Assembly (NCBI GenBank): GCA_903957365.1 | Contig: CAJBPB010000214.1 | Coordinates: 1 to 64,000, forward strand | Direction: 5' to 3' | DNA: 64,000 nucleotides | Origin: an uncultured Bacteroidota bacterium | GTDB taxonomy: Bacteria > Bacteroidota > Bacteroidia > Bacteroidales > F082 | Shown: positions 1 through 64,000 of the stretch, in pieces | Position numbering within the stretch: position 1 is the stretch's first letter | How the letters are laid out: each line of letters opens with the position of its first letter | Notes under the pieces: model-generated | What the model saw: only the letters and a program-made list of their open reading frames with translations | The model's database searches: none | Told to the model about the DNA's origin: nothing | Made by a program: the position numbers and the translations under genes

Positions 1-248
1 CCCATAATCACGAAAACGAATGCAAGTAACATCAGACCCTCCTGAATATCTCCAAGGACCAGATAAAGTGTTCCGCAGGCCACAAGCAACAAAAACATCG
101 GCTCCTGAATAACCCCAAGTGTCAGATTGAAGAAATTTTTAGGTTTTGAAGAGGGCAATTCGTTAAAACCATCACTTCCTCTTTTTAGTTTTACCTCCTC
201 TTCGGTTAATCCCTGAATCTTCTCTTTTCTGAAACTATTGTCTGTCAT
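1..248 (-). CDS. P-type cation-transporting ATPase, N-terminal part (cut by window edge)
   Basis: Reading leftward from an ATG at 246-248, the frame stays open to the window edge and gives about 82 residues. The start (MTDNSFRKEKIQGLTEEEV) followed by a short Gly/Asn-containing linker (SDGFNELP) and a hydrophobic stretch after a QEP motif matches the cation-ATPase N-terminal domain and first membrane helix of P2-type (calcium or other cation) ATPases. The phosphorylation (DKTGT) and ion-binding segments lie outside the window, so the transported ion cannot be told. It should be an inner-membrane ATP-driven cation pump. The gene runs in the same direction as the mevalonate operon, but about 240 bp separate it from the nearest ORF. 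Confidence 0.8.
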   Translation of the reverse strand, partial: MTDNSFRKEKIQGLTEEEVKLKRGSDGFNELPSSKPKNFFNLTLGVIQEPMFLLLVACGTLYLVLGDIQEGLMLLAFVFVIM

Positions 249-484
249 AGCTACCGGATATTTTAGTCAGTCAGCCAAATAAATATTGTGGAATCCTACA
301 AATTGAGGTATAAAAATAAGAAAGATTCAATCAATAAAAAGTGAAACAGACGATAAAATGATAGAATAGAATAGTTCTAAGGGGCGGGCGGGAGTTATAA
401 AATGAGCGGAGTAATGCCATCGGATTCTGGCCACATATCGATTGAGCCAGAAGATGGTTTAACATAGTTTTCCGCAGGAACTGG

Positions 485-775
485 TTAGGCCCAACGGCTG
501 AATTGCCTCAAATTGTTGCGAAAACGGCGCAGTCGTTGTATTGCCGGAGAGTAAAAGAGACGACGGACTTTCGGGAATTCGATCTTCCGGAATTCGTAAC
601 CCTCTTCTTTTAATGCTTTTATGACACGTGGAAGCACCCAATAGAGGTGATTGGCAGCTTTTTTTGTTAAGATAATTGCATTTGATGTGTTTGAGTCAGG
701 ATTAACTTCTTTGCATAATGAATATTTCTTTAATATTTCCTGCAACTTCCAATCCGGCATTTCTTCCGGTATCAT
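485..775 (-). pseudogene. Small overlapping ORF, possible degenerate deacetylase C-terminus
   Basis: A 96-residue frame whose first 74 bp overlap the end of the tocopherol-cyclase-like gene in another frame. I do not recognise it as a known small protein. Residues about 33-62 (an AIIL strand, then VLPRVIKALKEEGYEF) resemble the last strand and helix of NodB-type polysaccharide deacetylases, where a hydrophobic strand, a His-Asp and a helix ending in GYxF are usual. The His-Asp is missing. The rest is basic (RRLRRFRNN). It may be a remnant, a real small basic protein, or a chance frame. The similarity is from memory of the family, not from a search. Confidence 0.3.
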
Positions 776-1682
776 TTAGAAGTATTGTTTTGTTGATTTT
801 GTCATACAGCTGAACCTCAATTCTGTCGTTCATACTTTCTTCTATACGGCCATCCATAAAACCTGAGATCGGAGAAGCAAGACTGGTGGCAGCCTCGCGA
901 AGTGCAAGTATTTCAAGCCTGAAATTCTTGTTTTCCATGACAAGCTCAACTTTTTTCTGATCGGCAAATGATGTGATAAGTTTAGTTGAATTGTAGGTTG
1001 TGAACCTGATGATCCTGTCATGAATCCATATTCCGGCAATGAAACCCACAAAAGAACTACCCAGCCAGGGAATTTTTGCTACAGATGCTTTTAACGAGAT
1101 TCCGTCCTGACTGAAATGATTGGTCTGCATCCAAAAATAAGCATCAGGAAATGAATGTCCCCAGTCTTTTTCGATATACCCACGACCGTTTGTAAAATCA
1201 ATTGTTTCACCATGGATTGTCAGTTTTCCATGGATTGTATGGTTCATACTTAGTATTCCATGATAACATTCCATAAACGGAACAAATGAATAGGGTCCCA
1301 TGATACCGGGCGAATACCAGGGACAGGGCCATGGCACAAGATTTTCAAAATTTAACTCACCTGTAACATCTGGTAAATCAAGTTTAATTGTATTGATTGC
1401 GAAAAAGCTGGATGATATTCTGACCTCAAATTTGTGTTTTTCGAAAAAAAAATCACTCATTTCAAATTTGTGGTATTCAGCTGTCAGTTTCTTTCCGTCA
1501 AGTATCTGAATAAATGATTGCTGCAAACCATTTTCATCCATTGCGATGCCCGGAATAAAAGCAAAAGCCCTTGATTCATCAGCATTTACAACTTTGTAAT
1601 ACCAGCCTTCAAAAAACCGTTTTGTTTTTCCTTGACCATGGTATTGTGCAGGATGAAAAAGCGTGTGGAGTTGGTTTAGCAT
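702..1682 (-). CDS. Tocopherol-cyclase-like family protein
   Basis: This 326-residue protein carries the hallmarks of the tocopherol cyclase family (Pfam Tocopherol_cycl): FFEGWYYK at residues 23-30, GYIEKDWG at 168-175 followed by an aromatic FWMQTNHF segment, and a C-terminal AGLEVAG. Plant members close the chromanol ring of tocopherols. Most bacterial members have no known substrate. No signal peptide is visible, so it is probably cytosolic or peripheral. It is the last clear gene of the leftward mevalonate operon, 87 bp after mevalonate kinase, which suggests an isoprenoid or prenyl-lipid substrate. That link is inference. The family call is firm and the activity is unknown. Confidence 0.8.
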   Translation of the reverse strand: MLNQLHTLFHPAQYHGQGKTKRFFEGWYYKVVNADESRAFAFIPGIAMDENGLQQSFIQILDGKKLTAEYHKFEMSDFFFEKHKFEVRISSSFFAINTIKLDLPDVTGELNFENLVPWPCPWYSPGIMGPYSFVPFMECYHGILSMNHTIHGKLTIHGETIDFTNGRGYIEKDWGHSFPDAYFWMQTNHFSQDGISLKASVAKIPWLGSSFVGFIAGIWIHDRIIRFTTYNSTKLITSFADQKKVELVMENKNFRLEILALREAATSLASPISGFMDGRIEESMNDRIEVQLYDKINKTILLNDTGRNAGLEVAGNIKEIFIMQRS

Positions 1683-1769
1683 TATCTTGAAATTGTCAGA
1701 TGTAGTTAAATAGTAAAGAGCAAATATTTACAAATCATTCCGGTCAGAATCATGATCGAAAGTGATAGC

Positions 1770-2681
1770 TTATTGCAAAGGTATTAATTCAAAAAATTCA
1801 GTTATAGGGTGTAATAATTTTTCATTAGTCGCAAAAACCAACAAGTAACCACCACCGCCTGAGCCACAAAGTTTCATGATATAATCGCCGTTTTGCAAAC
1901 CCTTTTGCCAGAAATTGCGCATCTCCGCAGGTACCATCGGCTCAAAAAAGGTATATTCAAAAGCTGAAATTGTATGTGCTGATTGAAAAAAGGGGACTGA
2001 ATCTCCCTTTCTGAAATGCTGAATAGCCTTATTGACAGATGGTATAAGTTGATCACGTAATTTCTTAAAGAAACTGTACTGATGAAGTTGTGCATCAAAA
2101 TGCTGCATCAGTATGGTTGTTTCACGTGGTAGTTTTGTGTCAACCAAAAAGACTTTCATTGATTGGTTTGCCAGATTCAACGGATTTTCTACGCAACTGA
2201 TGTTACTGTTTTCATCAATCAGCACTGTTTCGCCCAGATAACAACTTATTGGATCGATCCCCGAACTGTTGCCGTGAAAATAAGCCTCCATTCCTGCCAT
2301 GATGGAACGTAGCGTGGTGATATCCTCATGCGACGGGTTTGTTACATAACGCTCATAAACGCCGGCTACCAAAGCTCCAGAGCTTCCGACACCATAGCCC
2401 TGAGGTATAGTCGAGCTAAAAAACAATCCGTCTTCCAGGTCTTTTTTCAATTGTGACAAGTCAAGTATTTCATAATATTCCTGCTTGTTAGCAAGAAAAT
2501 TATGAAAACCCTTTAAATGACTGTTTGATTTTATACTGAAAAGATCCTCCGATTGTTTAATCCAATCCCATCTGGCTGAAACGCTGCGGAAAGGCACAAC
2601 CAATCCCATCGAATTGCAGATCAGACTGTATTCGCCAAAGAGCATGATTTTGCCATGGTATATGTCGCGTGGCTTATTCAA
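1770..2681 (-). CDS. mvaK1: Mevalonate kinase (GHMP family)
   Basis: ATP-dependent phosphorylation of mevalonate to 5-phosphomevalonate in the cytosol. The 303 residues show the GHMP kinase signatures: GKIMLFGEYSL at residues 10-20, the phosphate-binding loop GYGVGSSGAL at 95-104, the mevalonate-kinase motif EAYFHGNSSGID at 132-143 (catalytic Asp at the end) and the C-terminal CGSGGGG at 272-278. The start codon overlaps the stop of the decarboxylase gene by 4 bp (ATGA), so translation is probably coupled. Length is close to bacterial mevalonate kinases. Members of the GHMP superfamily can be hard to tell apart, but the HG-x-SSGID motif and the operon make this assignment strong. Confidence 0.88.
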   Translation of the reverse strand: MNKPRDIYHGKIMLFGEYSLICNSMGLVVPFRSVSARWDWIKQSEDLFSIKSNSHLKGFHNFLANKQEYYEILDLSQLKKDLEDGLFFSSTIPQGYGVGSSGALVAGVYERYVTNPSHEDITTLRSIMAGMEAYFHGNSSGIDPISCYLGETVLIDENSNISCVENPLNLANQSMKVFLVDTKLPRETTILMQHFDAQLHQYSFFKKLRDQLIPSVNKAIQHFRKGDSVPFFQSAHTISAFEYTFFEPMVPAEMRNFWQKGLQNGDYIMKLCGSGGGGYLLVFATNEKLLHPITEFFELIPLQ

Positions 2682-3784
2682 AAACTTGAAATTGTTGAGG
2701 TTCCCAGACCAACTTTATCATCAATCCATTGTTGCTGGTAACACAAGGGTAGTAATTCTTCATGCAGAAATTCAATTACCTGTGTCCGGTATTCCTCAGG
2801 ATATAACAAATGTAAATTTGGACCTGCGTCAAGCGTAAAACAAAGTGGAACTGCGGTGCGCTGTCTGTAATTCCTTATTGCTGTGATGGCTGCAAGGGAA
2901 TTGGGCTGCAATAAAATGAAGGATGGTTCCGACACCATCATAAGTGCATGAAGCTGCATGGCTTCAGTTTCAGTTATTTGAATAAAAGCATCCAGATCTC
3001 CTGTCTGCAATATTTTAATTAAACTGATTGTTTGTTTATTGGCTTCCTGATATCGTTGTGAAGCAAAAGGATTGGTCTCCATCAAAGCATGGCCTGCGCG
3101 ACTTGATACAGATTTAACACCTCCATGAATAATCAGAATGCTGTCTTGAAATGTTTTATATACGGGATGAAGTATTTGCTCCAGTGGGATTGCAATTTCG
3201 TCACTGCTGTTTGGTAATGCTTCTGTAACTCCCCATTCAGCAGCCAAAGAAAACACCGAACGTGCAGCGCTTCCTGAACCTAATCGCGCCATAAAAGATG
3301 CTTTGGTCATATCAATCTTTCCTGATACATCACCTTTTAATTGAAGTTCAATATCAGTTAGGCAGGCTGCGAGGGCACTCATCGAGGAGGCTGAGGAGGC
3401 AATGCCTGAAGAATGCGGGAAGGTGTTACGACTTTCGATTTCGAAGTCAAGATGTTGAATAAAAGGGAAGTAGGGGAGAAGTGAAAGTAAATAATCCTGA
3501 ACTTTTCTGCCAAACTGTGGCGTTTCACTGCCTTCGAAGAGGAAACGAAAAGCTGCCTTCTGTTGTTTTTTATAATTAACCTTCACTTTGGTTTCAGTGC
3601 GCGATTGGCTTAACGTGAAACTAATCGAAGGATTGTTTGGCAGCTGGTTGCCGTGTTTTCCCCAGTATTTCACCAAAGCGATATTTGACGGGCTCTGCCA
3701 GATGATCGTCGTCTGAAAAGCTGAATAATTCGAAGGGGAAAATGCTTCCCGGATATATCGTTCATGAAGGTTTTTGTTCAGCAT
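2678..3784 (-). CDS. mvaD: Diphosphomevalonate decarboxylase
   Basis: Converts mevalonate 5-diphosphate to isopentenyl diphosphate with ATP. The 368-residue protein has the family motif NIALVKYWGK at residues 34-43 followed by NNPSIS, the phosphate loop PHSSGIASSASS at 123-134 and the GSGSAARS segment at 169-176, which contributes to substrate binding. The N-terminal extension of roughly 25 residues before the first strand is slightly long. No alternative start is favoured. It sits 3 bp after the GYDIA kinase gene and overlaps the mevalonate kinase gene by 4 bp, so all four pathway genes appear to be on one transcript. Confidence 0.93.
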   Translation of the reverse strand: MLNKNLHERYIREAFSPSNYSAFQTTIIWQSPSNIALVKYWGKHGNQLPNNPSISFTLSQSRTETKVKVNYKKQQKAAFRFLFEGSETPQFGRKVQDYLLSLLPYFPFIQHLDFEIESRNTFPHSSGIASSASSMSALAACLTDIELQLKGDVSGKIDMTKASFMARLGSGSAARSVFSLAAEWGVTEALPNSSDEIAIPLEQILHPVYKTFQDSILIIHGGVKSVSSRAGHALMETNPFASQRYQEANKQTISLIKILQTGDLDAFIQITETEAMQLHALMMVSEPSFILLQPNSLAAITAIRNYRQRTAVPLCFTLDAGPNLHLLYPEEYRTQVIEFLHEELLPLCYQQQWIDDKVGLGTSTISSF

Positions 3785-3787
3785 ATC

Positions 3788-4720
3788 TCAGAATATCAGT
3801 TCTTTGTATTTGAATAATGTCTGTAAACCTTTGCTTGCAAAATAGTCTGCAACCTCAGGATGAGATAGATTTGACATGGCCAGAAAGAAATCACCACCCC
3901 ATGCGCCAAGTGATTTGATGTGCCCCTGAAAATCGGGAAAGTTCGTTTTTAATGGCGGATGCTGTAACAAATCTGCTACCAGAGATTCATGCGTATCCAT
4001 CAGATCACAGAAACCCGAAAAAGTGTGTGTCAGGGCGATCTGGTCAGTAATCTCACTTACTTTCTGAACGGCCGTTTCCATATCAATGTCTTTGGACAGT
4101 TGATTGAAACGTAGTATTTCATTGCCTGAATCCTGTTTATTACCCCGATATACCAGAAACAGTTTTTCATGAAATGATGGCATAAATTCAACAGACTGAA
4201 CATTAGGTCGCATCGATTTCAACTGGTAAAATAAAGGCTTGTCTGACAATGCACAGGCAATATCATAACCAGATCCGCCAATAGACAAGTTAAGCAAGGT
4301 GTAGGGATCAACCCTTGCCCAGCGGGAAAGATTGGCGATAAGTGTGGAACTGCTTCCAAATCCCCATTCAGGCTTAAAATCGAGACGGGTTTTTATGTTG
4401 TATGAATACTTTCCGTCAAAAATGGATGGATTCAACTGTTTAAGCGTGAGAAGGATAAGTTGTAGTTTTGCTGATCGTTTCCGGTCGTCGGTACCGATGA
4501 TATCCAAAGAAGGCAGCTCGAAAGAGGTTTTAAACCAGAGTTTCTCAGGACCAAATGCAAACCATAACAAATGAGGATGTCCATCATTATCTGACTCAGC
4601 AATTTCGATGGATTGACCTTTGTTTAATGGAACAGCCAAAGCTTTCGCACCTCTTAGCACAAGGTATTCCCCTGTAAGCAATAGTTTTCCGTTTGATCTG
4701 AATTGTAATGGGTGGTTCAC
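3788..4720 (-). CDS. GYDIA-type GHMP kinase, probable phosphomevalonate kinase
   Basis: A 310-residue GHMP-superfamily kinase with the N-terminal GKLLLTGEYLVLRGAKALA at residues 11-29, a phosphate loop GFGSSSTL at 120-127 and the diagnostic GGSGYDIA ending at 155, which gives the Bacteroidota GYDIA subfamily its name. The operon encodes HMG-CoA reductase, mevalonate kinase and the decarboxylase but no canonical phosphomevalonate kinase. This protein is therefore the natural candidate for phosphorylating 5-phosphomevalonate. The start follows the HMG-CoA reductase stop by a single base. The subfamily assignment is secure. The exact substrate is inferred from pathway completeness. Confidence 0.85.
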   Translation of the reverse strand: MNHPLQFRSNGKLLLTGEYLVLRGAKALAVPLNKGQSIEIAESDNDGHPHLLWFAFGPEKLWFKTSFELPSLDIIGTDDRKRSAKLQLILLTLKQLNPSIFDGKYSYNIKTRLDFKPEWGFGSSSTLIANLSRWARVDPYTLLNLSIGGSGYDIACALSDKPLFYQLKSMRPNVQSVEFMPSFHEKLFLVYRGNKQDSGNEILRFNQLSKDIDMETAVQKVSEITDQIALTHTFSGFCDLMDTHESLVADLLQHPPLKTNFPDFQGHIKSLGAWGGDFFLAMSNLSHPEVADYFASKGLQTLFKYKELIF

Positions 4721-4721
4721 T

Positions 4722-6050
4722 TTATTTTCGGATGGATGCGATATAATGACCCACGCTTGAAAATGAAACCTTCTGATCTTTGAAATGTTCCACTGCGGCT
4801 GATTTTTCTTTGTCGCTGGCTTTGAAGTGGTTGAGGATGTTGAACAGGTGCATTTTCATGTGTCCGGCCTGAATCCCTTTGGTGGTCAGCGATTTCACAG
4901 CTGAAAAGTTATTGGCCATTCCCATCACAGATGCGATCATCATCAATTCGGGAGCGGATGGATTACCAAGCAGTTCGAGTGATTGTTTAGCCAGTGGATG
5001 CAGCGCGGTAAGTCCGCCAACTGTACCAAGTGCCAACGGCACTTCAAGTATAAATCGGAAAGTATCGTTATCTATTTCAACCCGTGACAGGCTTTCGTAT
5101 TGTCCGTTTCTTGAAGCATAAGTATGACCGGCAGCTTCGATAGCTCTGAAATCGTTCCCTGTTGCAATGGCTACTGCATCAATACCATTGTAAATTCCTT
5201 TGTTGTGTGTGGTTGCCCTGTACATATCCACCTGAGCTATCTTCACTGCTTTCTCAAATTTGCGCGCAAAAGCTTCGCCGGTGAGTCTTTCGTCCACGTT
5301 ATCAAGATCACTGAGTTTACACTCGACCCATGTTTTTACAATACATTCGGGTGTGTAATTAGATAAAATAGCCATGATGATTTCACATTGTCTCTCATCA
5401 TCCGACAGCTGGTATTGCTCGGCAAGGAATATTTTTAATGATTGACCAAATTCTTCAAGCACCGAGTTGATGAAATTGGCGCCCATGGAGTCTTTGGTTT
5501 CGAAATGCGCCCGCAACTGGTAATAATCCGCAATTTTGTCGGTCATGTCGATGAGTTCAATGCCAACGATACCACCACCACGTTTTTCCATATTGGCGGT
5601 AATGGGTTTTGCGTCTTCAATCAGCCGGTTTTTAATGGCGGGTAACAAAGTAAAAAGGGTATGTGGCTCTCCGGTCCAGCTAAAATGTACCTGTCCGACT
5701 TTAGTTGTGTTTAGTACCTCTGAATGAAAACCACCTCTCTCGCTCCAGAATTTTGCTGCGGAGGAGGCGGCAGCGACTACTGAACTTTCTTCAATCACCA
5801 TCGGAACGAGGTAGTTTCGTCCGTTAATCAGAACATTGGGAGAGATTCCATAAGGGATGTAAAAGTTGGTGATGGTGTTTTCACTGAATTCATCAAAAAG
5901 TTTCTGCTGACTTTCATCGCTATGCCAGAAACTCTTCAAAAGTGTAATCACTTCACCTGGATTTTCGAAATACTCAGCCACAAGCTTGAGTTTTTCTTCT
6001 TTGAGGAGTTTTGAAAACCCTTTGATGATAATATCTCTTTTCCTTCGCAT
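4722..6050 (-). CDS. mvaA: Hydroxymethylglutaryl-CoA reductase, class II type
   Basis: Reduces HMG-CoA to mevalonate, the committed step of the mevalonate pathway. The 442 residues include the catalytic-glutamate motif EESSVVAAASSAAK at 87-100, the nucleotide-binding DSMGANFIN at 187-195, the catalytic-lysine motif THNKG at 281-285 and the catalytic-histidine motif GHMKMH at 396-401. These are class II features (as in Pseudomonas mevalonii), a group often labelled 'degradative'. Here it leads an operon of biosynthetic genes, so a biosynthetic role is far more likely. It is the promoter-proximal gene. A TACTTTG resembling a -7 element, one base short of consensus, lies about 45 bp upstream. 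Confidence 0.93.
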   Translation of the reverse strand: MRRKRDIIIKGFSKLLKEEKLKLVAEYFENPGEVITLLKSFWHSDESQQKLFDEFSENTITNFYIPYGISPNVLINGRNYLVPMVIEESSVVAAASSAAKFWSERGGFHSEVLNTTKVGQVHFSWTGEPHTLFTLLPAIKNRLIEDAKPITANMEKRGGGIVGIELIDMTDKIADYYQLRAHFETKDSMGANFINSVLEEFGQSLKIFLAEQYQLSDDERQCEIIMAILSNYTPECIVKTWVECKLSDLDNVDERLTGEAFARKFEKAVKIAQVDMYRATTHNKGIYNGIDAVAIATGNDFRAIEAAGHTYASRNGQYESLSRVEIDNDTFRFILEVPLALGTVGGLTALHPLAKQSLELLGNPSAPELMMIASVMGMANNFSAVKSLTTKGIQAGHMKMHLFNILNHFKASDKEKSAAVEHFKDQKVSFSSVGHYIASIRK

Positions 6051-6125
6051 CGCGGTGATTTTAAGTGAATGACAATGCTTTCAGTACCGCAAAGTAACGC
6101 ATTATCAATGAAAAAATCAAAATTA

Positions 6126-6671
6126 TCACCATGAATCCACTTTCTTCGTTGGTTCTGGTTTCATTTTCTCTTTTAAAACAGTAGCCCATTCTTCAACAAA
6201 GACAGCAATCTGATCGAGGTAAATGGCATATTGTTCGTTATACAACGGATCATTTTTATCGAGCCAACGTTCTATCTCGAAGCGTGAAGCACTCTTTAGT
6301 AACAATTCGGTGATAGTATATCGGAAACGCTCATCTCTGACTTCAATAGTAAATTCATAAAAAACAGTAGGGCCATCACTGACAATACTGTCTTTGTCAA
6401 TATTTTTCAACCTGATATTGTGTTTCCCCATGATTTTCCCTGTGGGTTCGTCGCGTACAATCGTAACACGAACAGGATCTTTATAATAGCTGTTCAACCA
6501 ATAAACACAACGTTTAAAGAGTTCATCCTGCGTTCCTGTTTCATTAATCACTTCCTGAAACTTGATTTTTTTTACATCCTGATCAAACGGAATGGTTTTA
6601 GTTTGGGCAGTTATTATCGTTGAATTGCTCATTATTCCTATAAAAAGCAGCATGAAAACCCTGATATTCAT
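6126..6671 (-). CDS. Secreted protein with DUF4468-like (TBP-fold) domain
   Basis: The frame extends to an ATG at 6761, but the ATG at 6671 is preferred. It begins a signal peptide (MNIRVFMLLFIGIM, cleavage near ITAQ), and a TACCTTTG -7 element at 6700-6707 lies downstream of the longer start. The resulting 181 residues contain an alpha/beta segment (VTIVRDEPTGKIMGKHNI, then a YEFTIEVRDERFRYTI strand pair) typical of the DUF4468 family of secreted Bacteroidota proteins. The function of that family is unknown. It ends with a Trp-containing helix and a basic tail. It stands alone between the groESL and mevalonate transcription units. Confidence 0.72.
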   Translation of the reverse strand: MNIRVFMLLFIGIMSNSTIITAQTKTIPFDQDVKKIKFQEVINETGTQDELFKRCVYWLNSYYKDPVRVTIVRDEPTGKIMGKHNIRLKNIDKDSIVSDGPTVFYEFTIEVRDERFRYTITELLLKSASRFEIERWLDKNDPLYNEQYAIYLDQIAVFVEEWATVLKEKMKPEPTKKVDSW

Positions 6672-6699
6672 AATATGTCTTTTTATTTGGTATTGCATA

Positions 6700-6707
6700 C
6701 AAAGGTA
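6700..6707 (-). promoter_or_regulatory. -7 element upstream of the DUF4468-like gene
   Basis: Reads TACCTTTG on the minus strand, matching the Bacteroidota -7 consensus TAnnTTTG. No good -33 TTTG lies at the usual spacing. Transcription would start near 6693, about 20 bases before the ATG at 6671. This argues against the longer reading frame starting at 6761. Confidence 0.45.
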
Positions 6708-6767
6708 AATAAAATACCAACTGTTGATTAAACGAGGTTTATGTAAAATTCTTGTGTTCAAACCAAT

Positions 6768-6801
6768 AAAAAAACCGTCCTGTTTGCACAGAACGGTTTT
6801 T
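6768..6801 (-). terminator. Intrinsic terminator after groEL
   Basis: On the minus strand a stem of about 11 bp (AAACCGTTCTG paired with CAGGACGGTTT, one mismatch, about 6-base loop) is followed by a run of U. It starts 24 bases after the groEL stop codon. Confidence 0.8.
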
Positions 6802-6824
6802 GATTTATGTGGAGTTAAATGATT

Positions 6825-8462
6825 TTACATCATTCCGCCCATGCCACCACCCATATTTGGCATTTGTGGTGCTGGTGCATTAGGGTCTTTGTGCTCAACC
6901 AAAACACATTCGGTTGTGAGCAACATACCAGCAACTGAAGCAGCGTTTTCGAGTGCAATCCGGGCTACTTTGGTAGGATCAATAACACCGGCTTCGTAAA
7001 GATTTTCATAAACTTCGGTGCGTGCATTGAAACCAAAGTCACCTTTGCCTTCCTTCACACGGTTAACAACTACAGAACCTTCCATTCCGGCGTTTTCAAC
7101 AATCTGGCGGAGTGGCTCTTCCAAAGCGCGTTTTACAATTGCGATTCCGGTATTTTCGTCTTCGTTTTCACCTTTGAGATCGCTGATAGCAGCAATAGCA
7201 CGGATGAACCCGATTCCACCACCAGGTATGATACCTTCTTCGTTGGCAGCACGTGTGGCAGCCAATGCATCTTCAAAGCGGTCTTTCTTTTCCTTCATCT
7301 CCATTTCACTGGCAGCACCAACATAAATTACTGCAACACCACCTGCCAATTTAGCAAGACGTTCCTGTAGTTTTTCTTTGTCGTAGTCTGAAGTGGTTAC
7401 TTCAATCTGTTTTTTGATCTGAGCAACACGTGCAGCGATGGCCTCTTTGGCTCCATGACCACTCACGATGGTAGTATTTTCTTTGTCGATGGTTACTTTA
7501 TCAGCTTCACCTAACAAATCGAGGGTGGCATCTTCCAAACGATAGCCTTTTTCTTCCGAAATAACAGCTCCACCGGTAAGGATGGCAATGTCTTCAAGCA
7601 TTTCCTTGCGACGGTCACCAAAACCTGGTGCTTTTACTGCTGCAACTTTCAATGAACCACGTAAACGGTTTACAACCAGGGTTGCCAGTGCTTCACTTTC
7701 AACATCTTCGGCAATCAGAATCAAAGGTTTGCCTGTCTGTAATGCTTTTTCGAGTACAGGAAGCAAATCTTTCATGATCGAGATTTTTTTGTCGTAGATC
7801 AGAATAAACGGATTTTCGTAAACAACTTCCATTTTTTCGGCATTGGTCACAAAATAAGGAGAGATGTAACCGCGGTCAAACTGCATACCTTCCACTACTT
7901 CGACGTAAGTCTCGATACCTTTGGCAGCTTCAACAGTGATAACACCTTCAGCTTTTACTTTGTCCATAGCTTCAGCGATCAATGAACCGATAACAGTATC
8001 GTTATTGGCTGATATAGATGCAACTTGTTTGATTTTTTCATTGCTGTCTCCAACTTTCTGTGATTGAGCGTGTAATGAAGCAACAACAGCAGTAACTGCT
8101 TTGTCAATTCCACGTTTCAGATCCATTGGATTTGCTCCGGCGGTAACATTTTTCAATCCTGTAGTGATGATAGCCTGAGCCAAAACGGTTGCGGTAGTTG
8201 TACCGTCACCAGCCTGATCATTGGTTTTGGAAGCAACTTCCTTTACCATTTGAGCACCCATATTTTCAACCGGATCAGTCAATTCAATTTCTTTAGCCAC
8301 TGTAACACCATCTTTGGTGATTTGTGGTCCGCCGTATGATTTTTCGATGATTACATTGCGGCCTCTTGGTCCCAATGTAACTTTTACAGCATTCGACAAT
8401 GCGTCAACACCTTTTTTGAGTTTGTCACGCGCTTCGATATTGTATAAGATATCTTTTGCCAT
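6825..8462 (-). CDS. groEL: Chaperonin GroEL (60 kDa)
   Basis: Cytosolic double-ring ATPase that folds proteins inside a GroES-capped chamber. The protein is 545 residues, the standard length. It has the N-terminal [10 protein letters not shown], the ATP-site [12 protein letters not shown], the GGGIGF segment of the equatorial domain and the usual Gly-Met-rich tail (MGGGMGGMM). It follows groES with a 33-bp gap and is followed by a strong terminator, so the two form a classical bicistronic unit. No CIRCE inverted repeat is visible upstream of groES. Nothing in the sequence is atypical. Confidence 0.99.
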
Positions 8463-8495
8463 TGTGGTATGTATTTAAATTTATATTATTAATTA

Positions 8496-8774
8496 TCAGA
8501 TAACTGCAATCACGTCGGCTTCGCGCATGATCAAATAATCGGTTCCGTCCACATTGATTTCGGTTCCGGCATATTTACCATATAAAACGGTATTGCCAAC
8601 TTCCAATGTGATAGGATTGTCTTTTGTTCCCGGGCCTACGGCAACAACTGTACCTCTTTGTGGTTTTTCTTTCGCTGTATCAGGAATGATAATTCCGCTG
8701 GCGGTTTTCTTTTCGGCAACAGCGGGTTGTATCAACACCCTGTCAGCCAATGGTTTAATGTTTAAATCTCCCAT
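8496..8774 (-). CDS. groES: Co-chaperonin GroES (10 kDa)
   Basis: Heptameric lid of the GroEL chamber. The start at 8774 ([13 protein letters not shown]) gives 92 residues, the family length. A further in-frame ATG at 8801 would add nine residues that are not conserved in the family. The mobile loop ([17 protein letters not shown]), the VGPG turn and the C-terminal [14 protein letters not shown] are all present. It precedes groEL on the minus strand. The 5' region (8802-8870) holds a small inverted repeat, ACCGT/ACGGT with a 5-base loop, of unknown role. Confidence 0.98.
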
Positions 8775-8873
8775 GTCATTATTTATTTTAAGGTTATTCA
8801 ATTGCGAGAATGAAACCGTTCGGGACGGTCATTTGCTTACTGTCATATTTTGTGCCAAACCGTATAAGCAAAA

Positions 8874-8907
8874 AAAATGTCAGAATGAAGTGACATTCTG
8901 ACATTTT
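8874..8907 (-). terminator. Perfect 14-bp hairpin terminator after secG
   Basis: AAAATGTCAGAATG at 8874-8887 and its exact reverse complement at 8894-8907 enclose a 6-base loop. On the minus strand it is followed by a run of eight U. It separates the secG operon from groESL. Because it lies just upstream of the groES leader, it also insulates the chaperonin promoter from upstream read-through. Confidence 0.88.
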
Positions 8908-8934
8908 AACCGACATATAACTGTCGCAAAGTCG

Positions 8935-9267
8935 TTATTCAGCGTTTTCGTCCTGTGCAGGTGGCGCCTGAAAATCAACTGGTTTTGCAGTCTGATCAAT
9001 TTGCTGACGCAATTCTGTATCAACTTGTCCACCGTCGCTGGTGTATTTTGGGATTGTCATTGTTGCAGCCAAACTCAGAACGAGCAGTGCCATTGACATT
9101 GTCCAGGTAGCTTTTTCAAGAAAATCAGCTGTCTGACGGACGCCCATAAATTGGTTTGAAGCAGCGAAGTTTGAAGCCAAACCACCACCTTTTGAGTTCT
9201 GAACCAACACGATTAAAGCGAGTAAAACACTGATAATCAAAATTAAAATTGAAATGAAAACGTACAT
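8935..9267 (-). CDS. secG: Preprotein translocase subunit SecG
   Basis: Small inner-membrane partner of SecYE that assists protein export. The 110 residues contain two hydrophobic segments (about 3-22 and 55-72) flanking the SecG signature VLVQNSKGGGLASNF with the AASNQFMGVRQTADFLEKATW loop. The tail is acidic and Gln/Asp-rich. It is the last gene of a tightly packed leftward unit (sigma-54 activator, lptE, TPR gene, secG) with an 11-bp gap to the TPR gene, and a perfect hairpin terminator follows. Confidence 0.95.
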   Translation of the reverse strand: MYVFISILILIISVLLALIVLVQNSKGGGLASNFAASNQFMGVRQTADFLEKATWTMSMALLVLSLAATMTIPKYTSDGGQVDTELRQQIDQTAKPVDFQAPPAQDENAE

Positions 9268-9278
9268 CGTCTTAAGTT

Positions 9279-10163
9279 TTAAATGTTTTTATTCTTCTTA
9301 GCCTCTTCAATGAGGGATGCAAAGTAACTAATTTTTTCCGGATATTTCAAACATAATTTTTCATAAATACTTATTGCTTTGTCAAAATGGCCTTGTTTCA
9401 GGTAAATATTGGCCAATGTTTCACTCACGATGTTTTCCTGATCAACTACACTTTGTTGTGCATTTGTCATAGGATTGAAGAATTCCTGACGTGGCCGTGT
9501 AATACTTGGGCTTGTTTTAATGAACCTTTCGATAATTTCCTGCTTAGAATGTGGTTTGGAAGGATCCATCTCAGCGTTTTCCAGTTTTTCAGCTTCTAAC
9601 TGCTTAATGCGTTCATCGACAATGCGTTTAAGTTCTTCAATTGAATGACGTTTGTGTGGCGTTTCATCAATCTCTTCTTCATCTTCATACTCTTCTGCCG
9701 GAGGAATTTCCTTTATTGGTATTGTTTTGGCAACAAATTCTTTCGTTTCAGTTTGTGGATTGCTATTCTCTTTTTCTTCAACCGATTGCTCAGCAGTTTC
9801 AACTGGTTCATTTTGTGATATTTCTGAAACAGACGGAATTTCTTCGATGTTTTCTGGTGTTATCGGTGTAGGCTCTGTTTTTGTCTTTGGCACGAATTCA
9901 TCAGGAAAAACAACCGGGTCTTTTATTAACTGGATTTCCTGAATATGTTTTCGTAATATATTTCTGTCCGCAGCGATACCGGCAGCTAGTTTTAGCTGAC
10001 TTTGATAAATAATATGGTTTTCTTTGAACAAATTCATTGCGAGCAAAACGTGTATCGTGCTGCAATAGTGAAATTTAACTGCCATATCCATCAAATCGGT
10101 GATGGTATCTTTCGAGAGCTTTTCTGGCTCTTTGATATAGCTGATAAATTCTGATTTATTCAT
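9279..10163 (-). CDS. TPR-containing protein of the lptE-secG unit
   Basis: 294 residues with no signal peptide. The N-terminal 100 residues are helical. The middle (about 105-215) is low-complexity and rich in Glu, Pro and Thr, probably disordered. The C-terminal 45 residues form one clear tetratricopeptide motif ([21 protein letters not shown]). No enzymatic motif is visible. It lies between lptE and secG with short gaps, an order I recall as usual in this phylum. A scaffold role for envelope assembly is only a guess from that context. Confidence 0.75.
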
Positions 10164-10189
10164 ATTTAATACATTTTGTCTCGTTCAAA

Positions 10190-10693
10190 CTACCAGTTTA
10201 CAACGGCTTTGTTAAAAATATCTTCGACAAGCATCTCAACAATGGTAGGAATCAGTGTGCTTTTTACCGAATTAAAATCCTGTTCACTTGGATAATCAAG
10301 ATATTGCGTGAATTTATTTTCAAACTCTTTTGCCGGGTCAAGTTTATTATAGAATCTGACATTAATTGTAATGGTTAGTCTGTTCAATGCTGCTGTCTGG
10401 TCACTCTGAATAGCTACCGGCGTTGTTTTGAAATCAATGATTTCACCTTCGAAAGCCAGATCACCATTGTTATCGATCATATTCAGGTTGGTCTGACTCA
10501 TAAATTTATCACGCATGGCTGAGGTAAATACAATACTCAGTGTTGGTTCAACAAGCATCGCGTTGTTTGGAAAATATTTAATCGATACACTTTTGGCACC
10601 AGCGGGAATGGAGGCACCTGTAAATGAATAAACTCCACACGCTGTGAGCGAAAATATGTACAAAATCAATAGAGCAATTTGAATTCGTTTCAT
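10190..10693 (-). CDS. lptE: LPS-assembly lipoprotein LptE family
   Basis: LptE plugs the outer-membrane LptD barrel that inserts lipopolysaccharide. Starting at 10693 gives 167 residues with a lipoprotein signal (MKRIQIALLILYIFSLTAC, lipidated Cys at 19), followed by the GVYSFTGASIP start typical of Bacteroidota LptE and a secretin/TonB short-N-like beta-alpha fold with ANNVRFYN-like strands. The longer frame to 10747 overlaps the upstream regulator and lacks a signal at its N-terminus, so it is rejected. The start lies 4 bp after the regulator stop. LptD is not in the window. Confidence 0.87.
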   Translation of the reverse strand: MKRIQIALLILYIFSLTACGVYSFTGASIPAGAKSVSIKYFPNNAMLVEPTLSIVFTSAMRDKFMSQTNLNMIDNNGDLAFEGEIIDFKTTPVAIQSDQTAALNRLTITINVRFYNKLDPAKEFENKFTQYLDYPSEQDFNSVKSTLIPTIVEMLVEDIFNKAVVNW

Positions 10694-10697
10694 GTTT

Positions 10698-11933
10698 TTA
10701 CAAATTGATCCCGTATTCATTAATCTTTCTGTAGAGTGTCCTTTCACTTATACCCAGTTCTTTGGCAGCATTTTTTCGTTTTCCGCTGTGTTTGCTCAGG
10801 GCCTGTTTGATCATATCTATTTCCTTTTTCTGTAAAGATAGAATTTCATCGACCACAACCGAGGGATGTATTCTTTCGTTGCTTTCTTCAGTGATCACCT
10901 GAATGCGGGGCGATTTGTCGAATTCATTGTCGTATGTTTCTTCTTTTGAACCCATTTTATAGATCACCGGTTTTTTCAGGATATGTCCGGTTGGCTCTTC
11001 CATCTCACTTTCAACCAAAGTTTTAACTGTCTCACGCAATTCAAGCAAATCCTTTTTCATATCGAAAAGTACTTTGTAAAGGAGATCGCGATCCGAAAGT
11101 CTTTCATCATTCTGCTCTTTACGAAGTAGCATGGGAAGATTAGTTCCGGTTTCACGTGGAATATACATGCTGAGTGTTTGACCTGAAACATTTTTGTTTT
11201 TCTCGATGATTGATATTTGTTCGGTCACATTCTTCAATTGACGAATATTACCAGGCCATCGATAATTTTCAAGCACTTCAATCGCTTCACTGGTAAGCAT
11301 CAGAGGAGGCATGCGGTATTTTTCGGCGAAATCAGAGGCGAATTTTTTGAATAAAAGATAGATGTCAGCTTTGCGGTTGCGCAAGGGTGGAATTATGATT
11401 GGGACAGTATTCAGACGATAATATAAATCTTGTCGGAACTTGCCCTTTTCGATCGCTTCAGGAATATTTACATTGGTAGCAGCAACAATCCTTACATCGG
11501 TTTTGATCACTTTTGATGATCCTACTTTGATGAATTCGCCTGATTCTAACACACGAAGTAAGCGAACCTGTGTTGAAATGGGTAACTCTGCAACCTCATC
11601 TAAAAAAATGGTACCGCCATCGGCCACCTCAAAATAACCTTTACGGGCCTCATGGGCACCAGTGAATGAACCTTTTTCATGTCCAAAAAGCTCTGAATCG
11701 ATCGTTCCTTCTGGGATTGCACCGCAGTTTACGGCTATATAAGCGCCATGTTTTCGTGCGCCAGATTGATGAATAATCTTCGGGAAGACTTCCTTTCCAG
11801 TTCCACTTTCACCAGTAATCAGCACTGTCAGATCGGTTGGAGCAACCTGAACGGCTACCTGGATAGCCCTTTCGAGATACATATCGTGTCCGATTATTCC
11901 AAACCGCTGCTTGATTGCCTGAATGTCCATCAT
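10698..11933 (-). CDS. Sigma-54-dependent activator without a sensor domain
   Basis: A bacterial enhancer-binding protein of 411 residues. The AAA+ domain begins almost at the N-terminus: Walker A GESGTGKE at 41-48, sigma-54 contact loop GSFTGA at 88-93, Walker B GTIFLDEV at 107-114 and an arginine-finger region near YRLNTVP. The C-terminus (about 370-411) is a Fis-type helix-turn-helix (RKNAAKELGISERTLYRKI). There is no receiver, GAF or PAS domain, so activity must be controlled by level or partner. The loop has Ser where most have Ala (GAFTGA). It is directly upstream of lptE and probably cotranscribed with it. Confidence 0.92.
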   Translation of the reverse strand: MMDIQAIKQRFGIIGHDMYLERAIQVAVQVAPTDLTVLITGESGTGKEVFPKIIHQSGARKHGAYIAVNCGAIPEGTIDSELFGHEKGSFTGAHEARKGYFEVADGGTIFLDEVAELPISTQVRLLRVLESGEFIKVGSSKVIKTDVRIVAATNVNIPEAIEKGKFRQDLYYRLNTVPIIIPPLRNRKADIYLLFKKFASDFAEKYRMPPLMLTSEAIEVLENYRWPGNIRQLKNVTEQISIIEKNKNVSGQTLSMYIPRETGTNLPMLLRKEQNDERLSDRDLLYKVLFDMKKDLLELRETVKTLVESEMEEPTGHILKKPVIYKMGSKEETYDNEFDKSPRIQVITEESNERIHPSVVVDEILSLQKKEIDMIKQALSKHSGKRKNAAKELGISERTLYRKINEYGINL

Positions 11934-11973
11934 TTCAATTCTCTTTCTTCTGTATGGTGTGATTTACTGATTG

Positions 11974-14436
11974 CTAACGCAATACAGCGCCCAATTGTTG
12001 CTCAAATGCTTTTTGTAATTTTTGCATCGTTTTTTCAATTACACTATCTGTAAGTGTTTTCTCCTTATCGAGAAGGACGAAGCCCAGCGCGTAAGATTTT
12101 TTATCATGAGGAATCTTATCACCTTCATAAACATCAAAGATATTTACGCTTTGCAGATATTGTTTTTCAATAATGAATGCGAGTTCTTTCAACGCTTCAA
12201 AACGAATGTTTTTATCAAGAACAAGTGCCAGGTCACGACGGACAGCAGGATATTTTGAAACAGCCTCGTATTTCAATGGTTTTAAGGGTATCTCTTTTAG
12301 AATGCCAGTCCAATGCATACTTGCATAAAACACTGGTTTCTTCACATCAAGGAGTTTCAATGTGGTCTGGTTTAGTTTTCCAATACGTCCGATCTCAAAA
12401 TTATCAAGATGGTAACTCAACGCAAATTCAAATAAACCATTCGTTTCTTCTTTAATGGTAATTTTCTTTCGGTCAATATTCAGTCGTTTGATGATTCCTT
12501 CAAACGTATATTTCAGATCGAAAAAATCAACCGGTGCCGGACTTTCATTCCAGATTTCTTCCTGTTTGTTTCCTGTCAGGAACAAATCAAGACAAACCCA
12601 TTCATTATAAGGCTCCAGATCCTGCCTGTCGTTTTGTTTGGACTTGTCAAACTTATAGATTTTACCGAATTCATACAGTTTCAGATCGAAGTTTTTCCGG
12701 TTGTGATTATAGGCAATGGTCTCAAGACCTCCGAAAACCAGACTTTGGCGCATCACATCAAGGTCCTTACTGAGTGGATTGATGATCACGACATTTTCAT
12801 CAGCCGAAAAAGCCTGATGCGACTCAGCATAGGCAGACCGTGTCAATGAATTATTCATCACCTCATAAAAGCCATTGGCGCTTAACATATCCGAAATGAG
12901 ATGTTGCATAGTATCGCCATCAATTCCGGCGCTCACATTGACCGAGGCATTCAGTTTTTCTGGAATCTGAATATTGTCATAACCATACACGCGCAGAATT
13001 TCTTCCACCACATCTGCCGGGCGGTAAACATCAACCTTGCAGGTCGGAATCTCCAGCTGCATTTTTTCATTGTCAAAATGCAAGACTTTGATGGATAAAT
13101 CGGTCAGTATTGTTTTCGCCTGCCCGAATGAAATTGGCTGTCCGGCAATTTTATTCAGATATTGTGAAGTCAATTCAACTCTTGCAGGTATAACAGGATT
13201 TGGATAAACATCTTTTATTTCAGAAGAAATGTTGCCACCGGCAATTTCCTTGATCAGGTTTGCAGCGCGTTTCAGCGCATAAACCGTTATTTCGGGATCG
13301 CTTCCACGTTCGAAACGGAATGAAGCATCCGTTTGCAGGGTATGACTTTTTGAAGTTTTACGGATCGTTTTGGCTTCGAAACAAGCGCTTTCAATAAAAA
13401 TACTGGTGGTCTGATCGCTTACACCTGAATGCATTCCGCCAAAAACACCGGCCATACACATACCTTCGGTTTCGTTGCAAATCATCAGATCATCAGCTCC
13501 GAGTTTTCTTGTGGTTCCGTCTAAGGTCACAAATTCACTATTTGCGCTTAGTTTCTTTACAACTACTTTGTTCCCATTAATTGCTTTGGCATCGAAAGCA
13601 TGCAAGGGCTGACCGGTTTCAAATAAAACGTAGTTTGTTACATCCACGATATTGTTAATTGGTCTGACACCAATGGATAATAGTTTGTTTTTCAGCCAGT
13701 CAGGCGAAGTGGCGACTTTTACATTGCTGATGGTAACACCTGAGTAACGGGGACATGCTTGTTTATCTACAATTTCAACTTCGATATTTAAATGGGTGTT
13801 GTCAGTTTTGAATTCCGCAACAGATGGCATTTTAAGTGTATATATTGTTTTTCCGGCTCTGAAATTAAGTACTGCAGCCAGATCTCGTGCCACACCAATA
13901 TGAGATGCTGCATCCGAGCGATTCGGTGTTAGTCCGATTTCAAAAATGATATCTTCTTCCACGGGGAAATAATGTGATGCGGGCAATCCAATTTCTGTTG
14001 ACTCGGGCAAAACCATGATTCCGTCATGCGAAGTTCCCAGTCCAAGCTCATCCTCGGCACAAATCATACCTTCGGAAACCTCACCCCTGATTTTACTTTT
14101 TTTTATTTCAAATGAATCATTTCCGCTATACATTGTGGTACCGATCGTAGCGACCAATACTTTCTGGCCTGCAGCTACATTGGGTGCACCACATACGATA
14201 GAGAGTAATTCAGGCTGGCCTGTATCAACGGTTGTCAGGCTTAGTTTATCGGCATTCGGATGTTTGACACAACTAATTACTTTTCCGGTAACAATACCTT
14301 TCAGGCTTCCCTTTATAGTCTCAAAAGGTGTAAAATCTTCAACTTCAAGGCCTACGGAGGTCAATGCTTCGGAAATGGTTTGGGCAGGCAGATCAATATC
14401 AAGATATTGTTTTAGCCAGTTATACGAAATCTTCAT
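11974..14436 (-). CDS. pheT: Phenylalanyl-tRNA synthetase beta subunit
   Basis: Charges tRNA-Phe together with PheS. The start at 14436 (MKISYNWLKQYLDIDL) gives 820 residues, the usual size. The order is a tRNA-binding (EMAP-like) domain near residues 40-150, B3/B4 editing domain around 210-395, B5 domain (VDVYRPADVVEEILRVYGYD), a catalytic-like core and the C-terminal ferredoxin-fold anticodon-binding domain (SKYPAVRRDLALVLDK). The stop lies 40 bp from the activator start. pheS is not adjacent, as is usual in this phylum. Confidence 0.98.
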   Translation of the reverse strand: MKISYNWLKQYLDIDLPAQTISEALTSVGLEVEDFTPFETIKGSLKGIVTGKVISCVKHPNADKLSLTTVDTGQPELLSIVCGAPNVAAGQKVLVATIGTTMYSGNDSFEIKKSKIRGEVSEGMICAEDELGLGTSHDGIMVLPESTEIGLPASHYFPVEEDIIFEIGLTPNRSDAASHIGVARDLAAVLNFRAGKTIYTLKMPSVAEFKTDNTHLNIEVEIVDKQACPRYSGVTISNVKVATSPDWLKNKLLSIGVRPINNIVDVTNYVLFETGQPLHAFDAKAINGNKVVVKKLSANSEFVTLDGTTRKLGADDLMICNETEGMCMAGVFGGMHSGVSDQTTSIFIESACFEAKTIRKTSKSHTLQTDASFRFERGSDPEITVYALKRAANLIKEIAGGNISSEIKDVYPNPVIPARVELTSQYLNKIAGQPISFGQAKTILTDLSIKVLHFDNEKMQLEIPTCKVDVYRPADVVEEILRVYGYDNIQIPEKLNASVNVSAGIDGDTMQHLISDMLSANGFYEVMNNSLTRSAYAESHQAFSADENVVIINPLSKDLDVMRQSLVFGGLETIAYNHNRKNFDLKLYEFGKIYKFDKSKQNDRQDLEPYNEWVCLDLFLTGNKQEEIWNESPAPVDFFDLKYTFEGIIKRLNIDRKKITIKEETNGLFEFALSYHLDNFEIGRIGKLNQTTLKLLDVKKPVFYASMHWTGILKEIPLKPLKYEAVSKYPAVRRDLALVLDKNIRFEALKELAFIIEKQYLQSVNIFDVYEGDKIPHDKKSYALGFVLLDKEKTLTDSVIEKTMQKLQKAFEQQLGAVLR

Positions 14437-14600
14437 AAAATACAATGCTATTAAGAGTGCAAAAATAGAGATAAAATGTCAAAGTGTCATGTTTGTTACC
14501 AATCATAGTCTCCAGATTTTTTTCTGTTGATTTGACATTGTCATACGTATCAAATTCAGATTAACTTTACTTCAAATTTTCACCTAAAAATCATAGAACC

Positions 14601-15497
14601 ATGTTAATCATTTTGGCAGGAATCGCAATTATTGTGGCTGGAATTGTACTTACTAAAGTTGAATCACCGGCAAAGGAATGGAGTGTTACAATCAGCATTA
14701 TAGGTGTTCTCGTCTTTCTTGGCGGGGCTCTGTTTGCATCTCTGGTTCAGGTTGAACCTGGAGAAGTTGGTGTTCAGAAACTTTTCGGTAAGGTTGACGA
14801 CAAAACACTTGAAAGTGGACTGAACATGATAAATCCACTAAAGGAAGTTGTGATGTTCAATATTAAAACACAGAATTACACCATGTCGGCTGTTACTGAT
14901 GAAGGAAGTAAATTAGGGGATGATGCGATTAGGGTACTTTCGGCTGATGGTCTAGAAGTGGTCATTGATCTGACTGTGTTATTTCGTGTGTCGCCCACGG
15001 AAACACCAAATATTCTAAAAAACATAGGGGCTGATTATGTCAATACGGTTGTAAGGCCAATCTGTCGTACAAAAATACGTGATAACGCTGTCTATTATGA
15101 GGCTGTAGCTTTATATTCTTCAAAACGTGATGAATTTCAAACAAAAATATTTACTTCAATTGAGAAAAACTTTCAGGAGCGTGGTCTGATTCTGGAACAA
15201 TTGCTCGTGAGGAACATCACCTTGCCCGAATCGGTAAAAGCCTCCATCGAATCTAAGATAAACGCTGAACAGGATGCCCAGAAAATGACTTTCGTATTAC
15301 AAAAAGAAAAACAGGAAGCCGAACGTAAACGTGTTGAAGCACAGGGGATTGCCGACTATCAAAAGATTTTAAGTACCGGACTTAGCGACAAACAGCTTCA
15401 ATATGAAATGATAAAGGCCATAGCGACTTCACCAAATGCTAAACTTATCATTCTCGATACCAAAAAGAATGTGCCGTTTATAATTGATGGAAAGTAA
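14601..15497 (+). CDS. Prohibitin/SPFH (band 7) family membrane protein
   Basis: 298 residues with two N-terminal membrane segments (about 2-16 and 29-50), then a band 7/SPFH domain (VEPGEVGVQKLFGKV through VLFRVSPTETPNIL) and a C-terminal coiled coil (about 205-250, Glu/Lys/Gln-rich). Family members form ring assemblies in the inner membrane and scaffold proteases or lipid domains. A weak promoter (TTG, 21 bases, TAACTTTA) precedes it. It is convergent with recG, and a 17-bp tandem repeat fills the short gap between the two stop codons. Confidence 0.88.
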   Translation: MLIILAGIAIIVAGIVLTKVESPAKEWSVTISIIGVLVFLGGALFASLVQVEPGEVGVQKLFGKVDDKTLESGLNMINPLKEVVMFNIKTQNYTMSAVTDEGSKLGDDAIRVLSADGLEVVIDLTVLFRVSPTETPNILKNIGADYVNTVVRPICRTKIRDNAVYYEAVALYSSKRDEFQTKIFTSIEKNFQERGLILEQLLVRNITLPESVKASIESKINAEQDAQKMTFVLQKEKQEAERKRVEAQGIADYQKILSTGLSDKQLQYEMIKAIATSPNAKLIILDTKKNVPFIIDGK

Positions 15498-15500
15498 GGG

Positions 15501-15555
15501 GAGTTTGGAGTGAACTAAAGTTCGGAGTGAGCTAAAGTGAACTAAAGTTTGAAGT
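15501..15555. repeat. 17-bp tandem repeat, copy group 1
   Basis: Two full units (TTTGGAGTGAACTAAAG and TTCGGAGTGAGCTAAAG) and a partial third fill the gap between the stop codons of the prohibitin-like gene and recG. The same 17-bp unit recurs in four to five copies at 26046-26130, about 10.5 kb away. Confidence 0.8.
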
Positions 15556-15563
15556 TATCTTTA

Positions 15564-17666
15564 TCAGCTGATACGGCTCCAGTCAAATGTCTTTTTGAAG
15601 ATTTTCTCGAAATGAGATTTCAAGATCTGGTTATCAGGTTTTAGAAGCTGCGGGTCGTCATCTAAAATCTGATTCACTAGGTGGCGAACATATTTGATCA
15701 GTTTTTCGTCCTGTAACAGATTTCCCAATTTGAATTCGATCTGACCCGATTGTCTTGTGCCTTGTGTTTCGCCAGGGCCACGGAGTTGCAGATCCACTTC
15801 AGCAATTTCGAATCCATCGTTGGTACGCACCATAGTTGCCATGCGTCTTTTTGCTTCGGCGGTGAGTTTAAAATCGGTCATCAACAGACAATACGATTGG
15901 TCAGCGCCGCGACCAACCCTGCCACGTAACTGGTGCAGTTGTGACAATCCAAACCGGTCGGCATGTTCGATTACCATTACCGAGGCATTTGGTATGTTCA
16001 CACCAACTTCGATCACCGTAGTAGCCACCATAATATGTGCCTGGCCTTTCACAAAACGTTGCATTTCAAAATCTTTGTCAGCTGCTTTCATCTGTCCGTG
16101 AACCATGCAAATACGATAATCCGGTTCTGGGAAATCGCGTAAAAGACTCTCATAACCCTCCATCAGGTTAATCAGATCTAGTTTTTCCGATTCGCGGATT
16201 AGTGGATAAACAATGTAAATCTGTCTTCCGTAGCCAATTTGTTTTTTCAAAAAACCAATCATCTGTAAACGCTGATTCTGATAAAGATGGCGTGTCTCAA
16301 CCATTTTTCTGCCTGGTGGCATCTCGTCAATCCTTGAATTGTTGAGGTCACCATATTGTGTCATTGCCAGGGTTCGGGGAATCGGAGTGGCTGTCATGAC
16401 CAGAATATGGGGCGGAATATCATGTTTTTCCTGCATCCTCGCTCTCTGGGCCACACCAAAGCGATGCTGCTCATCTATGACTGTGATACCAAGTTGTTTG
16501 AATTGCACATTTTCTTCAATCAGTGCGTGTGTGCCGATCAAAATCTGAAGTTTACTGCTTTGTAAACCTTCGTGAATTATTTTTCGTTGTCTGGCCTTTG
16601 TTGATCCGGTAAGCAGGGCAATCTCAACCGGCATGTTTTCGAGTAGCTTTTGTATCGTATCGAGATGTTGTGCTGCCAGTATTTCTGTTGGTGCCATTAA
16701 AGCTGCCTGAAAGCCATTATCTAATGCAATCAGCATCACCATCAGTGCGACAATGGTCTTTCCGCTACCTACATCACCTTGCAGCAGGCGATTCATCTGC
16801 GTTCCGGCGCCCAAATCCTGTCTGATTTCCCTGATCACCCGTTTTTGGGCATTGGTCAATGGAAATGGCAGATGATTTGCATAGAAATCATTGAAGTACT
16901 TACCGACAACTTTAAACGGATATCCTTTCACATAAAGCTCCCTGTTTTTCTTATTATGGAGCAACTGCAATTGAAAGAAAAAGTGCTCTTCGAATTTCAA
17001 CCGGTTTACCGAAAGCTGCAACTGATGTGGATCGGAGGGAAGGTGAATATTGAAATAGGCGGCTGAACGTGAAATAAGAGTTTCCTTTTCCAGAATATAT
17101 TTTGGAAACACTTCCTGAATCGATTCTTTCACCTGAAACAGCAATGTCTTAACAAGTTTTGCAATTGACTTGGTTCCGAGACCCTGGGTCTTCATCATCT
17201 CAGTTGTGTTATATACACCTTGCAGACTTTCTCCCTGGGTGAAATCATCCGGGTTAAAATCTTCAATATCGGGATGGACGAAATTGAATTTATTGTTAAA
17301 AGACGAGGCTTTGCCGAACAGCAGGTATTTTTGATTGGGTAGAAACCTGGTTTTTATCCATTTTAAACCTTTAAACCAAACCAGTTCAATAGTGCCTGTT
17401 TCATCTGTCAGATTGGCGGTAATCCTTGTTAGCCTAGGGCTGCCAAACGATTTGATGTTATCGATCCTGCCTGCAATCTGGTAATAGATATTATCATTAT
17501 CGATTTCTGTTACATTGTAAATACGGCTTTTATCAATATGCCTGAAAGGAAAATAATTAAGCAGATCGTTGTATGTGTAAATATTCAATTCTTTATTAAG
17601 AATTGCTGCCCTTTTTGGACCAACACCTTTGAGAAACTCAATTTTATTATCCAGCAGATTGTTCAA
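15564..17666 (-). CDS. recG: ATP-dependent DNA helicase RecG
   Basis: Remodels stalled replication forks and branched recombination intermediates. The 700 residues have an N-terminal wedge (OB-fold) domain, then the superfamily 2 helicase core: Walker A GDVGSGKT, the DEQH box in VIDEQHRFGVAQR, motif III MTATPIPRTLA and motif VI HQLRGRVGRG. It ends with the TRG-like C-terminal region. Length is standard. It is monocistronic on the minus strand. Confidence 0.98.
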   Translation of the reverse strand: MNNLLDNKIEFLKGVGPKRAAILNKELNIYTYNDLLNYFPFRHIDKSRIYNVTEIDNDNIYYQIAGRIDNIKSFGSPRLTRITANLTDETGTIELVWFKGLKWIKTRFLPNQKYLLFGKASSFNNKFNFVHPDIEDFNPDDFTQGESLQGVYNTTEMMKTQGLGTKSIAKLVKTLLFQVKESIQEVFPKYILEKETLISRSAAYFNIHLPSDPHQLQLSVNRLKFEEHFFFQLQLLHNKKNRELYVKGYPFKVVGKYFNDFYANHLPFPLTNAQKRVIREIRQDLGAGTQMNRLLQGDVGSGKTIVALMVMLIALDNGFQAALMAPTEILAAQHLDTIQKLLENMPVEIALLTGSTKARQRKIIHEGLQSSKLQILIGTHALIEENVQFKQLGITVIDEQHRFGVAQRARMQEKHDIPPHILVMTATPIPRTLAMTQYGDLNNSRIDEMPPGRKMVETRHLYQNQRLQMIGFLKKQIGYGRQIYIVYPLIRESEKLDLINLMEGYESLLRDFPEPDYRICMVHGQMKAADKDFEMQRFVKGQAHIMVATTVIEVGVNIPNASVMVIEHADRFGLSQLHQLRGRVGRGADQSYCLLMTDFKLTAEAKRRMATMVRTNDGFEIAEVDLQLRGPGETQGTRQSGQIEFKLGNLLQDEKLIKYVRHLVNQILDDDPQLLKPDNQILKSHFEKIFKKTFDWSRIS

Positions 17667-17723
17667 AATGAATCCATTTATTGCGCTAAGATAGCAAGGC
17701 GATTTGGTATATTTTATTTAAGC

Positions 17724-17756
17724 AAAAAAAAACCCTGCTTTTAGGGCAGAGTTTTT
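17724..17756 (-). terminator. Terminator of the type IX secretion operon
   Basis: On the minus strand AAACTCTGC pairs with GCAGGGTTT (one G-U pair) around a 7-base loop, followed by a long U tract. It lies 18 bases after the gldN stop and ahead of recG. Confidence 0.8.
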
Positions 17757-17774
17757 ATTAGAGGTTTCTAGATT

Positions 17775-18623
17775 TCAATATTCCCAAAGATCGTGTTCGA
17801 AATTAAAGATATCCATTTTGATTCGTTCAGCTTCCAGAAGAGCATCAACACCGGTTGAGTATTGGTTAATCTTGCGGTCGTAAACATTTTCTTCCTTGAT
17901 GATATAACTATCAAACATACGTTTCCAGAAAATTTCGTCGTATGTGCGTTTCTCTGCAGAATTCTGACGGTTGAATACTTCGGCTTTGGCTAAAACCTTA
18001 CGCGCCTGTGCATAAGAAATCCAGAACAATGGTTGTGGGATTTCCTTCCCATCTTTCTCAACCATCAACACCGGACAGAGTGCGATAATGCGAACCATCA
18101 TCTGTGAGCGTTGTTTATCGAAATACCAGTCTTCTTTAATACGTAAACGCATTACCTGACTTGGATCAAAATCACGAATAATTACTGTATCATATTCATC
18201 ATAAGGAGGATATGATCTTCTTTGGGTGATATAAGAAGTATCAGATTGCTTCGAAATGATATCCTTGTAGGATGTTGGTACGAGAAGTTCATCGGTATTG
18301 GATATCTCGTATGCAACGAATTGGTTCTCTTTTAATCCGTCAAGCACAACATTGATAAAACTACGCCAATTGTTATGTGATTCAGTTGGATAGTAGAATG
18401 GCTGATTGATTTTCTGACGAAAATCAATTTCGCGCCAGATTCTTTTCGACCACATCACGTCAGCCTGACGAATGTAAGGAAAAGGAATCGGGTCTTTTTC
18501 AATAGTGCCATCGCTTGCGAATAAACCATCCACAGGCCTTTCGTCAAGAATTTGTGCCGAAAGATTTTGTGATGAACTTACTGCAAAGCCCAAAACAAAC
18601 AGCGCGATGATGAATTTTTTCAT
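17775..18623 (-). CDS. gldN: Type IX secretion periplasmic ring protein GldN/PorN
   Basis: 282 residues with a signal peptide (MKKFIIALFVLGFAVSSSQ, cleavage near LSAQ). The mature region begins with a flexible linker and an ADVMWSKRIWREIDFRQK motif typical of GldN/PorN. PorN binds the lipoprotein PorK to form the large periplasmic ring of the type IX secretion machine. It is the last gene of the porP-gldKLMN set, 21 bp after gldM, and a terminator follows. Confidence 0.95.
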   Translation of the reverse strand: MKKFIIALFVLGFAVSSSQNLSAQILDERPVDGLFASDGTIEKDPIPFPYIRQADVMWSKRIWREIDFRQKINQPFYYPTESHNNWRSFINVVLDGLKENQFVAYEISNTDELLVPTSYKDIISKQSDTSYITQRRSYPPYDEYDTVIIRDFDPSQVMRLRIKEDWYFDKQRSQMMVRIIALCPVLMVEKDGKEIPQPLFWISYAQARKVLAKAEVFNRQNSAEKRTYDEIFWKRMFDSYIIKEENVYDRKINQYSTGVDALLEAERIKMDIFNFEHDLWEY

Positions 18624-18644
18624 GGGTTCCTCCTGAATTTTATT

Positions 18645-20306
18645 CTAATTAATCTCTAAGTTGATAGGGTTCAAGGTACGCATTGTGCCGTCCGGACCTT
18701 TTGCCTGAATACGCTCAAAATAGAGTTTTTGTCCTTTTGATGCGTTTTTAATGAAGTTCATGGCCGTTTCATTAAAGATATTTCCTTTAATTGTACCAGT
18801 CGTTTGTAAGTCACCACCTCTGTAGGTTGACATCTGATAGGATACGATTTCATAATTAAAATCGGCAAAATCAAAGTCGACCAGCTCAGGGATAATGGCA
18901 CGTGCGCCAATTAGCCTGTTTTTCTCAATCTGACCATCGGTCATATTTGCAATTTTTGCAACTGGATCAGGTACACGTTTAATTCTGAAAAGGAAACTAC
19001 CCAGTTCCATGGTGTTATCACCGATTTTAGCTGAGGCAGTAATCGTTACAGTTTTTTCGCCTGTTGGTACTTCAACGTCATAGGTGCCATCCTCTTTTCT
19101 TGTCATTTTACCTTTCGAAATGGATGGAGTTATCAATTCTGACGGAACACCTGGTGCATTAATAGAAACCGGATTTTTTAATCCGCTGTACAAGATATTC
19201 ATTTTCAGCGGAGCAACGGTAAGTGTGCGGGGTACAACAATGTAATCAGCGGCAAAACTGTGGCGTGCCAACTCATTGGTAGATGGGTCAAATATCTCAA
19301 TAATACCTGCGTAGCGCTGTGGACCTGGATTTGTTGCTGCAAATTCAAGTTTCGCAGTTCCATTTTCTGTTTTCAATATCTGTGCACCGCCAAGGCTACC
19401 TTCAGAGACTTTGTCAGCACCACGAACAATTTTCACTGTAGAAGGGCTTTTAGAATCGTAAGCTGCAACCATGATTTCCGCCTCATACTTTGATCCCATC
19501 AAAACGTATTGCGATTTTGGAATAACTTTGGCTTCAACTTTATCAAACTTGAAATCTTTCTCTGAAATATTACCATAAAGATTACTAATAGCATCGAATT
19601 CAGCTGTTTGAATCTCTGCAATAATCTTGTTGAGAATGGTTACGTTTGCAGCAAGAATGGTGTTGTAGAAGTTATAGACTTCCCAATTCTGAGGAGCACC
19701 TGATGCATCGTAATATTTGCCATCAGTAACCATACCTAGTTTATCAGAATATTGATCACCAATTACACTAAGAATGAATTTACGGTATTCCTGCAACTTT
19801 GCTGAGAGTTCATAAGCTTTTCCTTTTTTATTCTGTCCAATCATATAATTGGTTGGCTCATCAAACTTATCCTTGGTAGGAATAATTGCAAGATTGATAA
19901 CGTATTTATCATACATAGTACCCGGATTCAGAGGATTTGGGTCTTGTTTTACAGTAAAAAACTGTTTACGTGCTTCATCAATAGATATTTTCTCAGAGCG
20001 TGCAACCACTTCCTGTTTGATATCTTCGATATATTTCATCAACTCGAAAGATTTGATACGCACTTCTTTTGCTTTGTCCCAATATTCCTGTGTCTTACCA
20101 GGGTTTAACCGGTATTGACTTTCGAATTTGGCATATTCGCTGTTAATTTTTGTATAGAAACTTTCATTCGAGTTTTCCATACTGTCATTCACAACGAGGA
20201 AGGCGTTCAGAATATCCTTGGAGACGTTGAGGGCCAACAAGGCAGTAAGCACCAAATAGAGCATACCAATCATCTTCTGCCTTGGGGTTTCTTTGTATCC
20301 GGCCAT
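18645..20306 (-). CDS. gldM: Type IX secretion motor/shaft protein GldM/PorM
   Basis: 553 residues. One N-terminal membrane helix (about 10-30, QKMIGMLYLVLTALLALNVS) carries the conserved glutamate-facing surface used with GldL. The periplasmic part has a helical bundle followed by several Ig-like beta domains. GldL and GldM form the proton-driven rotary motor of type IX secretion, and the GldM shaft reaches the PorK/N ring. The N-terminal MAGYKETPRQKMIGMMYL-type start is a strong family signature. Confidence 0.96.
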   Translation of the reverse strand: MAGYKETPRQKMIGMLYLVLTALLALNVSKDILNAFLVVNDSMENSNESFYTKINSEYAKFESQYRLNPGKTQEYWDKAKEVRIKSFELMKYIEDIKQEVVARSEKISIDEARKQFFTVKQDPNPLNPGTMYDKYVINLAIIPTKDKFDEPTNYMIGQNKKGKAYELSAKLQEYRKFILSVIGDQYSDKLGMVTDGKYYDASGAPQNWEVYNFYNTILAANVTILNKIIAEIQTAEFDAISNLYGNISEKDFKFDKVEAKVIPKSQYVLMGSKYEAEIMVAAYDSKSPSTVKIVRGADKVSEGSLGGAQILKTENGTAKLEFAATNPGPQRYAGIIEIFDPSTNELARHSFAADYIVVPRTLTVAPLKMNILYSGLKNPVSINAPGVPSELITPSISKGKMTRKEDGTYDVEVPTGEKTVTITASAKIGDNTMELGSFLFRIKRVPDPVAKIANMTDGQIEKNRLIGARAIIPELVDFDFADFNYEIVSYQMSTYRGGDLQTTGTIKGNIFNETAMNFIKNASKGQKLYFERIQAKGPDGTMRTLNPINLEIN

Positions 20307-20353
20307 TTTATAATTTCTTTAATTTCGTCATTAATAATTTTACAGTAGCGTGA

Positions 20354-21379
20354 TTATGCTTTGCCGGTCATAGCCGATAACATATTGCCATATACCTTGT
20401 TCAACGAAGTCATACGGGCCGAAAGTTCGGTAAGTTGTTCGTTAAAATGTGCAGCATTTACAGCGGTCTGGTTCATCTTGTCGAGATATTCATTCATCGA
20501 TTTCTGAAGTTTTTCGCTGGTATCGCTATTTTTTGTGGTGCCTTGTAACTGTAATTCGTAAACTGCGTTTAGTTTGGCCAGATTTTGTGCGATCTTCTGA
20601 AGTTGTTCATTGTAAGCAACGCCGTCAATTGTACCGAAATCGAGTGCCTCAACTGATTTATTAATCAAAGCTGATGATTTGGCATAAGTTTCTGCTAGTT
20701 GTCTGGCTGACTGTGAGGCAGCCTTAACAGTACCGGCAAACTCTTCAGTTGAATTCATGTCTGATTTGATGATATCAGCTGCCTGAACGTATGCGTGGCT
20801 TAGTTTGTTTGCACTTGCTGAAGCTGACTTCATATTCTCAATATATTCGATAGAGGCAGTTGCGTCTTTACCTAATACTTCAGATGCTTTTTTGTAATTG
20901 CCAGCCAATTCTGATGCTGATTTCGAAGCACCTTTGATGGTATCAACATATTCGTTGGTTGCAACGGCTGCATTTGAAATGTCGCCCATCTGGGAAGCAT
21001 TTTCACTCAATTTCTGCAATCCCTTACTGAGTCTGTCCAGCGTACTCGATTCAATATTGGCCTCCTTGAACATCTGATCCAGTTTTTGCGTTGCAGTCTT
21101 CTTTCCTTCCAATTCTTTCTCAACCGGAGATTCATGATACATGCCGCCCAATTGTGGATAAACAAGACTCCAGTCTGGTTCCACGTGCGGAGGCTCGAAA
21201 GCTGAGAAGAAAAATATGATAGCCTCTGTTCCAAGACCTATAATTAGCATTTCATTTGCATAGTTATAGTGGTTGATTTTGAATAATGCACCAACGATAA
21301 CAACTGCTGCTCCAATACCATAGAGCTTCGACATGAAGTTTTTGTATCCTTTGCTTCTTACTAGCTTGCTAAATTCCAT
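20354..21379 (-). CDS. gldL: Type IX secretion motor protein GldL/PorL with long coiled-coil tail
   Basis: 341 residues, longer than the roughly 215 of Flavobacterium GldL. Two membrane helices (about 20-37 and 44-61) bracket a KINHYNYANEMLIIG segment typical of the proton-conducting motor subunit. After the FEPPHVEPDWSLVYP linker comes a cytoplasmic coiled coil. Residues 141-243 hold three imperfect 35-residue repeats, each starting near an E-Y/F pair (143, 178, 213) and rich in Ala and Ser. The long tail resembles PorL of Bacteroidia and could dock cytoplasmic partners. Confidence 0.94.
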   Translation of the reverse strand: MEFSKLVRSKGYKNFMSKLYGIGAAVVIVGALFKINHYNYANEMLIIGLGTEAIIFFFSAFEPPHVEPDWSLVYPQLGGMYHESPVEKELEGKKTATQKLDQMFKEANIESSTLDRLSKGLQKLSENASQMGDISNAAVATNEYVDTIKGASKSASELAGNYKKASEVLGKDATASIEYIENMKSASASANKLSHAYVQAADIIKSDMNSTEEFAGTVKAASQSARQLAETYAKSSALINKSVEALDFGTIDGVAYNEQLQKIAQNLAKLNAVYELQLQGTTKNSDTSEKLQKSMNEYLDKMNQTAVNAAHFNEQLTELSARMTSLNKVYGNMLSAMTGKA

Positions 21380-21415
21380 TGTTTGAAAAAAATTGAGGTT
21401 AATGTAAATTATTTA

Positions 21416-22789
21416 TTATCTGTAAACTCTTGATGCTTTTGATGGATTATCTCCTTTATTACGACCTAAGAATGGCTGAATTGTACGGAAACCGATATAA
21501 CATTTTGCAGTATCCTGGAATTCATAGGCACGTGAGGTAACCTGTAAGTAATATTCAATGTCTTTCCATGATCCGCCGCGGATAACTTTACGTTTCATGG
21601 CCGGGGCATCGCTTTCTTTTGCTGTATAGGTATAATTTGGATTCATGTCCCAGGTGAAATTATAGGAGGCCGGGTCGAATGCACTGTTTGTCCATTCTGA
21701 AACATTACCTGACATATCGTATAATCCCCAGTCATTTGGAGGGTAATGTCCTACGATTACTGTACGCAATCCACCATCAACGATGTAATTGCCACGTAAA
21801 GGTTTAAAGTTTGCCAGGAAACATCCTTGCTCATTGCGGGTATAAGGACCACCCCATGGATAAGGATTCAGGTGGTTTCCACCACGTGCTGCCCATTCCC
21901 ACTCTGCTTCGGTTGGCAATCTGAATTCAGCAAGCGCAACTTCGCCTTTTTGGGCGCGCAGATAAGAATTAAGTTTTTCGGTTCTCCAGACACAGAAAGC
22001 ACGCGCCTGACTCCAGTTCACACCAACGACAGGATAATGGTCATACGCAGGATGCCAGAAATATTTTTCGGTGAGAGGATCATTGAATGAATAGGTATAA
22101 TCATGAATCCATGAAAGTGTATCAGGATAAACATTGATCATTTCTTTACGAACATAAACCGATCTGTTGGCGAGTCCTTGGGGACGGTTAGCCAAACCAG
22201 CATTACGGAAGTCAGCCCCTTCTTTAAATTCTTTTTTTGCCGCCGCCTGAAGGTCAACCCAGTAGTATTCGTAGTTTAGTTTTCTTGTGTCGATTTCCTT
22301 GCGACGGAAATAGCGCTCAAAATCAGGGAGGTACATGCCTGTTTCGAGGGCATCACGTACATCCTGGTTTTCGCTGTTCCATTCGATTTTTGTTTTCCAG
22401 TTCAGATAAGGTGGATCATATACTTCACCTGTTTTTTCGTTTTCACTGATCAGGTACTCGTCAGGCAAAACATCGCCCAGAATTGTACGGGCAATCGAAT
22501 CGCGGACCCAGTAAACAAATTCCCTGTATTCATTATTGGTAATCTCTGTTTCATCCATAAAAAAGGCTGAAACTGAAATTGTTTTTGCCTCATTTAACTG
22601 ACCATCGGTGATGTCTTCACCGCCAATTCCCATGGTGTAGCTTCCTTGCGGGATAAAAGCCATACCGTATGGATCAGGCTGATAAAAAGGTTTTGACTTT
22701 TTTCTCACACCAACCAGTTCACCTTGATTTGTGTTGCTGCAACTCGCAAGAATCATTAACGCCATCGCGTAATAAAGTAGGTTCTTCAT
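21416..22789 (-). CDS. gldK: Type IX secretion lipoprotein GldK/PorK
   Basis: 457 residues with a lipoprotein signal (lipidated Cys at 17) and a formylglycine-generating-enzyme-like fold: GSYTMG, DETEITNNEYREF, RLPTEAEWEWAARGG, YDMSGNVSEW and a C-terminal RGGSWKD/GFR pair. The sulfatase-modifying active-site cysteines are not expected in GldK. The protein forms the outer-membrane-anchored ring with PorN. It follows porP in the P-K-L-M-N order. Confidence 0.95.
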   Translation of the reverse strand: MKNLLYYAMALMILASCSNTNQGELVGVRKKSKPFYQPDPYGMAFIPQGSYTMGIGGEDITDGQLNEAKTISVSAFFMDETEITNNEYREFVYWVRDSIARTILGDVLPDEYLISENEKTGEVYDPPYLNWKTKIEWNSENQDVRDALETGMYLPDFERYFRRKEIDTRKLNYEYYWVDLQAAAKKEFKEGADFRNAGLANRPQGLANRSVYVRKEMINVYPDTLSWIHDYTYSFNDPLTEKYFWHPAYDHYPVVGVNWSQARAFCVWRTEKLNSYLRAQKGEVALAEFRLPTEAEWEWAARGGNHLNPYPWGGPYTRNEQGCFLANFKPLRGNYIVDGGLRTVIVGHYPPNDWGLYDMSGNVSEWTNSAFDPASYNFTWDMNPNYTYTAKESDAPAMKRKVIRGGSWKDIEYYLQVTSRAYEFQDTAKCYIGFRTIQPFLGRNKGDNPSKASRVYR

Positions 22790-22928
22790 TGTTCCTGATA
22801 ATGTATTTAAAGCGTTTGATGAATGAGTTATTAGCTCACTTTCCTCTTTTCTCTGTAATTAAATCGGCCAAAATTAAAAAAATTGTTAGTTCTACAATCT
22901 TTTTTTTTGGTCATTGTGATACTTTGTT

Positions 22929-23885
22929 TTATAAATACCTGATATTCCTGTAACTTCTGATGCCTTTATCTGCATTTAATTTAAAACAATATCCTAAACT
23001 TATTTCATGCGATCCCGGTACTCCGTATCCTAATGTATTGATATCGTATGCATACCCGAACCTGAAATCTTTTATCGACAAACCAACCAAAAGCCCGACA
23101 GATTCCTGAAACCTGTAATTAACGCCTCCCCAGAACTTTTTATTGTATGAAACGGTTCCGGAAAAATTAAATTGTGTTGAAACTGCATTTGTCATGATAC
23201 TTAATGCAGGTGTGAATTCATAAGCAGGAAGTCCGGCAAACCGAAACTCATAACCTGAAATAAAATAAAAAGTCCGGTCACCAACAAAACTCGCACCGGA
23301 TTGGTCAGACAACGATTTTCCTCTTGATTGCAACAAACTTGTTACAGAAATTCCAATGTAATAATTATCAGGTACTTGCCAAAATAAACCAACGTTTGCA
23401 TCAAACAACATATCACTTTGACTTCCTGTGAGTAAGGCTGGATCTCCTGAAGTCTGGGGATCAAATTTTGAAAAATCGAGGCTACGATTCAAAAAATTAA
23501 TTGCTGCGCCAATTCCAAGATTTGCTCCGCCAACATCTAAATGATAAGCGTAATCAATATTCACATTTATGTCGGTATAAAAACCAATTTTATCCTGCAT
23601 GATAGAGCCGCCGAGACCCCCTCGTAACAATTTTACAGGTGCATCGCCCGTAATCAGAAATGTTTCAGGTGAAACCTGATTTCCTTCAGCATCCTCAAAT
23701 CCGGCCCATTGCTGACGAATAATTCCATTCAGACAAATTCCTTCACCCAAACCAGCAAAACCCGGATTTACAAACATATTTGTATTGGTATGATGCGTAA
23801 ACACGGGCGCCTGCTGAGCATTGACTGCCGCTTGCGTTCCAAGGAGTATAAATATGACGGTTAAAAACCTGGTATTCAATTTCAT
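22929..23885 (-). CDS. porP: PorP/SprF family type IX secretion outer-membrane protein
   Basis: The start at 23885 (MKLNTRFLTVIFILLG) gives 318 residues with a signal peptide. The longer frame adds a charged leader and is unlikely. The mature protein shows the PorP/SprF signature: an early HYxxNxxxxNPGFAG-like segment (THHTNTNMFVNPGFAG), then alternating beta strands to an aromatic end, consistent with a 14-strand barrel. PorP binds the PorK/N ring and, in other species, the type B C-terminal domains of cargo. A 139-bp gap leads to gldK. Confidence 0.92.
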   Translation of the reverse strand: MKLNTRFLTVIFILLGTQAAVNAQQAPVFTHHTNTNMFVNPGFAGLGEGICLNGIIRQQWAGFEDAEGNQVSPETFLITGDAPVKLLRGGLGGSIMQDKIGFYTDINVNIDYAYHLDVGGANLGIGAAINFLNRSLDFSKFDPQTSGDPALLTGSQSDMLFDANVGLFWQVPDNYYIGISVTSLLQSRGKSLSDQSGASFVGDRTFYFISGYEFRFAGLPAYEFTPALSIMTNAVSTQFNFSGTVSYNKKFWGGVNYRFQESVGLLVGLSIKDFRFGYAYDINTLGYGVPGSHEISLGYCFKLNADKGIRSYRNIRYL

Positions 23886-24121
23886 CAAAGAATTGACCGA
23901 TATAAGTTTGGATCGGCTAAAGTAATCATATTTGCGAAATCTATTCATATATTATTCAAGAAAAAAAATTCTTTAATGACTAATTTACCTTTGATGACCG
24001 GATGGTATAAAACAAGGTTTTTGTTTTTTTATTGTGTAAATTGTTTATGAATGCCTTTATTATCGGCTGATTTTCATTGTTTCAGGTCACTTCATCAAAT
24101 AGGTTTATTTAATAGATTAAG

Positions 24122-24151
24122 TTGGCTGATTAGCTAAACCGACTAAATTTG
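24122..24151 (+). promoter_or_regulatory. Bacteroidota-type promoter of the first yitT gene
   Basis: TTG at 24122-24124, 19 bases, then TAAATTTG at 24144-24151. This is a near-ideal match to the Bacteroidota housekeeping promoter (TTTG, about 19 bases, TAnnTTTG). Transcription would begin near 24158, about 18 bases before the ATG at 24176. Confidence 0.6.
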
Positions 24152-24175
24152 CTGCTTAATTTTCAATAAATAATC

Positions 24176-25069
24176 ATGGCTTTTTTACAGACAGATAAAG
24201 TATTTTCAAAGAAATGGCTGATTAATTATAGTCTTATCATTATTGGTTCCTTCATTCTGGCGGCTGGTTTTGTGCTTTTTATAACCCCTTACAAAATAAT
24301 GCCTGGTGGTGTGTATGGAATTGCCATAGCGATACATTATCTGTTCGATTTGCCTGTTGGGATGACCGCTTTATCGATGGATATTCCACTAACTTTACTT
24401 GGAATTAAAATTCTGGGCCCGCGTTTTGGTTATAAGACTGTCGTCGGATTTTTACTTACCGCATTGTTTGTTGATGGAATCACCATGTTTTATGGATCTG
24501 AGCCACTGGTTGAAAACGAACCACTGTTGTCTTCCATTTTTGGAGGCGTTTTTCTGGGTTTTGGATTAGGTCTGATTTTCAAGGCAAAAGCGACCTCCGG
24601 GGGAACCGATATTGTAGCTATGATCATTAGTAAATACACAAAACTACCTGTAGGACAGCTGCTTATATATGTTGATTCAGTGATTGTTATGATCGGATTG
24701 ATTGTTTTTCGCGATTGGAAAATTCCACTTTATTCGCTGATCGTAATTTTCATCACTGGAAAGGTAATTGATACGGTTTTACAAGGTGTCTCTTACGACA
24801 AAACTCTGTTTATTATTTCGGACCATTTTGAAGCAATCCGTGATAAAATTATTATTGATCTTGAGCGAGGTGGAACCTATATTCACGGGACAGGTATGTA
24901 TAACGGCGCACAAAAAACAATCATTTTCACGGTTGTTAACCGGCGCGAACTTGCAATGTTGCAGGAATATATCCATGAGATTGATCCGAAAGCTTTTTTG
25001 ACTGTCATCAATGCAAATGAGATTCTGGGAGAAGGATTTAATTCGCTTCACGAAAAAATGACGTCATGA
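24176..25069 (+). CDS. YitT family membrane protein (copy 1)
   Basis: 297 residues: five or six membrane helices (from about 15 to 190, including repeated GGVYGIAIAIHYL-like and KATSGGTDI segments) then a cytosolic DUF2179 domain whose end (EIDPKAFLTVINANEILGEGF) is diagnostic. The function of the family is not established. Members are proposed transporters. It has its own good promoter. A close paralogue follows 78 bp downstream. The two proteins align along their whole length, so this is a tandem duplication. Confidence 0.9.
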   Translation: MAFLQTDKVFSKKWLINYSLIIIGSFILAAGFVLFITPYKIMPGGVYGIAIAIHYLFDLPVGMTALSMDIPLTLLGIKILGPRFGYKTVVGFLLTALFVDGITMFYGSEPLVENEPLLSSIFGGVFLGFGLGLIFKAKATSGGTDIVAMIISKYTKLPVGQLLIYVDSVIVMIGLIVFRDWKIPLYSLIVIFITGKVIDTVLQGVSYDKTLFIISDHFEAIRDKIIIDLERGGTYIHGTGMYNGAQKTIIFTVVNRRELAMLQEYIHEIDPKAFLTVINANEILGEGFNSLHEKMTS

Positions 25070-25071
25070 TA

Positions 25072-25113
25072 CAAAATGAAAAGTGCAAAATGTAAAAATC
25101 AAAATGCAAAATT
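25072..25113. repeat. Short-period CAAAATG-type repeat
   Basis: Degenerate copies of CAAAATG(C/T) lie just after the first yitT stop codon. It is one of three families of short-period repeat that follow stop codons in this window. Confidence 0.55.
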
Positions 25114-25147
25114 TCGGGTAAAGGAAACGTATTAATAGAATTACTGA

Positions 25148-26038
25148 ATGGGTTTTATCAGGTATAAACAGTTTTCGGCAAAATGGTTTAAAGCTTACGC
25201 ATTCATCATTACTGGGGCATTTATTATTGCACTGGGATATGTATTGTTTATAACTCCCAACAAAATTGTCCCAGGCGGAATTTATGGATTGTCCATCGTA
25301 TTGCACCATACCCTGGGAACACCTGTCGGGTTGATGGCTTTGGCTTTCAATATTCCTTTAACAATTATTGGTGTTAAAATTCTGGGTCCGAAATTCGGTA
25401 AAAAAACTATTGTAGGTTTCGCTTTCACCTCAGGTTTCATGGATTTATTGACATGGTGGTTTGGTGAAGAACCACTTATTCAGGGTGATCCTTTGGTCTC
25501 TGCTATTTTTGGCGGTGCAGTTATCGGATTGGGTGTTGGTCTGTTGTTTAAGGCAAAAGCAACATGCGGAGGCACAGATTTAATTTCAATGATGCTTGGC
25601 AAATGGACAGGAATGTCTCTCGGTCAACTGATGATGATTGTCGATTCAATTGTAGTGATTGTTGGGACATTAGTATTCAGCGACTGGAAAATCCCCATGT
25701 ATTCACTTGTTACCATTTTTGTGATGGGAAAAGTGATCGACACAGTGCTTCAGGGGATGAATTATGAAAAAGTGGCTTTCATCATTTCAGATAAATGTGA
25801 GCAAATTGGCAGTAAAATAATCAACGATTTGCACCGGGGAGGAACATCTATAAATGCCCGGGGAATGTTTGCCGGAAATGATAAAACGATGATTTATGTA
25901 GTGTTAAACCGCAGGGAACTTGCTTCTCTGGAGGAATATATTCATCAAATTGATCCCAAGGCGTTTCTCACTGTTATTGATGCCAACGAAATTTTGGGCA
26001 GCGGATTCAGGTCATTAAGCGAAAAAGTGGAAGAGTAA
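25148..26038 (+). CDS. YitT family membrane protein (copy 2)
   Basis: 296 residues, colinear with the preceding gene: the same membrane-helix pattern, the KATCGGTDLISM loop in place of KATSGGTDIVAM, and the same DUF2179 ending (QIDPKAFLTVIDANEILGSGF). It is probably an old tandem duplicate, because conservation is clear but many positions differ. Its transcript may come from the upstream promoter through the repeat-containing gap. An array of 17-bp repeats starts 8 bp after its stop. Confidence 0.9.
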   Translation: MGFIRYKQFSAKWFKAYAFIITGAFIIALGYVLFITPNKIVPGGIYGLSIVLHHTLGTPVGLMALAFNIPLTIIGVKILGPKFGKKTIVGFAFTSGFMDLLTWWFGEEPLIQGDPLVSAIFGGAVIGLGVGLLFKAKATCGGTDLISMMLGKWTGMSLGQLMMIVDSIVVIVGTLVFSDWKIPMYSLVTIFVMGKVIDTVLQGMNYEKVAFIISDKCEQIGSKIINDLHRGGTSINARGMFAGNDKTMIYVVLNRRELASLEEYIHQIDPKAFLTVIDANEILGSGFRSLSEKVEE

Positions 26039-26045
26039 AAGTGAG

Positions 26046-26130
26046 TTCGGAGTGAACTAAAGTTCGGAGTGAGCTAAAGTTCGGAGTGAGCTAAAGTTGG
26101 GAGTGAGCTAAAGTTGGGAGTTAACGAAAA
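26046..26130. repeat. 17-bp tandem repeat, copy group 2
   Basis: Four full units of consensus TTCGGAGTGAGCTAAAG (26046, 26063, 26080, 26097) and a degenerate fifth from 26114. The unit is shared with 15501-15555. It contains the near-palindrome GAACTAAAGTTC across unit junctions. It lies between the second yitT gene and rseP. Confidence 0.88.
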
Positions 26131-26141
26131 ATCATACTTCT

Positions 26142-26188
26142 AACTTCCAGCTTCCAACTTCCAGCTTCCAACTTCCAGCTTCCAGCTA
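26142..26188. repeat. Heptameric repeat (minus strand AGYTGGA) at the rseP 3' end
   Basis: Three exact 14-bp units AACTTCCAGCTTCC at 26142, 26156 and 26170. Each is two 7-bp variants. The array runs to within a few bases of the rseP stop codon. A diverged heptad array of the same style occurs at 27826-27860, after the M23 peptidase gene. Confidence 0.85.
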
Positions 26189-27514
26189 TTTGAAAAGCTT
26201 CACAATATCATTCCCGTTAGCGAAGATCAGCAATCCGAACAGCAATACCATTCCAATAATCTGGGCTACTTCAAGGAATTTGTCACTTGGTTTGCGGCGT
26301 GTAACAATTTCGTAAAACAAGAAAGCGACATGGCCGCCATCTAAAGCCGGAATCGGTAATACGTTTAAAACCGCAAGCATAATGGATAAAAATGCTGTCA
26401 GACGCCAGAAACTTTCCCAATGAAACTGAGCGGGGAAAATGCTTCCGATAGTAATAAAACCACCCACACTTTTATAGGCTTCTACTTCAGGATTTACTAG
26501 TAGTTTCAATTGTTTCAGATAGCCTCCGATACCGTCAAAAGTTTTTACAACACCTGCCGGAATTGCTTGAAAGATAGAATATTCTCTTTGATTCTGTGTG
26601 AAAAAATCTTCTAGCTGTTGTTTTGGTGAAACACCGATTAGGCCTTCGGCAGGCACTGAAAGTGCAAGATGGATTGTATCCATTCCCCGTTTCACATCGA
26701 TTGTAACATCCTGGTCTTTAAATTTCTGAATACTTTCACGGAATTCCTGAAAATACCGTGTTGAAATACCGTTTATTCCAAGAATTGAATCACCAATCTG
26801 AATACCTGCTTTTTCGGCTACAGAATTTGGAGTAAAACCATCTACAATAAATGGGATTCTTACCGATATGAAAAGTGGTGATTTATGTTTTACAAGCTGA
26901 CCAATTGCATCGGCTGGTAACAAAACATTGATTTTTTCACCTTTGCGTTCTACCTGTATTGTTCGGGCTTCATCAAGGATGATTGTCAAAGGAATTTTAC
27001 TGAAGTCGTCAATATATTTTCCATCAACGGAAAGAATCCGGTCACCATTCTGCAGCCCAAATTGTACTGCAAGTGAATCTACCGAAATACCGTAACGGTT
27101 CACTTCAGAGGTAGGAAGGTATTTTTCGCCATAACTGGTAAGCATACCGATATAAATGGCAAAAGCAAGTACCACATTCATGATCACGCCGCCAAGCATG
27201 ATGATAAGACGCTGCCATGCCGGTTTCGAACGAAACTCCCAATCCTGGGCAGGTAATTTCATTGCTTCAGTATCCATCGATTCATCAATCATACCGGCTA
27301 TTTTCACATAACCACCTAAGGGCAGCCAGCCAATACCGTATTCAGTTCCTTTAAAATTGAATTTATACAACGAAAACCATGGATTGAAGAAAAGATAAAA
27401 CTTCTCCACCCTTGTTTTAAAAAGCTTGGCAGCCATGAAATGGCCAAACTCATGTACAACGACAAGTATGGATAAACTTAAAAGGAGTTGGAGTATTTTG
27501 ATTGCAATTTCCAT
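26186..27514 (-). CDS. rseP: RIP metalloprotease RseP (site-2 protease)
   Basis: Intramembrane zinc protease that cleaves anti-sigma factors and leftover signal peptides. The 442 residues contain the zinc motif HEFGH at 21-25 in the first helix, two PDZ domains (around 130-200 and 205-290), and the second catalytic motif NVLPIPALDGGH in the C-terminal helix region. Family length is normal. In many bacteria with the MEP pathway dxr is the neighbour. Here the 364 bp upstream hold no gene, in line with the mevalonate operon found earlier. Confidence 0.96.
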   Translation of the reverse strand: MEIAIKILQLLLSLSILVVVHEFGHFMAAKLFKTRVEKFYLFFNPWFSLYKFNFKGTEYGIGWLPLGGYVKIAGMIDESMDTEAMKLPAQDWEFRSKPAWQRLIIMLGGVIMNVVLAFAIYIGMLTSYGEKYLPTSEVNRYGISVDSLAVQFGLQNGDRILSVDGKYIDDFSKIPLTIILDEARTIQVERKGEKINVLLPADAIGQLVKHKSPLFISVRIPFIVDGFTPNSVAEKAGIQIGDSILGINGISTRYFQEFRESIQKFKDQDVTIDVKRGMDTIHLALSVPAEGLIGVSPKQQLEDFFTQNQREYSIFQAIPAGVVKTFDGIGGYLKQLKLLVNPEVEAYKSVGGFITIGSIFPAQFHWESFWRLTAFLSIMLAVLNVLPIPALDGGHVAFLFYEIVTRRKPSDKFLEVAQIIGMVLLFGLLIFANGNDIVKLFK

Positions 27515-27878
27515 CGGTTTTATCGGTGTGTTAGGTATTAAATATATTTAAATTGCTCTATTTCAGTAATTTAAATAATATGTGTCAAATGAATATTAAA
27601 AATATCTATTATAAATAAGAATGCAAGATTACGATTATTTTTGGCACAGCCTGATTCGGGAATTGTCAAATTGTGTTAAATGTCAATGTAAAGTCTTTAA
27701 GCTGTGATTTATTGAAAACCATTTTTGCTCTAATCTTTTTGTTTAAATGCAAAAAAATGAAAATAGAATCATGGGTCAAGTTCTTTTTTAAAAACACTGA
27801 ATGCGTTCGTGAGGTTATAGTTTGGTCTCCGGTCTTGCGTCTTCCTACTTCCAACCCTTAAAAAATCCCCTTGCACAG
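27515..27878. other. Gene-free gap between rseP and the M23 peptidase gene
   Basis: AT-rich 364 bp. Two 62-residue frames on opposite strands cover the same bases (27666-27861) and look like chance. Near the right end, 27826-27860, a heptad repeat (minus-strand AGNNGGA style) lies just after the M23 gene. I see no tRNA, hairpin terminator or clear promoter. Confidence 0.6.
27826..27860. repeat. Diverged heptameric repeat after the M23 peptidase gene
   Basis: On the minus strand, consecutive heptads GGTTGGA, AGTAGGA, AGACGCA, AGACCGG share the 7-bp period and AGnnGGA style of the array at 26142-26188. It begins about 19 bp after the M23 stop. Confidence 0.5.
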
Positions 27879-28766
27879 TTAGAACGAAATATAGTCCTTT
27901 GGATTGATCGGAGTTCCATTGAACCACAATTCAAAATGAAGGTGAGGGCCGGTTGATAATTCACCACTTTGCCCGATAATCGCGATTGGTTCGCCTGCTT
28001 TCACCAAATCACCCTCTCTTTTCAACAAAGCTGAATTGTGTTTGTAGAGCGAGAAAAAGTTTCCTGCATGTTGAACGCCAATTACATAGCCCTTTTCAAG
28101 AGTCCAATCGGCATACACCACTGTTCCAGCAAGAGTCGATTTGATCGCTTCATTACTTTTAGCAACAATGTCAATACCATAATGTCGGTTTAAGGCATTA
28201 AACTCGTTGGTAATTAATCCTTTAACCGGAAGAAAAAAACCTGTCACCGCCATGGCTTTTTTGCGGCTTTCAGGAGTGAGTGAAGGTTCAATCTGCAGAT
28301 TATATCTTTCAGCTGATTCAAATTCAAGGCGTAATAAACTGTCTTCAACCGATTTTTTTAACCTGATTGTATCTGTTGATAGTTTTTTAGCATCACCATA
28401 AGAAACATTGTTTCCTTGATCGGTGAAATTGTCTGTGCCATCGATGATTCTTCTCAGGTTATTGAAATAAATTTCATTTTGCCGGAGCACATTTTCCAAA
28501 GAATCTGCCGTGCGCTCTGTTTTGTAAACCCTTTTGCTCAATCCTACGTTGCTGTAGCCTGGGATGTATTCGCGAAGTGAAGTGAATGCTATGATGTAAG
28601 CAGTGATAATGATAAGCAGAATGCTCAGACTGGTCAAGAAAATGAAAACGTTATATGCACTCAGTTTAAAACTGAATTTCTCTTCATAGGTTTCATCATC
28701 AAATATGACTAACCTGTATTTGAGACGTAGTTTATTGTACCACTTTTCGTTCTGTTGACGCGGCAT
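27879..28766 (-). CDS. M23 family metallopeptidase, membrane-anchored
   Basis: 295 residues. One membrane helix (about 37-60) is followed by a coiled coil (about 75-120, with KRVYKTERTADSLENVLRQ) and a C-terminal LytM/peptidase M23 domain with HYGIDI (zinc His and Asp) and GPHLHFEL at 273-280 (catalytic and zinc His). The zinc ligands are intact, so this could be an active endopeptidase that cuts peptidoglycan cross-links. The topology (N-terminus inside, M23 domain in periplasm) matches Bacteroidota M23 proteins near bactofilin genes elsewhere. A -7-like TACTTTTG lies at 28787-28794. Confidence 0.9.
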   Translation of the reverse strand: MPRQQNEKWYNKLRLKYRLVIFDDETYEEKFSFKLSAYNVFIFLTSLSILLIIITAYIIAFTSLREYIPGYSNVGLSKRVYKTERTADSLENVLRQNEIYFNNLRRIIDGTDNFTDQGNNVSYGDAKKLSTDTIRLKKSVEDSLLRLEFESAERYNLQIEPSLTPESRKKAMAVTGFFLPVKGLITNEFNALNRHYGIDIVAKSNEAIKSTLAGTVVYADWTLEKGYVIGVQHAGNFFSLYKHNSALLKREGDLVKAGEPIAIIGQSGELSTGPHLHFELWFNGTPINPKDYISF

Positions 28767-28948
28767 ACTTGTATAAAGTTGATCGGCAAAAGTATAAAAA
28801 ACTATCTTTCAGAGGTGAAGCTTTGTTGACAAACCCAAGTCGGTTTAAGTATATTTATGAAAATCAATGTTCTATAAAGTTGTCGCACATGGTCTTTTGG
28901 TAATCATATTGATGCCATTACAATGATGACAGATATTTATAGAATTAT

Positions 28949-28956
28949 TACCTTTG
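28949..28956 (+). promoter_or_regulatory. -7 element upstream of sprE/porW
   Basis: TACCTTTG, an exact match to TAnnTTTG, 80 bases before the ATG at 29036. No -33 TTTG lies at a good distance, so this is provisional. Confidence 0.35.
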
Positions 28957-29035
28957 CATATTCATGAAATTCGAAACAAAACCCTATTAGTATAAAATAT
29001 CAGGTATAAAATTGAGTTATTGTACCAAAAACCGG

Positions 29036-31699
29036 ATGAATTTGTTAAACCTGAAAAAACCCTGGATCGTTGTCTTTACGGTAACTTTTGCCGCGATGCT
29101 GATAACTGGTTGTTCTGTTAAAAAGAATACCTGGTCACGTCGCGCTTATCATAATGTTACCAGCCATTATAATGTTTACTGGAACGGAAAAGAGAGTTTA
29201 AAGACGGGCGTTACTGAATTGCGGAAAATTGTAGTCGATGATTATTCTAAAGTATTACTTGTGAATAATTTAGGAAAGAAAAGTGACGCGCAGAAGCAAA
29301 ACTCGCACAACGACAGAGCCATTCAGAAAGCATCAATAACGGTGCAGCGCCACTCTATGGTTTTTGGTGGCAAAGAAAAGGTGAAATGGATCAAAGACAG
29401 TTATTTGCTTATGGCCAAAGCACATTTTTACAAACAGGATTATACCAGCGCCAGACGTACTTTCGATTTTGTGAATAAGCAGTATAGTGACAGTGATATT
29501 TCGTTTACTTCTCAGATGTGGTTGGCAATGACGTATGTTCAATTGAAACAATCTGAAAAAGCTGAACCTATTTTTCAGTCTTTACTTGCCAAATCGAAAG
29601 AAATTGAAATGCCAGCCGAAGTCCGCAGAAATCTTCCTTTCGCGTATGCTGATTATCTTATAAAAGCTGAGAAATACGACAAAGCCATTTCTTATTTGAA
29701 ACAGGGTTTGTTAGATAACAATGACCGGTTTCTGAAAACTCGTGCCATGTTTGCACTGGCACAGATTTATAAAAAACAAAACGATCTTCCCCGTGCACTT
29801 GAGTTATACAAACAAGTAATAAAACGCAATCCGCCCTATGAACTTGCCTTCGAGGCAAGGATTAATCTTGCGACTGCTTATGACGCTTCTATGGGGGATA
29901 GTAAACAGATTGTCAAGGTTTTGAATAAAATGTTGCGTGATGAAAAAAACAAGGATTTCAAAGATAAAATATATTATGCCCTGGCCGAAATCGCCATCAA
30001 AGATGACGATGAGCCATTGGCAATCGATTTCCTGAAAAAATCAGTCGCAGCAACCGTTAATGATAAAAACCAGCAGACAACTTCAGCTCTTAAGCTGGCA
30101 GCAATATTGTTCGACAACAATGAATACGTTATTTCACAGGCATATTACGACACCGCAGTGAGGGCCCTGCCAAAAGATTATCCGGGCTATGACAGTATTA
30201 AGAACAAAGCCGAAGTCTTAAGCGATCTGGTCATCAATCTCACCACTGTTCAGCTGCAGGATAGTCTGCTTCGGTTGGCCAATCTCGATTCAGTAGAACG
30301 GAATAAAATCATTGGAAAACTAGTTGCCGATTTTGTCGAAAATGAACGCAAACAAGCAGAAGCAGAGGCCAATGACCTGAGAAACAATAATATGCCAATG
30401 CGGGATGCAGGTTCTTCAGCTACCACTGGTTCGATGCCTTCTGCCGAATGGTATTTTTATAATCCGAACACACTGAGTTTTGGATTTACCGAATTTGCAA
30501 AAAAGTGGGGGAGACGCAAACTTGAAGACAACTGGCGAATTAGTGACAAACAAAGTATTTCGGCAAGTGAAAGTGAAGGTTTTCTAGCAAACGAAGAAGA
30601 AAAAAATATTAATGGTGATTCTGTATCAATTGCGCTAACACCGCGCGATCCAGCGTATTATCTTCAGGACATTCCTCTTACTGATGAGCAGCAGGAGAAC
30701 TCTCTCAATTCAATTATGGAGGCTCTGAATAATTTGGGTTACATATACAAAGAACAATTGAAAGATTATCCAAGGTCGAAAGAAGCGTATCTGACATTAA
30801 ATGAGCGTTTTCCTGAAAATAATTATCGTTTGCAATCGATGTATGCCTTGTATAAAATGTACGGTGAAGAAAATGACACAGAAAAAGCGGATTACTACAA
30901 GTCAATGATTATTGATATTTATCCGGATTCGGATTATGCGATGGTCCTGATTGATCCTGAGTTTTTTGTGAAGAAAGCTGCCCTGCAGAATGAATCGACC
31001 GCCTTTTATGAGCAAACATTGGACGCTTACAATGCTGAGGAATTTTATCGTGTAATGTTAAATGCAGATCGGGCACGTAAGCTTTATGCCAATGATACCA
31101 TGCTGATGCCACGTTTCGAGTTTTTGAGGGCTATTGCCGCCGGGAGGTTACAAACCATTGATTCACTGGCTCTTGGGCTTAGTAATATTACAAAAAAATA
31201 TCCCAACAGCCCGGTTGCGTCTAAATCGCTCGACATATTGAGGAATGTGAACAAGGAATACGATCTGAATATGGATCTTCCGGAACCTGCAGGTGAAACA
31301 GCTGTTGAGAAAGAGGAAGAATTTCCATTTATTTTTGAGCCTGAAACAGCACATCTGGTTATGATCGTTACTTCTGGAAAATCAGTTCGGACTGATCCGC
31401 TTAAAGTACGTATTTCTGATTTCAATGATCGTAGTTATAGTCTCAATAATCTGACAATCAAGAGTTTGGTATTGGATAATGATCGTTCATTGGTGACAAT
31501 TGGAAATTTTGATAACCTTGAAATGGCTGACGATTATTACAATGCCATTTTGTCATCGGATTATGTGTTTGGTTCTATAAACAGAAATGATGTGGAGGTT
31601 TATCCGATTTCGTTAACGAATTATCCCGTGTTTTACAGGAACAAAGATTCAAAACAATATTTACGTTTTTGGGAAAAGAATAGTCAAAAAACTGAATGA
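29036..31699 (+). CDS. porW: SprE/PorW-like TPR lipoprotein of type IX secretion
   Basis: The ATG at 29036 (not the TTG at 29012) starts a lipoprotein signal with Cys at 26 (MLITGC). The 887 residues then show the family start NTWSRRAYHNVTSHYNVYWN and many TPR units (around 140-420 and 560-640), followed by a C-terminal region rich in strands. SprE/PorW is needed for type IX secretion and links the outer-membrane Sov/SprA translocon to other parts. The main core operon is 5 kb away. The bactofilin start overlaps its stop by 4 bp. Confidence 0.88.
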   Translation: MNLLNLKKPWIVVFTVTFAAMLITGCSVKKNTWSRRAYHNVTSHYNVYWNGKESLKTGVTELRKIVVDDYSKVLLVNNLGKKSDAQKQNSHNDRAIQKASITVQRHSMVFGGKEKVKWIKDSYLLMAKAHFYKQDYTSARRTFDFVNKQYSDSDISFTSQMWLAMTYVQLKQSEKAEPIFQSLLAKSKEIEMPAEVRRNLPFAYADYLIKAEKYDKAISYLKQGLLDNNDRFLKTRAMFALAQIYKKQNDLPRALELYKQVIKRNPPYELAFEARINLATAYDASMGDSKQIVKVLNKMLRDEKNKDFKDKIYYALAEIAIKDDDEPLAIDFLKKSVAATVNDKNQQTTSALKLAAILFDNNEYVISQAYYDTAVRALPKDYPGYDSIKNKAEVLSDLVINLTTVQLQDSLLRLANLDSVERNKIIGKLVADFVENERKQAEAEANDLRNNNMPMRDAGSSATTGSMPSAEWYFYNPNTLSFGFTEFAKKWGRRKLEDNWRISDKQSISASESEGFLANEEEKNINGDSVSIALTPRDPAYYLQDIPLTDEQQENSLNSIMEALNNLGYIYKEQLKDYPRSKEAYLTLNERFPENNYRLQSMYALYKMYGEENDTEKADYYKSMIIDIYPDSDYAMVLIDPEFFVKKAALQNESTAFYEQTLDAYNAEEFYRVMLNADRARKLYANDTMLMPRFEFLRAIAAGRLQTIDSLALGLSNITKKYPNSPVASKSLDILRNVNKEYDLNMDLPEPAGETAVEKEEEFPFIFEPETAHLVMIVTSGKSVRTDPLKVRISDFNDRSYSLNNLTIKSLVLDNDRSLVTIGNFDNLEMADDYYNAILSSDYVFGSINRNDVEVYPISLTNYPVFYRNKDSKQYLRFWEKNSQKTE

Positions 31700-32088
31700 T
31701 TATGAATTTAAAAAGTTTTACAAAAGTTGTGCACGAATTTCCTGCACGTAATATCATCGGTCAGGGCACTATTATCAAAGGAGACATTGAATCCGCCGGT
31801 GATTTCCGCATAGATGGACAATTGACTGGTTCAATTAAAGTTGGAGGCAGGCTTGTAATCGGGCCATCTGGAAATGTGCATGGTACCCTGGTTTGTCAGA
31901 ATGCCGATATTTCAGGTCATGTGAAAGCAAAGATGAAAGTTGATGAACTTACTGTAATGAAAGGCACGGCAGTAATTGAGGGTGATCTTGAAACCGGACG
32001 AATCACAATCGAAGTTGGTGCCTGGTTCAGAGGTAAGTGTGAGATGACAGATATGTCGGATAAAAAAGATGGAACAACCAAAACCTAA
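31696..32088 (+). CDS. Bactofilin (polymer-forming cytoskeletal protein)
   Basis: 130 residues. A right-handed beta-helix bactofilin domain runs from about 22 to 115 (IIGQGTIIKGDIESAGDFRI, then repeated GxxxG strands). Bactofilins polymerise without nucleotide and position cell-wall enzymes or organise the envelope. The start at 31696 overlaps the porW stop (ATGA), and a second ATG at 31702 is possible. The stop overlaps the next gene (AtpZ-like) by 20 bp. Coupling to a membrane-anchored lipoprotein gene and an M23 peptidase gene nearby fits a cell-wall role, which is inference. Confidence 0.92.
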   Translation: MIMNLKSFTKVVHEFPARNIIGQGTIIKGDIESAGDFRIDGQLTGSIKVGGRLVIGPSGNVHGTLVCQNADISGHVKAKMKVDELTVMKGTAVIEGDLETGRITIEVGAWFRGKCEMTDMSDKKDGTTKT

Positions 32089-32299
32089 AAAGAAAATCGG
32101 CGAATCGTTGCAGGCTTATGCCAGATATTCGTCGCTTGCATTTCAAATGCTGTTCATCATTCTGGCCGGTGTTTTTGGCGGTAAGTATCTTGATCAGTGG
32201 CTTGGACTTACATTCCCTGTCTTCACTGTTGTGTTGTCAGTTGGTTCGGTAGTTTTATCAATATATTACGCAATCAAGGATTTCATCAAAAAACCATGA
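32069..32299 (+). CDS. atpZ: AtpZ/AtpI-family small membrane protein
   Basis: 76 residues with two membrane helices (about 25-42 and 47-68) bracketing GGKYLDQWLG, the pattern of AtpZ/AtpI proteins that help assemble or supply ions to F-type ATP synthase. The N-terminus is basic. The start lies inside the bactofilin gene and the stop overlaps the next ATG by 4 bp. In many Bacteroidota it precedes atpB-E-F-H-A-G, but those genes do not follow here. Confidence 0.82.
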   Translation: MEQPKPKKKIGESLQAYARYSSLAFQMLFIILAGVFGGKYLDQWLGLTFPVFTVVLSVGSVVLSIYYAIKDFIKKP

Positions 32300-32670
32300 G
32301 TTTCTCAATGAAAAATTTTATTTTTAAATTAGTGGCCATTACATTGGTATTGGCGATTGGTAATTTTATTCTGGGATTATATCTGTCTGCATGGATTACA
32401 CCGGTCTGGCCTCTGTTGTTATTGTTCTTTTTTGTTTCAAACACGCTGTTATTCTGGATGTTTATTCGGGCGCAGCAAAAAAAACTGAGTTCATTTACCA
32501 ATTATTTTATGATTGCTACATTCTCAAAACTTTTATTGTATCTGGCTGTTATAATGGTATATGTTTATTTTAACCGAACCGATGCTGTACCGTTTATTCT
32601 TACATTTTTTGTTTATTACATTGCCTTCACATTTTTTGAAGTAATGACAATTACCAAACAAAAGGTCTGA
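32296..32670 (+). CDS. Hydrophobic membrane protein linked to AtpZ (ATP synthase I-like)
   Basis: Starting at the ATG that overlaps the atpZ stop gives 124 residues with four predicted membrane helices (about 6-28, 33-52, 65-90, 95-116). The longer frame from 32197 overlaps atpZ and is rejected. It resembles, in size and topology, the unnamed membrane protein usually placed between atpZ and atpB in Bacteroidota. No catalytic motif is visible. A role in F0 assembly is inferred from position only. Confidence 0.7.
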   Translation: MSFSMKNFIFKLVAITLVLAIGNFILGLYLSAWITPVWPLLLLFFFVSNTLLFWMFIRAQQKKLSSFTNYFMIATFSKLLLYLAVIMVYVYFNRTDAVPFILTFFVYYIAFTFFEVMTITKQKV

Positions 32671-32774
32671 TTTTTTGTTTATCTGCTTTTGAGCTTATTA
32701 TTTTTTAAATCCGGTTTTGAAAGATTTAATAATTAAATGCGACAAACATTCATAACCAACTATAATATAAGAAA

Positions 32775-33188
32775 ATGATTTTTATCACAAGGCGAGAACG
32801 GTTTAATGCAGCGCACAGACTGTTCAGGAAAGATTTTTCGGATGAAAAGAATCTGGAGATTTTCGGAAAATGTTCCAATCCCAACTGGCATGGTCACAAT
32901 TACGAGTTGTTTGTCACCATCAAGGGTGAAATTGATCCTGAGACAGGTTTTTTATTGAATCTCAAACAATTAAGCAAGCTGATCAAGGATAGGGTAATCG
33001 AAAAAATTGATCATAAAAACATCAATATTGAAGTTGATTTTATGGAAGGAAAATTTGCTTCCACTGAGGTGCTGGCTGTAAGTATTTGGGATCAGATAGA
33101 AGCTGATATCCGCATTTATGGAGCCGAATTGCATGCTGTGAAGCTCTTCGAATCAGAAAATAATTACGCGGAATATTTTGGAAAATAA
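32775..33188 (+). CDS. 6-pyruvoyl-tetrahydropterin synthase-like protein
   Basis: 137 residues of the PTPS/QueD family. Zinc histidines are His14 (FNAAHRLF) and His39/His41 (HGHNY), with catalytic Cys33 in [14 protein letters not shown]. The CxxxxxHGH spacing and the following [12 protein letters not shown] and DHKN segments resemble the animal PTPS, which makes biopterin, more than the queuosine enzyme QueD. It precedes folE, which makes the dihydroneopterin triphosphate substrate. Either pathway remains possible. Confidence 0.9.
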
Positions 33189-33256
33189 TTTCCCTGTTCA
33201 CCGGGCTGGCATTATTATTGATCAGGTCTGGTAAGTTTGAAAAGGGATCAAATTAC

Positions 33257-33886
33257 ATGACCTTTAAACAAAGAAAGATGAAAGACCTGTTAGGTTACGA
33301 AAAAATTGAAAAGTACGCTCCCGAAAAATTGAAGGAACTGGAGGTGCATTACCGTGCAATTCTGGCACTTATCGGTGAAAATCCTGAACGTGAAGGACTG
33401 CTCGATACACCTCGCCGGGTCGCCAAGAGTATCCAGTTTCTGACACAGGGATATGATCACGATCCAAGGGAGATTCTGCTTTCGGCCAGGTTTAAGGAAG
33501 ATTATCGTGAAATGGTCATTGTAAAGGATATTGAGATTTTTTCTCTTTGTGAGCACCACATGATCCCGTTTGTTGGTAAAGCCCATATTGGATATATTCC
33601 GAACGGGTATATTACCGGATTGAGTAAAATTGCCCGTGTAGTCGAAGCCTATTCACGCAGGCTGCAGGTGCAGGAGCGACTGACAACACAAATAAAGGAA
33701 GCGATTCAGGAGGCATTGAACCCACTTGGTGTAGCCGTTGTAATCGAAGCGCGTCACATGTGTATGTCGATGCGGGGTGTGCAAAAACAAAGTGCGGTCA
33801 CAACTACAAGTGATTTTACCGGTGCATTCAAAAGGGCTGAAACACGCGCGGAATTCATTAGTTTAATTGGCTCTAAACTTGGTTAA
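33257..33886 (+). CDS. folE: GTP cyclohydrolase I
   Basis: Converts GTP to 7,8-dihydroneopterin triphosphate, the entry to folate, biopterin or queuosine synthesis. The ATG at 33257 ([19 protein letters not shown]) gives 209 residues. The frame extends to a TTG at 33218, which is unlikely. Motifs: [17 protein letters not shown], zinc-binding [26 protein letters not shown]-like segment and the second zinc region [13 protein letters not shown]. It lies 68 bp after the PTPS-like gene and probably is cotranscribed. Confidence 0.96.
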
Positions 33887-33930
33887 TTATAAGTAAATCA
33901 ATAAAATAGTAACATAAATTGTAATTTAAT

Positions 33931-34653
33931 ATGAACAGTATTCAAAATCCATTCTCACAAACGACTGATTTTCAATCACAGTCAATGGTTCGCACTTTCA
34001 TGACAAATGTCTTCACCTGGATGTTTGTTGCTATGGCCTTGACCGCGTTAATAGCTTACACAGCAGCTGGAAGTGAATCTTTTCTTCAGCTTATGATCTC
34101 CGAAACAGGTGGTATGTCAATCCTTGGCTGGATTGTGATGTTATCACCTTTAGGTCTGGTTTTATGGATGTCAGCCGGTTTTGCCCGGATGAGCGCCAAT
34201 ACCATGACACTTGTCTTTATTGGATATTCAGTGTTGATGGGACTCAGTCTGAGCTTTATTTTTCTTGCATACACAGGTTCTTCTATCGCTAAAACATTCA
34301 TGATCACATCAGCAATGTTTGGTTTGATGGCAGTTTTAGGCTTTACTACAAAAACTGATCTGAGCCGTTTCGGTTCAATTATGATCATGGGTGTCATTGG
34401 AATTGTTGTGGCATCATTGGTCAATTTCTTTATGAAAAGCAGTACACTCGATTATATTATCAGTTTCGTGGGAGTATTGGTTTTCACAGGATTGACTGCA
34501 TATGATGTGCAAAAACTCAAGCGAATCGGTGCTGCGGCTATTGAGCATGGCGATACAATGCGAAAGGTGACAATTATGGGTGCCCTAACATTGTACCTTG
34601 ATTTCATCAATTTATTCTTATTTTTGCTTCGCTTTTTCGGCGATCGCAAATAG
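33931..34653 (+). CDS. Bax inhibitor-1/YccA family membrane protein
   Basis: 240 residues, seven membrane helices (from about 25 to 235). The family end YDVQKLKRIG followed by a helix with TLYLDFINLFLFLLRFFG is conserved in YccA/BI-1 proteins. These are proposed calcium-leak channels or modulators of membrane proteolysis. It lies 44 bp after folE and 54 bp before fabD, so it could be in the same transcript. Confidence 0.93.
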   Translation: MNSIQNPFSQTTDFQSQSMVRTFMTNVFTWMFVAMALTALIAYTAAGSESFLQLMISETGGMSILGWIVMLSPLGLVLWMSAGFARMSANTMTLVFIGYSVLMGLSLSFIFLAYTGSSIAKTFMITSAMFGLMAVLGFTTKTDLSRFGSIMIMGVIGIVVASLVNFFMKSSTLDYIISFVGVLVFTGLTAYDVQKLKRIGAAAIEHGDTMRKVTIMGALTLYLDFINLFLFLLRFFGDRK

Positions 34654-34707
34654 TTTTATGTTGATAATCGCCTGAAAGATAGCTAACAAATCGCAAAGCC
34701 AAATTTT

Positions 34708-35592
34708 ATGAAAGCTTATGTTTTTCCCGGTCAGGGTTCACAGTTTGTTGGAATGGGTAAAGATTTATATGATAAATCACCCAAAGCCAAAGAATATTTT
34801 CTGAAAGCAAACACCTTACTTAAATTCAAAATTACAGATCTGATGTTTGAAGGAACAGAAGAAGATCTGAAACAAACAAACGTGACCCAACCTGCTGTTT
34901 TTTTGCATTCGGTTTGTCTGGCGATTGCCATGGGCGATGATTTCAATCCGGATCTGGTGGCAGGTCATTCACTTGGGGAGTTTTCAGCTTTGGTTGCCAA
35001 CAGAAGCATGACCTTTGAAGATGGTTTACGACTTGTTTCGAAACGTGCGATGGCCATGCAAAAAGCCTGCGAAGTGCAACCCAGCACCATGGCAGCAATT
35101 TTAGGTTTACCAGATACAGTAGTCGAATCAGTTTGTGCTTCTATCAAGAACGAAATTGTAGTCCCCGCCAATTATAATGGCCTCGACCAGATTGTTATTT
35201 CCGGTTCGGTTGAAGGTGTGGCTCTGGCTTGTGAGAAAATGCTTGCAGCAGGGGCAAAACGTGCATTACCATTGAAAGTGGGTGGTGCTTTCCATTCTCC
35301 TTTGATGGAGCCTGCCCGTTTAGAATTGGCTGAAGCCATAGCAACGACGAAATTTTTAAAGGGAATTTGTCCGATCTATCAAAATGTTACAGGTCAGTCA
35401 GTTACTGATCCTGAAATCATTAAGAAAAACCTGATTGCCCAGTTAACTTCACCAGTTCGCTGGACTCATATTATGCATAATATGATCGCAAGCGGTGTGA
35501 AATCAGTAATTGAAGTTGGTCCGGGAACAGTATTGCAGGGAATGTTTAAAAAAATTGATCGGAATATTATAACGCAAAGCGCTTCAATTTAA
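34708..35592 (+). CDS. fabD: Malonyl-CoA:ACP transacylase
   Basis: Loads malonate onto acyl carrier protein for fatty-acid synthesis. 294 residues, with the oxyanion Gln in FPGQGSQ (residue 11), the nucleophile motif GHSLGEFSA (Ser88), the conserved Arg (SKRAMAMQ) and the catalytic His in GGAFHSPLM. Family length is usual. It stands alone, without the other fab genes, and a strong terminator follows. Confidence 0.96.
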   Translation: MKAYVFPGQGSQFVGMGKDLYDKSPKAKEYFLKANTLLKFKITDLMFEGTEEDLKQTNVTQPAVFLHSVCLAIAMGDDFNPDLVAGHSLGEFSALVANRSMTFEDGLRLVSKRAMAMQKACEVQPSTMAAILGLPDTVVESVCASIKNEIVVPANYNGLDQIVISGSVEGVALACEKMLAAGAKRALPLKVGGAFHSPLMEPARLELAEAIATTKFLKGICPIYQNVTGQSVTDPEIIKKNLIAQLTSPVRWTHIMHNMIASGVKSVIEVGPGTVLQGMFKKIDRNIITQSASI

Positions 35593-35610
35593 CAGAATTA
35601 TAATCAATAT

Positions 35611-35648
35611 AAAAAGGCCTGTCAGTTTTAGATTGACAGGCCTTTTTT
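35611..35648 (+). terminator. Bidirectional terminator between fabD and cinA
   Basis: A 14-bp perfect stem, AAAAAGGCCTGTCA paired with TGACAGGCCTTTTT, 9-base loop and U run on both strands. It serves fabD on the plus strand and probably the convergent cinA gene on the minus strand. Confidence 0.9.
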
Positions 35649-35712
35649 GATTTTTTCGACTGAATGTTGGCCGTTTTTGTAAATAATCCGGAACTCATTA
35701 ATTCTACAAATT

Positions 35713-36975
35713 TTACATAACCTTCAACAATTCAATCCTTAACATGTTAAGCGCACTAAGGGCTGATCGCCTGATGTTACGTCCACGGTGCTCACCAAAC
35801 TGGAATTTTTCAGATTGAACGCCCTTGTCAGTTGCCAGAGCAATCCATATCGTCCCCACAGGTTTTTCAGGTGTTCCGCCATCCGGACCAGCAACACCAG
35901 AAGTAGCCAGCGCGTAATTGACATTGAATTTCTTTTGTAAACCAATGGCCATCGCTTCAACAACTTCTTTGCTTACCGCGCCATATTTTGCAATATCAGA
36001 TTCGTTTACTCTTAATGCACTTGTTTTAATTTCATTCGCATAAGCGATTACTGAACCTCTGAAATAAGCCGAGCTTCCTGAAATACTCGTAATCAAATGT
36101 GCAAGATAACCACCAGTGCAGCTTTCAGCTGTTCCAATTGTTTTGTTGGATTTTTTTAGTAAATCACCAACTATTTCCTCCAGTGTATCATTGTCATAAC
36201 CAAAAACATAATCCGAAATTAAAGGGATTAGCTTTGTGACAAGGGTGTTCATGGTTTGTTCAAGTTCGTTTCTGTCAATGCCAGAACCGGAAAGTCGTAA
36301 TCGTACCATTCCTGGCTGAGGAAGATATGCAAGTTTAAAATTAATGGGTAAAGCCTGTTCCCAGTCTTTGATTATATCGGCCAGACTAGACTCTCCAATA
36401 CCATTTGTCATGATGGTTTTGTGTAGAATATGGCCTTTATTAACCATTGCCATTACTTTGGGAATAACCTGATTTTCGAACATGGCTTTCATCTCGAAAG
36501 GCACGCCAGGCATCGATACAATCACAGCACTGTCCTTTTCGAACCACATACCGGGAGCAGTACCGTTTTCATTTTGGACAGGATGACAGTTTTCCGGTAG
36601 CATAGCCTGTGCTTTGTTTCTGTCTGATACTTCCATTCCTCTTCGCTGAAAAAGTGCTTTTACCTGCTGAAATGCCTCTTCATTGTAAACGAGTTGTGTT
36701 CCAAAGAACTCACACAATGCTGGTTTGGTAATATCATCCGCTGTTGGTCCTAAACCACCGGTAATAAAGACAAATTCAGCTCTTGTCACTGCGTCATGCA
36801 AAGCGTCGAGAATTTGTTGGTTGTTGTCACCGATACTTGTTACCCGTTTCAATTGAAGTCCACTCAAACTCAGTTGTTCGCCCATCCATGAGGCATTTGT
36901 ATTTATCACCTGACCAATCAGCAATTCGTCGCCAATAGTGATAATTTCACAGATTCCATTTCGTTTGCCGGTCAT
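35713..36975 (-). CDS. cinA: CinA family nicotinamide-nucleotide amidohydrolase
   Basis: 420 residues. The N-terminal MoCF-like pyrophosphatase domain (GDELLIGQVINTNASW, FITGGLGPTADDITK, MPGVPFEM) joins a C-terminal PncC domain (AESCTGGYLA, then SGVAGPDGGTPEKPVGT). The PncC domain removes the amide from NMN for NAD recycling. The first domain cleaves ADP-ribose. It is convergent with fabD and leftward. Confidence 0.95.
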   Translation of the reverse strand: MTGKRNGICEIITIGDELLIGQVINTNASWMGEQLSLSGLQLKRVTSIGDNNQQILDALHDAVTRAEFVFITGGLGPTADDITKPALCEFFGTQLVYNEEAFQQVKALFQRRGMEVSDRNKAQAMLPENCHPVQNENGTAPGMWFEKDSAVIVSMPGVPFEMKAMFENQVIPKVMAMVNKGHILHKTIMTNGIGESSLADIIKDWEQALPINFKLAYLPQPGMVRLRLSGSGIDRNELEQTMNTLVTKLIPLISDYVFGYDNDTLEEIVGDLLKKSNKTIGTAESCTGGYLAHLITSISGSSAYFRGSVIAYANEIKTSALRVNESDIAKYGAVSKEVVEAMAIGLQKKFNVNYALATSGVAGPDGGTPEKPVGTIWIALATDKGVQSEKFQFGEHRGRNIRRSALSALNMLRIELLKVM

Positions 36976-37067
36976 ATTTGCCTTAGAATTTGATTTTTTA
37001 TATTGGTATTTTCTAAAAAAAGATAAAAGTAAGCTGATTTTTTCTAAAAACCCCGATCAGATGATGC

Positions 37068-37101
37068 TTTGGTCTTGGAATACTGTTTGTTTGTACCTTT
37101 G
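37068..37101 (+). promoter_or_regulatory. Promoter of the nucleoside phosphorylase gene
   Basis: TTTG at 37068-37071, 22 bases, then TACCTTTG at 37094-37101. Transcription would start about 37108, so an upstream ATG at 37069 cannot be the start and the ATG at 37138 is favoured. Confidence 0.5.
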
Positions 37102-37137
37102 ACAGATATTTTTTCCAACGCATTAATTTCTACAGTT

Positions 37138-38013
37138 ATGGGTCATATTCCTGATTCTCAGTTAGTACTTCATACAGATGGCAGTATCTATCATTTACGC
37201 CTTTTTCCTGAACAGATTGCTGATAATATTATTCTTGTTGGTGATCCGAACAGGGTTCAAACCATCTCAAAATATTTCGATACAATTGAGGTTCGTGTTG
37301 CTAACCGGGAAATAATTACACATACAGGATCTTACAAAGGCAAAAGATTAACAGTGCTTTCAACCGGAATGGGAACTGATAATATTGATATCGTGGTCAA
37401 TGAACTGGATGCTCTGGCCAATATAAATCTTAAAACACGTGAGATTCATCCTGTCCATAAAAGTTTAAATCTCATTCGTCTCGGAACTTCGGGCGCCTTG
37501 CAAGCTGATATTCCGGTTGGAAATAGTTTTGTTGTTTCTGAATATGCAATGGGTCTGGATGGTCTGCTGCATTTTTATGCCAATTCAGCTGAAGTAATTG
37601 AAAAAGATCTGACAGATGCATTTGTAAAACACATGGACTGGTCACAGCTGCTTCCCGGACCTTACGCAGTGAAAGCATCTGCAAAATTGTTGAAAAAACT
37701 TGGAGACGGTTTTTACCATGGTGTAACTGCAACTTCGCCAGGATTTTATGGTCCGCAAGGCCGGGCGCTTCGTTTGGGATTGGCTGATAAGGAAATGAAC
37801 AGAAAAATTGAATCATTTTCTTTTGATGGGCATCGCATCAGTAATTTCGAAATGGAATCATCAGCATTGTATGGTTTGAGTCGTATGTTAGGGCATGAAG
37901 CACTCACAATTTGCGCAATTATTGCTAACAGAGTAACCGAAAAGTTTGCCGGAGATTACCATAATGATATTACCAAAATGGTTAAAATCACGTTGGAAAG
38001 ATTGGTTGAGTAA
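37138..38013 (+). CDS. Nucleoside (uridine-type) phosphorylase
   Basis: Phosphorolysis of nucleosides to base plus ribose-1-phosphate in the cytosol. From the ATG at 37138 there are 291 residues of the PNP/UDP fold: GDPNRVQTISKYF, STGMGTDN, RLGTSGAL, the substrate region NFEMESSALYGLS and C-terminal CAIIANRVT. The NFEMES motif and overall pattern favour uridine phosphorylase. No partner genes are adjacent. Confidence 0.9.
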   Translation: MGHIPDSQLVLHTDGSIYHLRLFPEQIADNIILVGDPNRVQTISKYFDTIEVRVANREIITHTGSYKGKRLTVLSTGMGTDNIDIVVNELDALANINLKTREIHPVHKSLNLIRLGTSGALQADIPVGNSFVVSEYAMGLDGLLHFYANSAEVIEKDLTDAFVKHMDWSQLLPGPYAVKASAKLLKKLGDGFYHGVTATSPGFYGPQGRALRLGLADKEMNRKIESFSFDGHRISNFEMESSALYGLSRMLGHEALTICAIIANRVTEKFAGDYHNDITKMVKITLERLVE

Positions 38014-38066
38014 CTATAATATCATATTTGATTTCTGATTCCTTTTGAGTTTTCACAATGAAATCA

Positions 38067-38870
38067 TTATTTCGAAAGACTGAAACATTTCTCTGAAAAC
38101 ATTCTGATTGTCATTCCTGTAGCATCCGGATTTTCCAGAAAACCGAAATGTGCAACATGGTCAAGAATCAATAATTCGGATTGTGAAGGCAAGGCAGCCT
38201 GTGTCATTATTTTGGTAAAAGGCATCCGGCTGTCATTCTTTCCAAGAATGAACAATACAGGTATCTCTATTCTTTTTAATAGATCGATATGATCATTCCT
38301 ATCACGCATTCCTGACAATGCAGCCGTTATGGCCTGTTCAGTCTGACATTGACAAATATCTTTAATGAACTGAACTTTTTCAGGATTAAAAAGAAAAAAG
38401 ACCTCATCAAATAACCCATCAACAAATGGATTCAGAAAATCAGTTTTGTTTTCCATCACACTCTGAATGGCTTTATTCCGGTTGATTTTTCCTGTCTCAT
38501 CGTCTGCAGCAGCCTGCGAATGAAATAATATTAACCCTTTCAGTTTTTCAGGAAACTGGTTTGCGAATTCCAGTGCAACATAGCCACCCATTGAATGACC
38601 AGTGAGAATGCAGGTTTCAATTTTTTCTTTTGAAAGAACAGTATTCACAACCTCAGCCATCATTGACATCGGATGTGATTCAGCAAGATGATCTGATTGA
38701 CCAAATCCAGGTAAATCGATACTGATTACTTTGAAAAGCTTAGTGAAATAGTGCTTAAAATGTTTCCAGACACGCTGATCCATAGGAAAACCATGCAGAA
38801 ACACAAGGCAATCGCCTTTACCTTCAATTGTATAAGCGATTTTACCGGTCGTAAATGGAACTGATTTCAT
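38067..38870 (-). CDS. Alpha/beta hydrolase
   Basis: 267 residues with the alpha/beta-hydrolase fold: oxyanion region HGFPMDQRVW, the nucleophile elbow GHSMGGY, acid Asp in ILGKNDSRMPF and catalytic His in LDHVAHFGFLENPD. No signal peptide. Substrate unknown. It is leftward, and lies between the phosphorylase and the M24 peptidase genes without tight spacing. Confidence 0.9.
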   Translation of the reverse strand: MKSVPFTTGKIAYTIEGKGDCLVFLHGFPMDQRVWKHFKHYFTKLFKVISIDLPGFGQSDHLAESHPMSMMAEVVNTVLSKEKIETCILTGHSMGGYVALEFANQFPEKLKGLILFHSQAAADDETGKINRNKAIQSVMENKTDFLNPFVDGLFDEVFFLFNPEKVQFIKDICQCQTEQAITAALSGMRDRNDHIDLLKRIEIPVLFILGKNDSRMPFTKIMTQAALPSQSELLILDHVAHFGFLENPDATGMTIRMFSEKCFSLSK

Positions 38871-39021
38871 ATTAATCTGATTTTGTAGAATTAATCGAAA
38901 TAAAAGTTATCCGCAGTGAGATATTTTTGGGATTGAAAAGAGCATAAAATGCAATGATCTCCCCATCACAATACACAGAATCAAGGGCTGGATTTTTTTG
39001 AACAAAACGATTTAGCCCAGA

Positions 39022-40410
39022 CTAGTTGCAAGCTGTTTCTTCAACATCTGCCACCGATTTTGGAATTGGTTTTCCCAAAACACGCTGACCTGTTTCAGTT
39101 ACCAGTATATCATCCTCTATCCTGATACCTCCAAAATCCTTATATTTTTCTGCTTTATCATAGTTAATGAAATCCATAAACTGACCTTCAGCACGAAATT
39201 TATCAATCAAAGCCGGGATAAAATAGATTCCCGGTTCGTTGGTAAGTACATAGCCTGGTCTTAGTTTCTTGCCTAAACGCAAGTAAGCTGTTCCAAACTG
39301 GCTGGCACGTGTGGTGTGTTCGTCATAACCTACATTATTTTCGCCAAGTCCTTCCATATCATGCACATCCATTCCAAGCATATGACCCAAACCATGAGGG
39401 AAAAACAGGGTATGTGCTCCGGCTGCAACTGCATCTTCAACATTTCCTTTCATTAATCCGGCAGCTTTCAAGCCTTCAGTAATACGTGTGGCAGCAATAA
39501 AATGCATCTCACGGTACTCGGCGCCTGGTCTGGTTGCAGCAATACTGTCCATATTTGCTTTTAAAACGATCTCATAGATTTCCTTCTGGCGTGCGTTGAA
39601 TTTACCGCCAACAGGCAGTGTACGCGTAATGTCGCTGTCATAAAGAGAAGATAATTCGGCGCCGGCATCCACAACCAACATGCGTCCCAATTCTAAGATA
39701 TTGTGATGACTGTGGTTATGCAGAATTTGTCCGTCCATGCTTAATATGACTGGAAACGAAACTGATCCTCCGTGCGAAAGTGCGATGCCTTCGATGGTAC
39801 CTGCAATCTGTTGCTCGGTGATGCCCGGTTTGGCCATTTTCATGGCTGTTGTATGCATCAGCCATGCAATATCAACAGCTTTTTCAATCTCAGAAATCTC
39901 AAGCGCATCTTTAATTTCTTTGAGTTTAACGACAGCTTTAATCAAAGTCAGACTGGCATTGGCTTTCACTTCCGATGGTTTATATCCGAGCAATTGTCCG
40001 AGTTCAATCATCATTTCGCCACGATAAGGCGGTAAAAAATGAATATCCCTGCCGGTAGTACCAGCTTTCTGGAGCGATTCAATCAGCTTATCATAAGCCA
40101 TTGTTTTCTGGATTCCAACTTGTGCAGCCTGTTCGGCAACGGAAGGCTGGGGTCCCATCCAGATAATATCATCAATCTCGAGATCATTACCAAAAAGAAA
40201 TTCTTCGCCGCTTTCAAAATCGATCAGTCCGGCAAATCCAGGATGAGGAAGGCCGAAGAAATATGAAAAATGACTGTCCTGCCGATAATGATAAGTGTTA
40301 GCGGCATAATTCATGGCAGCTTCCTGATTGGCAAGAAACAGGGCTATACCACTTTTTATTTCTTTTTTTAATCGGTTACGACGATCCGAATAAACTTCTT
40401 TTGCAAACAT
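39022..40410 (-). CDS. M24 family aminopeptidase P-like protein (copy 1)
   Basis: 462 residues. The N-terminal domain (creatinase/prolidase type) starts with RRNRLKKEIKSGIALFLAN. The pita-bread domain has metal ligands VVDAGAE, SDITRTLP, GLGHMLGMDVHD, TNEPGIY and RIEDDILVT. It should remove an N-terminal residue before proline using two metal ions. It is a diverged paralogue of the next gene and probably arose by duplication. The stop context TTGCAAGC is unremarkable. Confidence 0.92.
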   Translation of the reverse strand: MFAKEVYSDRRNRLKKEIKSGIALFLANQEAAMNYAANTYHYRQDSHFSYFFGLPHPGFAGLIDFESGEEFLFGNDLEIDDIIWMGPQPSVAEQAAQVGIQKTMAYDKLIESLQKAGTTGRDIHFLPPYRGEMMIELGQLLGYKPSEVKANASLTLIKAVVKLKEIKDALEISEIEKAVDIAWLMHTTAMKMAKPGITEQQIAGTIEGIALSHGGSVSFPVILSMDGQILHNHSHHNILELGRMLVVDAGAELSSLYDSDITRTLPVGGKFNARQKEIYEIVLKANMDSIAATRPGAEYREMHFIAATRITEGLKAAGLMKGNVEDAVAAGAHTLFFPHGLGHMLGMDVHDMEGLGENNVGYDEHTTRASQFGTAYLRLGKKLRPGYVLTNEPGIYFIPALIDKFRAEGQFMDFINYDKAEKYKDFGGIRIEDDILVTETGQRVLGKPIPKSVADVEETACN

Positions 40411-40607
40411 AATATTTTGATATTTAAATATTTATAACTATTTTCATTTCTGGATAATGATTTTCCCGATTATGCAATTTTACGATTTTCTTATGAAAAT
40501 CTGAAAAGTTTACAGTAATTAAATTTTGTAATAGGTTTTTGTGATCACTTACACTCGATGGGTTTAAAAATCAGAAATGTTTATTCTGATCACCCACCGG
40601 TCGTTTG

Positions 40608-41912
40608 TCATCTCAAAACTTCAGATAATTCCATAAAACGCTCAATATCATCTACTTCAATAGGAATATGTGCCATAAGATCAATGGGTTCACCTTCTGT
40701 AATCAGAATATCATTTTCGATACGGATACCGATTTTTTCATTTCTTATGTAAATTCCCGGTTCGCAGGTCAGAATCATTCCGGCTTTGATTGGTTCAAAT
40801 TTTGAACCAACATCGTGAACATCCAAACCAATATGGTGGGCAATGCCATGCATTAAAAACTGACGGTAAAGCGGTTTATCAGGAGATTGATTTGCAACAT
40901 CTTCAGTTGTAAATAAACCAAGATCAATCATTTCCAATTCCATAAATTTCCATACCTCTTTGTTAATCTGATCAATCGTAATGCCGGGCTTATAAAGCTG
41001 TTTTGCTTTTTTGAAAACGCGCAAAACCGCATTGTAACATTGCTTTTGCCGCGCAGTAAACTTCCCGTTAGCAGGGATTGTACGACTTAAATCAGCTGAA
41101 TAATTAGCATATTCAGCACCAAAATCAAGCAACAAAAGATCTCCGTCCTGAATTTGCTGATCATTTGCAGAATAATGCAGGATACAAGCATTTTTTCCTC
41201 CTGCAATGATAGGATAATATCCATGCCCGCTGGCACGGTTCAGGGTGAATTCATGCTCGATTTCAGCCTGAATTTCAAATTCATATTTTCCAGTGAGCGG
41301 AAATCTTAGTAATCTTTCAAATGCTTTTCCGGTAATATTACAGGCTGTTTGTATTAATTCAATCTCCTGGTTCGATTTGATGGTACGCAATTGTTCAAGC
41401 AAAGGCGCAGCCCGGTGAAAGGTATTTAGCGGGTATTTCTGTTTGAGAGAATAAATCAGTTGTAATTGATTGTCAGATATATCAGAAAAATACTTTATGT
41501 ATTCATTGTTGTTAAGATAAACGCCAGAAGTATAATTCATGGTTTCCTGCAACACCGTTTCAAACTGACTTGCCGGCATAATTTGTTTGATGCCTGAAAG
41601 TTTTCCTGCTTCATTATTATCCAACTGTTGGCCTTCCCAGATTGCTTTTTGTTCATCAAATGGTTCAATAAACAACACCTCACGAAAGGCCGGGTTTGGA
41701 CAAGACGGGAAGAGGATCAGGCGTGCTTTTTCTTCCTGAATCCCGGTCAGGTAAAAAAAATCGGATTGCTGTCTGAAAGGAAAAAACTGATCTCCGTTTC
41801 GTGGCATTTTTTCAGCTGTGGTAAAAATTGCCATACTGTTGTCAGCCATCAACTGAGTAAAATGTTGTCTGTTTTCGGTAAACAGTTTGTTGCTAATGGG
41901 TAAATTTCTCAT
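40608..41912 (-). CDS. pepP: Xaa-Pro aminopeptidase (M24), copy 2
   Basis: 434 residues, canonical aminopeptidase P: N-terminal FTENRQHFTQLM domain, then metal ligands LLDFGAE, YSADLSRTIP, HGIAHHIGLDVHDVG, TCEPGIYI and RIENDILIT. It precedes copy 1 by 197 bp on the same strand. Both copies keep all metal ligands, so both may be active. Its upstream region is shared with sdhC and holds an inverted repeat. Confidence 0.93.
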   Translation of the reverse strand: MRNLPISNKLFTENRQHFTQLMADNSMAIFTTAEKMPRNGDQFFPFRQQSDFFYLTGIQEEKARLILFPSCPNPAFREVLFIEPFDEQKAIWEGQQLDNNEAGKLSGIKQIMPASQFETVLQETMNYTSGVYLNNNEYIKYFSDISDNQLQLIYSLKQKYPLNTFHRAAPLLEQLRTIKSNQEIELIQTACNITGKAFERLLRFPLTGKYEFEIQAEIEHEFTLNRASGHGYYPIIAGGKNACILHYSANDQQIQDGDLLLLDFGAEYANYSADLSRTIPANGKFTARQKQCYNAVLRVFKKAKQLYKPGITIDQINKEVWKFMELEMIDLGLFTTEDVANQSPDKPLYRQFLMHGIAHHIGLDVHDVGSKFEPIKAGMILTCEPGIYIRNEKIGIRIENDILITEGEPIDLMAHIPIEVDDIERFMELSEVLR

Positions 41913-41976
41913 CTTTTGATTCTTTCTAAATAACCGGTATTAGAGTAATGTAATGTCAAACTGTGAAAAATGTTTT

Positions 41977-42008
41977 TTACATTTGTGTGCTTAACACTGC
42001 AAATGTAA
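41977..42008. promoter_or_regulatory. Inverted repeat with two opposed -7 elements, pepP-sdhC divergent region
   Basis: TTACATTTG at 41977-41985 and its exact reverse complement at 42000-42008, 14 bases apart. Each arm contains TACATTTG, a perfect -7 (TAnnTTTG), one on each strand. Predicted starts for sdhC (rightward) and pepP (leftward) fall within the same loop. It could also be an operator. Confidence 0.4.
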
Positions 42009-42065
42009 TTTTTTACGATTAGTAAAAGTAATACTTCAGTTGTTCTTCCACTAAAACAAAGTAAT

Positions 42066-42734
42066 ATGGGCAAATCTTTGACTTATTCATCCATCACCAA
42101 AAAGATCATCATGTCGCTGGCTGGTTTGTTTTTAATCAGTTTTCTGTTGGTGCATCTTGGAATTAATCTACTGATCCTTTTCGATAACACCTACGAAAGT
42201 TTTAATACTGCGGCGCATTTTATGGCGACAAATCCGCTGATTCAGACTTTTCAATGGGTATTGTTCATCGGGTTTATCATTCACATCATTTATGGGATTA
42301 TTGTTCAGCTTCAAAACTGGTCAGCCCGTCCGGTCAGGTATATGAAAAAAGGCTATTCAGAACTTTCTTTTTTCTCGAAGTTTATGATTCATACCGGAGT
42401 AGTGGTGTTCATTTTTCTGATCATTCACTTTGCAAACTTTTTCATCGTGGCAAAATTCGGTCATGTTGATGAAGTAACTTACAAATCAGGCACCTATGAA
42501 AATTTGGGAGCTGTTGTCGTTGAAACCTTTAAAATCGGGTGGTATGTTGCCTTTTATGTTGTAGCGCTATTATTACTTGGTTTTCATCTCGAACATGGCA
42601 TTCAATCTGCTTTTCAATCGCTGGGGATCAATCATTGGCGGTACACTCCTGTTATCAAACGTATCGGAACACTGCTTTCGATTTTGATTACGCTTGGTTT
42701 TATTGCAATCCCACTGGTTATTTATTTTTCCTAA
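42066..42734 (+). CDS. sdhC: Succinate dehydrogenase/fumarate reductase cytochrome b subunit
   Basis: 222 residues, five membrane helices (about 10-34, 55-80, 103-126, 155-178, 195-218) with His in HLGINLL, HIIYGII, HTGVVVF/LIIHFAN and HLEHGIQSAF that can bind two haems, as in the diheme b-type subunit of Wolinella and Bacteroides. It anchors the SdhA/SdhB enzyme and exchanges electrons with menaquinone. Gap to sdhA is 12 bp. Confidence 0.95.
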   Translation: MGKSLTYSSITKKIIMSLAGLFLISFLLVHLGINLLILFDNTYESFNTAAHFMATNPLIQTFQWVLFIGFIIHIIYGIIVQLQNWSARPVRYMKKGYSELSFFSKFMIHTGVVVFIFLIIHFANFFIVAKFGHVDEVTYKSGTYENLGAVVVETFKIGWYVAFYVVALLLLGFHLEHGIQSAFQSLGINHWRYTPVIKRIGTLLSILITLGFIAIPLVIYFS

Positions 42735-42746
42735 GACATTACAGCT

Positions 42747-44687
42747 ATGACAAAGTTAAATCCAAAAATACCAAATGGCCAGCTTGATCAAAAATGGACG
42801 AATTACAAAGCCCATCAGAATTTAGTAAATCCATCCAACAAGCGTCGTCTTGATATCATTGTTGTCGGAACCGGTTTGGCCGGTGCTGCCGCTGCTGCAA
42901 GTTTTGGTGAATTAGGTTTCAATGTAAAAGTATTTGGCATTCATGATAGCCCTCGCCGTGCGCATAGTATTGCGGCACAAGGTGGTATCAATGCTGCAAA
43001 AAATTATCCAAACGATGGCGACAGTGTTTTTCGTTTGTTTTATGATACAATCAAAGGTGGCGACTACCGTGCCCGTGAAGCCAATGTATTCCGGTTGGCT
43101 GAGGTAAGTAACAGCATCATTGACCAATGTGTGGCACAAGGTGTTCCTTTTGCACGGGATTATGGCGGATTGCTTGACAACCGTTCTTTTGGTGGCGCTC
43201 AGGTTTCACGTACATTTTATGCCCGTGGTCAGACAGGTCAGCAATTGTTATTAGGTGCATATAGTGCGCTGAGCAAAGAAATCGGAAAGAAAACAGTAAA
43301 AATGTATACCCGTCGTGACCTGATGGATGTTGTGATCGTGGACGGTCTGGCACGTGGTATCATCGTAAGAAACCTGATTACCGGTGAAATTGAACGCCAT
43401 TCAGCCCATGCGGTTGTTTTGGCAACCGGCGGATACGGAAATGTATTTTTCCTCTCTACAAACGCCATGTCGTCTAATGGAAGCGCCATCTGGAAAGCTT
43501 ATAAAAAAGGAGCATTCTTTGGTAATCCTTGTTTCACACAGATTCATCCAACCTGTATTCCAGTTCACGGTGAATACCAGTCGAAACTTACGCTGATGAG
43601 TGAAAGTTTGCGCAATGACGGACGTATCTGGGTTCCAAAGAAACTGGAAGATGCTGAAAAAATACGCAAAGGCACACTTAAAGCAGGAAATTTAAAAGAG
43701 GAAGACCGCGATTATTACCTTGAACGCAGGTATCCCGCGTTTGGAAATCTTGTACCACGCGACGTAGCCTCCCGTGCTGCCAAAGAACGTTGTGATGCTG
43801 GTTTTGGTGTCGGAACAACTGGTTTGGCTGTATATCTTGATTTCGCTGATTCCATTAAACGATTGGGTAAAAACGTAATTGAGTCACGTTACGGTAATCT
43901 TTTCCAGATGTATGAAAAGATTGTGGATGAAAATCCATACGAAAACCCAATGATGATTTATCCTGCAGTGCATTATACGATGGGTGGAATCTGGGTTGAT
44001 TATGAATTACAGACAACTATTCCGGGTTTGTTTGCTGCCGGTGAGGCTAATTTTTCTGATCATGGTGCCAACCGTTTGGGTGCTTCTGCCCTGATGCAGG
44101 GATTGTCAGATGGTTATTTCGTGCTTCCATATACCATTCAGAATTATCTGGCAAATCAGATTCAGATTCCAACAATTAAAACCGATCTTCCCGAATTTGT
44201 GCAGGCCGAAAAGGAAACCAAAGACCTAATTCAGAAGTTGCTAACGATCAATGGTAAAAATACGGTTGATTCGTATCACCGTAAATTGGGCTTGATTATG
44301 TGGGACAATGTTGGGATGGGACGAAATAAAGAAGGTTTGACCAATGCGATAAAGTTGATTCAGGAATTAAAAGTTGATTTCTGGAAAAATGTAAAAGTTA
44401 CCGGAACCAACGATCAGGTGAATCCTGAGCTTGAGAAAGCGCTGCGTGTTGCCGACTTTATTGAGTTGGGCGAATTGATGGCCAGAGATGCTCTGTCACG
44501 TCAGGAATCTTGTGGCGGACATTTCCGTGAAGAATACCAGACACCGGAAGGTGAGGCATTACGTGATGACAAAGATTTTACATTCGTTTCGGCCTGGGAA
44601 TATAAAGGCGACAATGTGGAACCTGAAATGCACAAAGAACCACTTGTATTTGAGTTTATCGAAGTGAAACAACGCAATTACAAATAA
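42747..44687 (+). CDS. sdhA: Succinate dehydrogenase/fumarate reductase flavoprotein subunit
   Basis: 646 residues with FAD motif [12 protein letters not shown], covalent-FAD histidine region [12 protein letters not shown], active-site [28 protein letters not shown] and a C-terminal [11 protein letters not shown] with catalytic Arg. It interconverts succinate and fumarate. With the diheme SdhC it is of the type that can run as fumarate reductase in anaerobes, so direction cannot be told from sequence. Confidence 0.97.
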
Positions 44688-44722
44688 GCACAGAACCGTA
44701 AACGACATAAAATCAGAAGAAA

Positions 44723-45478
44723 ATGGATCTTACATTGAAAATATGGCGACAAGCCTCATCAAAAGTGAAGGGGCAATTTGTCAATTATCAGGTTCAAAAT
44801 ATTTCCGCAGAAGCCTCATTCCTCGAAATGCTCGATATTCTTAACGAAAGTCTGGTTGCAAAAGGTGAAGAACCTGTTGCATTTGACCATGATTGCCGTG
44901 AAGGTATTTGCGGAGCCTGCAGCTTGTACATCAACGGTCGTCCTCATGGACCAGACCGCGGTATCACAACCTGCCAGATGCATATGCGTAATTTCAAACA
45001 TGGTGAAACCATCATTATTGAGCCATGGCGTGCAAAACCATTTCCGGTGATCAAAGACCTGATGGTTGACCGTTCTTCCTTCGATGAAATTATACAGGCC
45101 GGAGGATTTGTTTCGGTGCGTACTGGTGGCATCCCTGACGCTAATTCGATACCAATTCCACGTAGAAATGCAGAACTGGCAATGGATGCAGCAGCCTGTA
45201 TTGGTTGTGGAGCCTGCGTTGCCGCATGCAAAAACGCGAGTGCGATGTTGTTTGTTTCTGCCAAAGTTTCACAGTTTGCCTTGTTGCCACAAGGTCGGAT
45301 CGAAGCACAGGAAAGGGTACAGCGGATGGTTGCAAAAATGGATGAACTTGGTTTTGGTAATTGCACCAATACTTATGCCTGTGAGGCTGAATGTCCGAAA
45401 GAGATATCAGTTTCGAATATCGCCCGGATGAACAGGGAGTTTTTGAGTGCCAAACTCATCTCTCACAAAGAGTTTTAA
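44723..45478 (+). CDS. sdhB: Succinate dehydrogenase/fumarate reductase iron-sulfur subunit
   Basis: 251 residues with [2Fe-2S] ligands in [20 protein letters not shown], then C-terminal clusters in [15 protein letters not shown] and [16 protein letters not shown]. It carries electrons between SdhA and the haems of SdhC. The last gene of the sdhCAB unit. A terminator and then a palindrome follow. Confidence 0.97.
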
Positions 45479-45481
45479 TCT

Positions 45482-45510
45482 AAAGGCCCTTGTTTACGAC
45501 AAGAGCCTTT
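45482..45510 (+). terminator. Terminator of sdhCAB
   Basis: AAAGGCCCTTGT pairs with ACAAGAGCCTTT (one mismatch) around a 5-base loop, followed by TTATTT. It starts 4 bases after the sdhB stop. Confidence 0.8.
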
Positions 45511-45523
45511 TATTTAAAATGCG

Positions 45524-45554
45524 TCACGCAAAATGCGTTACGCATTTTGCGTGA
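45524..45554. repeat. Perfect 31-bp palindrome after the sdh terminator
   Basis: TCACGCAAAATGCGT (45524-45538), one central base, then its exact reverse complement (45540-45554). A second half-copy AAAATGCGTCACGC lies directly before at 45517-45530, so the region holds direct and inverted copies of AAAATGCG(T)nACGC. A U-rich or A-rich tail follows. It could be a second terminator or a small repeat (REP-like). Confidence 0.9.
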
Positions 45555-45640
45555 AAAAATTCTGGTGAGATATTGATTTATTAAACAATCCGTCACTTAT
45601 AACTTGTATATTTGTTTCTTGACAAAAACAAAGGGCCAAA

Positions 45641-46288
45641 ATGACTGGTAAAGTTAGGAATCGTATTCAAAAACCATTTGGACAAGGTGCTTTGCTTTTG
45701 CTGTCGGTTTCCTATATATTTATTATTCCGCTATTACCAGAACGATTCGCTTATTTTGCATATCTGGCAACACTCTCATTGATTTTTTATTCTTCAGCGC
45801 TAACGGTAGAAGTCGGTCGTAGAAAGTATTTGTTTCTGGCTGCGGCAACCATTTTTACAGAGCTTGCCTCACAGATTCTGAATTGGGATTTGCTCTTTTT
45901 TTTAACGCGTATTACCAGCAATGTGTTTTTAATTGTCATTGTATATAAATTTATCCTCCAGATCGCCAACCAGAAGGAAGTGAATCTTAAATCGATTCTG
46001 GAGGTGATAAACGGGTATTTTTTATTGGGAATTGTATATCTTACGATTGTGGTTTTTATCGCTCAGATACTACCCGGAGCATATAAAAGTGCTGGTACTG
46101 ATTCGCTGCAAGTTAATGATTATGTGTATTTTACTTTCATTACTCTTACTACGGTAGGTTATGGTGATGTTGTTCCGGTCTTGCCATTGACGAAAATGCT
46201 TTCAGTGGTTATTGCAGTAAGTGGACAGTTTTATGTAGCTGTTATTATTGCTATAATTGTCGGTAAGTTCAGCGCACAAAACAGATGA
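45641..46288 (+). CDS. Potassium-channel-like membrane protein
   Basis: 215 residues with about six hydrophobic segments. The last two (about 125-145 and 185-208) flank a pore loop with the selectivity filter TVGYGD at 171-176, the hallmark of potassium channels. There is no regulatory RCK domain. A -7-like TATATTTG at 45607-45614 precedes it, and an ORF start at 45641 follows. Voltage-sensor charges are not obvious. It stands alone. Confidence 0.85.
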   Translation: MTGKVRNRIQKPFGQGALLLLSVSYIFIIPLLPERFAYFAYLATLSLIFYSSALTVEVGRRKYLFLAAATIFTELASQILNWDLLFFLTRITSNVFLIVIVYKFILQIANQKEVNLKSILEVINGYFLLGIVYLTIVVFIAQILPGAYKSAGTDSLQVNDYVYFTFITLTTVGYGDVVPVLPLTKMLSVVIAVSGQFYVAVIIAIIVGKFSAQNR

Positions 46289-46391
46289 CGGGCTGCTTTA
46301 AACGTGAACCAAAGCACCAATACTTTAAGTTATCAAATTAACAGAAAACAGTTTTACATTTTGAATCCGGATCATTTCCTCTAAAAATCCC

Positions 46392-46399
46392 TACATTTG
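46392..46399 (+). promoter_or_regulatory. -7 element upstream of holB
   Basis: TACATTTG, an exact TAnnTTTG match, 29 bases before the holB ATG. The nearest TTTG upstream is 28 bases away, longer than usual. Confidence 0.35.
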
Positions 46400-46427
46400 A
46401 ACCGCGAAAGAAAAATCCCATCTGTAC

Positions 46428-47564
46428 ATGCAATTCTCAAATATTATTGGCCAGCAGGCAGTTAAGCACAGATTAATTCAAACGGTTCTCTCAAACAGGG
46501 TAAGTCACGCCCAGCTGTTTCTGGGGCCTGAGGGAAGTGGAAAACTTGCCCTTGCCCTGGCGTACGCACAATATATTAATTGTAAAAACCGACAGGAATC
46601 TGATAGCTGTGGTATCTGTCCTTCCTGTGTAAAGTTTTCGAAGCTTTCTCACCCGGATCTGCATTTTATTTTTCCTACGACTTCAAATAAAAAAGTAAAA
46701 AAAGATCCTGAATCGATTTTGTTTCTCGAAGAATGGCGGCGTTTTGTACTCGAAAAAAATGCCTATTTAACTGCAAATCAATGGTATGATTATCTTGGAG
46801 TTGAAAATAAGCAAGGAACTATTTACGCGCGTGATGCCAATGAAATCATCCGTAAGCTGCAATTTAAGGCTTTCGAAGCAGAATATAAAATAACCATCAT
46901 CTGGATGGTCGAAAAAATAAATCCGACAGCTGCCAATAAACTATTGAAATTGCTTGAGGAACCACCTGATAAGACTATTTTCATACTGATAGCTGAGGAA
47001 CAGGAACAGATATTGCCAACCGTTCGGTCGAGGGCCTATCTGGTGAAGATTCCGAAAATTACAGATAAAGATATGCTTCAGGCGCTGACTGAGAAGTTTC
47101 AATGCCGCGAGGCTGACGTCCGTGATACCATGCTGATAGCGCAGGGCAACTGGATTGACGCACTTTCTTTTTATGAAAATAAGGAGGAAGAAAAATACTA
47201 TTATCAGACTTTTCAGCAATGGATGCGGCTTTGTTTTAAGGTTGCCATGATCGAACTGTCCGATTTTTCAGCCAATATCGCTACCATTGGCCGTGAGAAG
47301 CAAAAAGCTTTTTTACAATATGGATTGCAGTTATTTCGCAATGGAATTTTGTTCAACAATCAGATAAGTCAACTGGTGCGCTTGCCGGGCGATGAATATG
47401 ATTTCCATGCCAAATTTGCTGCCTTTGTAAATAGCGGAAATGTGCTTCAAATGGTAAAACTGATGGAAGACAGTATTTTACATATCGAACGAAATGCAAA
47501 TCCTTCGATACTGTTCATGGATACCAGTTTGAAAATGGTAAAATTACTGAAGATAAAAGGTTGA
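46428..47564 (+). CDS. holB: DNA polymerase III subunit delta' (clamp-loader)
   Basis: 378 residues of the AAA+ clamp-loader family: GPEGSGKLALAL (Walker A-like), zinc-binding CGICPSC with a preceding Cys, and SRC-like motif replaced by VRSRAYLVKIP. The sensor region and C-terminal collar (FQQWMRLCFK onward) are typical of Bacteroidota delta'. It loads the sliding clamp with tau/gamma and delta. It begins a holB-ricT-gldH-PBP order that I recall as common in this phylum. Confidence 0.9.
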   Translation: MQFSNIIGQQAVKHRLIQTVLSNRVSHAQLFLGPEGSGKLALALAYAQYINCKNRQESDSCGICPSCVKFSKLSHPDLHFIFPTTSNKKVKKDPESILFLEEWRRFVLEKNAYLTANQWYDYLGVENKQGTIYARDANEIIRKLQFKAFEAEYKITIIWMVEKINPTAANKLLKLLEEPPDKTIFILIAEEQEQILPTVRSRAYLVKIPKITDKDMLQALTEKFQCREADVRDTMLIAQGNWIDALSFYENKEEEKYYYQTFQQWMRLCFKVAMIELSDFSANIATIGREKQKAFLQYGLQLFRNGILFNNQISQLVRLPGDEYDFHAKFAAFVNSGNVLQMVKLMEDSILHIERNANPSILFMDTSLKMVKLLKIKG

Positions 47565-47704
47565 TTTCTGCAATAGAATCATCAGTTTCTTTTTGTAAAT
47601 CAGATCTATTCCAAATGGAGAATCTAATTTTTGAGATTTTAAATTGCATATTGATTGAGATTTACGCAATTTGAACAAAGCAATCCGATTTGGCTATTTT
47701 GTTT

Positions 47705-47712
47705 TATCTTTG
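47705..47712 (+). promoter_or_regulatory. -7 element upstream of ricT
   Basis: TATCTTTG, a perfect TAnnTTTG, 20 bases before the ATG at 47732. An upstream ATG at 47690 would lie inside this promoter region, so the 47732 start is preferred. Confidence 0.4.
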
Positions 47713-47731
47713 CTCATTAAAATCAGAAATA

Positions 47732-48841
47732 ATGACCGACGACAAAGCAGAAAAAAGTTTAGCCTCTTTTCAGGCACGAGGCTGCAGTCGCGCACCCAAT
47801 ACATACGATTCGAACGATAAGGTTTTTGAACATCGCTGTTGCAAGCTCGATGAAAATAACTGGCTCAAGGGTTATAATAGTCCAAAACCGAAAGAAGAGC
47901 TTCAGATCGTGGAAGTTCGCTTCAAAAATGATCGGAAAGATTTTTACAGTTTCACAGGTGAAACAACACTCAACGAAGGCGATTTTGTTGCTGTTGAGGC
48001 GGCATCAGGACACGATATCGGCATTATAACGCTGGTTGGTGATATTGTTGCCGTTCAGATGAAACGTAAAAAAGTAAATCTGAAACCTGAAGAATTGAAA
48101 AAAGTATATCGTCAGGCCCGTGTGGCTGATGTGGAAAAATGGATGAGCGCAGTTGAACTTGAAGACAGCACACTTTACAAAACCAGGGAAATTTCTTACG
48201 ACCTGAAACTGGATATGAAACTGAATGATGTTGAATTTCAGGGAGATAAAACAAAGGCAATTTTTTATTACACAGCTGAAGACCGTGTCGATTTTCGTGA
48301 GTTAATCAAACGACTCGCTGAGGGTTTTCACATTCGCGTTGAGATGCGTCAGATCGGAATGCGTCAGGAAGCTGCTAAACTCGGGGGGATTGGTTCCTGT
48401 GGACGTGAGTTGTGTTGTGCTTCATGGATGGCCGAGTTTCAATCAGTAACTACTGGTGTAACACGCGTTCAGCAATTGTCACCTAATCCGCAAAAACTTG
48501 CCGGACAATGTGGAAAACTAAAGTGTTGTCTGAACTATGAATACCATGCTTATGCAGATGCTTTTCAGCATTTTCCGGATGAAAGGACTGTGCTTAAAAC
48601 AAAAAAGGGCGAAGCAGTATTCCAGAAAAGCGATGTTTTCAAAGGTCTGATGTGGTATGCATATACCAACGAGCGATCAAATTTGATGGCAATTCCAATC
48701 GAGAAGGTGAAAGAGATTTCTGAAGGAAACGCAAAAGGAATTATTCCCGAGAAACTTGAAGATTTTGCATTTATGAAAGAACAGCAAATCGAATACAGCG
48801 GAAATAACAATATGGAAGGCGAATTAAACCGATTCGATTAA
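47732..48841 (+). CDS. ricT: PSP1/RicT-type iron-sulfur regulatory protein
   Basis: 369 residues from the ATG at 47732 (MTDDKAEKSLASF). The PSP1 domain runs from about 65 to 290: VRFKNDRKDFY, then the cysteine-rich segments GIGSCGRELCCASW and GQCGKLKCCLNYEY typical of RicT. In Bacillus RicT forms an Fe-S complex that helps RNase Y mature RNAs. Here the partners RicA and RicF are not in the window. The N-terminus has extra cysteines (GCSRAPN, EHRCCKLDE). Confidence 0.88.
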   Translation: MTDDKAEKSLASFQARGCSRAPNTYDSNDKVFEHRCCKLDENNWLKGYNSPKPKEELQIVEVRFKNDRKDFYSFTGETTLNEGDFVAVEAASGHDIGIITLVGDIVAVQMKRKKVNLKPEELKKVYRQARVADVEKWMSAVELEDSTLYKTREISYDLKLDMKLNDVEFQGDKTKAIFYYTAEDRVDFRELIKRLAEGFHIRVEMRQIGMRQEAAKLGGIGSCGRELCCASWMAEFQSVTTGVTRVQQLSPNPQKLAGQCGKLKCCLNYEYHAYADAFQHFPDERTVLKTKKGEAVFQKSDVFKGLMWYAYTNERSNLMAIPIEKVKEISEGNAKGIIPEKLEDFAFMKEQQIEYSGNNNMEGELNRFD

Positions 48842-48863
48842 GTGCAAATCAGGAAGTTAACAA

Positions 48864-49349
48864 ATGAAAATGTTTAAATTCAATCACTTACTTATTTGGA
48901 TTGGTCTTGTAGTGTTGTCGTTCTCAGCAGTTTCATGTGGGAAAGCGCCTCTGTTTGACAATAATATGGCGATCAGGGATTCTGTTTGGAAAGCGGATGA
49001 GAATGTTCTGTTTGAAGTGAATGTAACAGATACAGCCAAAATTTACAAATTCTATGTCAACATCAGGCATACAGAAGCATATCGTTACAGCAATTTATAT
49101 GTCTTTTTGAATACACGGTTTCCAAACGGAAATATAACCCGCGACACTTTAGAGTGTTTGCTTGCAACACCTGAAGGAAAATGGCTTGGCAAGGGATTTG
49201 GAGAATTAAAGGATAACCAGATACTATTAAACTCCGCATTGCGTTTTCCTTTGAAAGGTAAATATATTTTTGAACTTGAGCAGGGAATGCGTGTCAAGGA
49301 ACTGAAAGATATTTCTGATATCGGAATCAGAATTGAAAGGGCATTTTAG
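48864..49349 (+). CDS. gldH: GldH-family lipoprotein
   Basis: 161 residues with a lipoprotein signal (lipidated Cys at 25 in AVSCGK) followed by the family pattern VWKADENVLFEVNVTDTAKIY and NIRHTEAYRYSNLYVFL. GldH is essential for gliding in Flavobacterium, but homologues occur in non-gliding Bacteroidota, so it is not proof of motility. The gene lies between ricT and the PBP gene with 20-bp gaps. Confidence 0.9.
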   Translation: MKMFKFNHLLIWIGLVVLSFSAVSCGKAPLFDNNMAIRDSVWKADENVLFEVNVTDTAKIYKFYVNIRHTEAYRYSNLYVFLNTRFPNGNITRDTLECLLATPEGKWLGKGFGELKDNQILLNSALRFPLKGKYIFELEQGMRVKELKDISDIGIRIERAF

Positions 49350-49369
49350 CTGGTTACATCACACTGATT

Positions 49370-51646
49370 ATGAGAACATCATCGAAAAAAAATACAGGTA
49401 TTTTGAAGTATGTCATTTGGCTTTGGTTGCTTTTTGTGCTGTTTCTGGGTGGTTTGGGTGTGTTTTTCTATGGAATAGCCAATGAATGGTTTGGCGAAAT
49501 GCCCTCATTCAGCGACCTTGAAAACCCGCAGACAAACCTGGCATCTGAAGTATATTCAGCTGATAAAGAACTACTTGGGGCTTATTATGTCGAGAACAGA
49601 TCAAACAGTCATTACAGTGACCTTGCGCCTGACCTGGTGAATGCCCTGCTTGCAATCGAAGACATTCGTTTTACTGAGCATTCAGGTATCGATCTCAAGG
49701 CTTTGTTTCGTGTTGCCTGGGGTGTGGTCACCGGAAATAATAAGGGTGGTGGTAGTACATTAACACAGCAATTGGCTAAAAACCTCTTCCCCCGTGGTCA
49801 GAATCTCTCTACAGCACAATTGATTGTGCGTAAATTTCAGGAATGGGTGACGGCAATAAAACTCGAGCACAATTATTCGAAACAGGAAATCATTGCCATG
49901 TACCTGAATACAGTTCCTTTCGGAAGTCATTCTTTTGGTATAAAATCGGCGGCACTCACTTTTTTTAACAAATCACCCGATTCGCTGTTACTTGAAGAAG
50001 CTGCACTGATGGCCGGTGTGGTGAATGCGCCAACCTGGTATAGTCCGGTGAGAAACCCTGAGAGGGCATTGAAAAGAAGGAATCTCGTACTGCGGCAAAT
50101 GTTGACTTATGGATTTATTAAACAGGATGTATATGAATCAGTAATTCAACGCCCGATTGATATGTCGAATTATGGTATCATGGATCACAATAGTGGCCAG
50201 GCAACCTATTTCCGTGAGTTTTTGCGAGGTGAATTACATAAATGGGCGGCAACTCATTTTAAGGCAGATGGCAAACCCTACGATATTTACAAGGATGGAT
50301 TAAAAATCTTCACAACCATCAACGCGAAAATGCAGCAATATGCTGAAGAAGCAATCCGTGAGCATTTGGGCGGAGAATTACAGCCTAGTTTTTATTCCCA
50401 CTGGAAACACCATTCTTATGCTCCATTTGTTTTTCCTGATCAGGACATCGCTGTGGAAGTGGATAAGATAATGACACAGGCCATGAAACGCTCCGATCGT
50501 TATCGATTCATGAAAAAAGCCGGAGCCACCAATGATGAAATTGCCCAGACTTTCAGGATGCCTATCCGTATGCGTGTTTTCTCGTGGAAAGGCACTCTTG
50601 ATACCATCATGACACCAATGGACTCAATTCGTTACTACAAATTCTTCCTCATGGCGAGTATGATGTCAGTCGAATCAAAAACTGGATTTGTAAGGGCTTA
50701 TGTAGGTGGTAATGATTACAGGTTTTTTCAGTATGACCATGTAACACAATCAAGAAGGCAGGTAGGTTCAACATTCAAACCTTTTTTATACACTTTAGCG
50801 ATGCAGGAAGGCGAATATACTCCTTGTTACAAAGTACCGAATATCAGCTATAGTGTACAATTATTCGATGGTACTTACTGGGAGCCAAAAAATTCTTCAG
50901 ATGAACGTTTAGGTGAAGAAGTTACGCTGAAATGGGCATTGGCAAACTCAAATAACTGGATTTCGGCTTACCTGATCAAAAGATTCTCGCCCGAATCGGT
51001 AATTCAGATGGCGCGTAAAATGGGCGTTACCTCACCCATTGATCCTGTTCCTGCCATCGCGCTTGGTACACCAGACCTGACTTTATATGAGATGGTTGGA
51101 GCTATGAATACCTTCGCAAATAAGGGTGTTTATATCAAACCGATTTTTGTGACTAAAATCGAAGACAAACATGGAAATATCATTGAACGGTTTGTTCCTG
51201 AAAAAAATGAGGCGCTGGATGAAATTACGGCTTACAAAATGATTGAATTGATGAAAGGCGTTGTGGAAGAAGGTACAGCAAGGCGGTTACAGTTCAAATA
51301 TGGACTTTCGAATGCGATCGCTGGTAAAACAGGAACCACACAAAACCAGAGTGATGGCTGGTTTATGGGAATCACACCTGATTTGGTTACAGGAGTCTGG
51401 GTTGGGGCCGAAGACAGGAGTGTGCATTTCAGAACCATTACTTTGGGACAGGGCGCCAATATGGCATTGCCTATTTTTGCACTCTATATGCAGAAAGTTT
51501 ATGCTGACCGCTCATTGAATATCAGTCAGGGAGAATTTGAAAAGCCTGATTCAGATATCTCTCTTGATTTTGATTGTGAACGATATGATAAATTGAACAG
51601 AGGCAGTGACAAAGCCAGAAACAAGGCAAATGAGGATGAGTTTTAA
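49370..51646 (+). CDS. mrcA: Class A penicillin-binding protein (PBP1A-like)
   Basis: 758 residues, a membrane anchor (about 13-38), a GT51 glycosyltransferase domain with the catalytic Glu in AIEDIRFTEHSG and GGGSTLTQQLAKN, and a transpeptidase domain with STFKP (nucleophile Ser), SNN-type SxN (ANSNNW) and KTGTT. It builds glycan strands and cross-links them in the periplasm. Length is usual for PBP1A. The C-terminus has a charged tail without extra domains. Confidence 0.95.
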   Translation: MRTSSKKNTGILKYVIWLWLLFVLFLGGLGVFFYGIANEWFGEMPSFSDLENPQTNLASEVYSADKELLGAYYVENRSNSHYSDLAPDLVNALLAIEDIRFTEHSGIDLKALFRVAWGVVTGNNKGGGSTLTQQLAKNLFPRGQNLSTAQLIVRKFQEWVTAIKLEHNYSKQEIIAMYLNTVPFGSHSFGIKSAALTFFNKSPDSLLLEEAALMAGVVNAPTWYSPVRNPERALKRRNLVLRQMLTYGFIKQDVYESVIQRPIDMSNYGIMDHNSGQATYFREFLRGELHKWAATHFKADGKPYDIYKDGLKIFTTINAKMQQYAEEAIREHLGGELQPSFYSHWKHHSYAPFVFPDQDIAVEVDKIMTQAMKRSDRYRFMKKAGATNDEIAQTFRMPIRMRVFSWKGTLDTIMTPMDSIRYYKFFLMASMMSVESKTGFVRAYVGGNDYRFFQYDHVTQSRRQVGSTFKPFLYTLAMQEGEYTPCYKVPNISYSVQLFDGTYWEPKNSSDERLGEEVTLKWALANSNNWISAYLIKRFSPESVIQMARKMGVTSPIDPVPAIALGTPDLTLYEMVGAMNTFANKGVYIKPIFVTKIEDKHGNIIERFVPEKNEALDEITAYKMIELMKGVVEEGTARRLQFKYGLSNAIAGKTGTTQNQSDGWFMGITPDLVTGVWVGAEDRSVHFRTITLGQGANMALPIFALYMQKVYADRSLNISQGEFEKPDSDISLDFDCERYDKLNRGSDKARNKANEDEF

Positions 51647-51658
51647 TCAAGATTCGTT

Positions 51659-53176
51659 TCAATCGTTTTGATAGTTTTTGAGATCGTAAATACGGATTCC
51701 ATCTTTTTGACCTTTCAATTTTCCTTTAAATCGTTTATTAATAAATTGATTATCTGTTAGTAAAAGATAATCTGCTCCTTGGTTTATATAGCGGGAAATA
51801 GCTTCTAAACTTGCTTCTGACGTGTCTTTCACATTCCAACCTTGTCGATTGATGAAATACAATCCTCCATTCGGTGTTTGATCGGTTAGAATAATAAATT
51901 TTGCCTGTTGCGAAACTTCCAATGAATCTAGATAATCCCTTGTGTCTGTTAGTTTAAATCCGATTGAAGAAAAAATGTCATTTGAGTTCATATAACGCTG
52001 GTTAATTTTCTCTCTGGCATAATTCAAACTCAGAACGCAGATAGTGACGACCAAAAATTTAGTTATATAATTGTTAATCAATCGGGTATATTTATTTCTC
52101 AGAGCGATAAACGCGTTGATTACCAGAAAGATTATTGCCGGAATCATGGCGATAAAGTAATAATCGTGGTCTTTAAACTGAGCAAAAAACAACAAAAAGT
52201 AAGAAAGTGTACCAATAAATAAAACAGATGAAGTAAGTAATAAAAATCTATTTGATTGTTTTACAAAAAGGATGCCTGCAATGATGACCAGAAAATAAAA
52301 ATGAAAGGTAGTCTGATAATAATATTTTGAATACCAGTAATTTATAATATAATCCCAGACTTTTAAGATTTGATCATTGCTTAAATTCCAGATTGGGGCA
52401 GCCTGATTTAAAAAATATGTATCGTGATTAATCTTGTTATAATAAATCGTATATATATTCCAGCCAAGAATAATTGAAAATGAGGTAAGAAAAAGAAAAA
52501 TTGAACTTTTGTTCACCCGGATTTTTTCATTGTTACCAGCTTTATTCGTTAGATAAAACACAGTGATGGAAATAATGGCTGTAAAAGGATTGATAAAGTA
52601 AGTGACTTTGATTAATGAAGCTAAAGTGAAAAATAAAAAGCCAAAGAATAAATATTTCTTTACAGGCTTGGAATTTATATATTTAAAATAGAGAAACCAA
52701 CCTATCATAGTGAACCCAAATGCACTTGCATCGGGCAGAAAATTAATGGTGTAATGGAGTAATACCGTTGATGAAATGAATAAAAAGCTAAAAGCAAGGG
52801 CAAATACCAAATCCTGAAGCAGGAGGTAGAGAAGTTTAAAAAGGTAGAAGAAACCAATTGAAGAGACCAGAACTGTCAGCAATCGCAATATGAATTCGTG
52901 TTCACCGAAAATCGAATAAAGGATAGCAGTGATATAGTAAAGAATCGGAAATTCACAAGCCGCTTTTCCTTCAATACTTTGTAAATTAAATACTTGTGGC
53001 TCGAAAAACTGAAAACCATTATTAAAATAATTTGCAACAAAAGATAAGCTATCCGTTTGCCTGATAAAATGTATGCCTTGTGGTGATAAAAAAAGAATCG
53101 TTTGAAAATCAAGGATGAAGTACAATACGATCAATAGTGAGAAAAACAAATAATTACGATACTTCTTTAATTTCAT
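51659..53176 (-). CDS. GT-C-like multi-spanning membrane protein
   Basis: Start at 53176 (MKLKKYRNYLFFSL) gives 505 residues with about 11 membrane helices. The first extracytoplasmic loop carries RQTDSLSF with an Asp at the position where GT-C glycosyltransferases (ArnT/PMT family) have their catalytic acid, and a C-terminal soluble tail of about 120 residues. It may transfer a sugar from a polyprenyl carrier, but the identity is uncertain. The gene is more AT-rich than its neighbours and uses many Phe, Tyr, Ile, Asn codons, which may mark transfer. Confidence 0.6.
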   Translation of the reverse strand: MKLKKYRNYLFFSLLIVLYFILDFQTILFLSPQGIHFIRQTDSLSFVANYFNNGFQFFEPQVFNLQSIEGKAACEFPILYYITAILYSIFGEHEFILRLLTVLVSSIGFFYLFKLLYLLLQDLVFALAFSFLFISSTVLLHYTINFLPDASAFGFTMIGWFLYFKYINSKPVKKYLFFGFLFFTLASLIKVTYFINPFTAIISITVFYLTNKAGNNEKIRVNKSSIFLFLTSFSIILGWNIYTIYYNKINHDTYFLNQAAPIWNLSNDQILKVWDYIINYWYSKYYYQTTFHFYFLVIIAGILFVKQSNRFLLLTSSVLFIGTLSYFLLFFAQFKDHDYYFIAMIPAIIFLVINAFIALRNKYTRLINNYITKFLVVTICVLSLNYAREKINQRYMNSNDIFSSIGFKLTDTRDYLDSLEVSQQAKFIILTDQTPNGGLYFINRQGWNVKDTSEASLEAISRYINQGADYLLLTDNQFINKRFKGKLKGQKDGIRIYDLKNYQND

Positions 53177-53434
53177 TGAAGCTAACTTAATGTAGAAAAT
53201 ATATTCACTTGTCGAGCCTTCTGTATCCAATTCATTTGTTGAAAGAAATAAGTATCAATTTTACTCAACCTTTTTTCTCAACGATAAATAAAGGCTTTTT
53301 CCAGATAGCGGAATTATTCTTTCCGAAACATGTATTTCGCCCCAAATGCGAAGAGTCAGGTCTTCAGGAGGACAAAATAACGGAAAATACGTGAGTAATA
53401 AGTGATCAATTTGGCCAATGATCTCGGTTTTTTT

Positions 53435-53599
53435 ATGAGAAAATGCTGGTTTTGTGATGATCATCCGATTTCAAAAGTCTCTTTATTAATACAAAAATTG
53501 TATTGTCTGACACAAGCAAAATTAACTTATTGTTTCAGATGTAAGGCGTTAAATTACGAGCGAACTATTATTTGTTTGGACTGCACTGAATTACAGTAA
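53435..53599 (+). CDS. Putative small zinc-ribbon protein
   Basis: 54 residues from the ATG at 53435. Three CxxC pairs (Cys4/7, 33/36, 47/50) plus Cys24 and His10, consistent with a double zinc ribbon. Short basic helix between the first and second pairs. No known family recognised. It is convergent with the cold-shock gene. Too short to be sure it is translated. Confidence 0.4.
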   Translation: MRKCWFCDDHPISKVSLLIQKLYCLTQAKLTYCFRCKALNYERTIICLDCTELQ

Positions 53600-53639
53600 T
53601 GCGGTCAAAATTGCTTCAGGATAGGGGAAGGGCAAAAAA

Positions 53640-53665
53640 AAAGCCTTGAACGAGTTCAAGGCTTT
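53640..53665 (-). terminator. Terminator of the cold-shock gene
   Basis: AAAGCCTTGAA and TTCAAGGCTTT form an 11-bp perfect stem with a 4-base loop. On the minus strand it is followed by a U tract. It lies 24 bases after the cold-shock stop codon. Confidence 0.9.
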
Positions 53666-53688
53666 CTGATGTCAATAAGCAAAATTTA

Positions 53689-53880
53689 TTAAGCTTTTCT
53701 AACATTTACGGCATTAAGTCCTTTACGACCATCCTGCAGCTCGAAAGTTACAACATCGTTTTCTTTGATTTGATCGATCAAGCCGTTGGCGTGTACGAAA
53801 TACTCTTTGGTTGATTCTGCGTCTTTAATGAATCCAAAACCTTTGGAATTATTAAAGAATTTTACGGTACCTTTGTTCAT
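53689..53880 (-). CDS. Cold-shock domain protein (CspA family)
   Basis: 63 residues, with RNP1 KGFGFI and RNP2-like YFVHA, the standard nucleic-acid-binding face of cold-shock proteins. RNA chaperone. A -7 element TATCTTTG lies at 53909-53916, which leaves only about 20 bases of 5' leader, so the long thermosensor leader of cspA is not present. Confidence 0.97.
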   Translation of the reverse strand: MNKGTVKFFNNSKGFGFIKDAESTKEYFVHANGLIDQIKENDVVTFELQDGRKGLNAVNVRKA

Positions 53881-53908
53881 TGTGTTAATTTGTTAAAAAT
53901 ATATTGCG

Positions 53909-53916
53909 CAAAGATA
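53909..53916 (-). promoter_or_regulatory. -7 element of the cold-shock gene
   Basis: TATCTTTG on the minus strand, a perfect TAnnTTTG match. No -33 TTTG at usual spacing. Start would be near 53902. Confidence 0.45.
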
Positions 53917-54168
53917 ATAACAATTTGTTAATGATACACTTAAATATTATTTTTGTTTTTCTTTCCTCAGTTAAATCTGCCTGAATTTAAAGTAAAATAA
54001 TCATTCAAAATTATAAATATTTGATATATAGTTATTTATAAAATTTGTTCCCTTGTATTCTCTTGTAAAATAATTTCAAAAAAAATTTAATACCCACTTT
54101 TTATTTTGTTCAATCTTGCAATTTATCACTAAGTTATTAACAATTTGCACGCATTTCTGTGGTTTTTT

Positions 54169-54600
54169 TTAATCCCAGACGAATTTCCAAGAATCATCTG
54201 ATTGCTTTTTCCAAACCGTGTGAAAAACCCCTGTTTTAGTTACGTTATTACCATTTTCGTCAGGTGAGGTATATGTAAATGTTCCGTAAGTATAGGCGAG
54301 ATCGGATGATGAAGCTATTTCAACAAATTCAGGAGTCCAGTTCAGACGCGCATTGGTAAGATCCTGTGATTCAAAATATGTTCTGATAGCGGTTTTGCCT
54401 TTGATTAAAATACCGTTTCGCAGTAAAACCGCGTTTTCGTCAGCATAATATATGAATGCCTCAGCTATCCCTGATCTGGCTGCCATTGAAGCAAAAGCCT
54501 TTTCTGTGTCAATAACTTCTTGTTTTATCATTTCCTGTTGGTTTGAATTGTTTTGGCAACCACTTGCTAAACAGAGTATTATTAATGATATGATGAACAT
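54169..54600 (-). CDS. DUF4440 / SnoaL-like lipoprotein
   Basis: 143 residues with a lipoprotein signal (lipidated Cys at 15 in LASGCQ). The rest is an NTF2-like fold: AFASMAARSGIAEAFIYYADENAVLLRNG, then a YTYGTFTYTS strand pair and an end W-K-F-V-W-D, as in DUF4440. The catalytic role of such proteins varies widely. No partner gene is adjacent. Confidence 0.8.
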   Translation of the reverse strand: MFIISLIILCLASGCQNNSNQQEMIKQEVIDTEKAFASMAARSGIAEAFIYYADENAVLLRNGILIKGKTAIRTYFESQDLTNARLNWTPEFVEIASSSDLAYTYGTFTYTSPDENGNNVTKTGVFHTVWKKQSDDSWKFVWD

Positions 54601-54784
54601 TTTATTGTGAATTATTCAGATTTATTCCTCCGCAAATTTAGGAAGTAAATAAGAGGAATGTCTTACAAATCAGGAAGGCTGGATTTGTGTTACTTTTCGT
54701 CGTAAATTTGAAGCGGGATTGCAAAACAGATATTCTCGCAAATGCTTAAGAATCAGTCTTAAAGTAAAATTCAAGCCAAATACG

Positions 54785-57262
54785 ATGGAAAATTCAAACA
54801 AAAAAATTGCTATAGTTTATGGTGCCCGGCAAATTTCATACGCTGAATTATTGGGTAAAATTGAACAGTTCTCTCTAATATACGACATCGGTAAGGATGA
54901 CAGGGTGGTGGTATTCTCTGAAAACCGACCCGGCTGGATTTATAGTTTTTATAGTGTCTGGAAGAATAAAGGTATACCGGTGCCGGTTGATTTTATGGCA
55001 ACTGCTTCTGAAGTAGCTTTCATTCTTCAGGACTGCGAACCCAAAGTGATTTTTTGCTCCGATGAACGAAAAGCATTGATACAGGAAGCCGTTGGGATGG
55101 CCAAAATTCAAACAAGAATCATATCCATTGATGAAAATGAGGCCATTGAAAATCAATTTGGTGAAAAAATTGAACCAGGAATTTTACAGATTCCAGGGAA
55201 TGATGACACCGCAGTAATTATCTATACCTCAGGAACAACGGGTAGTCCGAAAGGTGTAATGTTGTCTTTTCTGAATCTCCTTACCAATGTCAAAGCTGTT
55301 TCAACCTATATTCCGATTTATAATACGGATTCCCGCGTGATGATTTTGTTGCCTTTGCATCATGTTTTTCCTTTGGTTGGTACCATGATGATAACGCTGC
55401 ATCTGGGTGCGATGGTTGCCATCAGTCCATCGATGGTTTCTTCTGACATTATTGGCACTTTACAACAAAACAAAATTACTATAATCATTGGTGTACCTAG
55501 ATTGTATGCAGCCATCCGAAAAGGAATTGTCGATAAAATAAATGCAAGCTTTGTTGCGAAAAAACTGTTTGCACTGGCAAAAACATTGAATTCTAAGAAA
55601 TTCTCAAAACTGGTATTTGGTGCAGTTCACCGAAAACTGGGTGGATCGGTGGAGGTATTGGTCGCCGGTGGGGCCGCGCTTGATCCTGTTGTTGGGCGCG
55701 ATTTTCAGACTTTGGGTTTTGAGGTGCTTGAAGGATATGGAATGACAGAAGCAGCACCGATGATCACATTTACCAGGCCGGGGCGTGTACGTATCGGATC
55801 GCCAGGCGAGGTGATGCCCGAAACAAGGATTAATATTGTTGACGATGAAATACTCGCAGCCGGACCGAACATCATGAAAGGCTATTACAATCGCCCACAG
55901 GAAACTGCCGATGTTTTGATTGATGGCTGGTTGCATACAGGCGATCTCGGACGTTTGGATAAAGATGGTTATCTGTTTATTACAGGCCGTAAAAAGGAAA
56001 TTATCGTACTCTCAAACGGAAAAAATGTAAATCCGCTTGAACTTGAAGAGGTTCTGTTAAAATCGGAACTTGTAAAAGACTGTGGTACTTTTTACAAGGA
56101 TGATCAGCTTCAGGTAATTATTGTTCCTGAAACAGAAGCTTTCAGCGATACCAATGCTTCTGCCATGGAAGAAAAAGTGCGACACGAATTGATTGAGCCG
56201 TTTAATAAAAGTGTTTCATCGTACAAGAAACTCATGCATTTTTATCTTACATCAGAAGAGCTTCCACGTACACGACTCGGAAAGTTGCAGCGTTTTAAAC
56301 TTCCTGAACTTGCGATTGATAAAAATCAGGAAATCGAAAATGAACTTGAATCAGTTTTAACACCTGATTTCAAACTGATTGCAGCGTTTATCCAGTCTGA
56401 AAAAGGCAGGAAAGTGCTTCCGCGCCATCATATCGAGATTGATCTTGGAATGGATTCACTCGATAAAGTTGGATTTCAGGTCTATCTGCAACAGACTTTC
56501 GGAGTGAATCTGGAGCCAAATAAGATGCTCGATTTTAGCACAATACAGCAAATCGTCGATTGGGTTACAATTAATAAAACAAAAACGGAAGACGCTGCAT
56601 TTAACTGGAAGGACATTTTACGTGAAAAAGTGCATCTTCAGTTACCACGCACCTGGTTTACAGGTAATCTGACTGTTTTTCTTTCGAAGATGTTTTTTCA
56701 TGTGTATTTCAGATTCAACGGAAAGGGTTTGTCAAACCTGCCCGACGGACCCTTTATTTTAGCGCCTAACCACCAGAGCTATTTTGATGGATTGCTTGTC
56801 GCTTCTTTCTTGCGGAACAAACAGATAAACAAAACCTATTTTTATGCAAAAGAAAAACATATAAAACAAGGTTGGCTGAAGTTTCTTGCTAACCGTAACA
56901 ATATCATTATCATGGATCTGAATCGTGAATTAAAAGAATCAATCCAGAAAATGGCGGAGGTTTTGAAACAAAACAAGAACCTGATCATTTTTCCGGAAGG
57001 AACACGTTCGGATGATGGCAAACTTGGTCAGTTCAAAAAGACTTTTGCAATCCTGAGCCGTGAATTGAATGTTCCGATTGTTCCTGTTTCTATATCAGGC
57101 GCTTTTGACGCACTGCCACGCGGAAGCTGGTTCCCGAAACCATGGAAGAAAATAAATATCGAGTTTCTGAAGCCCATTTATCCGGAATCGATGACTTATG
57201 AAAATTTGAGTGAACTGGTAAAAAGTAAAATCCAGTCCAGTATGGATACAAAATCAGTCTGA
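54785..57262 (+). CDS. Acyl-AMP ligase, ACP and 1-acylglycerol-phosphate acyltransferase fusion
   Basis: From the ATG at 54785 there are 825 residues in three domains. Residues about 1-510: AMP-forming ligase with YTSGTTGSPKG at 147-157 and the GYGMTEAAP and GWLHTGDLGRLDKDG motifs. About 520-595: an acyl carrier domain with the phosphopantetheine Ser558 in GMDSL. About 625-825: PlsC acyltransferase with HQSYFD (His663, HX4D) and FPEGTRS. This can activate a fatty acid, hold it on its own ACP, and transfer it to a lysophospholipid. The longer frame to 54719 is unlikely, because a -7 TAAATTTG ends at 54710. Confidence 0.92.
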   Translation: MENSNKKIAIVYGARQISYAELLGKIEQFSLIYDIGKDDRVVVFSENRPGWIYSFYSVWKNKGIPVPVDFMATASEVAFILQDCEPKVIFCSDERKALIQEAVGMAKIQTRIISIDENEAIENQFGEKIEPGILQIPGNDDTAVIIYTSGTTGSPKGVMLSFLNLLTNVKAVSTYIPIYNTDSRVMILLPLHHVFPLVGTMMITLHLGAMVAISPSMVSSDIIGTLQQNKITIIIGVPRLYAAIRKGIVDKINASFVAKKLFALAKTLNSKKFSKLVFGAVHRKLGGSVEVLVAGGAALDPVVGRDFQTLGFEVLEGYGMTEAAPMITFTRPGRVRIGSPGEVMPETRINIVDDEILAAGPNIMKGYYNRPQETADVLIDGWLHTGDLGRLDKDGYLFITGRKKEIIVLSNGKNVNPLELEEVLLKSELVKDCGTFYKDDQLQVIIVPETEAFSDTNASAMEEKVRHELIEPFNKSVSSYKKLMHFYLTSEELPRTRLGKLQRFKLPELAIDKNQEIENELESVLTPDFKLIAAFIQSEKGRKVLPRHHIEIDLGMDSLDKVGFQVYLQQTFGVNLEPNKMLDFSTIQQIVDWVTINKTKTEDAAFNWKDILREKVHLQLPRTWFTGNLTVFLSKMFFHVYFRFNGKGLSNLPDGPFILAPNHQSYFDGLLVASFLRNKQINKTYFYAKEKHIKQGWLKFLANRNNIIIMDLNRELKESIQKMAEVLKQNKNLIIFPEGTRSDDGKLGQFKKTFAILSRELNVPIVPVSISGAFDALPRGSWFPKPWKKINIEFLKPIYPESMTYENLSELVKSKIQSSMDTKSV

Positions 57263-57324
57263 TTTTTTGATAAATTTCAGATTGAAGTAAAATTTCAATA
57301 ACACTAAATTAAACCACGAAACGA

Positions 57325-58329
57325 ATGTCAGGATCCAATTTTGTTGATTACGTAAAAATATATTGCCGTTCAGGGAATGGCGGTCCTGGATCAAGACATT
57401 TTCGTCGTGAAAAATTTGAACCCAAAGGTGGTCCCGATGGCGGCGATGGCGGACGCGGCGGTCATGTTATTCTGAGAGGAAATTCGCAGATGTGGACCTT
57501 GCTTCATCTTCGTTATGCACGACATCTGATGGCGGAGCATGGCGAATCGGGTGGTAAGCAGCAGAGCTCAGGAGCCAATGGTAAGGATGTTTTTATTGAT
57601 GTACCCTTGGGAACTGTAGCCACACATTCAGAAACAGGCGAACGTGTTGCCGAGATTACCGAAGATGGACAAACAATCATTCTTGTAAAAGGAGGACGCG
57701 GTGGTTTGGGTAATTCGAATTTTAAAACATCTACAAATCAGGCGCCTTCTTATGCGCAACCGGGTGAGGATTTTGAAGAGGCATGGATAATTATCGAACT
57801 CAAGTTGCTGGCTGACGTGGGATTGGTTGGTTTCCCGAATGCAGGAAAATCAACCTTACTTTCTGTTGTTTCAGCTGCCAAGCCTGAGATTGCCGATTAT
57901 CCTTTCACAACACTTACACCCAATCTTGGATTGGTAAGTTACTATGACAACAAATCCTTTGTGATGGCGGATATTCCTGGAATTATTGAAGGCGCATCGG
58001 AAGGAAAAGGATTGGGATTACGGTTTTTGAGACACATCGAGCGTAATTCAGTGCTTCTGTTTCTCGTTCCGGCTGACAGCAAGGATATTAAGAAAGAATT
58101 CGAAATTCTGATCGGTGAACTGGAAGCGTATAATCCCGAATTACTCGATAAGGAAAGATTGCTTGCCATTAGTAAAAGTGATATGCTCGATGATGAATTA
58201 AAAGCGGAAATTAAAAAACAGCTTCCAAAAATGCCAAACATTTTCATAAGTTCAATTACGGGTGAAGGTATAAAGGAGTTGAAAGACATGCTTTGGAAAG
58301 TGTTGAATAATAATATAGAAATCAATTAG
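57325..58329 (+). CDS. obgE: GTPase Obg/CgtA
   Basis: 334 residues. An N-terminal glycine-rich Obg domain ([14 protein letters not shown]) is followed by the G domain: P-loop GFPNAGKST, switch region [28 protein letters not shown] and SKSD in place of NKxD. It binds the 50S ribosomal subunit and guides late assembly. The C-terminal domain of some Obg proteins is missing. Confidence 0.97.
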
Positions 58330-58356
58330 TTAGTAAATTGTTTTAATATTGACACA

Positions 58357-58998
58357 ATGAATCTCTGGATGAAATGGCAATTGACAAGTATTTTAGTATT
58401 ACTGGTTTTTACTGGCTGGTCGCAAAACACCGAAATGGCTGATCAAATCTCTGAGAGTCGCAATAAAACCATCCGGCATCAGCTCGACTTTCGTTTCAAA
58501 GGAGGAAGCGGTGAATTTGAACGCGTGTTCTTTGCCAATGTTGAATATTCTCCGGAAGCCCGCAAAGCTTGTGTCATGGGTGTTACAATCATGTCGTTTA
58601 AGGTGGATTGTAACAACAAGATGAGTGATTTTCGTTTAAAAAATCCTCTTGGTTATGGACTGAACGAAAAAATGGGTACCTTCTTCACTTCTACTGAGGG
58701 CAAGTGGAATGCATGCACTGATGAGAAATATACACGCTTCGAAATACCAATTTTGTTTGTAATTGAAGGAACCGAAACGGGGGGGAATGGTTTTTTTGTT
58801 GTCGAAGGAAAATACCCCGGATTCAAATGTAAAAATGATGCCTATTTCTTGGAAGTGTTTGAAGAACTGAAGGGAAAAAGCAAATCAAAAAAAGCCCTGC
58901 ATGCTTTGGATGAATTGATTAAACGTGATCCATACAACACTACTTATTACGATATGAAAAAGGAATATCTGAAAGAAGATAAGGAGGAAAAGAAATGA
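58357..58998 (+). CDS. Secreted protein with TonB C-terminal-like domain
   Basis: 213 residues with a signal peptide (MNLWMKWQLTSILVLLVFTG, cleavage near GWSQ). The region about 60-115 (FANVEYSPEARKACVMG, then a FKVDCNNKMSD strand) resembles a degenerate TonB C-terminal fold. The tail is lysine-rich and helical. Its stop overlaps the PAP2 gene by 4 bp. Function unknown. Confidence 0.65.
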   Translation: MNLWMKWQLTSILVLLVFTGWSQNTEMADQISESRNKTIRHQLDFRFKGGSGEFERVFFANVEYSPEARKACVMGVTIMSFKVDCNNKMSDFRLKNPLGYGLNEKMGTFFTSTEGKWNACTDEKYTRFEIPILFVIEGTETGGNGFFVVEGKYPGFKCKNDAYFLEVFEELKGKSKSKKALHALDELIKRDPYNTTYYDMKKEYLKEDKEEKK

Positions 58999-59573
58999 TT
59001 GCGTATCTGAATGAGATGGATACCCAATTGTTTTTGTTTCTGAATAGTTTGCATTCGCCCTTTTTTGATCCGGTTATGGTTTTTATTTCAGGCAAATTTT
59101 CCTGGATTCCATTCTATCTTTTTCTTATTGGTTTGATTATCAAACAGTACAAATGGCAATCAGTCATGATTTTATTGTTTGTTGCCCTGCTCATTACAGT
59201 ATCTGACCAGGTTTCAGTAAAGGCATTTAAGTATGTTTTCGAAAGACCCCGTCCGTGTCATGAGGCTGATTTGCAATCAATGATTTACTTGCCAACAGGA
59301 AATTGTGGAGGTGCTTTTGGCTTTATCTCCTCACATGCAGCCAACGCATTTGCCCTGGCCGGTTTTTTGTTTCTGTTGCTTCGCCGGCAGTTTTCCTGGA
59401 TTGGCATAGTCATGTTCTCTTATGCCGGTATTGTTTCGTATAGTCGAATATATCTTGGTGTACATTATCCGGGAGACGTGATTGCTGGAGGATTGGTTGG
59501 AATAGTAATTTCTGTTGCAATCTGGTATCTTTACGAATTGATGCAACGGTATATCTGTCCGAAAAGATGTTGA
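58995..59573 (+). CDS. PAP2-family membrane phosphatase
   Basis: 192 residues with five or six membrane helices. Motifs: KYVFERPRP (KX6RP), SSHAANAFALAGF (PSGH-like) and SRIYLGVHYPGDV (SRX5HX3D). It dephosphorylates lipid phosphates or undecaprenyl diphosphate outside the membrane. The start overlaps the preceding stop, so the two are coupled. Confidence 0.92.
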   Translation: MIAYLNEMDTQLFLFLNSLHSPFFDPVMVFISGKFSWIPFYLFLIGLIIKQYKWQSVMILLFVALLITVSDQVSVKAFKYVFERPRPCHEADLQSMIYLPTGNCGGAFGFISSHAANAFALAGFLFLLLRRQFSWIGIVMFSYAGIVSYSRIYLGVHYPGDVIAGGLVGIVISVAIWYLYELMQRYICPKRC

Positions 59574-59602
59574 AATCACAATATCAACCTGATTCTGAAT
59601 AA

Positions 59603-60376
59603 TCAAAGGAAATTGACCTGAACCGGGCTGTTTCGCTCCATGCCAAGTAATGATGCGGCATTGCCTTGATTGATAGCAATTTCCAGAAAACCATGCGATC
59701 CAAAAAGAGCCAGCATATCAGGAACTGGAACATCCAGATAACTTGTCTGTATCTTTTTTAACCTGTAAATGCTGAAAGCAATATCAAATGCGCGTCCACG
59801 CTGTTCGTAATGAAATAATTTTTCCGAAATATTGGTGATAAGGTTTTCATAAGCGTCAATATAAACAACCAGACCTTTGATCGATTTATTGTCAGTAGTG
59901 GGCTGAAACAATAATTTTGAATTCAGTTGCGGACATGGATCACCCAACTGATCAATTGGAAAGCCTTTGGCAATATGTACCGCGGCTTTTACAAAACGAT
60001 CGCGCGTACTAAAAGTAAAATAACCGGAATCAGCAGGAATGTCAAGATGAAAGATCTGGCTTGGCGTATCACCAAGTATCATCGAAAAAATCCCGGTATC
60101 GGCACCGATAAAGTAGTGCCCTTTTGCTTCAACAGCAATATGTGGAATGTCCATCGATTCTTCGGAATTCACTCCTATAATATGTATGGTGCCTTTAGGG
60201 AAACTCTGATAGCAGTTTCGGATGGTAAAAGCTGCTCCTTCCAGATCAAAATGACGGATGTCATGCGAAATATCTATAACAATTGCATCTGGCAACTGCG
60301 TATAAATAGTCCCTTTAACCGCAGCCAGATAATAATCTGAGGTTCCCCAATCGCTTGTTAAAGTAATAATCGCCAT
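59603..60376 (-). CDS. SAM hydroxide adenosyltransferase (DUF62) family
   Basis: 257 residues with the family start TLTSDWGTSDYYLAAVKG and VIDISHDIRHFDLEGAAF, and C-terminal SAM-binding region NLITNISEKLF and GSHGFLEIAINQGNAA. It should hydrolyse S-adenosylmethionine to adenosine and methionine. The usual DPGVG catalytic loop is here GVNSEES at 68-74, so the canonical Asp and Arg are missing. It has its own promoter. Confidence 0.85.
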   Translation of the reverse strand: MAIITLTSDWGTSDYYLAAVKGTIYTQLPDAIVIDISHDIRHFDLEGAAFTIRNCYQSFPKGTIHIIGVNSEESMDIPHIAVEAKGHYFIGADTGIFSMILGDTPSQIFHLDIPADSGYFTFSTRDRFVKAAVHIAKGFPIDQLGDPCPQLNSKLLFQPTTDNKSIKGLVVYIDAYENLITNISEKLFHYEQRGRAFDIAFSIYRLKKIQTSYLDVPVPDMLALFGSHGFLEIAINQGNAASLLGMERNSPVQVNFL

Positions 60377-60451
60377 TGAACGATTTTAGAAATGAGTGAA
60401 ACAATTGAATTTTAACTGCTTAGAATAAGCAACAGTTATTTCCTTTTTTTG

Positions 60452-60484
60452 CAAAGATAAATAAACCCCTCCGACTGTTACCAA
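60452..60484 (-). promoter_or_regulatory. Promoter of the SAM hydroxide adenosyltransferase gene
   Basis: On the minus strand TTG (60484-60482), 22 bases, then TATCTTTG (60459-60452). Transcription would start near 60445, about 70 bases before the ATG at 60376. Confidence 0.45.
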
Positions 60485-60603
60485 TATCAGTGTAATTATG
60501 TCAGAAAAGTTTAAAAAGATATAAAATCAGGTTTTAAGGTTGAGGTATTGAATGGAAATGAATATTTTTGACGAATAATTTCAAAACAAAACTTTGACAG
60601 GCT

Positions 60604-61656
60604 ATGAGCGAACAAATCATTCAAATTGAAAATGTAAGTCCGCTTGATCTTTATGGTGCGAACGACAGCCATCTGGAGATCATTAAAGCATTGTTTCCTA
60701 AGTTGAAGATTATTGCCCGGGGTAATTACATGAAAGTGATTGGTGATCCGGAAGAGATTGCCTATTTTGTAAAACGATTTGATCTGTTGACGGTGCATCT
60801 GGAGCGTTTTGGTAAAATAACCAACCGACAGATTGAGGAGATCATGTTAAATGAAAATGGTTCACATCCTGATGGCATCGTCACTTCGGGCGATGTGTTG
60901 GTGCATGGTCCGGGTGGGTTGCAGGTGAAAGCACTCACGGTGAACCAAAAAGCGATGGTAACCAGTATTGACGAGAATGATATGATTTTCGCAGTCGGAC
61001 CAGCCGGAACTGGAAAAACATACACTGCTGTTGCATTAGCCGTTCGCGCTTTGAAAAACCGTTGGGTAAAACGTATTATTCTCACACGACCGGCTGTTGA
61101 AGCGGGAGAAAATCTGGGCTTCCTCCCTGGTGACCTGAAAGACAAACTTGATCCATATCTGCAGCCACTTTATGATGCGCTTCGCGATATGCTGCCAGCA
61201 CAAAAACTACTGACCTATATTGAAGATGGAACCATTGAGGTTGCACCGCTTGCTTTCATGCGCGGACGAACACTTGACAATGCCTTCGCTATTCTCGATG
61301 AGGCACAGAATGCAACCCGAAGTCAGATGAAAATGTTTCTGACCCGTATGGGTAAATCTGCCAAGTTCATTATTACCGGCGATATTACCCAGATTGATCT
61401 TCCATATAAACAACCATCGGGGCTGCTTCAGGCAATTGATGTGTTGCATGACGTGGAAGGAATCAGTTTCATTTTTCTGGATGATAAGGATGTGGTGCGT
61501 CACCGGCTGGTTACCCGTATTATCAAAGCATACCGTACAAAAGTTGAGAATCCGGAACAGCAGATCACAGAACCAGTCCCGACAGAAATTCCTTTTATTA
61601 ATACGGATAATTTAGAATCAAATAACGAATTAAACGCTAAAACAGATAACCCATGA
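60604..61656 (+). CDS. phoH: PhoH-like ATPase
   Basis: 350 residues with an N-terminal KH-like segment, Walker [13 protein letters not shown], Walker B-like [11 protein letters not shown] and sensor [13 protein letters not shown]. The PhoH family couples ATP hydrolysis to RNA metabolism. The C-terminus has an extra 30-residue polar tail. Its stop overlaps the purC start by 4 bp (ATGA). Confidence 0.95.
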
Positions 61657-62609
61657 TGACCGAAGCAATTGTAAAAACAAATTTTACGTTTCCAAAACAG
61701 AAAAGCCTTTACAAAGGGAAAGTTCGCGACGTGTATAATATCGATGATACACTGTTGGTGATGATAGCCAGCGACAGAATTTCGGCATTTGATGTAGTGC
61801 TTCCCAGAGGTATTCCCTACAAAGGTCAGGTGTTGAATCAGATCGCCTCCATGTTTCTGGATGCAACCAAAGACATCGTTCCCAACTGGAAAATCGCGAG
61901 TCCAGATCCTGTAGTTACAATTGGTCATTATTGTGAACCATTTCCTGTAGAAATGATTATTCGCGGATTCCTGACCGGAAGTTCATGGCGCACCTATAAA
62001 AAAGGACAGCGCGATATTTGCGGTGTTCCTGTCCCGGATGGCATGAAAGAGCATCAGCGATTTGAAAAGCCAATCATTACTCCTACAACAAAAGCAATGG
62101 AAGGTCATGATGAAGATATCTCTCGTGAAGAAATAATTAAAAATGGTATTGTTTCTGAGTCGGATTACCTGCAACTTGAAGATTATACTTATAAATTATA
62201 TGAGCGGGGAAGCCAGATGGCTGCCGAGCATGGATTGATTCTGGTTGATACCAAATATGAATTCGGTAAAGTTGGAGACAAAATATATCTGATTGATGAG
62301 ATTCACACACCCGATTCTTCCCGTTATTTTATTGCAGATGAATATGAAGAACGATTTGCAAAAGGGGAACCTCAAAAACAGTTATCGAAAGAATTTGTGC
62401 GTGAATGGCTGATGGCAAATGGGTTTCAGGGACAAACAGGTCAGTTAGTGCCCGAAATGACAGATGATTATGTTCAAAGTGTTTCGGACAGATATATTGA
62501 ACTTTACGAAAAAGTAACTGGTAAAACTTTTATTAGAGCCGAATCGAAAGACGCATTGATCCGAATGGAAAAGAATATCAATGATTTTCTGAAGAGTTAC
62601 GGGAAATAG
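61653..62609 (+). CDS. purC: Phosphoribosylaminoimidazole-succinocarboxamide synthase
   Basis: 318 residues, longer than the roughly 237 of the E. coli enzyme and closer to the eukaryotic/SAICAR type. Motifs: [43 protein letters not shown] and VDTKYEFG. It joins aspartate to CAIR in purine synthesis. The start overlaps the phoH stop. ATG at 61653 or 61656 both possible. Confidence 0.97.
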
Positions 62610-62625
62610 TAATCGAATCTGAATG

Positions 62626-62659
62626 CATCTGGTTTTTTATTTTTATTGATAACCAGATG
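62626..62659 (+). terminator. Possible terminator after purC
   Basis: CATCTGGTT pairs with AACCAGATG in a 9-bp perfect stem around a 16-base loop, followed by T-rich DNA. The loop is large, so the call is tentative. Confidence 0.45.
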
Positions 62660-62723
62660 TTTACAGATTTTTTGGCATATTTTGGAGAATACCTGGTACT
62701 GTTTATTTGATACAAACCGGTGG

Positions 62724-63596
62724 TTAGATATCCAATGCGGTTACAATATGTTGCAATTCAGCAGCCTTTTCGTTATTTCCATTGCTAATATACGATTCAA
62801 TCAAACCATTGATCATTCGTCTGATGATTGTAATGTTGTTGCAAGGTTTGAAGAATGAGGGTTTTGGCTCAAGTTTCATTTGTTTTACAAAAAGCTCAAT
62901 CTCTTTTTTTGTGAATACTGCACCTTGATTATAAGGGTTCAGATAAAAGAGCACTTCTTCATCGGTGTCATCCTGTTGCAACGGAAAAACTGATTCGTCA
63001 ACGTAAGCGAGAACAAAATGCCTTGGCAAATCGACACCATATATAGGAATACGCAGGCTGTTGGCAATAATAATGTATAACATTCCGATTGAAAGCGGGT
63101 TTCCTTTGTGTGTTTCAAAAAGGTTTTTAAGATAATAATTGTCAGGAGAATATAGGTTCGAAGTGTTTCCGCCAAATTTATTGATATCAAACAATATATG
63201 ATTCAGTACTTTAACTTTCTCAAGTGCGGTAAGGTTGTTATTCAGTTCAAGCCAGACTTCCTGTGCGATTCTGCCAACTTCCCGTGTTATGGTATCAGGA
63301 TTCAAATCAGGATATTGGTACCGTGTGATAAGCATATAACCCTTTAAAAGGTCAGTATGATTGAATTTTGCCCAGGTATGAAGTTCAATGAGGGTGTAAT
63401 TGTATTGAATTTCATGAATTAATGATTGGAGACGTTTCTGCAGGCTATCATCAAAGGTCATCTCTAAAGCAGCCTCCAATTCAACAACGGCATCGATACC
63501 ATAGTCAAATATATGTTTTTTTACCTGATCAAACAGTTTTTCATCAGGTTCGTCAACCAGGCGGATGAGGGCTTTCAATTCATTAATGTCCTTCAT
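62724..63596 (-). CDS. SirB1/transglutaminase-like family protein
   Basis: 290 residues. The core LNHILFDINKFGGNTSNLYSPDNYYL, GNPLSIGMLYIII and DLPRHFVLAYVDE match SirB1 proteins, which have a transglutaminase-like fold but no catalytic Cys in the canonical place. Function not established. It is leftward and alone at the window edge. Confidence 0.85.
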   Translation of the reverse strand: MKDINELKALIRLVDEPDEKLFDQVKKHIFDYGIDAVVELEAALEMTFDDSLQKRLQSLIHEIQYNYTLIELHTWAKFNHTDLLKGYMLITRYQYPDLNPDTITREVGRIAQEVWLELNNNLTALEKVKVLNHILFDINKFGGNTSNLYSPDNYYLKNLFETHKGNPLSIGMLYIIIANSLRIPIYGVDLPRHFVLAYVDESVFPLQQDDTDEEVLFYLNPYNQGAVFTKKEIELFVKQMKLEPKPSFFKPCNNITIIRRMINGLIESYISNGNNEKAAELQHIVTALDI

Positions 63597-63927
63597 GATT
63601 GTATTTAAATCTAAACAAATATAGCATCAAATATCTTGCCTGACAATGCAAAGTGGATTTAAAAAAATATTACAAATATTGCTTATTGCAGTAAGGGTAA
63701 AGTCAAAGTTAATTGTCAGAATGACTGAAATCAGTAAAACTGGTTTAGGGATTGCTTGTAAAATCAAGGCTTAAAAGTTTAAAACTACAGAAACAACAGG
63801 GGTTGTAGAAGTATTTTTTGCTACAACCCGAATGTTGTTTTTTGTTTATTTAACCTTAAGTGCTAAATTAATCATTGTGATTTCAAGGGTTTTTTTAAAT
63901 TTGTCGACTAAAAATAGTAGAAGCTGA
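63597..63927. other. Gene-free AT-rich region with a strong hairpin
   Basis: About 330 bp with no supported ORF. The main feature is a long hairpin at 63792-63839 (below). A -33-like TTTG and weak -7-like sites are present, but none is convincing. Confidence 0.5.
63792..63839 (+). terminator. Strong hairpin with T-run, orphan terminator or sRNA end
   Basis: GGGTTGTAG (63800-63808) and CTACAACCC (63821-63829) pair exactly. An outer AACAACA (63792-63798) pairs with TGTTGTT (63833-63839). A T-run follows. No plus-strand gene lies just upstream, so it may end a small RNA. Confidence 0.5.
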
Positions 63928-64000
63928 ATGAATTTCTATACAAGATATTTTATGATAAGTTTGCAACAAGGTGTATCCCATGTTGTTAATGAGAAGTTTG
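63928..64000 (+). CDS. Possible start of a gene cut by the window edge
   Basis: ATG at 63928 opens a frame of 24 residues (MNFYTRYFMISLQQ onward) to the window end. Too short to identify. A chance frame cannot be excluded. Confidence 0.25.
   Translation, partial: MNFYTRYFMISLQQGVSHVVNEKF

What the first reader, a model, noticed from the sequence alone, without database searches (positions are those of the whole stretch)
702..1682. Tocopherol-cyclase-like gene at the end of the mevalonate operon
Plant members close the chromanol ring of prenylated quinols. Bacterial members have no known role. Placement directly after mevalonate kinase suggests a prenyl-lipid or prenyl-quinol substrate, a link between isoprenoid supply and an undescribed cyclised lipid.
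Basis: partly seen in the sequence, partly recalled or inferred. Interest (0 to 1): 0.55.

Follow-up and report, generated by a model that had tools for sequence, protein, structure and literature searches.

The report
Tocopherol-cyclase-like gene beside mevalonate operon
A non-photosynthetic bacterium carries a relative of the plant enzyme that makes vitamin E; its place beside the isoprenoid genes looks like a local accident of one small lineage, but relatives elsewhere are paired with a rare quinone-prenylating enzyme, so a vitamin-E-like lipid in such bacteria can now be tested for.

Summary
In detail: window 702-1682 (minus strand) encodes a 326-aa PF14249 (tocopherol cyclase) protein, 87 bp behind mevalonate kinase in an HMGR-GHMP-MDD-MVK operon. 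The argument drawn from that position is not. The operon is conserved in relatives, the cyclase is not: it is in 2 of 4 genomes of the genus and 3 of 61 genomes searched, against 38 of 61 for the kinase. None of 80 close homologues elsewhere has a mevalonate gene in the flank held, and across 395 genomes of the phylum cyclase and mevalonate marker do not co-occur. It is a sporadic, probably horizontally moved gene. A better clue came from elsewhere: in two Bacteroidota and one Spirochaetota genome the homologue adjoins a rare MenA-like UbiA prenyltransferase, found only beside it (3 of 515 genomes). The predicted fold (pLDDT 91) is the double beta-barrel of prenyl-alkene hydratases and pericyclases, with the plant motif nearly intact. 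Most likely it cyclises a prenylated quinol, menaquinol or a relative, to a chromanol. Not shown biochemically; plant VTE1 does not accept menaquinol-4 (PMC4963081).

The parts
702..1682 (-). tocopherol-cyclase-like gene (PF14249), 326 aa
   Evidence: model pLDDT 91.3, pTM 0.90
1158..1178 (-). codons of motif YIEKDWG (residues 169-175), the counterpart of the plant/cyanobacterial YxEKNWG motif; E171, K172, W174, G175 invariant
   Evidence: motif named in PMC4963081
1119..1151 (-). codons of FPDAYFWMQTN (residues 178-188), counterpart of FP+xWxW+QxN; W184, Q186, N188 invariant in 64 rows; first W of the plant motif is Y182 here
1683..1769 (-). 87-bp gap between mevalonate kinase and the cyclase-like gene, with a 15-bp block identical in the sister genome; a promoter of its own is possible
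1770..2681 (-). mevalonate-kinase-like GHMP kinase (operon context, not part of the cyclase function)
   Evidence: TIGR00549, 67.5 bits, under its cut-off of 163
2678..3784 (-). diphosphomevalonate decarboxylase
3788..4720 (-). GYDIA-family GHMP kinase (NF040656), presumed phosphomevalonate kinase
   Evidence: 331.6 bits, cut-off 225; the step is inference
4722..6050 (-). hydroxymethylglutaryl-CoA reductase
485..775 (-). not a gene of the operon: an open frame made of the cyclase gene's tail out of frame plus a stretch weakly resembling a polysaccharide deacetylase C-terminus, across a contig junction near 658/659

Best explanation
The gene encodes a soluble, cofactor-free double-beta-barrel enzyme of the tocopherol cyclase family that protonates a prenyl double bond of a membrane prenyl-quinol and lets the phenol oxygen close on the tertiary cation, giving a chromanol. 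In this host the substrate is probably menaquinol or demethylmenaquinol made by its single MenA; the product would be a non-respiring, antioxidant quinol isomer (a menachromanol). E171 of the YIEKDWG motif is the most likely proton donor, with W27, W174 and W184 near the cation. The gene was acquired horizontally and settled behind the mevalonate operon in one sublineage; that place is not part of its function, though it may give expression together with isoprenoid supply. Shown here: family, predicted fold, motif, distribution, absence of conserved mevalonate linkage, pairing of homologues with a rare MenA-like prenyltransferase. Inferred: reaction, substrate, catalytic residue, product role, direction of transfer.
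For: PF14249 match far above cut-off. YxEKxWG and FPxxYxWxQxN motifs kept, invariant at E171, W174, W184, Q186 and N188 in 64 aligned rows; the 2016 paper proposes this motif as catalytic (PMC4963081). AlphaFold2 model at pLDDT 91.3 matches, over 259-287 residues at Z 17-24, pericyclases CghA/Fsa2/Phm7, AttH-like NE1406, kievitone hydratase and 25-phosphosteroid lyase, next unrelated row Z 7; kievitone hydratase adds water to a prenyl double bond (PMC5805349) and carotenoid 1,2-hydratase does so by acid catalysis (PMC12402844). CrtC-family proteins from the same phylum carry WMDHEW...GWDW with the D/W spacing (+15, +17) of the catalytic D268/W283/W285 of RgCrtC, and hhalign lays YIEKDWG on WMDHEW. 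A MenA-like UbiA prenyltransferase lies next to the homologue in G244 and G147 (54 and 57 bp, divergent) and in L104 (same strand, some 30 bp upstream), and strong matches to it occur in no genome without the cyclase: 2 of 395 Bacteroidota (chance that both are among the 11 cyclase-bearing ones 7e-4) and 1 of 120 in the sample around L104's genome. The host has a MenA well over its cut-off.
Against: Recombinant Arabidopsis cyclase was inactive on menaquinol-4, naphthoquinol-4 and ubiquinol-4 (PMC4963081). The MenA-like partner is absent from the window's genome, so the clue is carried over from homologues 38-58% identical. Only 3 of 93 loci looked at show the pairing. The motif has D instead of N at 173 and Y instead of W at 182. 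The superfamily also holds hydratases, lyases and pericyclases, so the fold does not fix the reaction. The sequence link to CrtC alone is weak (hhalign probability 10%, score 30.9 against a best of 29.4 in 40 shuffles).
Confidence: 0.5

Rival explanations
1. It is a prenyl-alkene hydratase or isomerase rather than a cyclase: same acid chemistry, but the tertiary cation is trapped by water, on a prenyl-quinol, carotenoid or polyprenyl lipid.
For: Fold shared with kievitone hydratase (Z 19.5) and 25-phosphosteroid lyase (Z 17.7); motif register matches CrtC.
Against: Sequence family is that of tocopherol cyclase, not CrtC: the window protein has no CrtC Pfam match.
Confidence: 0.25
2. It acts in the mevalonate/isoprenoid pathway itself or on an isoprenoid whose supply is tied to that operon.
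For: Position behind mevalonate kinase in two sister genomes, conserved 87-bp spacing.
Against: Operon intact without the gene in G001, G002, G015, G018, G014; none of 80 homologues near mevalonate genes; no co-occurrence in 395 genomes; G050 has both genes but on different contigs, its kinase followed by a UbiA gene.
Confidence: 0.07
3. It processes a scavenged environmental compound, such as plant or algal phytol, a tocopherol precursor or plastoquinol, rather than an endogenous quinone.
For: Sporadic distribution; in L104 the UbiA-cyclase pair sits beside a DUF92 protein, the family of plant phytyl-phosphate kinase VTE6 (that VTE6 belongs to DUF92 is recalled, not from a call).
Against: DUF92 is as common in cyclase-free genomes (7 of 11 against 225 of 395, Fisher p 0.76) and absent from the window's genome.
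Confidence: 0.12

Closest known systems
Tocopherol cyclase VTE1/SXD1 of plants and its cyanobacterial counterparts (PF14249, EC 5.5.1.24)
   Same: Pfam family over cut-off, YxEKxWG motif, FPxxxxWxQxN motif, single copy per genome
   Different: Shorter (326 against 488 aa in Arabidopsis), D for N and Y for W in the motifs, no photosynthetic context; no sequence of VTE1 itself was compared here
Tocopherol-cyclase-like proteins of heterotrophic bacteria reported in PMC4963081
   Same: Same family in non-photosynthetic bacteria, role unknown
   Different: The passages I read name other bacteria and no Bacteroidota ('bacteroid' 0 occurrences in the main text); no gene neighbourhoods in what I read
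Carotenoid 1,2-hydratase CrtC / kievitone hydratase / AttH superfamily
   Same: Double beta-barrel fold, acid residue plus tryptophans in matching register
   Different: Sequence identity 10-13% in the structure alignments; the reaction traps water, not an internal phenol
Fungal pericyclases CghA, Fsa2, Phm7
   Same: Highest structural matches, Z 22-24
   Different: Their [4+2] cycloadditions are a different reaction; no kinship in reaction implied

Membership tests
PF14249 tocopherol cyclase family | Profile match over the curated cut-off | tested here: met
   94.5 bits against 26.6
PF14249 tocopherol cyclase family | Motif YxEKNWG of the photosynthetic members | tested here: inconclusive
   YIEKDWG: one change, N to D, shared by nearly all bacterial rows here
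PF14249 tocopherol cyclase family | Neighbouring motif FP+xWxW+QxNxF | tested here: inconclusive
   FPDAYFWMQTNHF: first W is Y, rest kept
Tocopherol cyclase (enzyme, EC 5.5.1.24) | Cyclises methyl- or dimethyl-phytylbenzoquinol to a tocopherol | not testable with these tools
   needs an enzyme assay
Tocopherol cyclase (enzyme, EC 5.5.1.24) | Genome encodes an aromatic prenyltransferase for the substrate | tested here: inconclusive
   Window genome: MenA, a heme O synthase-type and one more UbiA only; dedicated MenA-like partner in G244, G147, L104
CrtC / AttH / kievitone hydratase superfamily (fold) | Double beta-barrel fold over the whole chain | tested here: met
   Predicted model: Z 17-24, 259-287 residues aligned, rmsd 3.3-4.4
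CrtC family PF07143 | Profile match | tested here: not met
   No PF07143 match for the window protein at E <= 0.1; hhalign against ten CrtC-family rows probability 10%
Mevalonate pathway operon member | Conserved in the operon across relatives | tested here: not met
   2 of 37 genomes of the family carry it, 34 of 37 carry the kinase; 0 of 80 homologues linked

The most novel reading that the evidence does not exclude
Many heterotrophic bacteria make vitamin-E-like chromanol lipids from prenylated naphthoquinols, through a two-gene module of a MenA-like prenyltransferase and a tocopherol cyclase homologue, or through the cyclase alone working on the cell's own menaquinone pool; chromanol synthesis would then not be a privilege of photosynthetic organisms.
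Probability: 0.35. Interest if true: 0.78.

Novelty: new member of a known kind. Interest (0 to 1): 0.47.

Why it matters
Tocochromanols are described as made solely by photosynthetic organisms (start of the abstract of PMC5745509, search listing). Cyclase homologues in heterotrophs were noted in 2016 with the remark that their function deserves further study (PMC4963081), and my searches for follow-up (listings only) showed none that assigns one. The rare MenA-like partner and the fold-based guess at the catalytic residue give concrete, cheap tests: two genes in laboratory E. coli, one lipid extraction, one point mutant.

Tried and rejected
Operon-based function: rejected. Recurrent neighbours of the homologues: the clusters found are local synteny of close relatives, or broad families such as response regulators and sulfatases; two neighbours that look like P450s (L076, L105) were seen by eye only. 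DUF92 (VTE6 family) as a co-occurring partner: rejected, 7 of 11 against 225 of 395. Solved relatives by sequence: none for the protein, only chance alpha-crystallin rows for the profile. Plasmid relatives: three clostridial plasmids at 30-32% identity; the two regions opened were uninformative. Papers holding 'menachromanol': none in the library. A paper on engineered tocotrienol gave nothing on the cyclase active site in the passages shown. No VTE1 sequence was at hand, so no direct comparison with the plant enzyme was made beyond the Pfam profile. Residue-level superposition on CrtC was not possible: no coordinates were given and RgCrtC itself is not in hand; the register rests on motif spacing.

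Full report
What is there. Window 702-1682 on the minus strand is an ORF of 326 codons with a strong match to PF14249, tocopherol cyclase: E 9.1e-27, 94.5 bits against a cut-off of 26.6; NCBIfam gave no match. It follows a four-gene mevalonate operon: HMG-CoA reductase, GYDIA-family GHMP kinase, diphosphomevalonate decarboxylase and a mevalonate-kinase-like gene. The four genes lie 1-3 bp apart or overlap by 4 bp; the cyclase-like gene starts 87 bp after the kinase stop. In the sister genome G003 the order and the 87-bp spacing are the same, and the cyclase protein is 88% identical.

Is the mevalonate link general? No. In 61 genomes (own plus 60 relatives) the kinase was found in 38 and the cyclase-like protein in 3. 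Inside the family (37 genomes) the figures are 34 and 2; inside the genus (4 genomes) 4 and 2. In the five operons I opened, G001, G002, G015, G018 and G014, the four genes are intact and something else follows the kinase (G014 and G018 share one such gene). G050 has both, but its kinase is on contig C86 and is followed by a UbiA-family gene, whereas its cyclase fragment runs off the end of a 5.4-kb contig. In a sample of 395 genomes of the phylum, PF14249 is in 11, the GYDIA kinase over its cut-off in 54, both in 2 (G000, G238), Fisher p 0.65. The GYDIA marker covers only this lineage's type of mevalonate pathway, so this test is not exhaustive.

A mobile gene. Presence in 11 of 395 genomes in eight genera, in Cloacimonadota, Spirochaetota and Gammaproteobacteria MAGs whose sequences nest among those of Bacteroidota, and nearest kin to the window in Paludibacter and Saprospiraceae while 35 of 37 genomes of its own family lack it point to horizontal spread; repeated loss is the alternative and was not modelled. 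Some foreign placements could be MAG binning errors: L124 (Gammaproteobacteria) lies on a 3-kb contig and is very close to a Bacteroidota sequence (end branches 0.05 and 0.04), and I do not lean on it. The tree has many weakly supported forks and long branches; of the window's own placement only the pairing with G003 (100/100) is firm.

A better clue: the prenyltransferase partner. In G244 (L046, L183) and G147 (L051, L184) the homologue is divergently transcribed, 54 and 57 bp apart, from a UbiA-family prenyltransferase; in the Spirochaetota MAG L104 the same kind of gene lies directly upstream on the same strand. The three prenyltransferases are 56-60% identical to one another and score best against MenA models, all under the cut-offs, so they look like a separate MenA-like subfamily. 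In the 395-genome sample, strong matches occur only in G147 and G244; six further matches are 33-36% identical and 75-86 bits, which I take as more distant MenA-like proteins. In 120 genomes of the phylum of L104's genome it is found only there. So 3 of 515 genomes have it, and all three have the cyclase next door. All three were first met through the cyclase, so the adjacency is not independent of how they were found; what is independent is that no searched genome has the partner without the cyclase. The chance that both strong Bacteroidota hits fall among the 11 cyclase-bearing genomes is 7e-4. The window's own genome lacks this partner, and so do most homologues: 3 of 93 loci looked at (80, 11, plus G003 and G050) have it adjacent.

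What the host offers as substrate. G000 has three UbiA-family proteins: one at the border of the heme O synthase model (210.1 bits, cut-off 210.3), one MenA (TIGR00751, 248 bits, cut-off 102) and one nearest to geranylgeranylglycerol-phosphate transferase models, under cut-off. MenA implies menaquinone, the obvious prenyl-quinol. That is inference; menaquinone genes other than menA were not searched.

Fold and chemistry. The AlphaFold2 model from 64 sequences has mean pLDDT 91.3 and pTM 0.90. Foldseek and VIA-align place it with the AttH/CrtC-type double beta-barrels (that these form one superfamily with CrtC is recalled): CghA Z 23.6, Phm7 and Fsa2 22.4, NE1406 20.1, kievitone hydratase 19.5, 25-phosphosteroid lyase 17.7, then a drop to 7.0. 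Kievitone hydratase adds water to a prenyl double bond (PMC5805349, abstract and passages). Carotenoid 1,2-hydratase protonates a terminal prenyl double bond with D268 in a cavity between two barrels, with W110, W283 and W285 stabilising the cation (PMC12402844, passages). CrtC-family proteins of this phylum read WMDHEW followed by GWDW, with the tryptophans 15 and 17 residues after the aspartate, as in D268/W283/W285 (counted by eye). hhalign lays YIEKDWG on WMDHEW, which puts E171 at the acid and Y182 and W184 at the two tryptophans. The score, 30.9, beats all 40 column shuffles but the best of them reached 29.4, so sequence alone is weak support; the fold carries the claim of common ancestry. 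W27, E171, W174, W184, Q186 and N188 are invariant in the 64 rows. A tocopherol cyclase would use the same proton transfer and let the quinol oxygen take the place of water.

What is known. PMC4963081 (abstract, passages and one section read) reported tocopherol-cyclase-like proteins in heterotrophic bacteria with the conserved motif and left their role open; it also found the Arabidopsis enzyme inactive on menaquinol-4, naphthoquinol-4 and ubiquinol-4. That is the strongest result against menaquinol as substrate, though it concerns a distant enzyme.

Side result on the assembly. Contig C214 (the window) and contig C109 of the same genome share 168 bp covering the end of the cyclase gene with one mismatch, then part at a run of A. 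C109 continues with genes also found downstream in the sister genome G003; the window continues into a fragment weakly like a deacetylase and the start of an ORF that looks by eye like a P-type ATPase, not found elsewhere in G000 nor in G001-G003. Either strains differ or the contig end is misjoined. The cyclase gene itself is complete in the window and in G003.

Verdict. A real member of a known family with an over-read address. The operon argument fails; the prenyl-quinol argument survives on other evidence. Confidence that it cyclises a prenyl-quinol: about one half.

Noticed in passing
window 1-658 and 485-775: Left end of the window is the end of a contig; its sequence after a run of A differs from contig C109, which shares 168 bp and then follows the sister genome's genes. 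Strain variation or misjoin; the ORF 485-775 is a chimera.
   Followed up: partly
L104:1-3475 (Spirochaetota MAG): Divergent from the MenA-like UbiA and cyclase pair lies a 448-aa protein whose C-terminal half is DUF92 (family recalled as that of plant phytyl-phosphate kinase VTE6) and whose N-terminal half looks by eye like a dolichol/phytol kinase; together a set resembling plant VTE5/6-VTE2-VTE1.
   Followed up: partly
L046:2509-3465, L051:2521-3453, L104:1545-2471: A rare MenA-like prenyltransferase subfamily, seen only beside tocopherol-cyclase-like genes in 515 genomes.
   Followed up: yes
L185 (Monoglobus plasmid), 2695-4783: The clostridial plasmid homologue overlaps a gene annotated FAD-dependent oxidoreductase by 8 bp, a possible different partner in that branch.
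   Followed up: no
G050:C86:8738-10591: In G050 the mevalonate kinase is followed on the same strand by a UbiA-family prenyltransferase.
   Followed up: no
window 17775-22789 and 42066-45478: Genes that look by eye like the gliding/type IX secretion set gldN-gldK and a succinate dehydrogenase operon; not searched against a library.
   Followed up: no
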